Below are positions 1 to 64,000 of a stretch of DNA of 64,000 bases, piece by piece. How positions within the stretch are numbered: position 1 is the first letter of the stretch; every line of letters begins with the position of its first letter. The notes beneath the pieces are model-generated. The model was not told where the DNA came from, did not search any database, and was given only the letters and a program-made list of their open reading frames with translations. Position numbers and translations under genes: made by a program. Source of the stretch: Sulfitobacter sp. (GTDB taxonomy: Bacteria; Pseudomonadota; Alphaproteobacteria; Rhodobacterales; Rhodobacteraceae); contig JAGXHE010000127.1 in the NCBI GenBank assembly GCA_024636445.1, positions 1-64,000 of the forward strand, given 5' to 3'.

Positions 1-2
1 CG

Positions 3-1166
3 ATGCTGTCGCCCCAGACCTCCATCGACTTTGGCATGGTTGTCCGTTCGCCGATGATCGAGATCACCACAATCGGCGCGGGTGGCGGCTCCATCGCCTG
101 GGTGGACAAGGGCGGATTGCTGAACATCGGCCCGGAAAGTGCAGGGTCCACACCCGGTCCGGTGGCCTATGGGCAGGGCAACACCCGCCCCACGGTGACT
201 GACGCCAATGTGGTGCTGGGCCGGATCGACCCCGACAATCCCATCGGCGGCACGCTTGAGCGGCTCGACGTGGAAGCCGCCACTGACGCGATTCTGCACC
301 ATGTCGGCAAGCCGCTGGGATTGGACGCGATGGCGGCGGCCGAAGCGATCTTGCGCGTCGCCAACAGCCGCATGGCCGGCGCGCTGCGGCTGGTCTCGAT
401 CGAGCGGGGTTTCGACCCCAAGCGCTTTGCCTTCATGCCATTCGGCGGTGGCGGCGCCCTGCATGCGGGCGCGATGCTCGCGGACGTCGGTCTCGCGCTG
501 GCAATCGTGCCGCGCTATCCCGGTGTCACGTCGGCCATGGGCTGTGTCATCGCGGACATGCGGCAGGATTTCGTCCAGACCGTCAACGCGGGCCTTGCCG
601 GGATCAATATCGATGCGCTGGCCGGGTTCATGCAGTCTCATGTCGACAGCGGACTGGCGACACTCGACGCGGCGCGCACCCATTTCGAAGGGCGCGATAC
701 CGAATTCACGCTCGACATGGCCTATCAGGGCCAGACCCATACCGTGCCTGTCCCACTCACGATTTCGGTGATCGCAGGCAAGGTAACGCCTCCCTCAGAG
801 CAGCAGATCGGAGAGGCTTTTGACACAGCCTACCGGGCCACCTACGGACGCCTGCTTGCGAATGGCACCCGGCGGGTGATCAACCTGCGCTCTGCCGTCA
901 CCGGGCGTCGCCCTCGGTTCGACCTCGCCACCCTCGCACCCAAAGGCGGCAGCATCGACGCCGCCTACAAGGGCAGCCGTCAGGTGCATTTCGGGAACCG
1001 TTGGCATGATACGAAACTCTATGACCGGCTTGCCCTGCCCGTGGGTGCCGAAATTCCCGGTCCGGCCATCCTCGAGCAGCCAGACACGACCGTGTTGATC
1101 GAACCCGGACTACGGGGCAAGGTCGACAGCTATGGCAATACGTTGATCGAAAGGGTCTCGACATGA
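3..1166 (+). CDS. hydantoinase/oxoprolinase family protein (HyuA-like), 5' truncated by window edge
   Basis: ORF open at the left edge; GGGGALHAGAMLADVG and 'GQGNTRPTVTDANVVLGRI' are typical of HyuA/5-oxoprolinase. Confidence 0.85.
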   Translation: MLSPQTSIDFGMVVRSPMIEITTIGAGGGSIAWVDKGGLLNIGPESAGSTPGPVAYGQGNTRPTVTDANVVLGRIDPDNPIGGTLERLDVEAATDAILHHVGKPLGLDAMAAAEAILRVANSRMAGALRLVSIERGFDPKRFAFMPFGGGGALHAGAMLADVGLALAIVPRYPGVTSAMGCVIADMRQDFVQTVNAGLAGINIDALAGFMQSHVDSGLATLDAARTHFEGRDTEFTLDMAYQGQTHTVPVPLTISVIAGKVTPPSEQQIGEAFDTAYRATYGRLLANGTRRVINLRSAVTGRRPRFDLATLAPKGGSIDAAYKGSRQVHFGNRWHDTKLYDRLALPVGAEIPGPAILEQPDTTVLIEPGLRGKVDSYGNTLIERVST

Positions 1167-1765
1167 AGCCAGCCAAAACCGCTTTGCTCACCATCGATTT
1201 GCAGAACGATTTCCTGCATCCGGAAGGTGCCTATGGCCGGGCCGGGCAAAGCGCCGAGCCGATCCTCGCCCTGCCCGAGCGGATCGCGCCCCTGAAAGAC
1301 GCCCTCACGACAGCAGGCGGCACCTATATCTCGGCACAGTTTACCCTGGTGCCGGGACGCAATGACGAGCCGCTGATCGCGGATCACCTGCGCAAGCTGC
1401 GGCCATTCCTTACAAAGGGCGATTTCGCGCCCGGCGGTTTCGGTCACGCGTTGGTCGACACCCTCTCCCCGGCGGATTTCACCATCGAAAAGGTTGCCTA
1501 CTCCGCCTTCTACCAGACCCGGCTGGAATATATCCTGCGCGCCATGAAAATCGACACGCTGATCATCGGCGGCATCGTGACCAACGGTGGCGTGGCCAGC
1601 ACCGTGCGCGATGCGCATTTGCGCGACATTCACACGATCCTGCTCTCTGACGGGTGTGCCGCGTTCAAGGAGGATGTCCACGCAGCCACGCTGACGTCGC
1701 TGGGCTCGGTGACCGCGGTGATGACCTGCGCCGAGGCGACCGCCTTGGTCGGAGGCAAAACATGA
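1163..1765 (+). CDS. isochorismatase-fold hydrolase (cysteine hydrolase family, canonical Cys position is Gly)
   Basis: ATGA overlap with the preceding gene; LLTIDLQNDF, K..YSAF and GGIVTNGGVASTVRDAH motifs. Confidence 0.85.
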   Translation: MKPAKTALLTIDLQNDFLHPEGAYGRAGQSAEPILALPERIAPLKDALTTAGGTYISAQFTLVPGRNDEPLIADHLRKLRPFLTKGDFAPGGFGHALVDTLSPADFTIEKVAYSAFYQTRLEYILRAMKIDTLIIGGIVTNGGVASTVRDAHLRDIHTILLSDGCAAFKEDVHAATLTSLGSVTAVMTCAEATALVGGKT

Positions 1766-2622
1766 CGCTGCGCGACCGGCTCAAAGCGCCCGAGATTCTG
1801 GTCGCTCCGGGGGTCTACGACGGGCTGACTGCGGCGCTCGCCACCGATGCGGGGTTCGAAGCGCTGTACCTGTCCGGTGCGGCGGTGGCCTACACCCGGC
1901 TTGGCCGACCCGACATCGGCCTGACCACCGCATCGGAGATGGCGGACACGATGACACTGATCGCGGACCGGACCGACCTGCCGGTCATCATGGATGCGGA
2001 CACCGGTTTTGGGAATGCACTCAACGCGCGCCGCACCTTGCAAAGCTACGAACGCGCCGGGGCCGCCGCCTTGCAGGTAGAGGATCAGGGCTATCCCAAG
2101 AAATGCGGCCATCTGTCGGACAAGTCTCTGATCGCCAAGCAGGAGATGGTCGGCAAGATCGCTGCGATGGCCGACGCACGCCGCCGCGATACGCTCATCA
2201 TCGCGCGGACCGATGCCATCTCGGTCGAAGGCTTCGAGGCCGCCATCGACCGGGCGGGCAGCTACATCGACGCGGGCGCGGACGTTCTGTTTATCGAAGC
2301 GCCACGCAACAGCGACGAGTTGGCAAGGATCGCACAGACCTTCAAGGGTCAGGTGCCACTGTTGGCCAATATGGTCGAAGGCGGCGCGACGCCGATTTCC
2401 TCTGCCGCCAACCTGCAGGATATGGGGTTTGACATCGTGATCTTCCCCGGTGGCATCGTTCGCGCCCTCGCGCGCACCGCCCAGGACTACTACGCCAGCC
2501 TGCGCAAAGCAGGCAGCAACACGCCCTTCGCCGACCGGATGCATGATTTCGACGGGTTGAACGAGGCCATCGGCACCAAGGATATGCTCGCTCTGGGCAA
2601 ACGGTTCGATGGCAGCGCCTGA
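1762..2622 (+). CDS. isocitrate lyase/phosphoenolpyruvate mutase family protein
   Basis: ATGA overlap start at 1762; 'VIMDADTGFGNALNARRTLQSYERAGAAALQVEDQGYPKKCGH' is a PEPM/ICL signature. Confidence 0.9.
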   Translation: MTLRDRLKAPEILVAPGVYDGLTAALATDAGFEALYLSGAAVAYTRLGRPDIGLTTASEMADTMTLIADRTDLPVIMDADTGFGNALNARRTLQSYERAGAAALQVEDQGYPKKCGHLSDKSLIAKQEMVGKIAAMADARRRDTLIIARTDAISVEGFEAAIDRAGSYIDAGADVLFIEAPRNSDELARIAQTFKGQVPLLANMVEGGATPISSAANLQDMGFDIVIFPGGIVRALARTAQDYYASLRKAGSNTPFADRMHDFDGLNEAIGTKDMLALGKRFDGSA

Positions 2623-3979
2623 CGTCGCCCCCCCGCCCGCCTCCTTCGATCTTTCGGTCGGGACGCTGATCATCGGAGCCGGAGCCTGCGGGATGATTGC
2701 GGCATTGGCCGCGCATGAAGCGGGGCAAGATGTTCTGGTGATCGAGGCGGACACGGTGCCATCGGGCTCGACCGCACTCAGCGCCGGATTGATCCCTGCC
2801 GCCGGCACGCGGTTTCAGTCAGACGCCGGGATCTCGGACGACGCGTCCCTGTTCGCTAAGGATATTCAGGCCAAGGCCCATGACGAGAACGATCCCGAGC
2901 TTGTCACCCGTTTGGCCGAGCAAGCGGCAATTGTCATAGAATGGCTGACGGACACGCATGGCCTGCCGTTCTCGCTGGTCACCGATTTCGATTACCCCGG
3001 CCACAGTCGGCGCCGTATGCACGGCCTGCCACGCAGGGCTGGGCGCGAGCTGATCGACGCGCTGCGCAACCGCATTGAGACGCTCGAGATTCCTCTGATC
3101 TGCAATCGTCGCGCCACCCGGCTTTTCACCACGAACGACCGGATCGTTGGCGCGCAGCTGACCTTGCCCGACGGCAACGTTGAAACCGTAAGCTGCGAGC
3201 GTCTGATCCTCGCCTGCAACGGCTTCGGGGGCAACCGCGAGATGGTCTCGCAACACATGCCCGACATCGCCGATGCGGTCTGGTTCGGCCATGACGGCAA
3301 CCGAGGCGAGGCGATCGATTGGGGCGATGCATTGGGTGCAGCCACCCGTCACCTCGGTTCCTATCAGGGACACGGCAATGTCGCACACCCGCATGGCATA
3401 CTGATCACTTGGGCGACAATCACCCAAGGCGGGTTTCAGGTGAACGCGCAGGGGCACAGGTTCTGGGATGAAAGCCAAGGCTACTCAGAAGCCGCCCGTG
3501 CGGTTCTGGCCCAGCCCGGAGGGACTGTCTGGACCATCTTCGACGCCCGCATCGCATCGATTGCGCGTCAATTCGATGACTTCAAACAGGCCGAGCAGCA
3601 AGGCGCAATCCTGGAAGCTGACAGCCTCGAAGCACTGGCAGGGCGCACAGGCATCCCGACCGATGCCCTGCTGAAGACGTGCGCCGCGCTCCAAGAAACC
3701 GGAACCGATGGTTTTGGCCGATCCTGGCACACATTGCCGCTTGCCCCGCCCTATCACGCGGTAAAAGTCACGGGTGCGCTTTTTCATACGCAAGGCGGGC
3801 TCGACATCGACCCGGTTACTGCACGGGTCCGCAAGAAAGCGGGTGGCACCTTCGCCAATTTCTTCGCCGCCGGCGGTGCTGCTTGCGGCGTGTCGGGCAT
3901 GGGCGACAGCGGTTATCTGTCGGGCAACGGCCTGCTGGCTGCCACAGCGCTCGGCTATATCGCGGGGCGCGCCTCGTAA
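2609..3979 (+). CDS. FAD-dependent oxidoreductase (fumarate reductase/succinate dehydrogenase flavoprotein-like)
   Basis: GAGACGMIAALAAHEAGQDVLVIE Rossmann motif; C-terminal 'GGLDIDPVTARV...FFAAGGAACGVSGMGDSGYLSGNGLLAATALGYIAG'. Confidence 0.85.
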   Translation: MAAPDVAPPPASFDLSVGTLIIGAGACGMIAALAAHEAGQDVLVIEADTVPSGSTALSAGLIPAAGTRFQSDAGISDDASLFAKDIQAKAHDENDPELVTRLAEQAAIVIEWLTDTHGLPFSLVTDFDYPGHSRRRMHGLPRRAGRELIDALRNRIETLEIPLICNRRATRLFTTNDRIVGAQLTLPDGNVETVSCERLILACNGFGGNREMVSQHMPDIADAVWFGHDGNRGEAIDWGDALGAATRHLGSYQGHGNVAHPHGILITWATITQGGFQVNAQGHRFWDESQGYSEAARAVLAQPGGTVWTIFDARIASIARQFDDFKQAEQQGAILEADSLEALAGRTGIPTDALLKTCAALQETGTDGFGRSWHTLPLAPPYHAVKVTGALFHTQGGLDIDPVTARVRKKAGGTFANFFAAGGAACGVSGMGDSGYLSGNGLLAATALGYIAGRAS

Positions 3980-4190
3980 AACCGGGTAACGCAGGCTGAA
4001 AGCAAAGGGACACCCAACCTCTCAGGGGTAAACTGCTTGGGGGCTACACATCGCCATCCGCTTTCAAACCAGCCCTTGCATCACATTCTTGAAAACTGCG
4101 CGGTGATCTTCGCAAAGGAACCTTTGGAGGGGTGACCGGTGGCCCATTGCTGCACTAGCGTTCTGTCAAGACCAAAATGGAGCCTCAACA

Positions 4191-5498
4191 GTGCCGCGCG
4201 AATACCTCAAAAAAGCGATTAAAACAGCCCATAGCGGCGCTGCTGATGTGTCCAAGACCGTTGCGGACATCCTGGCCGATATTGAACAGGGCGGCGAAGC
4301 GGCAGCGCAGCGTTATGCCAGACAGTTCGACGGCTACGACGGCCCCGCGGTTCTGAGCGCCGATGCCATCGCCGAAGCCTGCGCCCTTGTCCCGCAATCC
4401 CTGCGCGACGACATCGCTTTTGCGCACGACAACGTCCGCCGCTTTGCCGAGGCGCAAAAGCAATCGGTGCGCGACGTCCAGACCGAAGTGGTCCCCGGCC
4501 TGATCGCGGGACAAAAGACCATCCCCTGCAACGCTGCGGGCTGCTACATTCCGGGCGGGCGTTATTCGCACGTCGCATCGGCCATCATGACGGTCACCAC
4601 CGCCAAGGTCGCCGGTGTCAGCCACATCGCCGCCTGCTCGCCTCCACGCCCCGGCATCGGATTGCCGCCCGCGATCATCTTTGCAGCAAACCTGTGCGGC
4701 GCCGACAGCATTCTGGCGATGGGCGGCGTGCAGGGCATTGCCGCCATGACCTTCGGGCTGTTCGGATTGCCCCGCGCCGACATCCTTGCAGGCCCCGGCA
4801 ACCAATATGTCGCCGAAGCGAAACGCATCCTCTATGGCCGCGTCGGCATCGACATGGTCGCAGGACCGACCGACAGCCTGATCCTGGCCGATGCCTCTGC
4901 CGATGCGCATATCGTCGCCACCGATCTGGTCAGCCAGGCCGAGCACGGCTACAATTCGCCCGTCTGGCTGGTCACCGACGATCGCGCCCTGGCAATGGAC
5001 GTCGCTGCCCGCGTCCCCGCACTGATCGCAGCCCTGCCCACGCTGAACCGCGAAAGCGCCGAAGCGGCATGGCGCGATTATGCCGAGATCATCCTGTGCG
5101 ACGACCGCGAGGATATGGCCGCCTGTTCCGACGCCTATGCCCCCGAACACCTGACCGTGCAGGCCACCGATCTGGACTGGTGGCTGGACCGGCTGACCTG
5201 CTACGGCTCACTGTTTCTGGGTGAAGAGACCACCGTTTCCTACGGCGACAAGGCTACGGGCACCAACCATGTCTTGCCGACTTCGGGCGCGGCAAAGTAC
5301 ACTGGTGGCCTGAGCGTTCACAAATACATGAAAGTCGTCACATGGCAGCGCGCCACCCGTGCCGGATCGAAATCCGTGGCCATCGCCACCGCCCGCATCA
5401 GCCGCGTCGAAGGCATGGAAGGCCACGCCCGCAGCGCCGATGTACGCCTTGCCAAATACTTCCCCGACGAGGTCTTTGACCTTGCAGCCCAAATCTGA
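4191..5498 (+). CDS. hpsN: histidinol dehydrogenase-family, probable sulfopropanediol 3-dehydrogenase (HpsN-like)
   Basis: GTG start; histidinol dehydrogenase fold ('AGCYIPGGRYSHVASAIMTVTTAKVAGV', 'AGPGNQYVAEAKR', 'DMVAGPTDSLILAD'); directly followed by sulfopyruvate decarboxylase-like genes rather than his genes. Confidence 0.75.
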   Translation: MPREYLKKAIKTAHSGAADVSKTVADILADIEQGGEAAAQRYARQFDGYDGPAVLSADAIAEACALVPQSLRDDIAFAHDNVRRFAEAQKQSVRDVQTEVVPGLIAGQKTIPCNAAGCYIPGGRYSHVASAIMTVTTAKVAGVSHIAACSPPRPGIGLPPAIIFAANLCGADSILAMGGVQGIAAMTFGLFGLPRADILAGPGNQYVAEAKRILYGRVGIDMVAGPTDSLILADASADAHIVATDLVSQAEHGYNSPVWLVTDDRALAMDVAARVPALIAALPTLNRESAEAAWRDYAEIILCDDREDMAACSDAYAPEHLTVQATDLDWWLDRLTCYGSLFLGEETTVSYGDKATGTNHVLPTSGAAKYTGGLSVHKYMKVVTWQRATRAGSKSVAIATARISRVEGMEGHARSADVRLAKYFPDEVFDLAAQI

Positions 5499-5547
5499 GC
5501 TACTTCGATCTGACCTGAATAAACCCGACCAAACAGGGAGCCTCCAA

Positions 5548-6045
5548 ATGACCATATCTGAACAGATCGTCGGCGATTTGGTGGCCAATGATATTGCCTT
5601 TGTCACCACCGTGCCGTGCAAACAGCTGGGCGGCGTGATCGAAGCGGTCGACGCGCACCCCGACATCATGCACGTCCCCGCCAACAAGGAAGACGAGGGC
5701 ATGGGCCTGTGTGCAGGCGCATGGATGGGCGGCAAGCGCCCGATGATCATCATGCAGAACACCGCCATCGGCGTGACGATCAACACGCTGGTAACGCTGA
5801 CCCAATTCTACCGGATGCCGCTGCCGATGCTGATCTCGTATCGCGGCGAGCTCAAGGAACCTGTCGCCTGTCAGGCCGAAATGGCCGTCCACACCAAGGC
5901 GCTGCTGGCCCAGCTGAACATCCCCACCTACCACTTTCACAAAAAGTCGGACGCGGACGAACTGGACGCGATCCTGAAATACACCTTCATGTGCAACAAA
6001 CCCGTCGCAATACTGACCGACGCAACATTCTGGGGGGGCTACTGA
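5548..6045 (+). CDS. comD: sulfopyruvate/phosphonopyruvate decarboxylase alpha (PYR) subunit, ComD-like
   Basis: 'VTTVPCKQLGGVIEAV...PANKEDEGMGLCAGAWMGGKRPMIIMQNT'; ThDP-dependent decarboxylase half. Confidence 0.75.
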   Translation: MTISEQIVGDLVANDIAFVTTVPCKQLGGVIEAVDAHPDIMHVPANKEDEGMGLCAGAWMGGKRPMIIMQNTAIGVTINTLVTLTQFYRMPLPMLISYRGELKEPVACQAEMAVHTKALLAQLNIPTYHFHKKSDADELDAILKYTFMCNKPVAILTDATFWGGY

Positions 6046-6599
6046 TGAACCGTTCCGACATCCTGCGCGATATAGCACCTGTGATCCGCGACCATCTGGT
6101 GGTGTGCAACATCGGCCTGCCCAGCCAAGAGTTGCACATGATCGACGACCAGCCGACCAACTTCTATATGCTGGGCACGATGGGGCTGGCGTCGTCGATC
6201 GGTCTGGGCGTGGCCTTGGCGCAAGACAAACAGGTCATCGCGATCGACGGCGACGGCTCGGTGCTGACCAATCTGGGCACGCTGCCGACCATCGCAAACA
6301 ACGTGGCCGACAACTTCATCCTGCTGATCATCGACAACGGCAGCTACGGCTCGACCGGCGATCAGCCGACCTATGCGGGCAAGAAAACCTCGCTGACGGC
6401 GGTCGCGCGGGCCTGCGGCTGTGACAACGTGGTGGAAGTCGTGGCCAAGGACGTAGCCCAGGCGCTGACCGATGCGCTGGCAGCCAAACGCATGACCGTG
6501 ATCGTCGCCAAATGCGTCAGCGGCAACATCAAGGTGCCCGTGATCACCAAGGACCCGGTGGCGATCCGCGACCGGTTCATGGCTGCGATCCAATCCTGA
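6045..6599 (+). CDS. comE: sulfopyruvate/phosphonopyruvate decarboxylase beta (PP) subunit, ComE-like
   Basis: TGATG coupling; ThDP motif 'AIDGDGSVLTNLGTLPTIANNVADNFILLIIDN'. Confidence 0.78.
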   Translation: MNRSDILRDIAPVIRDHLVVCNIGLPSQELHMIDDQPTNFYMLGTMGLASSIGLGVALAQDKQVIAIDGDGSVLTNLGTLPTIANNVADNFILLIIDNGSYGSTGDQPTYAGKKTSLTAVARACGCDNVVEVVAKDVAQALTDALAAKRMTVIVAKCVSGNIKVPVITKDPVAIRDRFMAAIQS

Positions 6600-6708
6600 C
6601 ACCCGGCCTGTAAATCGGGCCAGAATTTCGGGCAGCGACCCGCCGCCCCGCCTTGACCTTCCAGCGTTAACACGTCTTCATGTGGGACGCTGAAAAAAGG
6701 GGCACAAA

Positions 6709-7833
6709 ATGTACACACCGGCGATCACGGGCACAGGCGTCTTCACACCCTCGCAGACCATCACCAACGCCGAACTGGTCAAGGCCTTCAACGCCTATGC
6801 CGACCTGTACAATGCCGAACACGCAGACGAGATCGCCGCTGGCACACGGACGGCCAAGGATCATTCGTCGGAAGAGTTCATATTCAAGGCCTCGGGCATC
6901 GAACAGCGCTACGTGATGGTCAAGGACGGCATCCTGGACCCGACGGTGATGTACCCCCAAATGCGTCAGCGCAGCGATGAAGAGCCGTCGATCATGGCCG
7001 AAATGGCATTGAAAGCCGCCAATATCGCGCTGGAGAACGCAGGCAAGACCGCCGCCGACGTGGGCGCGGTGATCTGTGCTGCCTCGAACATCGAGCGCGC
7101 CTATCCCGCCGTCGCCATCGAAATTCAGGATCTTCTGGGCATTCAGGGCTTTGCCTTCGACATGAACGTCGCCTGCTCGTCCGCGACCTTTGGCATCCAG
7201 GCCGCCGCCGACATGATCCGCTCGGGCTCGATCCGCTCGGCGCTGGTGATCAACCCCGAAATCTGCTCGGCCCACATCGAATGGCGCGACCGCGATTGCC
7301 ACTTCATCTTTGGCGACGTCGCCACCGCGACCCTGCTGGAACGCGAGGAAGACGCCAAAGGCCCCTACTTCGCCATCAAATCCACCCGCTGCGCCACCAG
7401 CTATTCAAACAACATCCGCAACAACAACGGCTTTTTGCGCCGCTCGCGCCCCGACGGCATGAAAGACCGCCGCGACATGCAGTTCATGCAGAACGGTCGC
7501 AAGGTGTTCAAAGAGGTCGTCCCGATGGTTTCGCAACACATCACCGACCACATGGCGGATGAAAACCTTGGCGCAGGTGACATCAAGCGTCTGTGGCTGC
7601 ATCAGGCCAACAAAGGCATGAACGATATGATCGGCAAAAAGGTTCTGGGCCGCACACCCGAGCCGCATGAACAGCCCAACATCCTGCAAGACTACGCCAA
7701 CACGTCCTCGGCGGGATCGATCATCACCTTCGCCAAACACTCAGCCGACCTCAAAGACGGCGATCACGGTCTGATCTGCTCATTCGGCGCAGGCTACTCG
7801 GTCGGCAGCGTTCTGGTCGAAAAACACGGCTGA
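6709..7833 (+). CDS. beta-ketoacyl-ACP synthase III family protein (FabH2-like)
   Basis: Cys in 'DMNVACSSATFGIQ', His in 'LHQANKGMND', Asn in 'YANTSSAGSI'. Confidence 0.88.
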   Translation: MYTPAITGTGVFTPSQTITNAELVKAFNAYADLYNAEHADEIAAGTRTAKDHSSEEFIFKASGIEQRYVMVKDGILDPTVMYPQMRQRSDEEPSIMAEMALKAANIALENAGKTAADVGAVICAASNIERAYPAVAIEIQDLLGIQGFAFDMNVACSSATFGIQAAADMIRSGSIRSALVINPEICSAHIEWRDRDCHFIFGDVATATLLEREEDAKGPYFAIKSTRCATSYSNNIRNNNGFLRRSRPDGMKDRRDMQFMQNGRKVFKEVVPMVSQHITDHMADENLGAGDIKRLWLHQANKGMNDMIGKKVLGRTPEPHEQPNILQDYANTSSAGSIITFAKHSADLKDGDHGLICSFGAGYSVGSVLVEKHG

Positions 7834-7836
7834 CGC

Positions 7837-7883
7837 TTTCTTTTGGCCTGAAATATCCCGGGGGGCCAGGGGGCGGAGCCCCC
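7837..7883 (+). repeat. intergenic hairpin repeat family 2, copy D
   Basis: TTTCTTTTGGCCTGAAATATCCCGGGGGGCCAGGGGGCGGAGCCCCC. Confidence 0.55.
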
Positions 7884-7913
7884 AAATAGAGGTCTGGGCG
7901 GAGCCGCCAACCG

Positions 7914-8621
7914 CTATTTCTCGGAAACCCTCTGGTGCACAGCCTCAACCGATTCAACCCGCTCGGAATACCTGTCCACCAGATAATCCGCACGTCCGCG
8001 CACCAGCCATGTAAACTTTACCAGCTCTTCCATCACATCGACGATCCGGCGATAAAACGGCCCCTCAGGCAGCCGTCCGTCCTGAAACTCCAGCCACGCT
8101 TTGGGGATGGACGACTGGTTGGGAATGGTCACCATCCGCATCCAGCGCCCAAGAATACGCATCTGGTTGACCGCATTGAACGACTGCGACCCGCCCGACA
8201 CCTGCATGACCGCCAGCGTCTTGCCTTGGGTTGGGCGAATGCCGCCCTTCATCGACAGCGGCAGCCAGTCGATCTGGGTTTTCATCAGCCCGGTCATGGC
8301 CCCATGCCGTTCGGGCGACGACCAGACCATGCCTTCGGCCCAGACGGCCAGTTCGCGCAGTTCGACCACCTTGGGGTGCTCTTCGGACATATCATCGACC
8401 AGCGGCAGGCCCGCAGGATCGAACATCCGCGTTTCGCAGCCCAGGTGGCGCAGCACCCGCGCTGCTTCCTCTGCGGCGCGGCGCGAATAGCTGACGTCGC
8501 GCAGCGATCCGTACAGCAACAGAATACGCGGCGGATGCCGCGGATCATCCGCAGCCGCCAGCCCGTCGATATCTATCTCGGGCAGAGCGCTCACAATAAG
8601 GGCGTCGTTGAATTCAGACAC
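7914..8621 (-). CDS. arsH: arsenical resistance protein ArsH (NADPH-dependent FMN reductase family)
   Basis: '[37 protein letters not shown]' and '[22 protein letters not shown]'. Confidence 0.92.
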
Positions 8622-8807
8622 GTGTCAGCAACTTTCTTCTTCCAGATGTGGGTTCTTGTCGACCGGATCACGCAGGCGCGTACCCTCTCGATACTGTCCA
8701 ACGCGGCCGTGTGATGTTCAAGCGCTCATCCGCGCACTGCGAAAACCGGCGCTGCTCCTGCTGCGCTCACTTGTCTGCCCGCGCCCCTTGGCGTAACTCT
8801 GCGGCCC

Positions 8808-9392
8808 ATGGCAAAGCTCTATTTTCACTACTCCACCATGAACGCCGGCAAATCGACGGTGCTGTTGCAAGCGGCGCACAATTACCGCGAACGCGGAATG
8901 CAGTGCTATCTGATCACAGCGCAATTCGACAACCGCGCCGGTCAGGGCCGCATCGCCAGCCGCATCGGGATCGGGCAGGATGCAGACACCTTTAGTCTCG
9001 AAGAAGACCTCTTTGCCAAGATCAAGACGCAGCTCGCCACCGCACAGATCGCCTGCATCTTCATCGACGAAGCGCAGTTTCTAACCGAAGCGCAAGTCTG
9101 GCAACTGGCCCGCGCGGTGGATGATCTGAAGGTTCCGATCATGTGCTACGGGCTGCGGGTCGATTTTCAGGGCAAGCTTTTCCCCGGCTCAGCCACGCTT
9201 TTGGCACTTGCGGACGAAATGCGCGAAGTGCGCACCATCTGCCACTGCGGCAAGAAGGCGTCGATGGTCGTGCGCCAAGATGCCCAAGGCAACGTGGTCA
9301 AGGATGGCGCGCAGGTGCAGATCGGCGGCAACGAGACCTACGTCAGCCTGTGTCGCCGCCATTGGCGCAAGGCGACGGGCGACAGCGCCTAG
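8808..9392 (+). CDS. tdk: thymidine kinase
   Basis: 'YFHYSTMNAGKSTVLLQAAHNYRERGM', 'FIDEAQFL', 'CHCGKKA' zinc ribbon. Confidence 0.95.
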   Translation: MAKLYFHYSTMNAGKSTVLLQAAHNYRERGMQCYLITAQFDNRAGQGRIASRIGIGQDADTFSLEEDLFAKIKTQLATAQIACIFIDEAQFLTEAQVWQLARAVDDLKVPIMCYGLRVDFQGKLFPGSATLLALADEMREVRTICHCGKKASMVVRQDAQGNVVKDGAQVQIGGNETYVSLCRRHWRKATGDSA

Positions 9393-9395
9393 AAT

Positions 9396-10349
9396 CTACA
9401 CCGCGTTCGGCGCGTCCTGCCCGTCGATCAGCACAGCCCGCAGATTGCGCAGCGCCATCATCCCCATATCGTTACGCACTTCCAATGCAGCCGTGCCCAG
9501 ATGCGGCAGCAGCACCACGTTGTCCAAATCGACCAGCGCCTCGGGCACGTTCGGTTCGCGCGCGTACACATCCAGACCCGCGCCACCGATAGAACCGCTC
9601 TGCAATGCGGCAATCAGTGCGTCCTCGTCCACCACATCACCGCGCGCGATGTTGATCAGATGCGCGTGGCTTTGCATCGCGGCCAGCACGCTTTCGTCGA
9701 TCAGATGCCGCGTTTCGGCCCCGCCCGGCACCGCCAGCACCAGCACATCTACCGCAGCGGCCAGCTTTGACAGATCGTCATAAGGCGTCGCATCAAACTC
9801 CATATCCTTGGGCGAGCGGGTGAAATAGGCCACCGTCATGCGAAAACCGAAATGGCAGCGTCGCGCGATCGCCTGACCGATCCGGCCCATCCCAACGATT
9901 CCGACCGTCTTGCCCGACAGGTGCATCCCCAGCATTTGCGTCGGGTGCCAGCCCTCCCACTGCCCTGCGCGCAGCATACGCTCGCCTTCGCCTGCACGCC
10001 GCGCACTCATCAGCATCAGGGTCATCGCCGTGTCTGCTGTTGCGTCGGTCACAGCGCCCGGCGTGTTGCTGACGATCAGCCCCTTCGCCTTGGCCGCATC
10101 CACGTCGATATGATTATAGCCCACACCGAAGTTGGCCAGCATCACCGCACGTGGGCTCGCCTTGGCAAAGACCTCGGCGCTGAACGCATCCCCCAGCGTC
10201 GGCAGCACGGCATCGTAACCTTCAAGCGCTTCGATCATTTCACCCTGCGACAGCGGCGCGTTGCTGGCGCGCATGGTCACGTCGAAAAGCTTGCGCGCTT
10301 CGGCCTCTACATCGGCGGGCATCGGGCGCGAGATAAACAGCGTCTTCAA
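9396..10349 (-). CDS. D-2-hydroxyacid dehydrogenase (glyoxylate/hydroxypyruvate reductase-like)
   Basis: 'GKTVGIVGMGRIGQAIARR' and 'INIARGDVVDEDALIAALQSG'. Confidence 0.92.
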   Translation of the reverse strand: MKTLFISRPMPADVEAEARKLFDVTMRASNAPLSQGEMIEALEGYDAVLPTLGDAFSAEVFAKASPRAVMLANFGVGYNHIDVDAAKAKGLIVSNTPGAVTDATADTAMTLMLMSARRAGEGERMLRAGQWEGWHPTQMLGMHLSGKTVGIVGMGRIGQAIARRCHFGFRMTVAYFTRSPKDMEFDATPYDDLSKLAAAVDVLVLAVPGGAETRHLIDESVLAAMQSHAHLINIARGDVVDEDALIAALQSGSIGGAGLDVYAREPNVPEALVDLDNVVLLPHLGTAALEVRNDMGMMALRNLRAVLIDGQDAPNAV

Positions 10350-10687
10350 TGCATCCGCCCCCCGTCCGGCACCGCCTGGTCGGGGCGCAGCAGGATGATC
10401 TCGCCCTTGTCATCGGGCAGGCCCAGCACCAGCACTTCGGACATGAACGGCCCGATCTGGCGCGGCGGAAAGTTCACCACCGCCGCCACCTGTTTGCCCA
10501 CCAGCATCTCGGGCGTGTAATGCGCGGTGATCTGGGCGCTGGTCTTGCGCTCACCGATGTCTCCGCCAAAGTCGATCCACATCTTGATCGCGGGCTTGCG
10601 CGCCTCGGGAAAGGGTTCGGCGCGCACGACGGTGCCAACGCGAATGTCCACCTTGAGGAAGGTGTCGAAATCCAGATTGTCAGCCAT
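10346..10687 (-). CDS. csaA: tRNA-binding protein (CsaA-like)
   Basis: 'FDTFLKVDIRVGTVVRAEPFPEARKPAIKMWIDFG...QITAHYTPEMLVGKQVAAVVNFPPRQIG'; coupled to the preceding gene. Confidence 0.85.
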   Translation of the reverse strand: MADNLDFDTFLKVDIRVGTVVRAEPFPEARKPAIKMWIDFGGDIGERKTSAQITAHYTPEMLVGKQVAAVVNFPPRQIGPFMSEVLVLGLPDDKGEIILLRPDQAVPDGGRMH

Positions 10688-11492
10688 CCGCCAACTCCTT
10701 TGCCCGACGTGTCGCCGCCGCCACCGCACGCGGCAGCAAGGCCGGAAATCCAGTTTCGGCGTCCATCAGCACCTCCAACGCCGCCTGCGTCGTGCCGTTG
10801 GGCGAGGTCACGTTGACGCGCAATTGTCCAGGGTCTTCGTCCGAATCCTCGGCCAGCGCGCCCGCGCCTGCGACTGTCGCCTTGGCCAGTTGCATCGCCA
10901 GTTCCGGCGAAAGCCCCTGCGCCACGCCACCCGCAGCCATCGTCTCGATCATGTGAAACACATAAGCCGGACCCGAGCCGCTGACCCCCGTCACCGCGTC
11001 GATCTGCGATTCTGCTTCCAGCCGCACCACCTGCCCCACGGCGCTCAGCAGTTCTTCGGCCACGTCCAGCGCGCCGGTGCCGGCCGCATTGGCGACGATG
11101 GCGGTGATGCCGCGGCCCACGGCGGCTGGCGTGTTCGGCATGGCCCGCACGACCGGCGTACCGGCTCCCAAGGTCTTCTCGAAATAGGAAATCGGCGTGC
11201 CTGCCGCGACGCTTACGAACACGGTCTCGCCGCCGCCCATATGTGCCATGTTCGGCACCGCGTCGCCCATCATCTGCGGCTTGACCGCGACCAGGACAAT
11301 TGCCGGATGCGCAGGCAATTCGGCGTTGATGTGCACGCCACTGGCCTTCAGCCAATCCGATGGGTGCGGGTCCTGCACCCAGACCGATGTGGCGGGCAGA
11401 CCGCGTTTCAGCCAGCCCGCCAGCATCGCCGACCCCATCTTGCCACAGCCCAGCAACACAAGGCCCCGCTGCGCGATCACGTCATCTTTCAT
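10680..11492 (-). CDS. proC: pyrroline-5-carboxylate reductase
   Basis: 'LLGCGKMGSAMLAGWLKRG', 'RAMPNTPAAVGRGITAI', 'DAVTGVSGSGPAYVFHMIETMAAGGV'. Confidence 0.93.
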   Translation of the reverse strand: MKDDVIAQRGLVLLGCGKMGSAMLAGWLKRGLPATSVWVQDPHPSDWLKASGVHINAELPAHPAIVLVAVKPQMMGDAVPNMAHMGGGETVFVSVAAGTPISYFEKTLGAGTPVVRAMPNTPAAVGRGITAIVANAAGTGALDVAEELLSAVGQVVRLEAESQIDAVTGVSGSGPAYVFHMIETMAAGGVAQGLSPELAMQLAKATVAGAGALAEDSDEDPGQLRVNVTSPNGTTQAALEVLMDAETGFPALLPRAVAAATRRAKELADG

Positions 11493-11529
11493 GGTGTGCC
11501 CTTCCCCGAATATGGTTCAGAGCAAAGGT

Positions 11530-12030
11530 TTACGCGCGGCCATAGGCCTCTGCAATGGCCACATCCAAGGCTTCTTTCGGTGTCCGGTCGCCCCAGGTCA
11601 GCAATTGCAGCGCGGGATAGTAGCGCTCGGCGCTCATCACGGCGGCACTGATCATGGTATCGACCTGCTCGGGCCCTGCGACCTGACCGCCCGCCAGAAC
11701 CAGCCCGTAACGGTAGACCATCAGCTTTTGCTCTGCCCAATAGGTAAAGGCACCGGCCCAGCACTGGTCGTTGATCAGGTTCAGCAAAGCATAGAGATCG
11801 CTCAGCTTTTCCTCGGGTGGCTCCATTTCGAAGGTACAGACCAGACGCAGCGTCTCGTCATAGCCGGACCATGCCAGCGTCAGCGAGTATGTCCGCCACT
11901 GGCCTTCGACGGCCATCGCGATCTGATCATCTGCGATGCGGTCGAAATCCCAGTCGTGATGTGCCGCGATGGTCTCGACAATATCGATCGGATGTATTTC
12001 GTCGTCCAGGTAATGCTCGGAAAGGGCCAT
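11530..12030 (-). CDS. YbjN domain-containing protein
   Basis: 'LDDEIHPIDIVETIAAHHDWDFDRIADDQIAMAVEGQWRTYSL...LYALLNLINDQCWAGAF'. Confidence 0.85.
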   Translation of the reverse strand: MALSEHYLDDEIHPIDIVETIAAHHDWDFDRIADDQIAMAVEGQWRTYSLTLAWSGYDETLRLVCTFEMEPPEEKLSDLYALLNLINDQCWAGAFTYWAEQKLMVYRYGLVLAGGQVAGPEQVDTMISAAVMSAERYYPALQLLTWGDRTPKEALDVAIAEAYGRA

Positions 12031-12283
12031 TTCGATACCTCTTTTTCTCGCTGTAGCGCCGAGGCCTTGTCATGCCCCCAAGCACTAGCTGCCTGCTCTG
12101 AGTATCGGGGGTCATCCCCCGTGTCTCTACCAAATATGGTGGATGCGGGGTGGCGCTGTGGCAACCCTTTATTTGGGGATAAGTTCAATAAGTTGTGGAA
12201 AAGGTTCTGGGGCGCACAAAATGGACGCCTGATGTGGTGGCTCTGCCAGTCTGGATCGGCAGACCGGGCCATCCGCCCAACGC

Positions 12284-12314
12284 AAAACGTCCGCCCCAAA
12301 AGGGCAGACGTTCA
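12284..12314 (-). terminator. Rho-independent terminator-like hairpin downstream of ubiK
   Basis: AACGTCCGCCC-CAAAA-GGGCAGACGTT (one mismatch); on the minus strand the stem runs into GTTTTG. Confidence 0.5.
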
Positions 12315-12376
12315 TGCATTATTCGTGAGGTTCGGCGCAACCTACGGGTCGCGCCACCGTTACGCCAAAGGCGTGT

Positions 12377-12622
12377 TTACTTGCTGTCCATCGCGTCAAG
12401 ACGCGCTTTCAGCGCCCCGTTCTCTTCGCGGGCCTTTTGCGCCATCGCGCGCACCGCGTCGAATTCCTCGCGGGTGACAAAGTCGCGGTCCGCTAGCCAG
12501 CGGTCCATCAGCGACTTCATCGCGGTTTCAGCCTCGCCCTTGGCCCCCTGCGCCACGCCCATCGCATTGGTCATCAGTTGTGAAATATCGTCGAAAATCT
12601 TGCCACGCGCTTGCATGTTCAT
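12377..12622 (-). CDS. ubiK: accessory factor UbiK family protein (BMFP)
   Basis: 81 aa '[68 protein letters not shown]'. Confidence 0.85.
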
Positions 12623-12712
12623 TCTCCTGTAACTGGCTTTCTTTCTATATGGGGCGACACGCCCGCGCCCGCAAGGTTGACTTCCCCCGTGCCGCACATG
12701 CATGTCGCATCC

Positions 12713-13606
12713 ATGACCGGTTTGATCCCCTTCCCCGACATCTCTCCCGACATCTTTTCGGTGTCGATCTTTGGCATGACCATCGCCCTGCGGTGGTATG
12801 CGCTGGCCTATATCGTGGGCATCCTTGCGGGCTGGCGATTGGTGGTTATGGCCACCAGACGCCCGCAACTGTGGCGCAATGATACGCCCCCGATGACGCC
12901 CGCGCAGATCGAGGATTTGCTGACGTGGATCATCGTAGGCGTGATCCTTGGTGGGCGGCTGGGCTATGTGCTGTTTTATCAACCCGCCTATTATCTTGCC
13001 AATCCATCGGAAATATTGGCCATCTGGCAGGGCGGTATGTCGTTCCACGGCGGGCTTCTGGGCGTGGTGACGGCGGCCTACGTCTATGCGGTCAGGCAGG
13101 GCATTCCGAAAACATCCGCCGCCGACGCCATCGCTTTGGGCGTGCCGCCGGGGCTGCTGCTGGGCCGGATCTCGAACTTCATCAACGCCGAATTATGGGG
13201 CCGCCCTACTGACCTGCCATGGGGTGTCGCCTTTCCGGGCGATGCTGCGCAATATTGCCCCGATGTGGTGGGTCTGTGCGCGCGTCATCCCAGCCAGCTC
13301 TATGAGGCGCTGCTCGAAGGGCTGATTCTCGGAGCGGTCCTGCTGATCCTCGTCTGGCGGCGGGATGCACTGAAGTTTCCCGGACGGGTGGCCGGGACAT
13401 TCTTCGCAGGCTACGGGCTTTCGCGGTTTGTGGTCGAGTTCGTCCGCCAGCCCGACGCGCAATTCATATCCCAAGGCAATCCTCTGGGGCTGGCATGGCA
13501 CATCGGCGGCTGGGGGCTGACGATGGGGCAGATCCTGTCGTTGCCGATGATAGCACTGGGTCTATGGCTGATCATCCACGCACGCCGGAACACCGCAACC
13601 CCATGA
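12713..13606 (+). CDS. lgt: prolipoprotein diacylglyceryl transferase
   Basis: '[16 protein letters not shown]', '[12 protein letters not shown]', '[17 protein letters not shown]...[13 protein letters not shown]'. Confidence 0.95.
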
Positions 13607-14661
13607 GCCTGCTGCGGATATTGACCGGCCGGATCGCGGCCACAGGCCCGATCACCCTGGCCGACTATATGTCCGAGGCGCTGCTGCATCCGACCCACGG
13701 CTATTACTCCACCCGCGATCCTCTGGGCACCGCGGGTGATTTCACCACAGCACCCGAGATCAGCCAGATGTTCGGCGAATTGATCGGCCTGTCGCTGGCG
13801 CAAAGCTGGCTGGATCAGGGCGCGCCGCCTGCGTTCACACTGGCCGAGCTTGGGCCCGGACGCGGCACGCTGATGGCCGACATCCTGCGCGCGACCGCCG
13901 GTGTGCCGGGGTTCCACAACGCCATGCAGATCGCGCTGGTCGAAGCGTCGTCGACCCTTCGCGCCATCCAGAGCACCACGTTGCAGGCCTACGCGCCGCA
14001 ATGGCTGGACGGCGCGCACGCGCTGCCCGAACAGCCGCTCTATCTGGTCGCGAATGAATTTTTCGACGCGCTGCCGGTGCATCAGTACCAACGCGATGGT
14101 GATCGCTGGCGCGAACGGATGGTCGGGGCCGACGGCGACCGCCTGCACATGGGGCTGGGCCCCGCCACACCACAGCCCGCATTGGCGCATCGGCTTGAGG
14201 ACACGGCAAAAGACGACATCGTCGAGGTCTGCCCATCCGCGAGCCCGATCATCAACACCATCAGCACCCGCATCCGCGATCATGGCGGTGCGGCGCTGAT
14301 CGTCGACTACGGCGACTGGCGGTCGCTGGGCGACACATTGCAGGCGATCAAGGATCACAAGGCGACCGATCCGCTGGCAGCCCCCGGCACCGCCGATCTG
14401 ACCACGCATGTGGACTTCGAGGCATTGACGCAGGCTGCACGCTGCCCGTTCACCCGCATCACCCCCCAAGGCGTGTTTCTGGAGAGGCTCGGCATCACGC
14501 AGCGCGCGCAGGCACTGGCGCAAACCCTGCGCGATGCTCCGCTAGAGGCGCATGTCGCTGCACATCGCCGGTTGACGCACCCCGCAGAAATGGGAAACCT
14601 GTTCAAAGTGCTGGGCCTCTATCCAACAGGGGCCACGCCGCCACCAGGTCTGGAACCATGA
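13603..14661 (+). CDS. class I SAM-dependent methyltransferase (MidA/NDUFAF7 family)
   Basis: ATGA overlap with lgt; '[31 protein letters not shown]', '[15 protein letters not shown]'. Confidence 0.9.
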
Positions 14662-15413
14662 CGCTCAAACTGCTGACACATGACACGCTGGAACCCCTGC
14701 AACACGGGTTCTTTACCCGCGCGGGCGGTGCATCGTCGGGCGTGTTCGCCGGCCTGAACTGCGGCAACGGCAGCACCGATCAAAGCGAGATCGTCTCGAT
14801 CAACCGCGCGAGGGTCGCCGCCAAGATGGATGTGCCCGCCGATCATCTGCTTGGCGTGCATCAAGTGCATTCAACCAAGGTGATCCATGTCACCGCCTCA
14901 TTGCCGACCAAGCCCAAGGCCGACGCGATGGTCACTGCCACGCCGGGGCTGGCCCTGTCGGTGTTGTCGGCTGATTGCCAACCGGTGCTGTTTGCTGACC
15001 ACGATGCAAAGGTGATCGGCGCCGCCCACGCAGGCTGGCGCGGCACGCTCGACGGTGTGCTGGAGGCGACAGTGGACGCGATGGAGGGCTTGGGCGCCTT
15101 GGCCGCGAACATCCACGTGGTGATCGGCCCGTCGATCAGCCAGCGCGCCTACGAAGTCGGGCCGGAGTTCTTTGAGTCCCATATGGCCGAAGACGACGCC
15201 AGCGTGCAGTTCTTTGCCAACGGCACCGGCGACAGGATGTTGTTCGACCTGCCCGGCTATGGCCTGCACCGGTTGCGCAACCGTGGCGTGGCATCCGCCG
15301 AATGGACGCGCCACTGCACCTATTCCGATCCGGTGCAGTTTTTCTCATACCGCCGTTCCGTTCACGAGCGGGCCGCCGATTATGGCCGCCTGATCGCTGC
15401 GATCAGGCTCTGA
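14658..15413 (+). CDS. pgeF: peptidoglycan editing factor PgeF / multicopper polyphenol oxidase (YfiH family)
   Basis: ATGA overlap; 'HGFFTRAGGASSGVFAGLNCG', 'LLGVHQVHSTKVIHV', 'SADCQPVLFAD', 'AAHAGWRGTLDGV'. Confidence 0.92.
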   Translation: MTLKLLTHDTLEPLQHGFFTRAGGASSGVFAGLNCGNGSTDQSEIVSINRARVAAKMDVPADHLLGVHQVHSTKVIHVTASLPTKPKADAMVTATPGLALSVLSADCQPVLFADHDAKVIGAAHAGWRGTLDGVLEATVDAMEGLGALAANIHVVIGPSISQRAYEVGPEFFESHMAEDDASVQFFANGTGDRMLFDLPGYGLHRLRNRGVASAEWTRHCTYSDPVQFFSYRRSVHERAADYGRLIAAIRL

Positions 15414-15429
15414 GCCATAAAATACAGGA

Positions 15430-15459
15430 AACAATCAAGGCAGCGACGCCTTAATTGTT
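15430..15459 (+). terminator. stem-loop downstream of pgeF
   Basis: AACAATCAAGGC-agcgac-GCCTTAATTGTT, 12-nt arms with one mismatch. Confidence 0.45.
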
Positions 15460-15585
15460 CACAAATTGCCTCAATCTATCTTCAAATTGGCCTAAACCGG
15501 TCCCACACACGCCCGAAACCCCTGTCAGACATGATCTCAACAGCGGCACCAACGCCGCCAAGATGACAGAGCAAAGGGCACCGAC

Positions 15586-15726
15586 ATGAAAACCAACACA
15601 CGCTTCATCAAATCCGTGGTCGCAACTGCCGCTGACGACAAGACCGTGATGCCTTGGGCTCGTGGCGCACGCCGCGCAGCATTCATCGCCAAGCGCAAAG
15701 CCGAAATGAACCGCAAGGCAGCCTGA
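15586..15726 (+). CDS. small basic protein, 46 aa (not in the supplied ORF track)
   Basis: MKTNTRFIKSVVATAADDKTVMPWARGARRAAFIAKRKAEMNRKAA*; followed by a hairpin at 15825-15848. Confidence 0.6.
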   Translation: MKTNTRFIKSVVATAADDKTVMPWARGARRAAFIAKRKAEMNRKAA

Positions 15727-15824
15727 TCACACAACCAGTGATCGAATCGCTCCCGTCGTTCCGCCCGACCCGACCAGCGGGCGAAATGTGGCGAATGTGG
15801 CGCGCGATGTCATGAAAGACCTAC

Positions 15825-15848
15825 AATCCGCCTTGCCCGAGGCGGATT
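15825..15848 (+). terminator. stem-loop downstream of the small ORF
   Basis: AATCCGCCT-tgcccg-AGGCGGATT perfect 9-bp stem. Confidence 0.5.
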
Positions 15849-15874
15849 GATGCGTTTAACGGCGTAAATGTCTT

Positions 15875-15893
15875 CTGAATTTTGACAATTCAG
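15875..15893. promoter_or_regulatory. perfect inverted repeat overlapping a putative -35 box
   Basis: CTGAATT-TTGAC-AATTCAG; TTGACA at 15882-15887. Confidence 0.5.
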
Positions 15894-16000
15894 TACATAA
15901 TTGGCGATTAGAGTTACATCAGACACGTGAACCTCAGTTCATCTGTCGTCGTCGGTGGGGGCCGACATCAGATGTGACCGACCAGATTAAGGTTAATCGC

Positions 16001-16753
16001 ATGACCACCACTGCCGCCCTGACCGGGCATTTGCGCCACCATACCTATAATGCTCCGATGTCACGGAGTGTCGGCCTGCCTGCCTCTCGTACCTACGAGA
16101 TCGCGGCGCTGCGTGCCGATGGCAGCCGTATCGTCACTCAGGTCAAGGCACCGGCCCTGCCCTTGATCGAATCCGCTTATGCCGCCTTTGCCCGCGGCAC
16201 GGTGCTGGAGGGTCGCGATGGTCCCATCGCCATCGAAGACCTGCAACCCGGCGACTGGCTGCGCACCGGCAACGGCGATGCGGCACAGGCGGTCTGGATC
16301 GGGTCCACCAGTTTCGTGCCCGCAGACACTGGCCGTCGCACGCCACTGATCCGCATCATGGCCGACAGCTTTGGCCCTGCCCGCCCCGAGAGTTTTCTGA
16401 CCGTCGGCCCATCCGCCCGCTTGCTGCAAACGCCACATACCCTGCGCGGAAATCTGGCGTCAGGCGCACAGATGCTGAGCCTTGCACGGGATTTTGTCGA
16501 TGGCGTCAACGTGATCGAGATAACGCCGCCCACACAGGTTCGGCTGTTCCACATCTGCCTGACACGCCATGCGACGATCTATGCAGGCGGGATGCAGATG
16601 GAAACCTTCCACCCCGGCGCCCAGGCCACCCATACAGTCAGCCACGCGGTCCGAGATCTGTTTCTGGGGATGTTCCCGCGCATGTCGCACATGACGGACT
16701 TTGGCCCGCTGGCCCACCCGCATGCACCGGACCAGAGCGAAGTCGCGGCCTGA
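16001..16753 (+). CDS. Hint (Hedgehog/intein) domain-containing protein
   Basis: 'FARGTVLEGRDGPIAIEDLQPGDWLRTGNGDAAQAVWIG', 'LTVGPSARLLQ', 'VRLFHICLTRHATIYAGGMQMETFHPG'. Confidence 0.85.
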   Translation: MTTTAALTGHLRHHTYNAPMSRSVGLPASRTYEIAALRADGSRIVTQVKAPALPLIESAYAAFARGTVLEGRDGPIAIEDLQPGDWLRTGNGDAAQAVWIGSTSFVPADTGRRTPLIRIMADSFGPARPESFLTVGPSARLLQTPHTLRGNLASGAQMLSLARDFVDGVNVIEITPPTQVRLFHICLTRHATIYAGGMQMETFHPGAQATHTVSHAVRDLFLGMFPRMSHMTDFGPLAHPHAPDQSEVAA

Positions 16754-16793
16754 TACAGTCGCCCCGCGCTTCAGGCGCGGGTCACGGCTTGCT

Positions 16794-17294
16794 TCAGGCA
16801 GTCTTTTTCAGGCGCTCTTCCAGAACGTCGAACGGCACGCCCGCCTCGTCCTTGGCCTGACGGATCACCAGCGATGTCTTGACGCTGGCCACGTTTGGCG
16901 TGGTCAGCAACTGACCGGTCAGAAAGCTTTGAAAGCTCGACAGATCGGGTGACACGCATTTCAGGATAAAGTCGACTTCGCCGTTCAGCATATGACATTC
17001 GCGCACCAGCGGCCAGGCACGGCAACGGTCTTCGAACACGCTCAGATCGCTTTCAGCCTGACTGGCCAGACCGACCATGGCAAATACCTGCACCTCGAAG
17101 CCCAGCACGTGCGCATCCACGTCCGCGTGGAAACCGCGAATATACCCGGATTCCTCCAGCGTACGCACACGGCGCAGACAGGGCGGCGCGGAAATACCGA
17201 CGCGCTTGGCCAACTCGACGTTGGTCATGCGCCCATCTGCCTGTAGTTCTGCGAGAATCTTGCGATCAATTGGATCAAGTCGCGTATTCGCCAT
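16794..17294 (-). CDS. Lrp/AsnC family transcriptional regulator
   Basis: 'LDPIDRKILAELQADGRMTNVELAKRVGISAPPCLRRVRTLEESGYIRGF'. Confidence 0.95.
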   Translation of the reverse strand: MANTRLDPIDRKILAELQADGRMTNVELAKRVGISAPPCLRRVRTLEESGYIRGFHADVDAHVLGFEVQVFAMVGLASQAESDLSVFEDRCRAWPLVRECHMLNGEVDFILKCVSPDLSSFQSFLTGQLLTTPNVASVKTSLVIRQAKDEAGVPFDVLEERLKKTA

Positions 17295-17361
17295 TTCGCC
17301 CCCGGATTTTGCGGTTGTTATAACACTGCCCGCGTCGTGCGCAATATTGTTTCGCCCCGAC

Positions 17362-17374
17362 GCAAGAATCTTGC
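17362..17374. promoter_or_regulatory. candidate operator in the lrp/trxB divergent intergenic region
   Basis: GCAAGA-A-TCTTGC palindrome; second 8-bp palindrome CAATATTG at 17342-17349. Confidence 0.4.
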
Positions 17375-17536
17375 ACTCACGGCGCCAAATTGCGCCTGTT
17401 AGCGCTGCATATCGGTCATGCAATTGCGGGGTTCAATCACAAAGCGCAGATGTCTATATCGAGGTAAGCAAACTGCCATTCACCAATGCGCCCTGACCTA
17501 CTGGGGGTGCCGACAGACCAACCTAAGGGGATCATC

Positions 17537-18544
17537 ATGGGCGAGACACGCAAAACCAAGGTACTGATCATCGGATCAGGCCCCGCAGGCTATACCGCAG
17601 GCGTCTATGCCAGCCGCGCCATGCTGGAGCCGATATTGGTTCAGGGCATCGAACCGGGCGGTCAGCTGACCACCACGACCGAAGTCGAGAACTGGCCCGG
17701 CGACAGCGAAGTGCAAGGCCCCGACCTGATGATCCGCATGGAGGCGCACGCCAAGGCAATGGGCTGCGAAGTCATCGGCGACATCATTTCGTCGGTTGAT
17801 TTCTCGAAACGCCCCTTCGTCGCGCAATCCGACAGCGGCACGGTCTATGTGGCCGATGCGATCATTCTGGCCACCGGTGCACGCGCCAAATGGCTGGGCA
17901 TGGCATCGGAAGAGAAATTCAAAGGCTTCGGCGTCTCTGCCTGCGCCACCTGTGACGGCTTCTTCTATCGCGGTCAGGAAATCGTGGTGATCGGCGGCGG
18001 CAACACCGCCGTGGAAGAAGCGCTGTTCCTGACCAACTTCGCCTCGAAGGTCACGCTGATCCACCGCCGCGATGAATTGCGCGCCGAAATGATCCTGCAA
18101 GACCGCCTGATGAAGAACCCCAAGATCGAAACCCTGTGGTTCCACCAGCTGGAAGAAGTCTATGGCACCGAAAGCCCGCTGGGCGTCGAAGGGGTTAAGG
18201 TTAGAAACGTGAAAACCGGCGCGATCAGCGATATCCCCGCCAAGGGCGTCTTTGTCGCCATCGGCCATGCGCCCTCGAACGAGCTGGTCAAGGACGTGCT
18301 GGAAACCCATATGGGCGGCTATGTGGTGACCAAACCCGACAGCACCGAAACCTCGATCCCCGGTGTCTTTGCCGCGGGTGATCTGACGGACCACAAGTAC
18401 CGCCAGGCCGTGACATCGGCCGGCATGGGCTGCATGGCCGCGCTGGAGGCCGAACGCTGGCTGGCCGAAAACCCCGACACCGACGTGCAAAAAGACACCT
18501 CCCTGCCGCTGGGCTACGGTGCCGAAGTCAAGGAAGGCGCCTGA
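17537..18544 (+). CDS. trxB: thioredoxin-disulfide reductase
   Basis: 'VLIIGSGPAGYTAGVYASRA', redox-active CATC in 'VSACATCDGFFYRGQ', 'GVFAAGDLTDHKYRQAVTSAGMGCMAALEAERWL'. Confidence 0.96.
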   Translation: MGETRKTKVLIIGSGPAGYTAGVYASRAMLEPILVQGIEPGGQLTTTTEVENWPGDSEVQGPDLMIRMEAHAKAMGCEVIGDIISSVDFSKRPFVAQSDSGTVYVADAIILATGARAKWLGMASEEKFKGFGVSACATCDGFFYRGQEIVVIGGGNTAVEEALFLTNFASKVTLIHRRDELRAEMILQDRLMKNPKIETLWFHQLEEVYGTESPLGVEGVKVRNVKTGAISDIPAKGVFVAIGHAPSNELVKDVLETHMGGYVVTKPDSTETSIPGVFAAGDLTDHKYRQAVTSAGMGCMAALEAERWLAENPDTDVQKDTSLPLGYGAEVKEGA

Positions 18545-18559
18545 CCCTCGGTGCCTGTC

Positions 18560-18625
18560 CTTCATCTTGCAAGATAAACTCCGGGGGGAAGGCCAAAGGC
18601 CTGGGGGGCTGGCCCCCCTTCCCCC
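18560..18625 (+). repeat. intergenic hairpin repeat family 1, copy A
   Basis: TTCATCTTGCAAGATAAACTCCGGGGGGAAGGCCAAAGGCCTGGGGGGCTGGCCCCCCTTCCCCC. Confidence 0.7.
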
Positions 18626-18678
18626 GTTGACCACAGGCCCCACCTCGGGCCACTCTGCGCCAGATCAAGGAGCAGTGC

Positions 18679-20343
18679 ATGTCAGACCTCTGGCGCGGCA
18701 ACTGGGCGACCCGCGCCCGCATCGCCACTGGGCTCGCGCTCATGCTCTACGCCTTGCTGCATTTCCTGAACATCGGGCTGGGCCTGTTTTCACCCACATG
18801 GCTCCAGGCCGGACAAGATCTGCGCCAGATTTTCACCCGCAACCCGCTGGGCGAGGCGCTGCTCTACGCCGCTCTTGCCCTGCACGCAGGTCTCGCGCTG
18901 ATGCGCCTGATCGAGCGGCGCAGCCTGCGGATGCCCCTTGCCGAAGCGGTGCAATACACATTCGGCTTTGCCATTCCCCTGCTGCTTCTGACACATATCA
19001 CCTACACGCGCATTGCCCACGAAGTCTACGCGGTGGACGATCAGATGGGCTATCTGATGTATCTGATCTGGGGCACAAAATCAGCGCTGACCCAGACTGT
19101 GCTTTTGCTGATCGTCTGGGTGCACGGCTGTATCGGCCTGCATCTGTGGCTGCGCGGGCGGGCATGGTGGCGGCGTAATACGCATCTTTTGACCGGGCTG
19201 GCCGTGCTGGTGCCAACCTTTGCACTGGCCGGGTTTGTCACCGAAAGCCGTCACCTGCATCTGGCGGCCCAGAATGAAGACACCCGGCTGAACATGCTGG
19301 ACGCCTATAATTTCCCCGACCCCGCAGAATTCGCGGATCTGATCCGCATCGACGCGGCGCTGTATTGGGGCTTTGTCGTGGTTTTGGGGGTCGCACTGAC
19401 GACCCACCTTGCGCTGCGACTGAATTCGCGGCGCACCAGCGTGCGGATCACCTACACCGACGGCCCGACGATCACCGCCCGTCTGGGGCAGACCCTGTTG
19501 GAAATGTCGCGCGAGGCGAGTGTGCCGCATACCGCACTGTGCGGCGGCAAGGGGCGCTGCACCACCTGCCGCGTGATGATCGAGGGAGACGTCGAAAACC
19601 TGCCACCGCCCTCGGACGCCGAAGCAAGCAGCTTGCAGGCGGTTGGGGCTGCGCCCGGTGCGCGGCTGGCCTGTCAGTTGAAACCTGACCAACCGATGAC
19701 CGTTCACCGGGTTTTTGCCAGCGGCGGCAGGGCTGCGCGCGGCCCTGCCACTCAGGGACAGGAACGCACACTCGCCATCCTGTTTCTGGATATGCGCGGC
19801 TTTACCGCGCGCACCGCAGGGCAACTGCCCTATGATGTGGTGTTTTTGCTCAACCGGTTCTTTGACGCGGTGGTGCCTGCGGTGACAGCGTCGGGCGGCA
19901 AGGTCGACAAATATCTGGGCGACGGGTTTCTGGCCCTGTTCGAGACGCACGACACGGCGTCCTCGGCGCAGGCAGGTCTAAGCGCCGCCGCAGGGATCGG
20001 ACGCGCGCTGGATGCGTTCAACGCCGGGCTCGCAGCCGAAGGCGCGCCGCCCGTGGGCATCGGCATCGGGTTGCATCTGGGCAACGTCGTGCTGGGCGAA
20101 ATCGGTGCCGCAGGCCACGCGCCGCGCACGCTGATCGGTGACGCGGTCAATGCCGCCAGCCGACTTGAAGCGCAGACCAAAGTGATGAAGGTCGAACTTC
20201 TGATCAGCGCCGCCGTGCTCGAGGCCGCAGGCATTGAACCTCCCGATGGGTTGGTCTCGCTTAGCTTGCGGGGCGTCAAGGAGAGCTTGGACGCGCTGCC
20301 CGTGGCCAAGGCTACCGATGCGCCCCAAAATCCGAGTTCCTGA
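18679..20343 (+). CDS. redox-type adenylate/guanylate cyclase: 6-TM His-rich anchor + [2Fe-2S] ferredoxin domain + class III cyclase
   Basis: About six hydrophobic helices with conserved-type His; 'CGGKGRCTTCRV...RLACQLK' ferredoxin Cys set; 'LFLDMRGFTARTA...GGKVDKYLGDGFLALF...TLIGDAVNAASRLEAQTK' cyclase. Confidence 0.9.
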   Translation: MSDLWRGNWATRARIATGLALMLYALLHFLNIGLGLFSPTWLQAGQDLRQIFTRNPLGEALLYAALALHAGLALMRLIERRSLRMPLAEAVQYTFGFAIPLLLLTHITYTRIAHEVYAVDDQMGYLMYLIWGTKSALTQTVLLLIVWVHGCIGLHLWLRGRAWWRRNTHLLTGLAVLVPTFALAGFVTESRHLHLAAQNEDTRLNMLDAYNFPDPAEFADLIRIDAALYWGFVVVLGVALTTHLALRLNSRRTSVRITYTDGPTITARLGQTLLEMSREASVPHTALCGGKGRCTTCRVMIEGDVENLPPPSDAEASSLQAVGAAPGARLACQLKPDQPMTVHRVFASGGRAARGPATQGQERTLAILFLDMRGFTARTAGQLPYDVVFLLNRFFDAVVPAVTASGGKVDKYLGDGFLALFETHDTASSAQAGLSAAAGIGRALDAFNAGLAAEGAPPVGIGIGLHLGNVVLGEIGAAGHAPRTLIGDAVNAASRLEAQTKVMKVELLISAAVLEAAGIEPPDGLVSLSLRGVKESLDALPVAKATDAPQNPSS

Positions 20344-20574
20344 TCACCCAGTCATGAACCCAGCACATGCCCGTGCTGCAACGATCTCCAAAAACGCCAT
20401 TTCCAAGCAAAATGACCCAAAATAGCCATCCAAAAGGGGAATTTGTGCCGAATTTGCGTCATATGCGATCTCGTACACGCACTGTATCTGGACGCCTCGC
20501 GCCCGGCCCGCTATTGCGCCTCAAGAGCACGCCCCTTGGGGGTCGCTACCAACCGTTGACCGAAAGTAATCTTC

Positions 20575-22293
20575 ATGCCAATGCCGAATAATCTCGCCCC
20601 TATTCCCGAACTCTACGTTTCCTACGATTCAGCTCAAAAGCTCAAGCACGAGGCGGCCCAACTGGTCAGCCACGACATGACCCCACGTCAGATTTGCGAC
20701 CTTGAATTGTTGATGAATGGTGGTTTCAACCCGCTCAAGGGCTTCTTGTCCGAAGTGGATTACAACGGCGTCGTGGAAAACATGCGCCTTGCCGATGGCA
20801 GCCTGTGGCCAATGCCAATCACCCTCGACGTCGGTGAAGCCTTTGCGGAAAAGCTGGAACTCGGACAGGATATTGCCCTGCGCGACCAGGAAGGCGTGAT
20901 TCTCGCGACCATGACCGTCACCGACCGCTGGGAGCCGAACAAGGCGAACGAGGCCGAAAAGGTCTTTGGGGCTGACGACGACAAGCATCCTGCCGTGAAC
21001 TACCTGCACAATCAGGCGGGCAAAATCTATCTGGGTGGTCCGATCACCGGCATCCAGCAGCCTGTTCACTACGATTTCCGCGCCCGCCGCGACACGCCCA
21101 ACGAATTGCGCAGCTATTTCCGCAAGATGGGCTGGCGCAAGGTGGTTGCATTTCAAACCCGCAACCCGCTGCACCGCGCCCACCAGGAGCTGACGTTCCG
21201 CGCCGCGCGCGAGGCACAGGCCAACCTGCTGATCCACCCCGTCGTCGGTCTGACCAAACCGGGCGACGTCGATCACTTTACCCGCGTGCGCTGCTACGAG
21301 GCTGTGCTGGACAAGTACCCATCGGCCACCACATCCATGTCGCTGCTGAACCTGGCCATGCGAATGGCAGGCCCACGCGAGGCCGTATGGCACGGTCTGA
21401 TCCGCAAGAACCACGGCTGCACGCATTTCATCGTCGGCCGCGACCATGCAGGCCCCGGTGCAAATTCCAAGGGCGAAGATTTCTACGGCCCCTATGATGC
21501 GCAGGACCTGTTCCGCGAGCATCAAGAGGAAATGGGCATCGAAATGGTCGATTTCAAACACATGGTCTGGGTGCAGGAACGCGCCCAGTACGAGGCCATG
21601 GACGAGATCGAAGACAAGGACGACGTCACCATCCTGAACATTTCGGGCACCGAATTGCGCCGCCGTCTGCAAGAAGGTCTGGAAATCCCCGAGTGGTTCT
21701 CCTTCCCCGAAGTGGTCAAGGAGTTGCGCCGCACCAAGCCGCCGCGGTCCAAGCAGGGCTTTACCGTGTTCTTCACCGGCTTTTCCGGCTCGGGCAAATC
21801 CACCATCGCCAACGCGCTGATGGTCAAGCTGATGGAAATGGGTGGCCGTCCCGTTACTCTGCTGGACGGCGATCTGGTGCGCAAGAACCTCAGCTCCGAG
21901 CTGGGTTTCTCGAAAGAGCACCGCGATCTGAACATCCGTCGCATCGGCTATGTGGCGTCGGAAATCACCAAGAACGGCGGTATAGCAATCTGTGCGCCGA
22001 TCGCGCCCTACGGCACGACCCGCCGCGCCGTGCGTGAAGACATCGAAGCGTTCGGCGCCTTCGTCGAAGTGCACGTCGCCACCACGATCGAAGAGTGCGA
22101 GCGTCGCGACCGAAAGGGCCTGTACAAGCTGGCGCGCGAAGGCAAGATCAAGGAATTCACCGGCATCTCCGACCCCTATGACGTGCCGGAAAACCCTGAA
22201 ATCCGCCTGCAGACCGAGAACATCGAGGTGGACAACTGCGCCCACCAGGTTCTGCTGAAACTTGAAAGCATGGGTCTAATCGCCGCTGATTGA
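20575..22293 (+). CDS. bifunctional sulfate adenylyltransferase/adenylylsulfate kinase
   Basis: ATP sulfurylase 'FQTRNPLHRAHQELTFRAA', 'GRDHAGPG' plus APS kinase 'VFFTGFSGSGKSTIANAL...LLDGDLVRKNLSSELGFSKEHRDLNIRRIGYVA'. Confidence 0.95.
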   Translation: MPMPNNLAPIPELYVSYDSAQKLKHEAAQLVSHDMTPRQICDLELLMNGGFNPLKGFLSEVDYNGVVENMRLADGSLWPMPITLDVGEAFAEKLELGQDIALRDQEGVILATMTVTDRWEPNKANEAEKVFGADDDKHPAVNYLHNQAGKIYLGGPITGIQQPVHYDFRARRDTPNELRSYFRKMGWRKVVAFQTRNPLHRAHQELTFRAAREAQANLLIHPVVGLTKPGDVDHFTRVRCYEAVLDKYPSATTSMSLLNLAMRMAGPREAVWHGLIRKNHGCTHFIVGRDHAGPGANSKGEDFYGPYDAQDLFREHQEEMGIEMVDFKHMVWVQERAQYEAMDEIEDKDDVTILNISGTELRRRLQEGLEIPEWFSFPEVVKELRRTKPPRSKQGFTVFFTGFSGSGKSTIANALMVKLMEMGGRPVTLLDGDLVRKNLSSELGFSKEHRDLNIRRIGYVASEITKNGGIAICAPIAPYGTTRRAVREDIEAFGAFVEVHVATTIEECERRDRKGLYKLAREGKIKEFTGISDPYDVPENPEIRLQTENIEVDNCAHQVLLKLESMGLIAAD

Positions 22294-22316
22294 GGCGCAG
22301 GCGTTCTAGCAACGCG

Positions 22317-22351
22317 AAAAAGGCCCCGCTGTCACCGGCGGGGCCTTTTTG
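22317..22351 (+). terminator. Rho-independent terminator after sat/cysC
   Basis: AAAAAGGCCCCGC-tgtcacc-GGCGGGGCCTTTTTG. Confidence 0.9.
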
Positions 22352-22374
22352 TTTGGGCCAAACCAGTGCTGCGA

Positions 22375-23220
22375 TCAGACCCCGTCACGCAGCATCTGCG
22401 CTGCGGCCTGTTCATAATCCGACCAGCCCACCGCCTGCGCCTTGGCGCGCAGCAAAGCAGGCCGCATCGCGTCATAGAGATCGGCATCAGCACGTGCGAT
22501 GGCCGCCAGAATTTCGGCCTTGGTGGTGCAGACGATCATCGCGTCTGCGTCGAAATAGTCGGTGACATTCGGCGCGCCCCAGTAGATCGGCACCGTCTCA
22601 CACAGCAGCGCATCGACCAGCTTTTCGCTAAAGTATCCCCCCGCCCGCATGTTCTCGATCACCACCGAAAACCGGAACGGCGCCAGTCCTTCGTGCTTGT
22701 GCTCGAACGGCGCATAACCGCGCCCCATAAGAGCTAGGCCGCTGGTGGACTCGGCCACCTCGTGACGCAGCTTGTGGCCCTCCAGATCGCGCCGGTTGGA
22801 TGCAATCAGCGAAACATCGTCGGTTTTGCCTAGATCCAGCGTTTCCCATTCCGGCACCCATGTGCGCGCCGCCGTCAGGAACCGTGCATTGGGCGCGCTG
22901 CGCAACAGGCTGGGATCGTGGGTGAAAATCCGGTGATAGCGCCAGTGCGTCCAACGCAAGATCCGCAGATGGCGGGCGTGAATGGCGCGCGGCTCGACCA
23001 CCATCACGCTGACTTGCGCCGTCACGCCAAAGGGCCGCAGGTGCATCGACGTCTTGGGGTAGACCAGCAGGTGATCCTCTGCGCCCAGATCAGCGACCGT
23101 TCCGCTGCTTAGCTCCGCGGGGCGGCCAACCGGCCAATGCAACATGTTCAACGGCAGATCGGCCACGCGCTTTGCGATACCGGTGCCATAGGGCAGAACC
23201 GCGATCGCGCCCTTAGTCAT
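22375..23220 (-). CDS. glycosyltransferase family 10 (fucosyltransferase)-like protein
   Basis: 'RFSVVIENMRAGGYFSEKLVDALLCETVPIYWGAPNVTDYFD' resembles the GT10 C-terminal motif. Confidence 0.75.
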   Translation of the reverse strand: MTKGAIAVLPYGTGIAKRVADLPLNMLHWPVGRPAELSSGTVADLGAEDHLLVYPKTSMHLRPFGVTAQVSVMVVEPRAIHARHLRILRWTHWRYHRIFTHDPSLLRSAPNARFLTAARTWVPEWETLDLGKTDDVSLIASNRRDLEGHKLRHEVAESTSGLALMGRGYAPFEHKHEGLAPFRFSVVIENMRAGGYFSEKLVDALLCETVPIYWGAPNVTDYFDADAMIVCTTKAEILAAIARADADLYDAMRPALLRAKAQAVGWSDYEQAAAQMLRDGV

Positions 23221-24088
23221 GCGGCAAATTCACAGTCCCAGACATCAGCACAAACCCGTCGCCCGCCACCTCGACACCGGTGATGGCGTCGCGCGGGCCC
23301 AGCACACGCACCTGCGCCTGACCCGGTCGCCCCATGCCGTGCCCCTGTTCGGCGGTTAATTCGGGCACCTCGATCAGCCCATGTGACCATAGGTAGGCGG
23401 CCATCGCACCGGTGGCCGACCCAGTGAACGGATCTTCGCGCGGGCTGGGCGGGGCCAACAGCAGCCGCGCGGCGGTGTCGCCTGCGTCAGTAAATCCGTC
23501 CAGCGCGCACCAGAACGGCTCCATCATGTCGGTGCCGGCACCCAGCGACACGGCCAGATCGGTCAGCGCCTTGGGGTTCAGCTGCAACCGCTCCAGGGTC
23601 GCGCGGTCTTTCAGGACGGTGATGACAAAGGGCAGCCCGGTGCTGACCAATTGCGGCGGGCTGACGATGTCGCCTGCCGTCACGCCGCCAACCGCAGCCA
23701 CCATTTCGGGATCGACAAGCGCGCCAAACTGCGGAGCCACCTGCGTCATCGTCACCCGATTGCCCTGTACCGTCACCGGCACCAGCCCAGCGCCGGTTTC
23801 CAGCACCAACGAGCCGTCTGCGATCAGCCCGCGCGACCGCATCGCAGCCACGGTTGCAATGGTGGGATGCCCGGCAAAGGGGATTTCGCGGCTGGCGAGA
23901 AAATATCGCACCCGCACATCCGCCACGTCCGACGGGCCGGTAAACGTACATTCCACCAGTGAGGTCTCGCGCACGTAGGCCGTGCAGGTCTCAGCGCTCA
24001 GTCCCGCGCCCTGATGCACCACAGCGCAGCCATTGCCGCCAAAAGCACGGTCGGTGAACGCATCCACCCAGTCAAAATCGTAAGTCAT
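23213..24088 (-). CDS. PhzF family phenazine biosynthesis-like isomerase
   Basis: 'WVDAFTDRAFGGNGCAVVHQG', 'ETSLVECTFTGPSDVADVRVRYFLASREIPFAGHPTIATV', 'REDPFTGSATGAMAAYLW'. Confidence 0.92.
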   Translation of the reverse strand: MTYDFDWVDAFTDRAFGGNGCAVVHQGAGLSAETCTAYVRETSLVECTFTGPSDVADVRVRYFLASREIPFAGHPTIATVAAMRSRGLIADGSLVLETGAGLVPVTVQGNRVTMTQVAPQFGALVDPEMVAAVGGVTAGDIVSPPQLVSTGLPFVITVLKDRATLERLQLNPKALTDLAVSLGAGTDMMEPFWCALDGFTDAGDTAARLLLAPPSPREDPFTGSATGAMAAYLWSHGLIEVPELTAEQGHGMGRPGQAQVRVLGPRDAITGVEVAGDGFVLMSGTVNLPHD

Positions 24089-24117
24089 GTCATCCCCGCC
24101 AAGATCATCTTGCACCT

Positions 24118-24141
24118 GAGACAGCGCTGAAGCGCTATCTC
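24118..24141. promoter_or_regulatory. inverted repeat upstream of the phzF-like gene
   Basis: GAGACAGCGCT-GA-AGCGCTATCTC, 11-nt arms with one mismatch. Confidence 0.45.
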
Positions 24142-24280
24142 GAAGCGTACCTTAGGTGGCTGGGGGAATGTCAGAAAGACGCAAGTTGTTGACGGCGCTG
24201 CAAAACGCGTCAAAAGCGCGAACTGGCGAAATCAATAAGCCGATGCTGCCGACCCATATAGAGCCAGCAGCGCCGTTTTT

Positions 24281-24502
24281 TCAGTGCACCGCTTGGGGTG
24301 CCAGATCGTTTTGCCGCGCCAGCACAAAGGCCATCTTGCGGTCTGCGACCAATGCAATCTGTGTTCCTTGCGCGTCGTGGACGGCATAAAGCTGCTCAAG
24401 CCCTTCGGCCTGTTCCTGCACCTCTTCCGGCAAATCGCTTACTTCAATGGTTTTGACGTAGACGATGTTGCTTTTGGGTTCTGCGTCGAATGGCGTTTCC
24501 AT
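24281..24502 (-). CDS. DUF1150 family protein
   Basis: 73 aa next to an Hsp20 gene; '...LEQLYAVHDAQGTQIALVADRKMAFVLARQNDLAPQAVH'. Confidence 0.85.
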   Translation of the reverse strand: METPFDAEPKSNIVYVKTIEVSDLPEEVQEQAEGLEQLYAVHDAQGTQIALVADRKMAFVLARQNDLAPQAVH

Positions 24503-24506
24503 GTGG

Positions 24507-24920
24507 TTACCCTTTCCGAATGCTGATGGTCTGAACGACTGTTTCGGGTTTGGAACGTGTCAGATCGACATGCAGCAGCCCGTTTTCGATGATCGCGTCT
24601 CCAACCTCAACGCTGTCGGCCAGCACAAAGGTCCGTTGAAATTGCCGCGCAGCGATGCCGCGATGCAAAAATACACGTCCGTCGCCGTCATCAGTCTGAC
24701 GTCCTCGGATCACCAGCGTGCGGTCCTCGACCGTGATTTGCAGATCGTTCTCGGCAAATCCGGCCACCGCAAGCGTGATGCGATAGGAAAAGTCCGAAGT
24801 CTGTTCGATATTGAAAGGCGGATAGCCTTCGTTGCCGGATTTGGCCGTGCGTTCCAGCAGGCGTTCCAACTGCTCGAACCCCAACATATGCGGGTGCGAG
24901 CCGAGAGTCATTTTCGTCAT
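24507..24920 (-). CDS. Hsp20/alpha-crystallin family small heat shock protein
   Basis: 'GYPPFNIEQTSDFSYRITLAVAGFAENDLQITVEDRTLVIRGRQ...YLHRGIAARQFQRTFVLAD'-like ACD motif (HRGIAARQFQRTF). Confidence 0.95.
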   Translation of the reverse strand: MTKMTLGSHPHMLGFEQLERLLERTAKSGNEGYPPFNIEQTSDFSYRITLAVAGFAENDLQITVEDRTLVIRGRQTDDGDGRVFLHRGIAARQFQRTFVLADSVEVGDAIIENGLLHVDLTRSKPETVVQTISIRKG

Positions 24921-25164
24921 TGCGACACGTCCTTATCAGATCAAGCGACAGTCATTTGCGGCCCCTTATGGCAACCGCTAGTCTAGAATATGGGAAGAAT
25001 TGCGCCGCCAGACAAGAGGCCCGCGCCCCAAGAGCGTGCCGCTTTGATAAAAATGCGGCAATTTTAACGATTCAGTGTCCCTGTTCAGCACGCACTAACC
25101 CTATGCGTAGAGGGTGGCATCGCTTATGTATGAAGCTCCTCAGCCAGCCGGGAATCAACGATCC

Positions 25165-25389
25165 ATGAATGCGCCCTCAGACCTTTCGATGAAGAACGAC
25201 GACGTATTGCGCGTCGAGTTGGAAGTGTTCCGTCGCGAGCATCGCGATCTCGATGAGGCGATTACCGCAATGAACCAGCGCGGCACATCCGACCCGCTGA
25301 CGCTGCAACGGCTGAAAAAGCGCAAGCTGCGACTCAAAGACATCATCGCCACGCTCGAAGACCGCCTGACGCCCGACATCCTCGCCTGA
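25165..25389 (+). CDS. YdcH family protein (DUF465)
   Basis: 'VFRREHRDLDEAITAM...DPLTLQRLKKRKLRLKDIIATLEDRLTPDILA'. Confidence 0.9.
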   Translation: MNAPSDLSMKNDDVLRVELEVFRREHRDLDEAITAMNQRGTSDPLTLQRLKKRKLRLKDIIATLEDRLTPDILA

Positions 25390-25454
25390 GCCTTGCCCCG
25401 CCGGATCAGGCCCTTATAAGTCCCTGACTGAACTGCAATACGCGAGGGCGCTTG

Positions 25455-25949
25455 ATGACGGACCAATCCCCCAAAGTCGGCATTATCATGGGCAGCCAGT
25501 CCGACTGGCCGACCATGCGCGAAGCTGCACAGATGCTGGATGATCTGGGCATTGCATTTGAAACCCGCATCGTGTCGGCCCACCGCACGCCCGACCGGCT
25601 GTGGGACTACGGCAAGACCGCCGTAGATCGCGGATTGCAGGTGATCATCGCGGGTGCGGGCGGTGCGGCGCATCTGCCCGGCATGATGGCGTCAAAAACC
25701 CGTGTTCCGGTGGTCGGCGTTCCGGTCCTGACCAAGGCGCTTTCGGGCGTCGATTCGCTTTATTCCATTCTGCAGATGCCCCGCGGCTTTCCCGTGGCGA
25801 CCATGGCCATCGGCGCTGCGGGTGCTGCGAACGCGGGGCTTATGGCAGCTGGTATCCTTGCCCTGAACGATCCCGCTCTGGCCGCGCGGCTGGACCAATG
25901 GCGCGCCGATCTGTCGGCCTCTATCCCGGAAGAGCCCAGCGATGACTGA
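25455..25949 (+). CDS. purE: 5-(carboxyamino)imidazole ribonucleotide mutase
   Basis: '[42 protein letters not shown]'. Confidence 0.97.
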
Positions 25950-27009
25950 TGCTTTGCCCACTGGCGCCACAATCGGCATTCTTGGTGGCGGCCAATTGGG
26001 CCGCATGCTGTCGGTCGCGGCCGCGCGTCTGGGGTTCAAGACCCACATCTTTGAACCCGGTGCCAATCCGCCCGCCGCTGACGTGGCCCACGCCTGCACC
26101 ACCGCGGCCTATGAAGATATCGCAGCGCTGACCGCTTTTGCGCAATCTGTCGACGTCATTACCTATGAATTCGAGAACATCCCCACAGCAGCGCTGGACA
26201 TTCTCGAGGCGATCAAACCGATCCACCCCAACCGCGACGCGTTGCGGATCAGTCAGGACCGTCTGACCGAAAAGGACTTCCTGACCGGACTTGGCCTGAA
26301 AACCGCGCCCTATGCCGACATCCCCGATGCCGCAGCGCTGAACGCCGCACTGGACACCATCGGCACGCCGTCGATCCTGAAAACCCGCCGTTTCGGCTAT
26401 GACGGCAAGGGACAGGCGCGGCTGGCCTCGCCCGACGACGCCGCACAGGCCATTGCCGACATGGCGGGCGCGCCTTCGCTGCTCGAAGGGTTCGTGGATT
26501 TCTCGATAGAGGTCTCGGTGATCGCCGCGCGCAGTGCTTCGGGCGATGTGGCCTGCTACGATCCCGGCGAAAACGTCCACCGGAACGGTATCCTGCACAC
26601 CACCACCGTCCCTGCCCGCTTGTCCGCCAGCCTGCGCACCGATGCGGTCTTGCTGGCGGCGCGTATCCTGAACGCGCTGGACTACGTGGGCGTGATGGGG
26701 GTCGAGCTGTTCGTCTCGCCCTCGGGCCTGATCGTCAACGAAGTCGCGCCGCGCGTGCACAACTCGGGCCATTGGACCCAGAACGGCTGCGCCGTGGACC
26801 AGTTCGAACAGCACATCCGCGCCGTTGCTGGCTGGCCCTTGGGCGACGGCCAGCGGCACAGCGATGTGGTGATGGAAAACCTGATCGGCGACGACATCGA
26901 CCGGGTGCCGGAACTGGCCGCGACCCGCGACACCGCGCTGCATCTTTATGGCAAGGCCGACACGAAACCGGGCCGCAAGATGGGCCACGTCAACCGCATC
27001 CTGCGCTAG
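25942..27009 (+). CDS. purK: 5-(carboxyamino)imidazole ribonucleotide synthase
   Basis: '[29 protein letters not shown]'; overlaps purE. Confidence 0.97.
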
Positions 27010-27018
27010 GCTGGTGGC

Positions 27019-28158
27019 TCAGGCGACCAGCCGCGCCGCGATGTCACCGGACAGATAGCTGACCCGCCCGCCCGAGACGGTCATGGCCACGCGGTCGGCG
27101 GCGTCCAGCACCACCAGATCGGCGCGCTTGCCGGGCTGTAATATGCCACGGTCGTCCAGCCCCAGCGCCCGCGCCGGTCCCTCTGACACCAGCGCCCAGG
27201 CGGCGGCAAAATCCAGCACACCAGACCGCGCCAGCATCAGTGCTGCACGGCGGGGGCTGGGATAGTGGTAGTCCGACGCCACCGCATCGGCCAGGCCCAT
27301 CGACACAACGTCCAGCGCCGAGACATTGCCCTTGTGCGATCCGCCGCGCACCAGATTGGGCGCGCCCAGAATGACCACATCGCCCGCAGCATGTGCCGCC
27401 TCGGCGGCCTCCAGCGTTTCGGGAAACTCCGACACCTTCACCCCGCGCACACGCCAGGCGGCGCGGGCCTCGGCAGTCTGGTCGTCGTGGCTGCCCATCT
27501 GCACGCCCATCTCCGCCAGTCTGGCGCAAAGCGTATCGAGCGCCGCAGGCACTTCGGCGCGGCGCGCGTGCAGGTCCAGCAGCATCTGGAAATGCACCTC
27601 CGGGTTGCGCTGCGCCTTCAACGCCTGCCCCACCAGTCGCGGCGGCTTGCGCCCTTCGGCCAGTCGCGCATGGGGCAGATGGTCGTTGAAAACCACGTAG
27701 CGCACGGCCCATTCCGCAATTCGTTCGGGCAATCCGGCGTAATTATCCAGCAGATGCGTCTCGAACCGCAGCTGCGGGCGCAGGTCCGTCACCAGCTTGC
27801 CCGCCGTGTCGCGGATCGCGGCAAAGACCTGATCCGCGAAATTCATACCGCGCAGGCCGCCCTCCCAGCTGACGAACTGCGCCAGAACGCCGGTGGTGAT
27901 GCCATTGGCGGCCAGTTCTGCCTCGGCGGCGACGAGACCCTCAGCCATCTGTTTCATCGCACCGCGACGCGGGGCCAGATGCCGCTCGAACCCGTCGCCA
28001 TGCACGTCGACGATACCGGGCAGCACGCGATACCCCGTCAGATCCACGCTGCGGCCCACGAGCGCATCTATGATCAACCCACCACTCAGGCTCAGCCCGT
28101 CGCGGTGAAACCCTTGGCGCCCCAGCACATCCGCGCCGGTGATATCAATCGTCAGCAT
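27019..28158 (-). CDS. phnM: alpha-D-ribose 1-methylphosphonate 5-triphosphate diphosphatase (PhnM-like)
   Basis: '[22 protein letters not shown]', '[16 protein letters not shown]', '[17 protein letters not shown]'. Confidence 0.9.
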
Positions 28159-28936
28159 TGCGCGATGATCCCCAGAACCCGCCACGTGCAACACAGTCGC
28201 CGCCGGGGCAGTCCAGTTGTTCCAGCACGGCATCTAGCCATGACAGGTCATCTTCAAACATGCCCATGCGCAGAAAATGCAGCGTCTGCGAAATCACGCG
28301 CGGGTTGTTCATGATGAACGTGTGCGTCACAGGCAACACAATATGCGCGGTCATGCCTTTGACCCGCGTCGAGGCGACACTGACCTTGCCGTCATCCTGA
28401 CCCGGCAGCAGCGTCGAGAAATAGGCGTTCAGCGACTGGTTGCCCGCGATCACCCCCAGTGGAAAGTCTACCGGCGGCAAGCTGCGCGGCAGACCGTCCG
28501 GCCCGGTGCCCATCTGCATGCCCGCAGGTCCGTTCAGCCAGTCGAACGCCGCAAGATCGCCCAGCTTGTCCACCACTTCGCTGCCTTGGTTGGGCGGGGC
28601 CAGCATCACCACGCGGCCCAGTTGCGGCACATCGTGGTCGCGCAGCCATTCGCGCACCAGAATACCGCCCATCGAATGGGTCACGAAGTTGATCCTCTGA
28701 TCGCCACATTCAGCCAGGGCTGCGGGCAGCGCCCCCTCGGCCAGCGCGCCGACGCGCGCCTCGGTCGAGGGATAGCCGGGGCGGACCACCTGAAACCCGT
28801 CCGCCTCCAGCGCCGCCTCCATCAGGGCGAACGACGTCTCGGTGCGGGCCAGCCCGTGCAGCAAAATTACGCAATCTGCCCGCGCGGGGGCAGCCAGCAT
28901 CGCCAAAAGGGGCAGGATCAACAGGAATACTCTCAT
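28145..28936 (-). CDS. alpha/beta fold hydrolase with N-terminal signal peptide
   Basis: '[36 protein letters not shown]', '[17 protein letters not shown]'. Confidence 0.9.
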
Positions 28937-29006
28937 GGGGTGTGAGATAGTGCCTTGGCGCGGTATATGAAATGGACAACGCGCAATTGCTTCGGGAAAA
29001 CCGCTT

Positions 29007-29462
29007 ATGTCCAGACCGCGCCCGCCCCGCATCGCTGCCCGCGCGGTCATCGTTCACGAAGGGCGGTTGCTGCTGGTCAACGCCTTTGCAGGCAACAGCA
29101 GCCCGTTGATGTGCGCCCCCGGTGGCGGGGTCGAGGCGCACAGCAGCCTGCCCACCAATCTGGCCCGCGAGGTCTACGAGGAAACCGGCCTGCGCGTGAC
29201 CGTGGGCGCGCCCTGTCTGATCAACGAATTTCACGACCGCAACCGCGACTTTCATCAGGTCGAGGTGTTCTTTCGCTGCACCCTTCAGGGCAGCGCTGAC
29301 ATCCCCGACAGCTGGCGCGACCCCGAGGCGGTGGTGACCAGACGCCTCTGGGTGACGGAAACTGAATTGGCAAAGGTGCCACACAAGCCGTCAAGCCTGG
29401 GGACGGTGGCTTTTGGTTCAGACGGGATCACCTATGATCCACTGGAACCTTTGGTGCGGTGA
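29007..29462 (+). CDS. NUDIX hydrolase
   Basis: Nudix box '[26 protein letters not shown]'. Confidence 0.93.
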
Positions 29463-30276
29463 CAGCCCATGCAATACCGCCCAGCACCAGTGCGGCTGCC
29501 GCCACCATCAGCCCGCTGACCGGCTCGCCCAATATCACGGCCCCCGCGACGATCGCGATGATCGGGACGCTCAGCTGCACCACCGCCGCCGTCGTCTGCG
29601 CCAGACGCGGCAGCACCGTGTACCACAGCGCATAGCCCAGCCCCGAGGTCACGGCCCCCGAGATCACCGCCAACCCGATGCCCAAGGGCCGCGCAGTCAT
29701 GTCGGGGCCAATCAGAAACACCGCCAGCACCGGCAGGCACAGAACGAAATTCGCCGCTGTCGCAGGCAGCGGGTCAGGCTCGGACTTGCCGGAAATCGTG
29801 TAGACGGCCCAGCCGAGGCCCGCCACAACCATCATCAAAGCCCCCGCAGGATCGGTGCGGCTGCCCGGCCCCGGCCACAGCACCAGCAGCAGCCCGGCAA
29901 AGGCTATGCCCGCCCCCGCCATCTGCCGAGCCGTGGGGGCCGCACCCCGAAGGGCACCCCATCCGAACATGGTAATCTGCACCACCCCGAACAGGATCAG
30001 CGCGCCCATACCTGCATCAAGCACCACGTAAGACAGCGAAAACCCCGCCATATAGGCCGCCAGCGACAAGGCCCCCAAGACCCGCGCAGGGCGCAACAGC
30101 GGCAGCGGCGTGCGCCGCACGCTCAGCACCATGCACAGGATCACCACGCCCGAGATCACCCGGATCAGCGCAAAGCTGGCAGGGTCAATGCTCCCACTGC
30201 CGACAGCCGCACGGTTCAGCACCGAATTGGCGGCAAAGGCCACCATCGTCAGCGCGGTCAGAAGGGTCAGCTTCAT
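29428..30276 (-). CDS. DMT/EamA family transporter
   Basis: About 10 hydrophobic helices; 'VLGALSLAAYMAGFSLSYVVLDAGMGALILFGVVQITM'. Confidence 0.88.
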   Translation of the reverse strand: MKLTLLTALTMVAFAANSVLNRAAVGSGSIDPASFALIRVISGVVILCMVLSVRRTPLPLLRPARVLGALSLAAYMAGFSLSYVVLDAGMGALILFGVVQITMFGWGALRGAAPTARQMAGAGIAFAGLLLVLWPGPGSRTDPAGALMMVVAGLGWAVYTISGKSEPDPLPATAANFVLCLPVLAVFLIGPDMTARPLGIGLAVISGAVTSGLGYALWYTVLPRLAQTTAAVVQLSVPIIAIVAGAVILGEPVSGLMVAAAALVLGGIAWAVTAPKVPVDHR

Positions 30277-30280
30277 GGTG

Positions 30281-30793
30281 TCAGTCCAGTTTGGCAAAGG
30301 CCTTGGGGTATTTCAGCGCCACCACTTTCGGCACATCCACTCCCGGCCCTGCAAGCATCATGTGCTCCAATGGATAGAGCGATGTCAGCCCCTGCGCACG
30401 GGCCTGAGAAAACCCGGCCCTTTCGTAGAACGCCACCTGCCCCAGCACCACGACATAAGTCTGGCTCAGCCGTGCCCATTCGGCCAGCATGCCGATCATC
30501 CGCCGTCCCAACCCGCTGCGTTGACGGTCGGGGGATACGGCCACGGGGGCCAGACACAGCCAGCCCTTGGGTGCCACCATGTAGGACAGCGCGTAATAGC
30601 CCGCGATGCGACCGTCCCACGTGGCGACACTTTCGCCCGCCATCACACCATCCTTGCGCAATGCCCTGACCAGATCTGCCTCGCCCGAGCCATCAAAGGC
30701 TTTGCGCAGAAGCGTATCGACTTCGTCTTCTTCGCCCCGGCGCAGTTCGCGGGAAAAATCCGGTCCGATCATCATGTGCCAACTCTCCGTCAT
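30281..30793 (-). CDS. GNAT family N-acetyltransferase
   Basis: 'LAPVAVSPDRQRSGLGRRMIGML', 'VVLGQVAFYERAGF'. Confidence 0.92.
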   Translation of the reverse strand: MTESWHMMIGPDFSRELRRGEEDEVDTLLRKAFDGSGEADLVRALRKDGVMAGESVATWDGRIAGYYALSYMVAPKGWLCLAPVAVSPDRQRSGLGRRMIGMLAEWARLSQTYVVVLGQVAFYERAGFSQARAQGLTSLYPLEHMMLAGPGVDVPKVVALKYPKAFAKLD

Positions 30794-30860
30794 ACGAAAA
30801 AGGGGCCGCCCGCAGGCAGCCCCTTCTTATAGATCAAAGCGTTCGGTGAGGAACGGCAGA

Positions 30861-32540
<1,680 letters not shown>

Positions 32541-32567
32541 TCAAGAGGGTCAGAGCAAGCGTTTCGC

Positions 32568-32855
32568 TTACTCGATGATCCCCATGATGTCGGATTCTTT
32601 CATCATCAGCAGTTCTTCGCCTGCGACGGTGACTTCGGTGCCCGACCATTTGCCGAACAGAATTTTGTCGCCTGGCTTGACGGCCATATCGATCAGCTCG
32701 CCGTTGTCTTTACGGGCGCCTGTGCCAACCGATACGATTTCGCCTTCCGAGGGCTTTTCTTTCGCGCTATCGGGAATAATCAACCCGCCAGCAGTTTTCT
32801 CTTCGCTTTCCGTGCGGCGAACCAGCACGCGGTCATGAAGCGGTTTCAATGCCAT
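32568..32855 (-). CDS. groS: co-chaperonin GroES
   Basis: '[41 protein letters not shown]'. Confidence 0.99.
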
Positions 32856-32913
32856 CTTTGCAGCTCCTTAAGGCTCAAAGTTACTCCCTTTCAGGGCACC
32901 ATGGCGCCCTGCG

Positions 32914-32940
32914 TTAGCACTCAGCTCTTCCGAGTGATAA
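32914..32940. promoter_or_regulatory. CIRCE element (HrcA operator) upstream of groES
   Basis: TTAGCACTC-N9-GAGTGATAA, 8/9 symmetric match to TTAGCACTC-N9-GAGTGCTAA. Confidence 0.9.
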
Positions 32941-33087
32941 CGCCGCATAGCTAGGGATGTGCGACTGGCCTGTCAACAGCGCTCATTGTGAAAATTTTTC
33001 GCCATATTTCGGGCTCATGCCTTGCCTTCCCCTTGTCTTCTGCGGCGCAGCGCATAGCGTGATGAAAGCAATGACCAAAAGGCCCTG

Positions 33088-34074
33088 ATGATGTTTCGCA
33101 CCCTTGTATTCACGCTTGCCCTGACGCTCCCGCAAATGGTTGCGGCTGCCTGCAACGGCACCGACCTGCGCACCGTTCTCAGTGCGGAACAGTCCGCCGC
33201 ACTGGCCACAGAGATGCAGGGCATGCCCTACCCAGATGGGAACCACTGGGTTGCACACAAGGGGGACCAGGTGATTCATCTGATCGGCACCCTTCATCTG
33301 GCCGATCCGCGCCTGCCCGCAATCGCCGCGCGGCTGGCCCCGGTGATCGCCTCTGCCGACCTGCTGATGGCCGAAGTCACCGCCACAGAAGAGGCGCAAC
33401 TCAAGCACGCGGTGGCAACAAGGCCCGACATGATTGCGCAGACATCCGGCCCCACCCTGATCGAGCTGATGCCCGCAGATGATTGGGAGGTCCTTGCCCG
33501 CGCCGCGTCCGAACGCGGCATCCCGCCGTTCATGGCCGCAAAGTTTCAGCCCTGGTATCTGTCGATGGTGCTGGGCATGCCGCCCTGCGTTTTGACGTCC
33601 ATGAAGGATGGCCAGCACGGTCTGGACAAGGCGCTGTTACTGATCGCCAAGGACAATGATGTGCCTGCTGTGGCGCTCGAGCCTTTCGATACGTTGTTCA
33701 CGCTCATGGGTCAGGACACACTGGAACAACAGGTTGACGTCCTGCGCCTTGGCGTGACCCCGACGCCGCAATCCGAAGACATGACCGCGACACTGGTCGC
33801 GCAGTATTTCGACGAAGACCACGGCGCGATCATGCCCTTGAACCGCGTGGTCGGTAAAGATTGGGTCGACATGCCGGATGCTGAATACAATGCGCTCTTC
33901 GACGACATGCTCGACACTTTGATCATCCAGCGCAACGCCATGTGGCTGCCCAAGATCATCGCCACTGAGGGCGTTGTCGTGGTCGCTGTCGGCGCAGGCC
34001 ATTTGGGCGGCAGCGACGGGCTGCTGCATCTGCTTGAACGTGAAGGATACGCCCTCAGACGCCAGCCGTTCTAA
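33088..34074 (+). CDS. TraB/GumN family protein
   Basis: 'HLIGTLHLADPRLPAI', 'LLMAEVTATEE', 'VVVAVGAGHLGGSDGLLHLLEREGYALRR'. Confidence 0.88.
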   Translation: MMFRTLVFTLALTLPQMVAAACNGTDLRTVLSAEQSAALATEMQGMPYPDGNHWVAHKGDQVIHLIGTLHLADPRLPAIAARLAPVIASADLLMAEVTATEEAQLKHAVATRPDMIAQTSGPTLIELMPADDWEVLARAASERGIPPFMAAKFQPWYLSMVLGMPPCVLTSMKDGQHGLDKALLLIAKDNDVPAVALEPFDTLFTLMGQDTLEQQVDVLRLGVTPTPQSEDMTATLVAQYFDEDHGAIMPLNRVVGKDWVDMPDAEYNALFDDMLDTLIIQRNAMWLPKIIATEGVVVVAVGAGHLGGSDGLLHLLEREGYALRRQPF

Positions 34075-34748
34075 CTGCCCAGCGCCACACCTGCCGCTGT
34101 CACGGCCTCGGCCCCCTTGGGTGTCAGACCGTAGATGCCCTTGTCGACCTTCTCGAACCAGCCGTAGTGATCGTCGCGCATCATTGTCGTGGCGCGCGCC
34201 ACACCGGTTTCGCGGGCCACGTCCGCGCCTTTGCATGCGCCCGCCTCGTATAGATAGAGTGCGAGCTTGACCGCATCCTGACGGTAGGCCGTGACCAGAC
34301 CCACCCGCGTCTGCCCACCATCGTTCGGATCGCCCTGCCGCCGCGCAAACTCGCGCAGCAACCGGCCCTCGCGTTTCTTCGACTTGCGCGGCGCAAAGGG
34401 CCCCGGATCGCAATGCACCTCGACCAGCCCGTCGCTGATGCGCACCGTCATCAGCCCCAGACCCAGCCGCCGCGCCAGCGTCGTCATCTCCTTGAGCGTG
34501 CGCGCAAACCTCTTTCCCTGTCCACGCGCCACGGCCATGTACACATCATCCGACACCGCCAGACGCGCCACGCATTGATGCACCAGCGTCAGCGAAAACC
34601 CCAACTTCAGCTCGACGATCACCGGCGGCTCGCCGCCGCGCACTGCCACCACATCGGCAGCGCCCACTTCGGCCTTGACCACATAGCCCTGCGCCTCGAG
34701 AAAGGCTTTGACGGGCAGATAAAGATCGGTTTCGCGCGCAGCACTCAT
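34071..34748 (-). CDS. DUF2161 family protein, predicted PD-(D/E)XK phosphodiesterase
   Basis: 'LYLPVKAFLEAQGYVVKAEVGAADVVAVRGGEPPVIVELKLGFSLTLVHQ' (D...ExK); C-terminal HTH-like region. Confidence 0.85.
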   Translation of the reverse strand: MSAARETDLYLPVKAFLEAQGYVVKAEVGAADVVAVRGGEPPVIVELKLGFSLTLVHQCVARLAVSDDVYMAVARGQGKRFARTLKEMTTLARRLGLGLMTVRISDGLVEVHCDPGPFAPRKSKKREGRLLREFARRQGDPNDGGQTRVGLVTAYRQDAVKLALYLYEAGACKGADVARETGVARATTMMRDDHYGWFEKVDKGIYGLTPKGAEAVTAAGVALGS

Positions 34749-34801
34749 GGCGCGCAGCTAACACCATTTCCCGCAGCACCCCAAGACGCTATCGTGCGGC
34801 C

Positions 34802-35155
34802 ATGACCCGCGACGAGTTCAACGCATATTGCGCCGCCAGACCCGCCACCACCCACGTGGTGCAGTGGGGCAATGCGGACGTGTGGAAAGTCGGAGGCAAG
34901 GTCTTTGCCATCTGCGGCTGGGCCGACGACGCCCCGGCGTTTACCTTCAAGGTGACCGAACTGGCCTTCGAGGTGCTAAGTGACATGCCCGGCCTGCGCC
35001 CCGCGCCCTATCTGGCCTCACGCGGGATGAAGTGGATTCAGCACTACGACACGCCGGGGCTGAACGACGCGGAACTGGTCCGGCACATCGACGCCTCATA
35101 CGACATGATCGCGGCCAAGCTGCCCCGCAAGACACGCGCCGAACTGGGGCTGTGA
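34802..35155 (+). CDS. MmcQ/YjbR family DNA-binding protein
   Basis: 'TRDEFNAYCAARPATTHVVQWGNADVWKVGGKVFAI'. Confidence 0.9.
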   Translation: MTRDEFNAYCAARPATTHVVQWGNADVWKVGGKVFAICGWADDAPAFTFKVTELAFEVLSDMPGLRPAPYLASRGMKWIQHYDTPGLNDAELVRHIDASYDMIAAKLPRKTRAELGL

Positions 35156-35258
35156 CGCGCCCCTTTCGCAGCGCGGCAAAGCCAAATACGGCAGGTGACA
35201 ATACGCATATGCCCGCCTATAAGGCCCGCAAAACCACATGCAATATCAGGACGCTTTC

Positions 35259-36179
35259 ATGACAACCCTCGTTTTCGGCCACAAATCCCCCGACACCGAC
35301 AGCACCGGCAGCCCGATCATCTGGGCGTGGTATCTCAACACGGTCCAGGGCGTCGACGCCAAGCCCGTGTTGCTGGGCGAGCCGAACACCGAAGCGGCCT
35401 TCATGCTCAAGCGCTGGAACCTCGACAAGCCGCAGATCATCACCGAAGTGTCCGACGGCACACCCGTGGTCATCGTCGATACCAACAATCCCGCCGAGCT
35501 GCCCGCAAACATCAACAAATGCGACATCACGGCGATCATCGACCATCACAAACTGGTCGGCGGTCTGGAAACGGCGGGGCCGATCCACATCGCGATGGAG
35601 CCGCTGGCCTGCACCGCGACGATCTTGTGGAAATTGATCGGCAAGCACATGGCGCAGATGCCCGACAATATCAAAGGCGCGATGCTGTCGTGCATCCTGT
35701 CCGACACGCTGGAATTCCGCAGCCCGACCACAACGCAAGAAGACAAGGCCATCGCCTATGATCTGGCCGAGCAACTGGGCGTCGATATCCCCGCCTATGC
35801 CTCGGAAATGTTCGAAGCCAAATCCGACGTATCGTCGTTCTCGGATGCCGAACTGCTGCGCATGGACAGCAAGGAATACACCGTCGACGGCAAGGAATTC
35901 CGCGTCAGCGTGCTGGAAACAACGGCGCCCAAGATCATTCTGGACCGCAAGGACAGCCTGATGGCGTCGATGATCGATGTGGCGGCCGAAGACGGTGCCG
36001 ATCAGGTGCTGCTCTTCGTCGTCGATATCCTGAACGAACAGGCGACGCTGCTGGTGCCCAACGATCTGGTGAAAACCGTGGCCGAGAAAAGCTTTGGCGT
36101 GACCGTGACAGGCGACATGGTGGTTCTCCCCGGCGTGATGAGTCGCAAAAAACAGATCATCCCCAACCTCAAGGTATAA
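35259..36179 (+). CDS. ppaC: manganese-dependent inorganic pyrophosphatase
   Basis: 'VFGHKSPDTDSTGSPIIWAWYLN', 'AIIDHHKLVGGLETAGPI', final 'VVLPGVMSRKKQIIPNL'. Confidence 0.96.
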   Translation: MTTLVFGHKSPDTDSTGSPIIWAWYLNTVQGVDAKPVLLGEPNTEAAFMLKRWNLDKPQIITEVSDGTPVVIVDTNNPAELPANINKCDITAIIDHHKLVGGLETAGPIHIAMEPLACTATILWKLIGKHMAQMPDNIKGAMLSCILSDTLEFRSPTTTQEDKAIAYDLAEQLGVDIPAYASEMFEAKSDVSSFSDAELLRMDSKEYTVDGKEFRVSVLETTAPKIILDRKDSLMASMIDVAAEDGADQVLLFVVDILNEQATLLVPNDLVKTVAEKSFGVTVTGDMVVLPGVMSRKKQIIPNLKV

Positions 36180-36222
36180 GGCCGCTTCAGGCCCACTACG
36201 TTTAGGGGCACAGGTTCTAATG

Positions 36223-36247
36223 AAGGCGGGCATTTGCCCGCCTTTTT
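36223..36247 (+). terminator. Rho-independent terminator after ppaC
   Basis: AGGCGGGC-ATTT-GCCCGCCTTTTT. Confidence 0.92.
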
Positions 36248-36329
36248 CATGTCGCGACCTCCCCGCCCTTGCGCCCCGCGTGCGTTTCATGCTCGAAGCC
36301 TAAGGGACCGCAGCCAAAAGGACCGCCTC

Positions 36330-37202
36330 ATGACCCAGATCATTTCCGCCCTTTCCGATGTCTCCGACCGTTACGACGCGTTGTTCGTTGATCTGTGGGG
36401 CTGCGTTCACAACGGTGTCGATGCGTTCCCCGATGCCATCGCCGCCTTGCAGGCCTATCGCAAGCGCGGCGGCACCGTGGTTCTGGTCACCAACGCCCCG
36501 CGCCCCCGCGCCAGCGTCACCGAACAGATCGCACGTTTCGGCATCCCCGACGACGCATGGGACACCATCGCCACCTCGGGCGACAGCGCGCGCACTGCGA
36601 TGTACCGCGGCGCCGTCGGCCAAAAAGTCTTCTTCATCGGAGAAGCGCGGGACACCAACTTTTTCGACCCCATCGGCGTGGTCGAAGATCCGGTCGACAT
36701 CCAGATCGTTCCGCTGGAAGAGGCCGAAGGCATCGTCTGCACCGGCCCGTTCGATCCGATGGCCGACGTTGCAGACCTGCGCCCGCAACTGCTTTTTGCC
36801 AAGCAGAAAGGGCTGAAACTGCTCTGCGCCAATCCCGATATTGTCGTGGACCGTGGCGACGTGCGCGAATGGTGCGCCGGTGCCGTGGCCAAGCTCTATA
36901 CCGAAATGGGCGGCGAAAGCCTCTATACCGGCAAGCCGCATCCGCCGATCTACGATCTGGCCCGCATGCGTCTGGCCGAACTTGACCGCAAGGTCGACAG
37001 CGCATCGATTCTGGCAATAGGCGACGGCGTTCTGACCGATATCCAGGGCGCGCAGGGCGAGGATATCGATTCTCTGTTCATCTCCGGCGGGCTGGCGGCG
37101 GAAGAGACCAAAACCGACACCCAACCCGACGCGGATGCGCTGAAAACCTATCTGGACGGCGAAATGGTCAACCCCACGTATACCATCGGCTTTTTGCGGT
37201 AG
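36330..37202 (+). CDS. HAD-type hydrolase (TIGR01459-like)
   Basis: 'YDALFVDLWGCVHNGVDAFPDAIAALQAYRKRGGTVVLVTNAPRPRASV'. Confidence 0.9.
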   Translation: MTQIISALSDVSDRYDALFVDLWGCVHNGVDAFPDAIAALQAYRKRGGTVVLVTNAPRPRASVTEQIARFGIPDDAWDTIATSGDSARTAMYRGAVGQKVFFIGEARDTNFFDPIGVVEDPVDIQIVPLEEAEGIVCTGPFDPMADVADLRPQLLFAKQKGLKLLCANPDIVVDRGDVREWCAGAVAKLYTEMGGESLYTGKPHPPIYDLARMRLAELDRKVDSASILAIGDGVLTDIQGAQGEDIDSLFISGGLAAEETKTDTQPDADALKTYLDGEMVNPTYTIGFLR

Positions 37203-37290
37203 TCACTTTTTCCTTGGCTTTTCTGCGCGTGCAAAGTAATTATATTGCTAGAAACTGCGAACCTACGCCAGAAAATAACCGGAGCCGTGA

Positions 37291-37734
37291 ATGTTGGACA
37301 ACCTGCCACGCGGAACGATCTGCATCGAAGACATCGAAATGGGCATGACCCGTCACCTGCGCAAAGTGGTGACGGACGAGGACATCGAGATGTTCGCCCA
37401 GGTCAGCACCGACCGCAATCCGGTGCATCTGGACGATGATTATGCCCGCGACACCATCTTTGAGGGGCGCATCGCGCACGGGATGCTGACCGCCGGTCTG
37501 ATCTCTGCCGTCATCGGTGAACAGCTGCCCGGTCATGGCACCGTCTACATGGGACAAAGCCTTAAGTTTCTGGCCCCCGTGCGCCCCGGCGACATGGTCT
37601 ATGCCGAGGTCAAGGTGATCGACATCGACATCGCCAAACGGCGCGTTCGTCTGGATTGCCATTGCAGCGTCGAGGGCAAGAAGGTGCTGGTCGGCGAAGC
37701 CTCGGTGCTGGCGCCATCGCGCAAATTCGACTGA
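37291..37734 (+). CDS. MaoC family dehydratase ((R)-enoyl-CoA hydratase-like)
   Basis: 'FAQVSTDRNPVHLDDDYARDTIFEGRIAHGMLTAGLISAVIG'. Confidence 0.92.
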   Translation: MLDNLPRGTICIEDIEMGMTRHLRKVVTDEDIEMFAQVSTDRNPVHLDDDYARDTIFEGRIAHGMLTAGLISAVIGEQLPGHGTVYMGQSLKFLAPVRPGDMVYAEVKVIDIDIAKRRVRLDCHCSVEGKKVLVGEASVLAPSRKFD

Positions 37735-37817
37735 GGGCCTACGACCCCGCGGCATTTGCAGCCCGAAAGGACCGGACGCGTCTTGCCTCTGGCAAAGTGC
37801 GCGGCTAGGCATTGGCC

Positions 37818-38750
37818 ATGCGGATCATACGAGATTACCAATATATCGAGGCAGCGGATCGCGGAGCCTCTGTCGCCATCGGAAACTTCGATGGCGTCCA
37901 CCTTGGCCACCGTTCGGTAATTGATCTGGCGCGCGCCGCCGCCCCCGATGCCCCCTTGGGCGTGCTGACCTTCGAGCCGCACCCGCGCGAATTCTTCGCC
38001 CCCGACGCCCCGCCCTTCCGCCTGATGAGCCCCGAGGCGCGTGCTTCGCAACTGGCCAAGCTGGGTGTCGCGCGGCTGTACCAGCTGAACTTCAACGCGC
38101 AACTGGCCAGCCTGACGCCCGAGGCCTTTGCCCGCACGGTGATCGCCGACGGGCTGGGCTTGCACCATGTGGTCGTGGGTGCCGATTTCTGCTTTGGCAA
38201 AAGTCGCGCTGGCACGGCGCAAGACATGCAGGCCTTTGGCGCCGAAATGGGCTTTGGCGTGACCGTCGCACCGCTGCTGGAAGCCAGCGATGCCACCGTA
38301 TCCTCGACCGCGATCCGCAAGGCACTGACCGAAGCCCGCCCCCGCGACGCAGCCACGATGCTGGGCCACTGGCACCGGATCGAAGGCCCGGTCATCGGCG
38401 GCGAACAGCGTGGCCGCGAGCTGGGCTATCCCACCGCAAACATGTCCATCGACGGCCTGCACCCGCCCGCGTTCGGTGTCTATGCGGTGCTGGTCGACGT
38501 GCTGGAAGGGCCGCACAAAGGCCGCTACCAAGGTGCCGCATCGCTGGGCGTGCGTCCGATGTTCGGTGAAAACCGCGCGAACCTCGAAACCTTCATCTTC
38601 GACTTTTCCGGTGATCTCTACGGCACCAACGTCTCGGTGGCGCTGGTCGACCATCTGCGCGGCGAGGAAAAATTCGACAGCCTTGATGCGCTGATCACCC
38701 AGATGGACGCCGACTGCACCCGCGCCCGCACCATATTGGACGCGCTATGA
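37818..38750 (+). CDS. ribF: bifunctional riboflavin kinase/FAD synthetase
   Basis: 'SVAIGNFDGVHLGHRSVIDLARAAA', 'VVGADFCFGKSRAGTAQDM', 'VIGGEQRGRELGYPTANM'. Confidence 0.96.
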   Translation: MRIIRDYQYIEAADRGASVAIGNFDGVHLGHRSVIDLARAAAPDAPLGVLTFEPHPREFFAPDAPPFRLMSPEARASQLAKLGVARLYQLNFNAQLASLTPEAFARTVIADGLGLHHVVVGADFCFGKSRAGTAQDMQAFGAEMGFGVTVAPLLEASDATVSSTAIRKALTEARPRDAATMLGHWHRIEGPVIGGEQRGRELGYPTANMSIDGLHPPAFGVYAVLVDVLEGPHKGRYQGAASLGVRPMFGENRANLETFIFDFSGDLYGTNVSVALVDHLRGEEKFDSLDALITQMDADCTRARTILDAL

Positions 38751-39205
38751 GCGGCGCAAAGCTGGGCACGCGGTTCTGGGAACGCAAGAAGCTCGACCAG
38801 ATGACCGCCCCCGAATGGGAAGCGCTGTGCGACGGCTGCGGCAAATGCTGCCTGAACAAACTGGAAGACGAAGACACCGGCGACGTCGCCCTGACCCGCG
38901 TTGCCTGCCGCCTGCTGGACGACGCCACCTGCCGCTGCGCGCATTACGAAAACCGCCACCAGTTCGTGCCGGACTGCATCGTGCTGAAGCCGTCGAACCT
39001 GGACACCCACGCCTACTGGATGCCGCAGACCTGCGCCTACCGTCTGCTGTGGGAGGGCAAGCCCCTGCCCGATTGGCACCCGTTGCTGACAGGCACCGCA
39101 CAATCTGTACATGATGCGGGCGTCAGCGTACAAAATATGACGCTCAGCGAATTCGACGTTCCCGACGAAGATTGGGAAGACTACATCATAGAGGAACCCA
39201 CATAG
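38747..39205 (+). CDS. YcgN family cysteine cluster protein
   Basis: 'WEALCDGCGKCCLNKLEDEDTGDVALTRVACRLLDDATCRCAHYENR'; ATGA overlap with ribF. Confidence 0.93.
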   Translation: MSGAKLGTRFWERKKLDQMTAPEWEALCDGCGKCCLNKLEDEDTGDVALTRVACRLLDDATCRCAHYENRHQFVPDCIVLKPSNLDTHAYWMPQTCAYRLLWEGKPLPDWHPLLTGTAQSVHDAGVSVQNMTLSEFDVPDEDWEDYIIEEPT

Positions 39206-40243
39206 ATGTTTTTCGCCTCTGACAATGCCGGACCCGTTCACCCCCAGATCATGAACCGCCTCGTTCACGACAACGCGGGCCACGCCATGCCCTATGGCAA
39301 CGATCCGGTGATGGACGAGGTCAGACAGTCGATCCGCCGCACCTTCGAGGCACCCGAGGCTGAAGTCTACCTTGTGGCCACCGGCACCGCTGCCAATTCA
39401 CTGGCGCTGGCGTGCTATGCCCAGCCCTTCGACACCATCTTTTGCAGCAACGTCGCCCACATCCACCAGGACGAATGCAACGCCCCCGAGTTCTACGCAG
39501 GCGGCGCCAAGCTGACGCTGGTGCCCGGCGGCGACAAGATGACGCCCAAAGCGCTGCACGCCACCATCGCGGGCGAGGAAAAGCGCGGCGTGCATGGGCC
39601 GCAGCGCGGGCCTGTCAGCATCACCCAGGTCACCGAGCGCGGCGAGGTCTACACGCTGGACGAATTGCGCGCCCTTGTTGCGGTCGCCAAGGAGTTCGAC
39701 CTGCCGGTGCATCTGGACGGCGCGCGTTTTGCCAACGCAATCGCGGCGCTGGACTGTACGGCCGCCGAGATGACGTGGAAATCAGGCGTAGATATCGTCA
39801 GCTTCGGCGGCACCAAGAACGGCTGCATGGGCGTCGAAGCGGTCGTGATGTTCGACCCCGACAAGGCGTGGGAGTTCGAATTGCGGCGCAAACGCGGGGC
39901 GCATCTGTTCTCGAAACACCGCTATCTGTCGTCGCAGATGGCCGCCTATCTCGATGGCGAATTGTGGATGGAAACCGCAGCCGCCGCCAATGCCAATGCA
40001 CAGCGTCTGGCCGCCGGTCTGCGCGACAAGGGTGCCGAGTTTCTGCACCAGCCCGACGCCAACATGATCTTTGCCGCCTTCCCCCGCGCCGCCCACCAAC
40101 GGCTGCACGATGCGGGCGCGAAATACTACATCTGGGAGGGGGCGCTGGAAGGCGACGATCCCGAAGAGATGTTGGCCGCGCGTCTGGTCTGCGACTGGTC
40201 GATCTCTGACGCGCAGATCGACCAGTTTCTGAGCTACCTCTGA
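39206..40243 (+). CDS. ltaE: low-specificity L-threonine aldolase / beta-eliminating lyase
   Basis: 'FASDNAGPVHPQIMNRLVHDNAGHAMPYGNDPVMDEVR', 'DIVSFGGTKNGCMGVEAVV' PLP Lys. Confidence 0.92.
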   Translation: MFFASDNAGPVHPQIMNRLVHDNAGHAMPYGNDPVMDEVRQSIRRTFEAPEAEVYLVATGTAANSLALACYAQPFDTIFCSNVAHIHQDECNAPEFYAGGAKLTLVPGGDKMTPKALHATIAGEEKRGVHGPQRGPVSITQVTERGEVYTLDELRALVAVAKEFDLPVHLDGARFANAIAALDCTAAEMTWKSGVDIVSFGGTKNGCMGVEAVVMFDPDKAWEFELRRKRGAHLFSKHRYLSSQMAAYLDGELWMETAAAANANAQRLAAGLRDKGAEFLHQPDANMIFAAFPRAAHQRLHDAGAKYYIWEGALEGDDPEEMLAARLVCDWSISDAQIDQFLSYL

Positions 40244-40258
40244 CGCTTCAAAGACGCT

Positions 40259-41041
40259 TCAGACCGCGTCCAGAAAACGCCTGACCTCGGCGGCGACACG
40301 CTCGGGGTCGGTGATCGGGGCCATATGCCCCGCCCCTTCCAGCACCACGCGCTGCGCCTGCGGGACACGCCGCGCGATGGCCGTATTGGCGGCAGGGATG
40401 GTCCCGTCTGACCCGTCTCCCTCCATCAGCAGCACCGGGCATTTGATCACATCCAGCACACCGGGTTCCAAAAGCCCGATGCTGTCGCGCTGCACCGCAG
40501 GGGAAGATCCCGCGACAAAATGAATGCGGTCCGCCATGTATTGCCGCGTCTGCTCGGGTATCTCGTCCCAGGGGGTGCCATTGCCCCAGCCCCGGTTGAA
40601 CGCCCGCGCGGCTTCCATCTTCTCACCTGCCTTCATCGCCGCGTCGAAATCCAGATTGCGCAGGCGGTATTCCTCGACCTTGCCCGGATCATCCGTCGCG
40701 ACAAAGGCAAAGGCCACCGGTTCGATCAACGTCAGGCTGCGCACCCGCTCGGGTGCCTCTGCCGCCAGCCGCAAGGCCACTGTCGCGCCAAAGCTGTGGC
40801 CGATCACGTCCATCGGTTCCGACAACATGTCGTGGCCCCAGGCGGTCACCAGATCATGCAGATCGCCCTCGCCGTTCCAATCGGGGGATTTGCCGTGGCT
40901 GGGCATGTCGTAGGCGTTGATCGTCAGTCCCTCACCCATCGCATCCGCCATGCCGCGCCACGCCCCGGAATGTGCCAGCGTGCAATGTATCGCCAGCACC
41001 TGCCGGGGGCCGCTGCCATAACGTCTTGAATGATAGGTCAT
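40259..41041 (-). CDS. alpha/beta hydrolase
   Basis: 'DVIGHSFGATVALRLAAEAPERVRSLTLIEPV', 'VVLEGAGHMAPITDPERVAAEV'. Confidence 0.92.
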   Translation of the reverse strand: MTYHSRRYGSGPRQVLAIHCTLAHSGAWRGMADAMGEGLTINAYDMPSHGKSPDWNGEGDLHDLVTAWGHDMLSEPMDVIGHSFGATVALRLAAEAPERVRSLTLIEPVAFAFVATDDPGKVEEYRLRNLDFDAAMKAGEKMEAARAFNRGWGNGTPWDEIPEQTRQYMADRIHFVAGSSPAVQRDSIGLLEPGVLDVIKCPVLLMEGDGSDGTIPAANTAIARRVPQAQRVVLEGAGHMAPITDPERVAAEVRRFLDAV

Positions 41042-41043
41042 GC

Positions 41044-41643
41044 TCAGAGTTTGCCCGCCAGATGCAGATCCAGATCGTCCAGACGGTCCTGCCCCCAGAA
41101 GCGGTTGTCACCCTCGGCGATGTAGAACGGCGCGCCGAAAACGCCACGGTTCGCGGCCTCTTCCAGATTGGCCGCATAGGTCTCGGCCCCCTGCAACAGC
41201 CCGCTGTCGGCCAGTGACGGCGAAAAGCCGGCCTCTTCCAGACAGGCACGCACGACCGTGTCCTCGGCAATGTCCTTGTCCTCGGCCCAGACCGCGCGCA
41301 GGACCGCATGCACCAGCTTGCCCAGATCGCCACCGCCCGCATGGATCGCGGCGATGATCGCATAGGACGCAGGCGCACCATTCGTGGGCCAATGCGCAGG
41401 CTTCAGGTTAAACGCCATGTCCAGCTTTTTGGCCTGCCGCACCAGCTCCTGTGCGCGGTATTCCTGACGGCTGGGATGACGGTCCTTGGGCGGCGTGCCC
41501 CCGGTGCGACCGAACAGGGCGACCACATCCGTGGGCTTGTAGTTGATCGTGGCGCCGTGCCTGGCCGCGATCTCTTCCAGCCGTGTGCCTGCCAGATAGG
41601 TGTATGGCGACAGCACGGAAAAAAAATAGTCGATCTGGTGCAT
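41044..41643 (-). CDS. 2-hydroxychromene-2-carboxylate isomerase / DsbA-family thioredoxin-fold protein
   Basis: 'IDYFFSVLSPYTYLAGTRLEEIAARHGATINYKPTDVVALFGRTGG'. Confidence 0.88.
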   Translation of the reverse strand: MHQIDYFFSVLSPYTYLAGTRLEEIAARHGATINYKPTDVVALFGRTGGTPPKDRHPSRQEYRAQELVRQAKKLDMAFNLKPAHWPTNGAPASYAIIAAIHAGGGDLGKLVHAVLRAVWAEDKDIAEDTVVRACLEEAGFSPSLADSGLLQGAETYAANLEEAANRGVFGAPFYIAEGDNRFWGQDRLDDLDLHLAGKL

Positions 41644-41748
41644 GTTATTCTCCGATAGGGGGGTGTCCCGCTTTGCCGAACGTTAAGGCCATGCTAAGCG
41701 GTGTCAACGTCACGATTCTGTCACAAGCGCCTTGGGGGGCCACAAGAC

Positions 41749-42768
41749 ATGCCACACGTTCAGGAACCCAAGCTGATCGCCGGAAACGCCAACCAGCCGC
41801 TTGCACAGGCCATCGCGCGCAGGATGTCGATGCACCGCGGCAAGAAAATGGGGCTGGTCGAGGCCCGCGTCGAACGCTTCAACGATGGCGAGATTTTCGT
41901 CGAAGTCTACGAAAACGTGCGCGGCGAGGATATGTATATCATCCAGCCCACGTCGAACCCCGCCAATGACAACCTGATGGAATTGCTGATCATGTGCGAC
42001 GCGCTGCGCCGGTCGTCAGCTGCGCGCATCACCGCCGTGATCCCCTATTTCGGCTATGCCCGTCAGGACCGCCGGACCAAGGCGCGCACCCCGATCAGCG
42101 CCAAGCTGGTGGCCAACATGCTGGTCAGCGCCGGTGTCGAGCGCGTTCTGACCATGGACCTGCACGCAGCGCAAATTCAGGGGTTCTTCGACATCCCTGT
42201 CGACAACCTCTACGCCTCGCCCATCTTTGCCCTAGACATCGCCAACCAGTTTCGCGGCCGCACGGACGATCTGATGATCGTCTCGCCCGACGTGGGCGGC
42301 GTGGCCCGTGCCCGCGAGTTGGCCAAGCGTCTCAACGCGCCCCTGTCGATCGTCGACAAGCGCCGCGAGAAAGCCGGCGAGATCGCGGAAATGACCGTGA
42401 TCGGCAGCGTCGAAGGCAAGGTGGCCCTGATCGTCGATGACATGTGCGACACTGCCGGAACCCTATGCAAAGCCGCCGAAGTGCTGCTGGAAAACGGCGC
42501 CAAGGAAGTCCACAGCTATATCACCCACGGCGTGATGAGCGGCCCTGCGGTCGAGCGTGTGACAAATTCGGTGATGAAATCGCTGGTGATCACCGACACG
42601 ATCGCGCCCACCAAAGCGATTCTCGATGCGCCGAACATCCGCGTGGTGCCCACAGCGCCGATCTTTGCGCAGGCGATCCTGAACATCTGGAACGGCACCT
42701 CGGTCAGCTCGCTTTTCGAGCAGGACACATTGGGCCCGATCTACGACGGCATGTACGCCGCCGAATAA
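41749..42768 (+). CDS. prs: ribose-phosphate pyrophosphokinase
   Basis: '[20 protein letters not shown]', '[27 protein letters not shown]', '[30 protein letters not shown]'. Confidence 0.96.
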
Positions 42769-42780
42769 TCTCTCCAAACC

Positions 42781-42840
42781 CTTCATCTTGCCAGATAAAC
42801 TCCGGGGACGCGCCAAAGGCGCGGGGGCAGAGCCCCTGGC
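42781..42840 (+). repeat. intergenic hairpin repeat family 1, copy B
   Basis: TTCATCTTGCCAGATAAACTCCGGGGACGCGCCAAAGGCGCGGGGGCAGAGCCCCTGGC. Confidence 0.7.
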
Positions 42841-42846
42841 CCGGCT

Positions 42847-43197
42847 TCAGTACAGCTCCCAGTCCTCGGGGTCCGAGACCTCGCCTATTGCAGTCCAGCT
42901 GACCCGCACCCGTGCGACGCGGGTGTCACCCCACGTGCGAAACACCAGATCAAAGCCGTCCTGGGTGATGGCATCGGTCGAGATGTCGGCGCGGATAACC
43001 GTGGTTGCGTCCATATCCCACAGGCTGATCGCGGCCTGAACCGCTGGCGGATTGCGAAAGGTTTCCTCGAAAGTGATACGCCGCCGCCGTTCGCGCTGGC
43101 CACGGCCTGTCCACATCTCGCCACCGCCCTCGAAGTCCGAGAACAACACAGGGTCGCCCTGTTCGATGCCGATCATGTAATTTCGCAGTTTCTTCAT
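42847..43197 (-). CDS. H-type lectin domain-containing protein
   Basis: 116 aa; 'ITFEETFRNPPAVQAAISLWDMDATTVIRADISTDAITQDGFDLVFRTWGDTRVARVRVSWTAIGEV' matches the H_lectin pattern. Confidence 0.82.
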   Translation of the reverse strand: MKKLRNYMIGIEQGDPVLFSDFEGGGEMWTGRGQRERRRRITFEETFRNPPAVQAAISLWDMDATTVIRADISTDAITQDGFDLVFRTWGDTRVARVRVSWTAIGEVSDPEDWELY

Positions 43198-43286
43198 TGC
43201 TTGCCTCGTCTGCCTGGATCATGTCCGGATTGTGGCCGAAGCATGCGAGACGTGCAGAATGCACAACAATGCGGCAGAAATGCAAG

Positions 43287-43316
43287 AAGGCCCCGCAAGA
43301 AATTGCAGGGCCTTTT
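43287..43316 (-). terminator. stem-loop after atpC
   Basis: AAGGCCCCGCAA-gaaa-TTGCAGGGCCTTTT (one mismatch), just beyond the atpC stop. Confidence 0.7.
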
Positions 43317-43334
43317 CAACAATTTAACGTCAAT

Positions 43335-43769
43335 TTACAGGTTGGGCTGTTTCGTGCTCAGCCCGATTTCACTGCCCATGGCGACCATGTCACCCAGAAG
43401 TTTGGCGGCGTCGTCCACGGGGCCCGGCTCGTTTTGCCAGTTTTCCTTGGCCGTCTTGTACATATTCTCGGCTTCTTTGTACATCTCGTCGAGACGTTCC
43501 TGCGTCATGTCGCTGCGCGTCAATGCGCGTTCGGCCAGAACAGTCACGCCGTCGCCGTTGATCTCGGCAAAGCCGCCGGTGACAACGTATTCGGCTGTCT
43601 TGCCGTCTGCTTCCACCCTCAGAACGCCGGGACGCAGTGTGGTGATGGCGGGCGCGTGGCCTGCCATGATGGTCATGTCCCCATCGGTGCCAGGGATCGA
43701 AACCGAGGTCGCGGGGTGCGAGGCAAGGCTGCGCTCGGGCGAGACCAGATCGAATTGCATATCTGCCAT
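43335..43769 (-). CDS. atpC: F0F1 ATP synthase subunit epsilon
   Basis: '[50 protein letters not shown]'. Confidence 0.96.
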
Positions 43770-43835
43770 TGTGTTCCCCTTGGATCAGGCACGTCACCCG
43801 GACAGCAATTGCCGTCCGGGCTTCGTGATTGGGAT

Positions 43836-46164
<2,329 letters not shown>

Positions 46165-46178
46165 TGCCTTATCTCCCC

Positions 46179-47717
46179 TTAAGCGAAGTCAGTTGCGAAG
46201 GTGTCCAGAGCTGCACGCAGCTTGTCTGCGGCATCGCCCTTGATCTTGGGATCTTCGTTGGTGATCCAATCCAGAACATCCTGCTGTTTGGAACGCATGT
46301 GCGTCAGCATGCCCGCTTCCCAGCGGCCCACGTCCTTGATTGCGACCTTGTCCAGGTAGCCGTTGGTGCCTGCAAAGATGACGCAGACGATTTCGGCGTT
46401 GGTCAGGGGCGAATACTGCGGCTGTTTCATCAGCTCGGTCAGACGCGCGCCGCGGTTCAGCAAGCGCTGGGTCGAGGCGTCGAGGTCAGAGCCGAACTGG
46501 GCAAAGGCCGCCATTTCGCGGTACTGGGCCAGCGACAGTTTCACCGGACCCGCAACGCTCGACATGGCACTGGTCTGCGCCGAAGAGCCAACCCGCGACA
46601 CCGACAGACCGGTGTTCACGGCAGGGCGGATGCCTTGGTAGAACAGTTCGGTTTCCAGGAAGATCTGGCCATCGGTGATCGAGATCACGTTGGTCGGAAT
46701 AAACGCGGACACGTCGCCACCTTGGGTTTCGATGATCGGCAGAGCCGTCAGCGAGCCCGAGCCGTTGTCTTCGTTCAGCTTGGCCGAACGCTCCAGCAGG
46801 CGCGAGTGCAGGTAGAAAACGTCGCCGGGATAGGCTTCGCGGCCGGGTGGGCGGCGCAGCAGCAGCGACATCTGGCGGTACGAAACCGCCTGTTTGGACA
46901 GGTCATCGTAGATGATCAGCGCGTGACGGCCGTTGTCGCGGTAGAATTCCGCCATGGCTGTCGCGGTGTAGGGGGCCAGATACTGCATCGGCGCGGGGTC
47001 CGAGGCGGTGGCGGCAACCACTGTGGTGTATTCGATGGCGCCGCTCTCTTCGAGCTTTTTCACCAGCTGGGCAACGGTCGAACGCTTCTGACCGATGGCA
47101 ACATAGACGCAATAGAGCTTCTTGCTTTCATCGTCGCCGGCGGCGTCGTTGTAGGATTTCTGGTTCAGGATCGCGTCCAGGGCCACGGCAGTCTTGCCGG
47201 TCTGACGGTCACCGATGATCAGCTCGCGCTGGCCACGGCCAATCGGGATCATCGCGTCGACCGATTTCAGGCCGGTTGCCATTGGCTCATGGACCGATTT
47301 GCGCGGGATGATGCCCGGCGCCTTGACGTCGGCCACGCGACGCTCTGTGGCGTTCAGCGGGCCCTTGCCGTCGATCGGGTTGCCCAGACCGTCCAGAACG
47401 CGGCCCAGCAGTTCGTCGCCCACGGGCACGTCCACGATCGAGTTGGTGCGTTTGACAACGTCACCTTCCTTGATGTCGCGGTCGGAGCCGAAGATCACGA
47501 CGCCGACGTTGTCGCTTTCGAGGTTCAGGGCCATACCCTGAATGCCACCGGGGAATTCGACCATCTCGCCGGCCTGAACATTGTCCAGACCGTAAACGCG
47601 GGCGATACCGTCACCGACGCTCAGAACGCGGCCGACTTCGGCGACTTCTGCTTCTTGACCAAAGTTCTTGATCTGGTCTTTCAGGATCGCAGAAATTTCT
47701 GCTGCTTGGATACCCAT
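46179..47717 (-). CDS. atpA: F0F1 ATP synthase subunit alpha
   Basis: '[44 protein letters not shown]'. Confidence 0.99.
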
Positions 47718-48284
47718 TTATCCGACCTCTTTCATTACGTTCTGGAGGGAATTGAGCTTGGAGCGGATCGACGTGTCGATCATCTTCGAGCCCACTTTGA
47801 CGACAAGACCGCCGATGAGGCTTTCATCCACGGTCGCATTAATAGTCACGGTGTTGCCCATCGACGCGGTCAGCGTCTTGGCCAATTTGTCAGACTGCGC
47901 CTTGGTCAGCGCCTTGGCAGAGGTGACATCGGCGGTCACTTCGCCTTTGTCTGCGGCGATCACGTCGCGCAGGGTCTGCACCAGTTGTGGCAATACGAAC
48001 AGACGGCGCTTTTGCGCCATCAGGGCCAGCGTGTTGGACATCACGTCCGACAGCTTCATCTTTTTGGCCAAGGCCGACACCGCAGCGCCTTGCTGGTCGC
48101 GGGTGTAGATCGGCGAATGGATCAGCGCATTGAAATCGTCCGACTGTGCCATCACGTCTTGCAGGGCGGTGATGTCGGTCTCAATGGCTTGCACGGAATT
48201 GGTCTCTTTGGCCAAGTCGTAAACGGCAGTCGCATAGCGTTTGGCGATGCCTGTGGAGATCGAAGCTGGTTCGGACACGTCCAC
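47718..48284 (-). CDS. atpH: F0F1 ATP synthase subunit delta
   Basis: 'GIAKRYATAVYDLAKE...VDESLIGGLVVKVGSKMIDTSIRSKLNSLQNVMKEVG'. Confidence 0.97.
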   Translation of the reverse strand: MDVSEPASISTGIAKRYATAVYDLAKETNSVQAIETDITALQDVMAQSDDFNALIHSPIYTRDQQGAAVSALAKKMKLSDVMSNTLALMAQKRRLFVLPQLVQTLRDVIAADKGEVTADVTSAKALTKAQSDKLAKTLTASMGNTVTINATVDESLIGGLVVKVGSKMIDTSIRSKLNSLQNVMKEVG

Positions 48285-48587
48285 CCTTCCAATGTCTGGC
48301 CTCGGTCTCCGACGCGCTTGCGCCGATAGAACGAGGGAGTTGGCGCGGGCTGATGGGCATCAATCCGCTGAAATCACGGGGGATGTATCAGACCCCCGCG
48401 CACCCCGCAACGGTGGACAGCACCGAAGGCAAAAGGCTGTTATTATTTAATTTCAGCATCTTACCCCAAGTGCGACGCTTTGCGCCGCTGAAAATGTTAA
48501 AAAACTGTGCCCCGTTGAGGCCCCTTATGGGCGATTCCGAGGCATTCACCAAAATATTATCACCCCGATCTACGCGCCCGCTTCGTG

Positions 48588-48645
48588 CTTCATCTTGCCC
48601 GAAAAACTCCGGGGGGCGGCCGCAGGCCGGGGGGCTGGCCCCCCT
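48588..48645 (+). repeat. intergenic hairpin repeat family 1, copy C
   Basis: CTTCATCTTGCCCGAAAAACTCCGGGGGGCGGCCGCAGGCCGGGGGGCTGGCCCCCC. Confidence 0.7.
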
Positions 48646-48672
48646 TGCGCCTTTGGCCATCTGTCGCACAGA

Positions 48673-49506
48673 CTAGTGGTCAAAACCCGGATTTGTCCGC
48701 TTGAGCTTGCGCATCAGGCCCGGCCAGATCAGGTTGTCGCCATAGCCCGGCGTAAACGCGCGGGCGGACTGCGCCTGCACGGTGTCGGCCATCGCCTGAT
48801 CTTCCTCGTGCAGATTGTCAGTGCCCGCCGCCTGCGCAAAGATCTGCGTCTTGCAGGCATTCTCGAGGAAATACATCCGCAGGAAGGCGATCGCGCAGTT
48901 CGGCCCCACGGTCAGCGTGCCGTGGTTGCGCAGCATCAGCAGCGATTTGTCACCGAGGTCATTTACGATCCGTGCGCGCTCGTCCAGTTCCAGCGCGATG
49001 CCTTCGTAGTCGTGATAGGCCAGATCGTTGTTCACGATCATCGAAAACTGGGTATAGCGGCGCAGCCCCCCGTTCTGCACCGACACCGCGACGCCGTAAG
49101 GCGTGTGCACGTGGATCACACAGCCCGCATCGTGTCGTGCCGCGTGAATGGCCGAGTGGATTGTGAAGCCCGCCGGATTGATGTTGTAGGGCGTGTCCTG
49201 ACAGATGTTGCCCTCAAGGTTGATCTTGACCAGCGACGACGCGGTCATCTCGTCGAACATTACGCCGTAGGGATTGATCAGGAAACGCTCGGCCCCGTCT
49301 TCGTCGGGCAGGCGCGCCGAGATGTGGGTGAACACCAGATCGGTCCAGCCGTGCATTGCGCAGAGCCGGTAGGTGGCGGCCAGCTGGCAGCGCAGGGCCC
49401 ATTCCTCTTCCGAGACCTTGCCCTTGAGCGAGGGCATCTCCATCGGATCGGGCATCTCCTTGATGTCCATGGCGGTTGGCATAGCGGTGGTGGCGGCGTC
49501 TTTCAT
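48673..49506 (-). CDS. class II aldolase/adducin family protein
   Basis: 'LRCQLAATYRLCAMHGWTDLVFTHISARLP', 'IHAARHDAGCVIHVHTPYGVAVS', 'LLMLRNHGTLTVG'. Confidence 0.93.
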   Translation of the reverse strand: MKDAATTAMPTAMDIKEMPDPMEMPSLKGKVSEEEWALRCQLAATYRLCAMHGWTDLVFTHISARLPDEDGAERFLINPYGVMFDEMTASSLVKINLEGNICQDTPYNINPAGFTIHSAIHAARHDAGCVIHVHTPYGVAVSVQNGGLRRYTQFSMIVNNDLAYHDYEGIALELDERARIVNDLGDKSLLMLRNHGTLTVGPNCAIAFLRMYFLENACKTQIFAQAAGTDNLHEEDQAMADTVQAQSARAFTPGYGDNLIWPGLMRKLKRTNPGFDH

Positions 49507-49786
49507 CGGTCTCTCCTCCCAGACGAGCATCGGATTTCATGCAGCCTAGACCATTGCGTGCGTCTTTGGGAATGACGCCGCGTCCGGCACCGGCGGTTTT
49601 CGGCAGGGTGGGCAGCAGCATCGGCGGAACAGCGGAACACAGGGCAGCGCCTGACCGCGGGCCGTCATTGGGCCGTCAGCGTATACCAGTTTATTCCACG
49701 GCCTTGGCGAAAGTAAGATATGGCGCACTGCGCTGCAGAAGCGCCCGCGGGGTGAGTGCACCTAGCCCTTCGCGCGACTGGCTTTG

Positions 49787-49818
49787 CGACACTCATGCGA
49801 CCCGACCCTCATACGACC
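49787..49818. repeat. two tandem imperfect 16-bp direct repeats
   Basis: CGACACTCATGCGACC / CGACCCTCATACGACC (14/16 identical). Confidence 0.6.
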
Positions 49819-49870
49819 CACTGAGCCACAGTTAAGACGCCCAGAGGCCCTTTTGGTAGATCTCGAACCC

Positions 49871-50611
49871 CTAAATCGGCTTGGCGCTGGGTTCGGTCAA
49901 TCCGTCCAGAACGCCGACGCGCTTGCGCACACGGCTGGTGGTGCCCTTGGGCGGATAGACCAGCTTGGACGCCTCGACCATGAACGCGCCACCTGCGAAC
50001 ATGCCGGGCATCGAGCGTCCCACGCCTTCGAACATGCCTGCGGATTTCATCCACAATCGCTTGCCTGACGGAAACTGATAGAGCGCGCCGACATGGCGTT
50101 CAGGCAAAAACTGGTGTTTGCGCAGCTGGGTTTCCAGCTGGGACGCCGAATAGGGCCGCCCATAGCCGAACGGCGTGCGGTCCCGTCGCGACCACATGCC
50201 TGCGCGGTTGGGCACGATGAACAGCGCCTTGCCCCCCGGCCCCAGCACGCGCCAGCATTCTTCCAGCAGATCCTGCGGCCGGTCCGAGGTTTCCAGCCCA
50301 TGCAACACCACCAGCTTGTCCACATGGCCGGTCTCGACCGGCCACATCGTCTCTTCTATCAGCGCCGACACATTGGGCTGCCCCGCAGGCCAGGGCATCA
50401 CGCCTTGCGGTCCCGGCATCAGCGCCATCACCCGGCGCGCGTCATGCAGGTAAGGACGCAGCAGCGGCACGGCAAAGCCATAGCCCGCGACGGTCTGCCC
50501 CTTGGCCTCGGGCCACAGTTGCAGCATCCGTGCGCGCAGGGATTTCTGCGCGGCACGCCCCAGCGCACTGCGATAATAGAAATTGCGCAAGTCCTGTACG
50601 TCGAGGTGCAT
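49871..50611 (-). CDS. methyltransferase domain-containing protein
   Basis: '[29 protein letters not shown]', '[46 protein letters not shown]'. Confidence 0.85.
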
Positions 50612-50679
50612 TGCAGCCCTTCAAAGGATCGGCCAAGCTGGCGTTTGATCCGATCCTATCAACCGTGAAGGAAATGACC

Positions 50680-51459
50680 ATGCCTCTTGAACTCGTCACT
50701 GTGCCATGTCTCGAAGATAACTACGCATTTTTGATCCATGACGCACAAAGCGGCGATACGGCGGTGATCGACGTGCCCGAGGCCGCTCCGATCAAGGCGG
50801 CTTTGACGGAACGCGGCTGGACGCTGACCCACGTTCTGCTGACGCACCATCATTGGGATCATGTGGACGGTCTGGCCGACCTGCTGGCCGACCAGCCTGC
50901 AGATCATCCGGCAAAGGTTATCGGGGCTGCGGCGGATGCACAGCGCCTTCCGCCGCTGGATCAGGAGGTGGCCGAAGGCGACAGTTTCACCGTGGGCGGC
51001 GATACCATCGAGGTGATCGACGTCAGCGGCCACACCGTCGGGCACATCGCATTTCACGCGCCCGCGTCAAAGCTTCTGTTCACCGCCGACAGCCTGATGG
51101 CACTGGGCTGCGGTCGTCTGTTCGAAGGCACGCCCGCGCAGATGCATGAAAGCCTGACCAAGCTGGCCGCCCTGCCCGGCGACACCACCGTCTGTTCGGG
51201 TCACGAATACACCACCACCAATGCAAAATTTGCGCTCACGGTTGATCCCGACAATCGCGCACTTATATCCCGTAGCAAGGACATCGCGGACAAACGCGCC
51301 TCCAAGATGCCCACCGTGCCTTCCATGCTTCAGTTGGAAATGGACACGAACCCTTTTCTGCGCGCCTCAGATCCTGCCATTGCCAGCACTCTGGACATGA
51401 CAGGCGCAACGCCACTGGACGTCTTTACCGAAATCCGCGCCCGCCGCGACCGGTTCTGA
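50680..51459 (+). CDS. gloB: hydroxyacylglutathione hydrolase (glyoxalase II)
   Basis: 'VLLTHHHWDHVDGLADLL', 'TVCSGHEYTTTNAKFAL'. Confidence 0.95.
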   Translation: MPLELVTVPCLEDNYAFLIHDAQSGDTAVIDVPEAAPIKAALTERGWTLTHVLLTHHHWDHVDGLADLLADQPADHPAKVIGAAADAQRLPPLDQEVAEGDSFTVGGDTIEVIDVSGHTVGHIAFHAPASKLLFTADSLMALGCGRLFEGTPAQMHESLTKLAALPGDTTVCSGHEYTTTNAKFALTVDPDNRALISRSKDIADKRASKMPTVPSMLQLEMDTNPFLRASDPAIASTLDMTGATPLDVFTEIRARRDRF

Positions 51460-51491
51460 TGCCTCTCATCCGCAACAATCGGCAGCGTTTC

Positions 51492-51525
51492 TTTGTGAAT
51501 TGTCACTTTTGTGACCTGTTTGTGA
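51492..51525. promoter_or_regulatory. three TTTGTGA heptamers and an embedded GTCAC-TTTT-GTGAC inverted repeat upstream of clpA
   Basis: TTTGTGA at 51492, 51508 and 51519; inverted repeat at 51502-51515. Confidence 0.4.
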
Positions 51526-51638
51526 AAGAAAACCCTTGAAGCTCGCTGTCGATCAACCAAACTCTAATAGTATGAGGCCATGGTTGGCAGCGGGACGCCG
51601 AAACGTCCCCACTGACCCAGATCAGAAGGAGCACGAGC

Positions 51639-53960
51639 GTGCCTTCATTCTCGACGACATTGGAAAAAGCAATCCATTCCGCGCTGGCGCTGGCAAACGA
51701 GCGTCGCCACGAATTCGCAACGCTGGAGCACTTGCTGTTGGCGTTGGTAGAAGAGCCCGACGCCAAGCGTGTCATGCAGGCGTGCAGCGTTGATGTGGAC
51801 GAATTGCGCACCACGCTGAACGAATTTGTCGACGAGGATCTTTCAAACCTCGTAACTGACATTGACGGCAGCGAAGCGGTGCCCACGGCGGCCTTTCAAC
51901 GGGTTATACAGCGTGCGGCGATCCATGTGCAGTCTTCGGGCCGCACCGAAGTGACCGGCGCCAACGTGCTGGTCGCCATCTTTGCCGAACGCGAAAGCAA
52001 CGCGGCCTATTTCCTGCAGGAGCAGGACATGACGCGTTACGATGCGGTCAACTTCATTGCGCACGGCGTCGCCAAGGACCCTGCGTTCGGTGATCCGCGC
52101 CCCGTGTCGGGCGCGCCCGACCACGAGGAAGAGCCTCAGGGCGTGACCGACGGCGAGAAAAAGGATTCGGCGCTGGAGAAATACTGCGTCGATCTGAACG
52201 CCAAATCGCGCGAGGGCGACATTGATCCGCTGATCGGTCGCGATTCGGAAGTCGAGCGCTGCATTCAGGTTCTGTGCCGTCGGCGCAAGAACAACCCGCT
52301 GCTGGTGGGTGACCCCGGCGTTGGCAAGACCGCCATCGCCGAAGGGCTGGCGCGCAAGATCGTGTCCGGTGAAACACCCGAGGTCCTGTCGAAGACCACG
52401 ATCTACTCGCTGGACATGGGCGCGCTGCTTGCTGGCACCCGCTATCGTGGTGATTTCGAGGAACGCCTGAAAGCCGTCGTGACCGAATTGGAAGCGCATA
52501 AGGATGCGGTTCTGTTCATCGACGAGATTCACACCGTGATCGGTGCCGGTGCCACGTCGGGCGGTGCTATGGACGCGTCAAACCTGCTGAAGCCTGCGCT
52601 TCAGGGGGGCAAATTGCGCACCATGGGCTCGACCACCTACAAGGAATTCCGCCAGCACTTTGAAAAGGACCGCGCCCTGTCGCGCCGGTTCCAGAAGATC
52701 GACGTCAGCGAACCTTCGGTCGAGGATGCAGTGAAGATCCTGCGCGGTCTGAAACCCTATTTCGAAGAGCACCATTCGGTGCGCTACACTTCGGATGCGA
52801 TCAAGACCTCGGTGGAACTTGCCAGCCGGTACATCAACGACCGCAAGCTGCCCGACAGCGCCATCGACGTCATCGACGAGGCGGGTGCTGCGCAGCATCT
52901 GGTGGTCGCCAACAAGCGGCGCAAAACCATCGGGACCAAGGAAATCGAGGCTGTCGTAGCCAAGATCGCCCGCATCCCGCCGAAAAACGTGTCGAAAGAC
53001 GACGCCGAAGTGCTCAAGGATCTCGAAGCCTCGCTGAAACGCGTCGTCTTCGGACAGGACAATGCGATCGAGGCACTGGCCTCGGCCATCAAACTGTCGC
53101 GTGCAGGTCTGCGCGAGCCGGAAAAACCCATCGGCAACTACCTGTTCGCAGGGCCGACCGGCGTGGGCAAAACCGAAGTGGCAAAGCAACTGGCAGATAC
53201 GCTAGGCGTGCAACTGCTGCGGTTCGATATGTCGGAATACATGGAGAAACACGCGGTCAGCCGTCTGATCGGTGCTCCTCCGGGCTATGTCGGCTTTGAC
53301 CAGGGTGGTTTGCTGACCGACGGCATCGACCAGCATCCGCACTGCGTTCTGCTGCTGGACGAGATGGAAAAAGCGCACCCGGATGTCTATAACATCTTGC
53401 TGCAGGTCATGGATCATGGCCGCCTGACCGATCACAACGGCCGCACGGTGGATTTCCGCAACGTGGTGCTGATCATGACCTCGAACGCCGGTGCGGCGGA
53501 ACAGGCCAAGGAGGCAATCGGCTTTGGCCGCGACCGCCGCGAGGGCGAAGACACAGCCGCCATCGAGCGGACGTTCACGCCGGAATTCCGCAACCGTCTG
53601 GATGCGGTGATCAGCTTTGCGCCGCTGCCGAAAACGGTGATCATGCAAGTGGTTGAAAAGTTCGTGCTGCAACTCGAAGCACAGCTGATGGACCGTGGCG
53701 TGACCATCGAACTGACCCGCCCTGCCGCCGAATGGCTGGCCGACAAAGGCTATGACAGCAAGATGGGCGCGCGTCCTCTGGGCCGCGTGATCCAGGAGTA
53801 CATCAAGAAGCCGCTGGCCGAAGAACTGCTCTTTGGCAAGCTGGCCAAGGGTGGCGTTGTCAAGGTCGGCATGAAGAACGGTGTGCTGGATCTTATCGTC
53901 GAAGGGCCGGACAAGCCGCGGATTTCGGGCAACAAGCCGCCTCTGCTGACGGCAGAATGA
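51639..53960 (+). CDS. clpA: ATP-dependent Clp protease ATP-binding subunit ClpA
   Basis: Two AAA+ modules '[18 protein letters not shown]' and '[18 protein letters not shown]', Clp_N repeat. Confidence 0.98.
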
Positions 53961-54928
53961 TCCGCGCGGCCTGCGCCGCACTGACACTCACGCTCGTCGC
54001 AGGGATGCCTGCGGCGGGCGAACCTGTTTTGACGCCCCCGATTGACTGCGATCTGGGGGGCGACTGTTTCATGCAGCAATATGTCGATCACGATTCCGGC
54101 GCGGGCGCGTATGATTACCACTGCGCCCCACTAAGCTATGACGGGCACAAAGGCACCGACTTTGGCCTGCGCACCCTGCAACAGATGCAGTCCGGCGTGA
54201 ACGTGTTGGCCAGCGCCCCCGGCACCGTCAAGGGCGTGCGTGACGGCATGGCCGACCGCAGCTATTCCGACGCGAATTCCGCCGAGATCGAAGGGCGCGA
54301 CTGCGGCAACGGTGTGGTCATCGATCATGGCGACGGTTGGGAAACCCAATACTGCCACATGAAAGAAAACAGCCTGGGCGTGCGGGTGGGCGATGAGGTC
54401 GCACGTGGCAGTGTTCTGGGCGAAGTCGGCATCAGCGGGCGCGCACAGTTTCCGCACGTGCACCTCAGCCTGCGCCATAACGGCAAGACCATCGACCCGT
54501 TCGACCCCGATGGCACCGTCGAATGTGGCACGCCCGACCCCGAAACCATGTGGCAGGACCCGCCGCCCTACCGGCCCGGCGGCATCCTTGATGTCGGGTT
54601 CTCTGACGGTATCCCGCAATATTCGGACGTCAAATCAGGCCGCGCGGCCGAACCGTCGCTGCCGGGCAATGCGCCTGCCCTCGTGGTCTACGGCTATGCG
54701 TTCGGCAGCCAGAAGGGTGATGCATTGCGCCTGGTGCTGACCGGACCCGAGGGCACCGTCGTCGATCAGACCGAGATACTGGAAAAACAGCAGGCGCAGT
54801 TCTTTCGCGCAGTCGGCAAACGGCGCAGAGCCGCGGCATGGCCCACCGGCACCTATTCGGGCACCGTCACGCTGTCGCGGCAAGGCCGCGAGATCGACAG
54901 ACGCGACGCCAGCACCACAGTACGCTAG
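53957..54928 (+). CDS. M23 family metallopeptidase (LytM/peptidoglycan endopeptidase-like)
   Basis: Signal peptide; 'SYDGHKGTDFGLRT' and 'FPHVHLSLRHNGKTIDPF'; ATGA overlap with clpA. Confidence 0.92.
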   Translation: MIRAACAALTLTLVAGMPAAGEPVLTPPIDCDLGGDCFMQQYVDHDSGAGAYDYHCAPLSYDGHKGTDFGLRTLQQMQSGVNVLASAPGTVKGVRDGMADRSYSDANSAEIEGRDCGNGVVIDHGDGWETQYCHMKENSLGVRVGDEVARGSVLGEVGISGRAQFPHVHLSLRHNGKTIDPFDPDGTVECGTPDPETMWQDPPPYRPGGILDVGFSDGIPQYSDVKSGRAAEPSLPGNAPALVVYGYAFGSQKGDALRLVLTGPEGTVVDQTEILEKQQAQFFRAVGKRRRAAAWPTGTYSGTVTLSRQGREIDRRDASTTVR

Positions 54929-54973
54929 GGCATCGTGCGTTAGGGCATTGCGAACAATCGCGGGGGCCAGCCG

Positions 54974-57037
54974 CTATCTCTCGGTAAACTTCAACTCGAT
55001 CCGTCGGTTCTGCGCGCGCGCGTCCTCGGTGTCGGCAGTGTTCACCGGCTGGTATTGCCCGAACCCGTTGGCCGACAGACGATCCGGCGGAATAGCCAGG
55101 AAGTTCACCATATATTTGACCACCGACAGCGCGCGCGCCTGGCTGAGTTCCCAGTTGTCCGCAAAGGCGCCCTGCCCTGACAGCGGCACGTCGTCGGTGT
55201 GCCCGTCAACGCGGATTACCCAATTGATCTCGGGCGGAATCTCACTGATCACGCTGCGCAGGATCGTGGCGATCTTGGCGATCTCGCGCTGACCGTCGAC
55301 AGAGATTTCAGCGGCACCGGGCGGGAACAGCACCTCGGAGGAAAACACAAAGCGGTCGCCCTCGATCCGCACACCTTCCTGATTGCCCAGAACGTCACGC
55401 AGACGCCCAAAGAATTCCGAGCGGTATTTCTCGAGATCCTGCGCCGCCGATTCCAGCCGCTTGCGCTCTTCTTCTTCCAGAATGCGGCGGCGGCGTTCCT
55501 CTGCGGCCACACGGGCCAGGGCCGTGTTCAGATCCTGCCCCAGCGACAACAGTTCGACCTGCGCCGCCTCATCGCGGGATTTTGCGCCGTCCAACAACGC
55601 CTGCAACTGCCCCAACTGGGATCGCAAGGCCGCGACCTGCTGGTTCAGCACCTCGGTCTGACGCTGGGCTGCGGCGGTTCTTTGCTCTTCCTCAGCCAGT
55701 TTCTCGCGCGCGGTCTGAAGCAAGGCGGCGCGGCGTTCGACATCTGTCATGGTCTCGTCGATCGTGTTTTCAGCGGCCAGTTTCGCAGCCAATGCTGCCG
55801 CCAGCCGCGCGCGCACTTCCTCGGCGTCGGCGTTGAACGTCTCGGCCTGGGTCTCGGCAGCCAGCTTCGCCGCCAATGCCGCCTGCAACCGGGTGCGCAA
55901 ATCGGCGGTCTGCGATTGCGCCTCGGCTGCGACGTCTGTTTGCGCCTGAACGTCTGCCAAAGCGGCGGCCAGTCGTGCGCGCAGATCCTGCGTCTCGGCG
56001 CTGCCTGCGTCGATGGTCGCCGTGGCCACATCCAACTGCCCTTGCAATGCAGCAAGCTGAACTTCGAGCGCCTCTTTCTCCGTGGCCAGTGCCTGCCTCT
56101 GGTCGGCCAATTCCTGTACCGTGCTGTCAGCGCCCTCGGCCTGGCTTTGCAGCGTGTCGACCTGCAACAAGGCCGCAACCAGTTGCATGTCCAGATCCGC
56201 CTCTGCGGCCCGTGCGGCCGCAAGCAGGGTCAGCGTTTCTTCCGCCTGCCTGCGCTGTGCCTCAAGCGCGAGTGTCATCGAGGTCAGTTCGGCATCCGCA
56301 GTCTCAAGCCGTTCGCGCAACATTCTAGCTGCCACAGCCTCGGCCAGCCGTGCGGCCTCTTGCTCGCTCAGTGCCGCCTGGGTCTCGTCCAGTTGCGTGT
56401 CCAGAGCGGCCAATTGCCCCTCGGCGTCGGCGTTCCGGGCGCGCAGATCGGCGACCAATGCATCCAGCGCCTCACGCCGCGCGGCAGCCAGACGCGCCGC
56501 CTCGGTGCCTGCGTCGATCTCGTCGCGGGCCTGGGCGAGGGCAAGGTTCAGCGCCTCTTGTTCGGACAGCATCCGCGTCTGGTCGGCCTGTAAATCGGCC
56601 ACTTCCGCCTGCGCCTGATCGCGGTCCGCCAACAGCGCCGCCACCTGCGCCTCGAAACTGGTAATCTGGGTTTGCGCTGCCGACAGCGCGCTGGCCTGCG
56701 CATCACGTTGCTGGGTCAGCGACGAGATCAACGCCGCCTGATCGGACACCTCTTGCTGCGCATCGCTAAGCGTCGCCGACAAGGCAGACAGCCGCGCATC
56801 CAGCCGGGTGCCGCGCTGCTCTTCCAGCCCCAAAGCCTGCGCAAGGGCCGCGACCTCACCGGCAAGCTGGTCCAGTTCGCTTTCCTGACCCGAGATGGTT
56901 TCGCGCAGTACGTATTGCACGACCATAAAGATGGTCAGCACAAACATCAAAACCAGCAGCAGCCCGGTCATCGCGTCGACAAAACCGGGCCAGATTGCCC
57001 CCTGAAAACGTGATCCGGTGCGCCGCGACAGCGCCAT
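54974..57037 (-). CDS. OmpA-family peptidoglycan-binding protein with long periplasmic coiled coil (MotB/ZorB-like topology)
   Basis: Single N-terminal TM 'WPGFVDAMTGLLLVLMFVLTIFMVVQYVL', about 480 aa Ala/Gln/Glu-rich coiled coil, C-terminal OmpA 'INWVIRVDGHTDDVPLSG...NWELSQARALSVVKYMVNFLAIPPDRLSANGFGQYQPV'. Confidence 0.9.
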   Translation of the reverse strand: MALSRRTGSRFQGAIWPGFVDAMTGLLLVLMFVLTIFMVVQYVLRETISGQESELDQLAGEVAALAQALGLEEQRGTRLDARLSALSATLSDAQQEVSDQAALISSLTQQRDAQASALSAAQTQITSFEAQVAALLADRDQAQAEVADLQADQTRMLSEQEALNLALAQARDEIDAGTEAARLAAARREALDALVADLRARNADAEGQLAALDTQLDETQAALSEQEAARLAEAVAARMLRERLETADAELTSMTLALEAQRRQAEETLTLLAAARAAEADLDMQLVAALLQVDTLQSQAEGADSTVQELADQRQALATEKEALEVQLAALQGQLDVATATIDAGSAETQDLRARLAAALADVQAQTDVAAEAQSQTADLRTRLQAALAAKLAAETQAETFNADAEEVRARLAAALAAKLAAENTIDETMTDVERRAALLQTAREKLAEEEQRTAAAQRQTEVLNQQVAALRSQLGQLQALLDGAKSRDEAAQVELLSLGQDLNTALARVAAEERRRRILEEEERKRLESAAQDLEKYRSEFFGRLRDVLGNQEGVRIEGDRFVFSSEVLFPPGAAEISVDGQREIAKIATILRSVISEIPPEINWVIRVDGHTDDVPLSGQGAFADNWELSQARALSVVKYMVNFLAIPPDRLSANGFGQYQPVNTADTEDARAQNRRIELKFTER

Positions 57038-58290
57038 CAGCCGTCCCCTTTGATGTCACTTGTTCGCGCTTGGGACATGCGCGCGCTACCGGCCCGACCT
57101 GACCCGCGCGATTGCAGCAGCGCGTCGGTCAGACCGGCGATATCGGTGCGCAACTCGGCCAGGCTTTCTTGTCTGCCCGCGGAGATTTCTTCCAGAATGC
57201 GCAGCATCTGCACATCGATCGACCGCAGACGCATCCGGCTTTCGGCGTCGATCCCGTCACCTGATCCTTGGGTCTCGAAATGCGCGATCAGCCGTTCCTG
57301 CCCGGCGGCAACACGTTCCAGCGCCGAATGTTCGGGATCGCCACGCTGCATCTGGCGTGTCATGCCCGTGATCGCATCCGCCAGCGTGCCCAGTTTTTCG
57401 TCCACGACCGTGCGCGAAATATCGGATTGCACGAACATCTGTTGCAGCGCATCCATCTGCTCGGCCAGATGGTCGATCACACCCGCCATCACAGGCGCGT
57501 CGCCTGCCGCCTCATCGCCCGAGGCAAAGCTGACGCGGGTGATCGAGCTGAGCCATTCTTCCAATTCACGGTAAAACCGGTTTTGCCCGTGCCCTGCGAA
57601 AAGCTCAAGCAGGCCCACTATCAACGACCCGGCCAGACCCAGCAGCGAAGAGCCAAAGGCCACGCCCATGCCGCTCAGCTGTGAATCGAGCCCGTCCATC
57701 AGGCGGCCGAACACGTCCACGCCCGCATCGCCATCTTGCGGTGCAAGGCTGCGGATTGTATCGACCAGCGCGGGCACTGTGGTCGCCAGACCGTAGAATG
57801 TGCCCAAAAGTCCCAAGAAAATCAAAAGGTTGACGATATACCGCGTGATCTCGCGCGCCTCGTCGATGCGGGTGGCGACCGAGTCCAGAATAGACCGCGT
57901 GGAGGTCGCCGAAACCTGCATCCGCGCGCCGCGCGTCCGCAAGAGCGATGCCAGTGGCGCCAGAAGCTGCGGCGGCTTGTTGTCGCTTTCCAGCGTTTCG
58001 GCGGCAAAGCTTTCGATCCAGTGCACAGAACCGATCAGTTGCAGCACCTGCCAGAAACAGGCCACAACGCCGATCAGGAACACAAAGAAGATAAAGCCGT
58101 TCAGATAGGGGTTGGCTTCGAACACCGGCAGCACGCTGGGCGCCGCGACGAACACCATCGCAGCACTCAGGGCGATCACCACCAGCATCAGTGCGATCTG
58201 CCGCACCGGTTGGGAGAATTGTGGCCGCGCTTCGCGGTCCATTTGCGACATGCGCCCGGGTCCTTGCCCTATCATACTGCTCTGCAGCAA
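57037..58290 (-). CDS. MotA/TolQ/ExbB-family proton channel protein
   Basis: 'YIVNLLIFLGLLGTFYGLATTVPALVDTIRSL...QLSGMGVAFGSSLLGLAGSLIVGLLELFAGHGQNRFYRELEEWLSS'; overlaps the OmpA-family gene by 1 nt. Confidence 0.9.
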   Translation of the reverse strand: MLQSSMIGQGPGRMSQMDREARPQFSQPVRQIALMLVVIALSAAMVFVAAPSVLPVFEANPYLNGFIFFVFLIGVVACFWQVLQLIGSVHWIESFAAETLESDNKPPQLLAPLASLLRTRGARMQVSATSTRSILDSVATRIDEAREITRYIVNLLIFLGLLGTFYGLATTVPALVDTIRSLAPQDGDAGVDVFGRLMDGLDSQLSGMGVAFGSSLLGLAGSLIVGLLELFAGHGQNRFYRELEEWLSSITRVSFASGDEAAGDAPVMAGVIDHLAEQMDALQQMFVQSDISRTVVDEKLGTLADAITGMTRQMQRGDPEHSALERVAAGQERLIAHFETQGSGDGIDAESRMRLRSIDVQMLRILEEISAGRQESLAELRTDIAGLTDALLQSRGSGRAGSARMSQARTSDIKGDG

Positions 58291-58323
58291 CGATAACGAA
58301 TTATTGCGATCAAGGCCAAGGGA

Positions 58324-58854
58324 TTATGCACAGATTGCCCGCACACGCGCCGCCAGCCAGTCCAAATCGGCGTCTTGCAGGCCAATCTGGTTCAAATGAT
58401 CGGCAGTATTGAACAAATACTCGGTATTCGGGCCGCGTCCGCCCACTGCCCTGGCGATGATCTGCGCCTGCTCTTCCAGCGGCAGGCCACCGCAATACTG
58501 TTCGTGCTCGGCATCAATGATATAGGCCACGGCATCCACGACGCGCCCGTCCACCAGCTGCAAAGGCACGGTCGCCTCGTAATAGGCAGACGAGATCAAC
58601 TCGCGGGCGCGCAGATAGTCCAGCGTCGCCTCTTCCTCACCTCCGGCCACGGCCATCGCAATGCCTTCGCAAGAGGCAGGTGGCACCGCATCCAGCGCCA
58701 GCACCAGACCCGGCTCCTCGACAGAGCCACGATGATGGATCGAGCGCATGCAAAACGACCGCTGATAACCTTTGAGGCGCGCCACGACGCGATCTTCCAC
58801 CCGAAAACCGGGGTTCCAAAGCAAACTGCCATATCCGAACACCCACATCGTCAT
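58324..58854 (-). CDS. gamma-glutamylcyclotransferase (ChaC-like)
   Basis: 'MWVFGYGSLLWNPGFRVEDRVVARLKGYQRSFCMRSIHHRGSVEEPGLVLAL'. Confidence 0.93.
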   Translation of the reverse strand: MTMWVFGYGSLLWNPGFRVEDRVVARLKGYQRSFCMRSIHHRGSVEEPGLVLALDAVPPASCEGIAMAVAGGEEEATLDYLRARELISSAYYEATVPLQLVDGRVVDAVAYIIDAEHEQYCGGLPLEEQAQIIARAVGGRGPNTEYLFNTADHLNQIGLQDADLDWLAARVRAICA

Positions 58855-58955
58855 CGCGTGCCGCTCCTTCATTTACCACTTTGCGCGGTGGTAAAGCCGA
58901 TTTGAGCTGATTTTGAAAGGCCCGCGATACGAGGATTGATGTGGCGGAACCCAGA

Positions 58956-58996
58956 TTTCTTTTGGCTTTAAATATCCCCGGCGGCAAAGCCGCCGG
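58956..58996 (+). repeat. intergenic hairpin repeat family 2, copy E
   Basis: TTTCTTTTGGCTTTAAATATCCCCGGCGGCAAAGCCGCCGG. Confidence 0.55.
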
Positions 58997-59000
58997 AACT

Positions 59001-59798
59001 CTAACGACAGTAAGATCCGTTGCGATAGCGGGCCGTGTCAAAGTGGAAGTGGTCGCGGTGGAACCGGTCGGAATCGGGCCCCAGAACCGTTCCGAACGGC
59101 CCGCACGCGCCTGCGTGCATGGTGCGCAGCGCAGCGCCATAGCGTGGGGCATTCCACCCTTCCAAAACGCTGACCACCTGCCCGTTGCTAAGCTGAAACC
59201 CCGAAATGTCGATCGCGCGGCCCCTGCCGTGCTCGGAGACCTTTGCGCCGGACTGGTTGTTGCGGGTCCGGCAGGTGTAATGCGCGGCGACGCGGTAAGC
59301 GGTGAGCCCGCCAAGTCGTGCCATCGCAGGTTTCGCGCTGCGGTCAGTCCATGTTTTCAATGCTTGGGCCGTGGCGCAGTCCATCACCGCCTCTTGGCTA
59401 AGCGCTATGCCCGACACCGAGCGCAGCTTGATCGCCTCGTCGATACCACAAGCCCCAATGGGTCCGGGAACCGGGCCGACATAGCTGCCTTGAAGGTCGG
59501 CATCACCGCATACCGACCCTTGGGCACGCTTGCGTTTTTTCGCCATCGCCTTCTGCTCCAGCGTCCTTGGCCGTACAAAGGGGCGCAGCACCGATTTGGG
59601 GCCGGTGAATGTCGCCGCCGAGGCCAGATGCACAGCGCTTTGGTCGGGTTGCAGCAGGGTGACCCCCGATGGGGAAAATGCAGCTTTCGCAACCACTTCG
59701 TTGACACGCGAGACCGGCCGCAGGGAACTTTCCGGCGCAGTCGCTGCCGCAGTGGTTGCCACGCCTAGGGCGATGAGAAGAACCAGAGCCACCTTCAT
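59001..59798 (-). CDS. extensin family protein
   Basis: 'LQGSYVGPVPGPIGACGIDEAIKLRSVSG...YTCRTRNNQSGAKVSEHGRGRAIDISGFQLSNGQVVSVL...HRDHFHFD'. Confidence 0.93.
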   Translation of the reverse strand: MKVALVLLIALGVATTAAATAPESSLRPVSRVNEVVAKAAFSPSGVTLLQPDQSAVHLASAATFTGPKSVLRPFVRPRTLEQKAMAKKRKRAQGSVCGDADLQGSYVGPVPGPIGACGIDEAIKLRSVSGIALSQEAVMDCATAQALKTWTDRSAKPAMARLGGLTAYRVAAHYTCRTRNNQSGAKVSEHGRGRAIDISGFQLSNGQVVSVLEGWNAPRYGAALRTMHAGACGPFGTVLGPDSDRFHRDHFHFDTARYRNGSYCR

Positions 59799-60736
59799 GT
59801 CGCCTCCTTGCGCGACGAGCGGCCAAAGTCCGGGGCATCGGTGTCCTGTCCCGCCTCGATGATACTGCGGCGGATCGCGCGGGTGCGGGTGAAGTATTCG
59901 AACAGATGATCGCCGTCGCCGGTACGGATGGCGCGTTGCAGGGCGAACAGTTCTTCGGTGAAACGGCCCAGAATCTCCAGCGTCGCGTCCTTGTTGGTCA
60001 GGAACACGTCGCGCCACATGGTCGGGTCCGAGGCCGCGATGCGGGTAAAGTCGCGAAAGCCTGCGGCGGAATATTTGATGACTTCGCCATCGGTCACACG
60101 GCCCAGATCATCGGCCACGCCGACCATCGTATATGCGATCAGGTGCGGCGTGTGCGAGGTGACGGCCAGCACCAGATCGTGGTGGTCGGCGTCCATTTCT
60201 TCGACGTTTGCGCCCAGACCTTCCCACAAGGCGCGCAGTCGTGCGGTCGCTGCGGGGTCGGTGCCCTCGACCGGCACCAGCAGGCACCAGCGGTTGTCGA
60301 ACAGCGTCGCGAACCCCGATTCCGGGCCCGAATGTTCGGTCCCTGCCAGCGGGTGGCCGGGGATGAAATGCACGCCCTCGGGCAGCAGCGGGCCGACGCT
60401 GTTGATCACATCGCGCTTGACCGAACCCACATCGGTGACCGTCGCACCCTGCGCCAGATGCGGTGCGATCTCGGCGGCGACCGAAGCCATAGCCCCCACG
60501 GGCACCGCCAGCACCACCAGATCGGCGCCCGCCACGGCTTCTGCGGCAGTGTCGCAGACGCGGTCGGTCAGTCCAATGCGGCGCGCGGTATCGCGGGTCG
60601 CCTGGCTGCGCGCATAGCCTGTGACTTCGCCCGCCAGACCACCGCGCTGGAGCGCCCAATACATCGACGAGGCAATCAGCCCCAGACCGATCAGCGCAAT
60701 GCGGTTGTAGACAGGAGGCGTCGCGGGTGCGGTCAT
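59795..60736 (-). CDS. tyrA: prephenate/arogenate dehydrogenase family protein
   Basis: '[22 protein letters not shown]', '[12 protein letters not shown]', '[32 protein letters not shown]'. Confidence 0.95.
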
Positions 60737-61824
60737 GCGCTTTTGCCTTCCTTGAACTGGCGGACCGCATGGACAACACGGCGGCACGCGCTTTCGTCGC
60801 CGACGGTGACCCGCAGCGCCGCGGGCAGCTTGTAGCCTGCCACCTTGCGCACGATCAGCCCTTGGGCTTGCAACCATGCGTCACAGGCGTTTGCCTCATC
60901 GGCGCTGCCAAATCGGGCCAGCACGAAGTTGGCGTGGCTTACGTCCGACGGCACGCCCAGGGCGGCCAGTCCTTCGGCCAGAATGGTGCGGCAGCGGGCG
61001 TTTTCGCTGCGGCAATGATCGGCGTAGACCGTGTCTCGCACTGCGGCCTCGGCGGTGTCGAGTGCGGCCTGACCTATGTTGAACGGCCCGCGAATGCGGT
61101 TCAGCACGTCAATCACATGCGCAGGGCCATAGCCCCAGCCGATGCGCAGGCCGCCCAACCCGTAAAGCTTGGAAAACGTGCGTGTCATCACGACATTCTG
61201 GCGGCTGTCCACCAGAGCCGCGCCGCCGTCGTAGCCTTCGACGTAGTCGGCATAGGCACCGTCCAGCACCAGAAGCGCCTGTTTGGGCAACCCATCCGCC
61301 AGTCGCGCAATCTCGGCGTCCGAGATCATCGTGCCGGTGGGGTTGTTGGGGTTGGCGATGAACACCAGCCGGGTCTTCTTGTTGCACGCCGCCAGCAGCG
61401 CGTCGATGTCGGTGACGCGGTCGGCTTCCAGCACTTCGACCGGCGTCGCACCTGCTGCCCTGGCAGAGATCGAATACATGCCAAACCCGTGTACCGTGTG
61501 CACAACCTCGGTGCCCGGTCCGGCATAGGCCTGACAGAGGAACGCGATGATCTCATCCGAGCCGTTGCCGCAAATGATCCGCTCTGCGTCCACACCGTGC
61601 ACCTGCCCCAATGCCGCGCGCAGCGATGCGTGGTCGGTGGACGGATAGCGGTGCAACTGGTGCGCCGAACGGCGGAACGCCTCGATGGCCTTGTCGGACG
61701 GTCCCAGCGGGTTTTCGTTCGACGACAGCTTTACCGCGTTTTCAATACCGACCACATGACTGGTACCGCCCACGTATGGGTCGATGGTCATGATGCCGGG
61801 TTGTGGCGCTATGGCTTGGGTCAT
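60733..61824 (-). CDS. hisC: histidinol-phosphate aminotransferase
   Basis: '[22 protein letters not shown]', '[20 protein letters not shown]'. Confidence 0.95.
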
Positions 61825-61949
61825 GGGTTGGCTCCTTCGCCGCATGTTTTAGCGGGGCAATCGCGCCTACGCCATGCCCTTTTGCCTATGCAGAATTTTG
61901 CCAGTGCCTGTGTGTCTTCCTGTCCTTTCTATTGCGCCCTCAGAATACA

Positions 61950-61964
61950 GAACATAAAGTGAAC
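61950..61964 (+). promoter_or_regulatory. putative LexA box upstream of the radical SAM gene
   Basis: GAAC-ATAAAGT-GAAC, exact match to alphaproteobacterial GTTC-N7-GTTC (reverse complement); overlaps candidate -10. Confidence 0.7.
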
Positions 61965-61966
61965 AT

Positions 61967-63199
61967 ATGGTAAAAACACTCTCAGAAAAACTTGCGATTC
62001 TCTCGGATGCCGCCCGCTACGATGCGTCTTGCGCGTCGTCCGGTGGCACAAAGCGCGGCAGCCGCGACGGATCGGGGCTGGGGTCGAACGAAGGATCGGG
62101 GATCTGTCACGCCTATACGCCCGACGGGCGCTGTATCAGTCTGCTCAAAATTCTGATGACGAATTTCTGCATTTACGACTGTGCCTATTGCGTGAACCGC
62201 GTGTCATCCAACACGGTCCGCGCCCGCTTTACCCCCGAAGAAGTCGTCTCGCTGACCATCGAGTTTTATCGCCGCAATTATATCGAGGGGCTGTTTTTGT
62301 CCTCGGGCATCATCCAGTCGCCGGACAAGACAATGGAGGATATGGTACAGATCGCCCGCCTGCTGCGCACCCGCGAGAATTTTCGCGGCTATATCCATCT
62401 CAAGACGATCCCGGATGCCTCGCCCGAACTGATCGCGGCTGCGGGGCTATATGCCGATCGTTTGTCGATCAACGTGGAGTTGCCGACCGAGGCCGCCGTG
62501 GCCGCATATGCGCCCGAGAAAAACCCCGCGACGATCCGCGCGGCGATGCAGGACGTCAAGGAGGGCCGAGCGGCGTCCAAGGAGCGGTCGCACACCGGAA
62601 AACGCCCGCCGAAGTTCGCGCCCGCAGGCCAGTCGACCCAGATGATCGTTGGTGCCGACGGGTCGAACGACGCGACCATTCTGGGGCAGGCCAACAGTCT
62701 TTACGGCAATTTCGGCCTGAAACGGGTGTATTATTCCGCCTTCTCGCCAATCCCTGACAGCAGCGCCAAGCTGCCGCTGGTGCAGCCGCCGCTTGTGCGC
62801 GAACATCGGCTGTATCAGGCGGACTGGCTGCTGCGGTTCTACGGCTTTTCGGTGGACGAGATCACCAGCGTGACACAGGCAGGCAATCTCGATCTGGAGA
62901 TGGACCCGAAGCTGGCGTGGGCCATCGCGCACCGGGGGCTTTTCCCGGTGGACGTGCAAAATGCCCCGCGCGACATGCTGCTGCGCGTGCCCGGTTTCGG
63001 GGTCAAGACGGTCAACCGCATTCTGGGCACCCGACGCCAGCGCGGTCTGCGCTATGCCGACCTGCAACGCATGGGGGCGCTGTTGAAAAAGGCGCGGCCG
63101 TTCATAAGCCTGCGCGACTGGTCGCCGGGAAAGTTGATCGATACCGCCGACCTGCGGGCACGGTTCGCGCCGCCGCCCGAGCAGCTTAGCCTGTTCTGA
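61967..63199 (+). CDS. putative DNA modification/repair radical SAM protein (TIGR03916-like)
   Basis: CX3CX2C in 'TNFCIYDCAYCVNRVSSNTVRARFTPEEV'; C-terminal helix-hairpin-helix 'LLRVPGFGVKTVNRILGTRRQRGLRYADLQRMG'. Confidence 0.92.
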   Translation: MVKTLSEKLAILSDAARYDASCASSGGTKRGSRDGSGLGSNEGSGICHAYTPDGRCISLLKILMTNFCIYDCAYCVNRVSSNTVRARFTPEEVVSLTIEFYRRNYIEGLFLSSGIIQSPDKTMEDMVQIARLLRTRENFRGYIHLKTIPDASPELIAAAGLYADRLSINVELPTEAAVAAYAPEKNPATIRAAMQDVKEGRAASKERSHTGKRPPKFAPAGQSTQMIVGADGSNDATILGQANSLYGNFGLKRVYYSAFSPIPDSSAKLPLVQPPLVREHRLYQADWLLRFYGFSVDEITSVTQAGNLDLEMDPKLAWAIAHRGLFPVDVQNAPRDMLLRVPGFGVKTVNRILGTRRQRGLRYADLQRMGALLKKARPFISLRDWSPGKLIDTADLRARFAPPPEQLSLF

Positions 63200-64000
63200 T
63201 GCGCACGGTTGCCCTGCCCCGCATCGGCACGGCGCAGGCTTGGCGGGATGCTGCGCGCGGGCTTCTGGCCGAAGGCATCCGGCCCGAGGATGTGCTGTGG
63301 TCCTTCGACGATCCCGCACAGGTCGATCTGTTTGCTGCGCCCCCGCCGGTGATGCAGGCTGCGGCCACCACATCGGTGCCAAAATCTTTTGTGGACATGG
63401 CCAATCGCGTGGTCTGGCACAGTGATGCCGACCGCTTTGCACGGCTCTTTGCGTTTCTTTGGCGTCTGCGCGACAGGCCTGCGCTGATGCAGGATCGAGG
63501 CGATGCGCAACTGGCGCATCTGCGCGGGCTGGAAAAGAACGTGAACCGCTGCGCGCACAAGATGAAGGCATTCGTGCGGTTCCGCGATCTGGCCGATGAC
63601 GGCCCGCGCCGCCGCTTTGCTGCGTGGTTCGAGCCGACGCATCACACGGTCGAGCCTACCGCGAGCTTTTTCGCGCGCCGCTTTGGCGACATGGACTGGA
63701 TGATCGCCACGCCGGACGTGACCGCGCATTTCCGCGACGGCGACCTCAGCTTTGCCTCGGGCGAAGCACGCCCCGACCTGCCCGAGGATGCGACAGAGGA
63801 ACTTTGGGGGACGTATTTCTGCAACATCTTTAACCCTGCGCGGGTGAAGGTGCAGGCGATGACGTCGGAGATGCCAAAGAAATATTGGAAGAACATGCCA
63901 GAGACGCGCCACATCCCCCAGCTGCTGGCCAATGCCGAAGCCCGCGCCCGCGAGATGCAGGCGGCGGCCCCGACACTGCCGCCCCTGCGCGCCAAACGGA
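63199..64000 (+). CDS. TIGR03915/DUF4130-type putative DNA repair protein, open at right edge; possibly fused to UdgX domain
   Basis: TGATG overlap with radical SAM stop; no stop through 64000; MRTVALPRIGTAQAWRDAARGLLAEGIRPEDVLWSFDDPAQVDLFA...ELWGTYFCNIFNPARVKVQAMTSEMPKKYWKNMPET. Confidence 0.85.
   Translation, partial: MRTVALPRIGTAQAWRDAARGLLAEGIRPEDVLWSFDDPAQVDLFAAPPPVMQAAATTSVPKSFVDMANRVVWHSDADRFARLFAFLWRLRDRPALMQDRGDAQLAHLRGLEKNVNRCAHKMKAFVRFRDLADDGPRRRFAAWFEPTHHTVEPTASFFARRFGDMDWMIATPDVTAHFRDGDLSFASGEARPDLPEDATEELWGTYFCNIFNPARVKVQAMTSEMPKKYWKNMPETRHIPQLLANAEARAREMQAAAPTLPPLRAKR

What the first reader, a model, noticed from the sequence alone, without database searches (positions are those of the whole stretch)
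61925..64000. Radical-SAM / DUF4130-UdgX DNA repair pair with a perfect LexA box at the start codon
Seen directly: GAAC-ATAAAGT-GAAC at 61950-61964 matches the alphaproteobacterial LexA operator (GTTC-N7-GTTC) and lies 2 nt before the radical SAM ATG. TTGCGC-N17-TAAAGT is a plausible promoter whose -10 overlaps the box. That spacing predicts a leaderless, SOS-induced transcript covering the radical SAM gene and the coupled gene at 63199. Established: TIGR03916 radical SAM, TIGR03915/DUF4130 and UdgX are known to co-occur, but the chemistry of the radical SAM protein is to my knowledge unknown. UdgX is known to bind uracil-DNA covalently. Inference: a damage-induced system that handles uracil or another modified base. 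By chance GAAC-N7-GAAC is expected about once per strand in 64 kb, so the promoter position is the real evidence.
Basis: partly seen in the sequence, partly recalled or inferred. Interest (0 to 1): 0.85.

Follow-up and report, generated by a model that had tools for sequence, protein, structure and literature searches.

The report
SOS-controlled radical-SAM/UdgX DNA repair operon
A two-gene DNA-repair operon of unknown chemistry carries a predicted LexA (SOS) repressor site beside its start codon that is conserved in nearly every relative examined, which strongly suggests that the genes are switched on by DNA damage; that link was already reported in other bacteria, while what the enzymes do to DNA is still open.

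Summary
GAACATAAAGTGAAC (61950-61964) lies 2 nt before the ATG of a TIGR03916 radical SAM gene. By count it is unremarkable, but 133 of 135 non-redundant alphaproteobacterial orthologues carry GAAC-N7-GAAC or GTTC-N7-GTTC near the start codon, against 0.16% of background windows. In gamma/betaproteobacterial orthologues the class's own LexA box (CTGT-N8-ACAG) stands there instead (12 of 18, 15 with one mismatch). The promoter is in textbook register with the start codon (TTG at -35, TAtnnT at -12 to -7, +1 = A of ATG), so a leaderless LexA-repressed operon is strongly predicted. SOS control of this operon type is prior art (Caulobacter, Verrucomicrobia, Bacteroidetes). The "uracil system" reading is weakened: UdgX (real, but past the window end) is an optional tail gained or lost at least 6 times, and the operator stays without it. 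The conserved core is radical SAM + DUF4130. The radical SAM protein has three family-specific extra Cys (22, 47, 56) before CxxxCxxC and a helix-hairpin-helix, suggesting a DNA-bound enzyme with a second Fe-S cluster. DUF4130 is confidently modelled with no counterpart in the PDB. Substrate and chemistry remain unknown.

The parts
61932..61937 (+). -35 element TTGCGC, first T exactly 35 nt before the A of the ATG
   Evidence: TTG at -35/-34/-33 is the only upstream information peak outside the box in 70 orthologues with the same spacing
61950..61964 (+). Predicted LexA operator GAACATAAAGTGAAC (reverse complement GTTC-N7-GTTC)
   Evidence: conserved in 133/135 alphaproteobacterial orthologues
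61955..61960 (+). -10 element TAAAGT inside the operator (-12 to -7 from the ATG)
   Evidence: T99% at -12, A100% at -11, T60% at -7 in orthologues
61967..63199 (+). TIGR03916 radical SAM protein, 410 aa; CIYDCAYC triad, extra conserved C22/C47/C56, C-terminal helix-hairpin-helix RVPGFG
63199..64000 (+). TIGR03915/DUF4130 part of gene 2 (TGATG overlap with gene 1). The gene runs on past the window end to C159:64632, where the UdgX domain lies

Best explanation
A LexA-repressed, damage-induced two-gene operon with a leaderless promoter. LexA on GAAC-N7-GAAC covers the -10 element and the region up to the start codon and blocks RNA polymerase; RecA-stimulated LexA cleavage frees it, and transcription starts at the A of the ATG (predicted, not shown). 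The product is a DNA repair or base-modification unit whose core is a radical SAM enzyme that binds DNA through a C-terminal helix-hairpin-helix, plus its constant partner DUF4130. In this genome the DUF4130 protein carries a UdgX tail, which would excise uracil and link covalently to the abasic site, holding the complex at, or capping, such sites. The radical SAM protein probably carries a second Fe-S cluster on C22/C47/C56 and does radical chemistry on a damaged or unusual base. Supported by sequence here: operator, promoter register, operon, domain identities, conserved residues. Inferred: LexA binding, transcription start, DNA as substrate, second cluster, division of labour. My confidence is about 0.95 for LexA control, 0.85 for leaderless, 0.6 for DNA-acting radical chemistry and 0.4 for the second cluster.
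For: Box in 133/135 alphaproteobacterial orthologues against 13/7948 background windows and 0/135 in three control windows. The same motif stands before this genome's lexA, recA, uvrA, a uvrD/pcrA-type helicase and an ImuB/Y-family polymerase-like gene and before 28/30 recA genes of the relatives. Gamma/betaproteobacterial orthologues carry CTGT-N8-ACAG instead, 12/18. TTG starts at -38 to -34 from the start codon in 80/102 promoters with the box on the -10 and 18/22 with the box in the -35/-10 spacer, so the promoter stays fixed while the box moves; SD-like sequence in only 13/133. UdgX motifs GEQPG, KRRxH, HPSxxLR. C22, C47, H48, C56 conserved in 157-158 of 158 sequences and in Bacteroidota and Bacillota members. 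Helix-hairpin-helix resembles RuvA/ComEA weakly.
Against: No expression, binding or TSS data were available here. The Fe-S region of the AlphaFold model is low confidence (pLDDT mostly 33-52), so the cysteine geometry is untested. No direct evidence that the substrate is DNA. A divergent relative below the family cut-off (Gemmatirosa, 300 bits against 343.5) keeps the radical SAM triad and helix-hairpin-helix but lacks the extra cysteines.
Confidence: 0.82

Rival explanations
1. Uracil-centred repair: UdgX is the main actor and the radical SAM and DUF4130 proteins serve it, for example by resolving UdgX-DNA crosslinks or dealing with uracil left by error-prone polymerases.
For: UdgX motifs conserved in most fused members; 108 of 118 alphaproteobacterial gene-2 frames that end inside their locus carry it. 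PMC8565304 suggests a role for the glycosylases around SOS-induced polymerases.
Against: 10 alphaproteobacterial and 11 gamma/betaproteobacterial orthologues have DUF4130 without UdgX, several of those genomes have no TIGR03914 hit at all, and the tail changed state at least 6 times on the tree, while the SOS box stays.
Confidence: 0.2
2. SplB-like lesion reversal: the radical SAM protein repairs a UV-type pyrimidine lesion directly.
For: Aravind et al. [quoted passage not shown] SOS control fits.
Against: Only TIGR03916 and Pfam's generic radical SAM family are matched, and no spore photoproduct lyase model. The best fold matches are lipoyl synthase, viperin, MiaB and biotin synthase, generic and partial.
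Confidence: 0.15
3. The box is a conserved site for a regulator other than LexA, or simply conserved promoter sequence.
For: The box overlaps the -10 element, which would itself be conserved; no binding data.
Against: Both GAAC half-sites are exact in 133/135, although the -10 element lies between them; the box shifts about 12 nt into the spacer in 22 promoters with the -35 unchanged; gamma/betaproteobacteria swap in their own LexA box.
Confidence: 0.03

Closest known systems
SOS-regulated COG1573-COG4277 'UDG base excision repair' operon (Bacteroidetes; reported in Verrucomicrobia and Alphaproteobacteria; PMC8565304)
   Same: Same two-gene pairing of a UDG-bearing protein with, as far as I know, the TIGR03916-type helix-hairpin-helix radical SAM protein (COG4277), under lineage-specific LexA boxes
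   Different: Here promoter anatomy, orthologue-wide statistics, dispensability of UdgX and the extra cysteines are worked out; that COG4277 equals TIGR03916 is from memory
DUF4130 / SplB-like radical SAM / UDG association of Aravind et al. 2013 (PMC3765255)
   Same: Same domain association in an SOS context
   Different: The SplB likeness is not supported here by family models; in the passages read, no operator analysis of this operon
UdgX of Mycobacterium smegmatis (PDB 6ail, 6ajo, 8iie and others)
   Same: GEQPG, KRR-x-H loop and HPSxLLR aligned, E about 5e-43
   Different: Here fused behind DUF4130 in an SOS operon with a radical SAM enzyme; loop is KRRMH instead of KRRIH
Radical SAM enzymes with an N-terminal auxiliary cluster (lipoyl synthase, MiaB)
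   Same: Three conserved Cys before CxxxCxxC; top fold matches include LIAS and MiaB
   Different: Cys spacing differs (from memory of those families); the matches are generic radical SAM cores from a model of middling confidence

Membership tests
LexA (SOS) regulon, alphaproteobacterial type | GTTC-N7-GTTC / GAAC-N7-GAAC at the promoter, conserved in orthologues | tested here: met
   133/135 orthologues against 0.16% background; same motif at own lexA, recA, uvrA
LexA (SOS) regulon, alphaproteobacterial type | LexA binding and RecA/LexA-dependent induction by DNA damage | not testable with these tools
   needs EMSA/ChIP and RNA measurements
TIGR03916 radical SAM protein | score over the curated cut-off, CxxxCxxC | tested here: met
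   581.9 bits against 343.5; C68, C72, C75 invariant
TIGR03915/DUF4130 | score over the curated cut-offs | tested here: met
   204.9 against 112.25; Pfam 127.3 against 27
UdgX | TIGR03914 cut-off; GEQPG motif A, KRRxH loop with the crosslinking His, HPSxxLR motif B | tested here: met
   296.9 bits against 189.95; motifs; domain lies past the window end
UdgX | covalent link to abasic DNA after uracil excision | not testable with these tools
   needs protein
Spore photoproduct lyase (SplB) | match to an SplB family model | tested here: not met
   only TIGR03916 in NCBIfam and generic Radical_SAM in Pfam at E <= 0.001
Leaderless gene | -35 and -10 placed so that +1 is the start codon; no Shine-Dalgarno | tested here: met
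   TTG at -35 and TA at -12/-11 from the ATG; SD-like in 13/133
Leaderless gene | mapped 5' end at the start codon | not testable with these tools
   needs 5'-end mapping
Known anti-phage defence system | match in PADLOC-DB | tested here: not met
   no match for either protein

The most novel reading that the evidence does not exclude
The SOS response of many bacteria includes an undescribed DNA-directed radical SAM chemistry: a helix-hairpin-helix radical SAM enzyme with a second Fe-S cluster, working with the structurally unassigned DUF4130 protein to rewrite or reverse a base lesion, with UdgX only an optional module that crosslinks to uracil-derived sites.
Probability: 0.3. Interest if true: 0.8.

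Novelty: new member of a known kind. Interest (0 to 1): 0.45.

Why it matters
It places an uncharacterised but widespread pair (radical SAM + DUF4130) in the predicted LexA regulon of two proteobacterial lineages that use different LexA boxes, so selection keeps it damage-inducible. It also separates the pair from UdgX, which redirects the open question from uracil to the chemistry of the radical SAM enzyme, and names residues (C22, C47, C56) to mutate. The fixed leaderless promoter under a sliding operator is a compact natural case of operator turnover.

Tried and rejected
Counting the motif as evidence: rejected, window and genome counts are at chance. AlphaFold of the radical SAM protein to test whether C22/C47/C56 come together: the region is unreliable. 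Fold search for DUF4130: confident model (pLDDT 89) but no PDB match at E <= 0.001, best TM-score about 0.29. Conserved neighbours beyond the pair: none shared by more than 17 of 79 loci, and those look like shadow frames. Defence library: no match. Viral contigs: one relative only. Original papers da Rocha 2008, Erill 2004 and Erill 2016 are not held, so prior art is cited through PMC8565304.

Full report
OBSERVATION. The sequence is as described. GAACATAAAGTGAAC occupies 61950-61964, the ATG is at 61967, TTGCGC (61932-61937) and TAAAGT (61955-61960) are 17 nt apart, and the first T of the -35 element is exactly 35 nt before the A of the ATG. Gene 1, 61967-63199, is TIGR03916. Gene 2 starts inside the stop codon of gene 1 (TGATG) and matches TIGR03915/DUF4130. 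The window ends inside gene 2. On the contig it runs to 64632, and its C-terminal half is UdgX by TIGR03914 (296.9 bits, cut-off 189.95) with GEQPG, KRRMH and HPSYLLR. After it come rpsD and a tag-like gene on the other strand (recognised by eye).

CHANCE. Numbers of the bare motif are at chance: 2 in the window against 1.57 +/- 1.27 in shuffles, and 85 in the genome against 82 for the reversed pattern.

CONSERVATION. I collected orthologues with names (80 loci), from the same family and from the phylum. In the first 110 loci, 108 have the motif within 100 nt of the start. In the enlarged, de-duplicated set, 133 of 135 alphaproteobacterial orthologues have GAAC-N7-GAAC or GTTC-N7-GTTC there. 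None has it in control windows at -300 to -205, +100 or +300, and 13 of 7948 other 110-nt windows of the same loci have it. Both exceptions, L045 (GAACATTACCTGAAT) and L109 (GAACATATCATGTAC), carry a box with one mismatch. As positive control, 28 of 30 recA genes of the same genomes have the motif, mostly about 65 nt before the start. In the window's own genome it stands before lexA, recA, uvrA, a uvrD/pcrA-type helicase and an ImuB/Y-family polymerase-like gene. Named examples: Paracoccus denitrificans, Rhizobium leguminosarum, Azospirillum brasilense.

A SECOND LexA ALPHABET. Gamma- and betaproteobacterial LexA binds CTGT-N8-ACAG (established knowledge). Of 18 orthologues from the phylum outside the class, none has the GAAC box, 12 have CTGT-N8-ACAG directly before the gene and 3 more have it with one mismatch; a named case is Burkholderia sp. 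RPE67, CTGTATATACATACAG. A promoter that changes operator type with the lineage's LexA is hard to explain other than by LexA control.

PROMOTER. In 70 orthologues with a 2-nt gap between box and start codon, the upstream information peaks are TTG at -35/-34/-33 (1.27, 0.96, 1.13 bits), the two GAAC half-sites (2 bits each position), ATA at -13 to -11 and a weaker T at -7, counting the A of the ATG as +1. In this numbering, -35 and -10 (-12 to -7) are in textbook place for a start of transcription at the ATG. In 22 other promoters the box sits about 12 nt further up, inside the -35/-10 spacer, yet TTG still starts at -38 to -34 from the start codon in 18 of 22 (80 of 102 for the adjacent class; 7-10 of 124 in control windows). 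The promoter is tied to the start codon and the operator moves. SD-like sequence is seen in 13 of 133. This supports a leaderless transcript in a comparative way; no 5' end was measured.

UdgX IS OPTIONAL. Among gene-2 frames that end inside their locus, 108 alphaproteobacterial ones carry the UDG part and 10 (Yoonia, Celeribacter, Roseobacter types and others; L174, whose frame was unclear, left out) do not; in gamma/betaproteobacteria 6 do and 11 do not. Several genomes of the latter kind have no TIGR03914 match anywhere (G173, G313, G342, G358, G376). On the radical SAM tree the label changes at least 6 times by well-supported branches, 10 by parsimony (the count cannot tell gain from loss). 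The SOS box is kept in all 10 alphaproteobacterial cases and, with up to one mismatch, in 10 of 11 others. The unit under SOS control is therefore radical SAM + DUF4130.

THE RADICAL SAM PROTEIN. Over 158 sequences, C68, C72 and C75 (the SAM cluster triad) and also C47, H48 and C56 are invariant and C22 is conserved in 157. The same seven residues are kept in Bacteroidota, Bacillota and gut-phage-labelled sequences at 49-52% identity. A 38% relative from Gemmatirosa, below the family cut-off (300 against 343.5 bits), keeps the triad and the helix-hairpin-helix but has none of the three extra cysteines, so these look like a family trait. The C-terminal RVPGxG motif resembles helix-hairpin-helix DNA-binding parts of RuvA and ComEA (weak, E 0.015-0.5). 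I read this as a DNA-binding radical SAM enzyme with a likely second Fe-S cluster. AlphaFold could not test the geometry (pLDDT mostly 33-52 there); fold matches to lipoyl synthase, viperin, MiaB and biotin synthase are generic.

DUF4130. A confident model (mean pLDDT 89) has no PDB relative at E <= 0.001 and no convincing sequence relative in the PDB. Invariant H74, R117, H120, K121, R127, R137, W143, E145, R161, D197, W203, Y206, N212 and R215 look like an active or nucleic-acid-binding site (inference).

PRIOR ART. Aravind et al. 2013 (PMC3765255) linked DUF4130, SplB-like radical SAM proteins and UDGs in an SOS context. Sanchez-Osuna et al. 2021 (PMC8565304) found the COG1573-COG4277 operon under LexA-type motifs in Bacteroidetes and state that SOS control of this system was reported in Verrucomicrobia and Alphaproteobacteria, citing Erill 2016 and da Rocha 2008. 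The regulatory claim is therefore not new in kind. I found no paper in the library on the chemistry of TIGR03916 or DUF4130.

VERDICT. Well-supported LexA-operon prediction, a new instance of a known kind. The uracil reading should be demoted. What is open and testable is the radical SAM chemistry.

Noticed in passing
L084 and L158 (genome G135); L109 and L132 (genome G050): G135's recA promoter lacks GAAC-N7-GAAC although its radical SAM gene has it; in G050 both recA and the radical SAM gene lack an exact box (the latter has GAACATATCATGTAC), hinting at a drifted LexA motif.
   Followed up: no
L231 3475-6063 and L243: Acinetobacter (a record labelled phage, and an A. baumannii record) carries radical SAM + DUF4130 without UdgX and without either LexA box type in the promoter.
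   Followed up: partly
L232 45-4581 (Bacteroides phage BKO1-TP1): An antibiotic-induced Bacteroides phage carries a DUF4130 gene at its genome end, near thymidylate synthase and a DNA methyltransferase.
   Followed up: no
L242 3001-4143 (Gemmatirosa plasmid): Divergent TIGR03916 relative below the cut-off that lacks the three extra cysteines but keeps the radical SAM triad and the helix-hairpin-helix; possibly a separate subfamily.
   Followed up: partly
window 27874-27888: Second GAAC-N7-GAAC of the window lies inside open reading frames (349 and 404 aa on the two strands), so probably chance.
   Followed up: yes
window 60733-61845 (-): Divergent histidinol-phosphate aminotransferase-like gene shares the roughly 120-nt intergenic region with the SOS promoter.
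   Followed up: no
plasmid records: The pair is often on plasmids or chromids (164 records, 58 of them Phaeobacter), nearly all predicted non-mobilizable.
   Followed up: no
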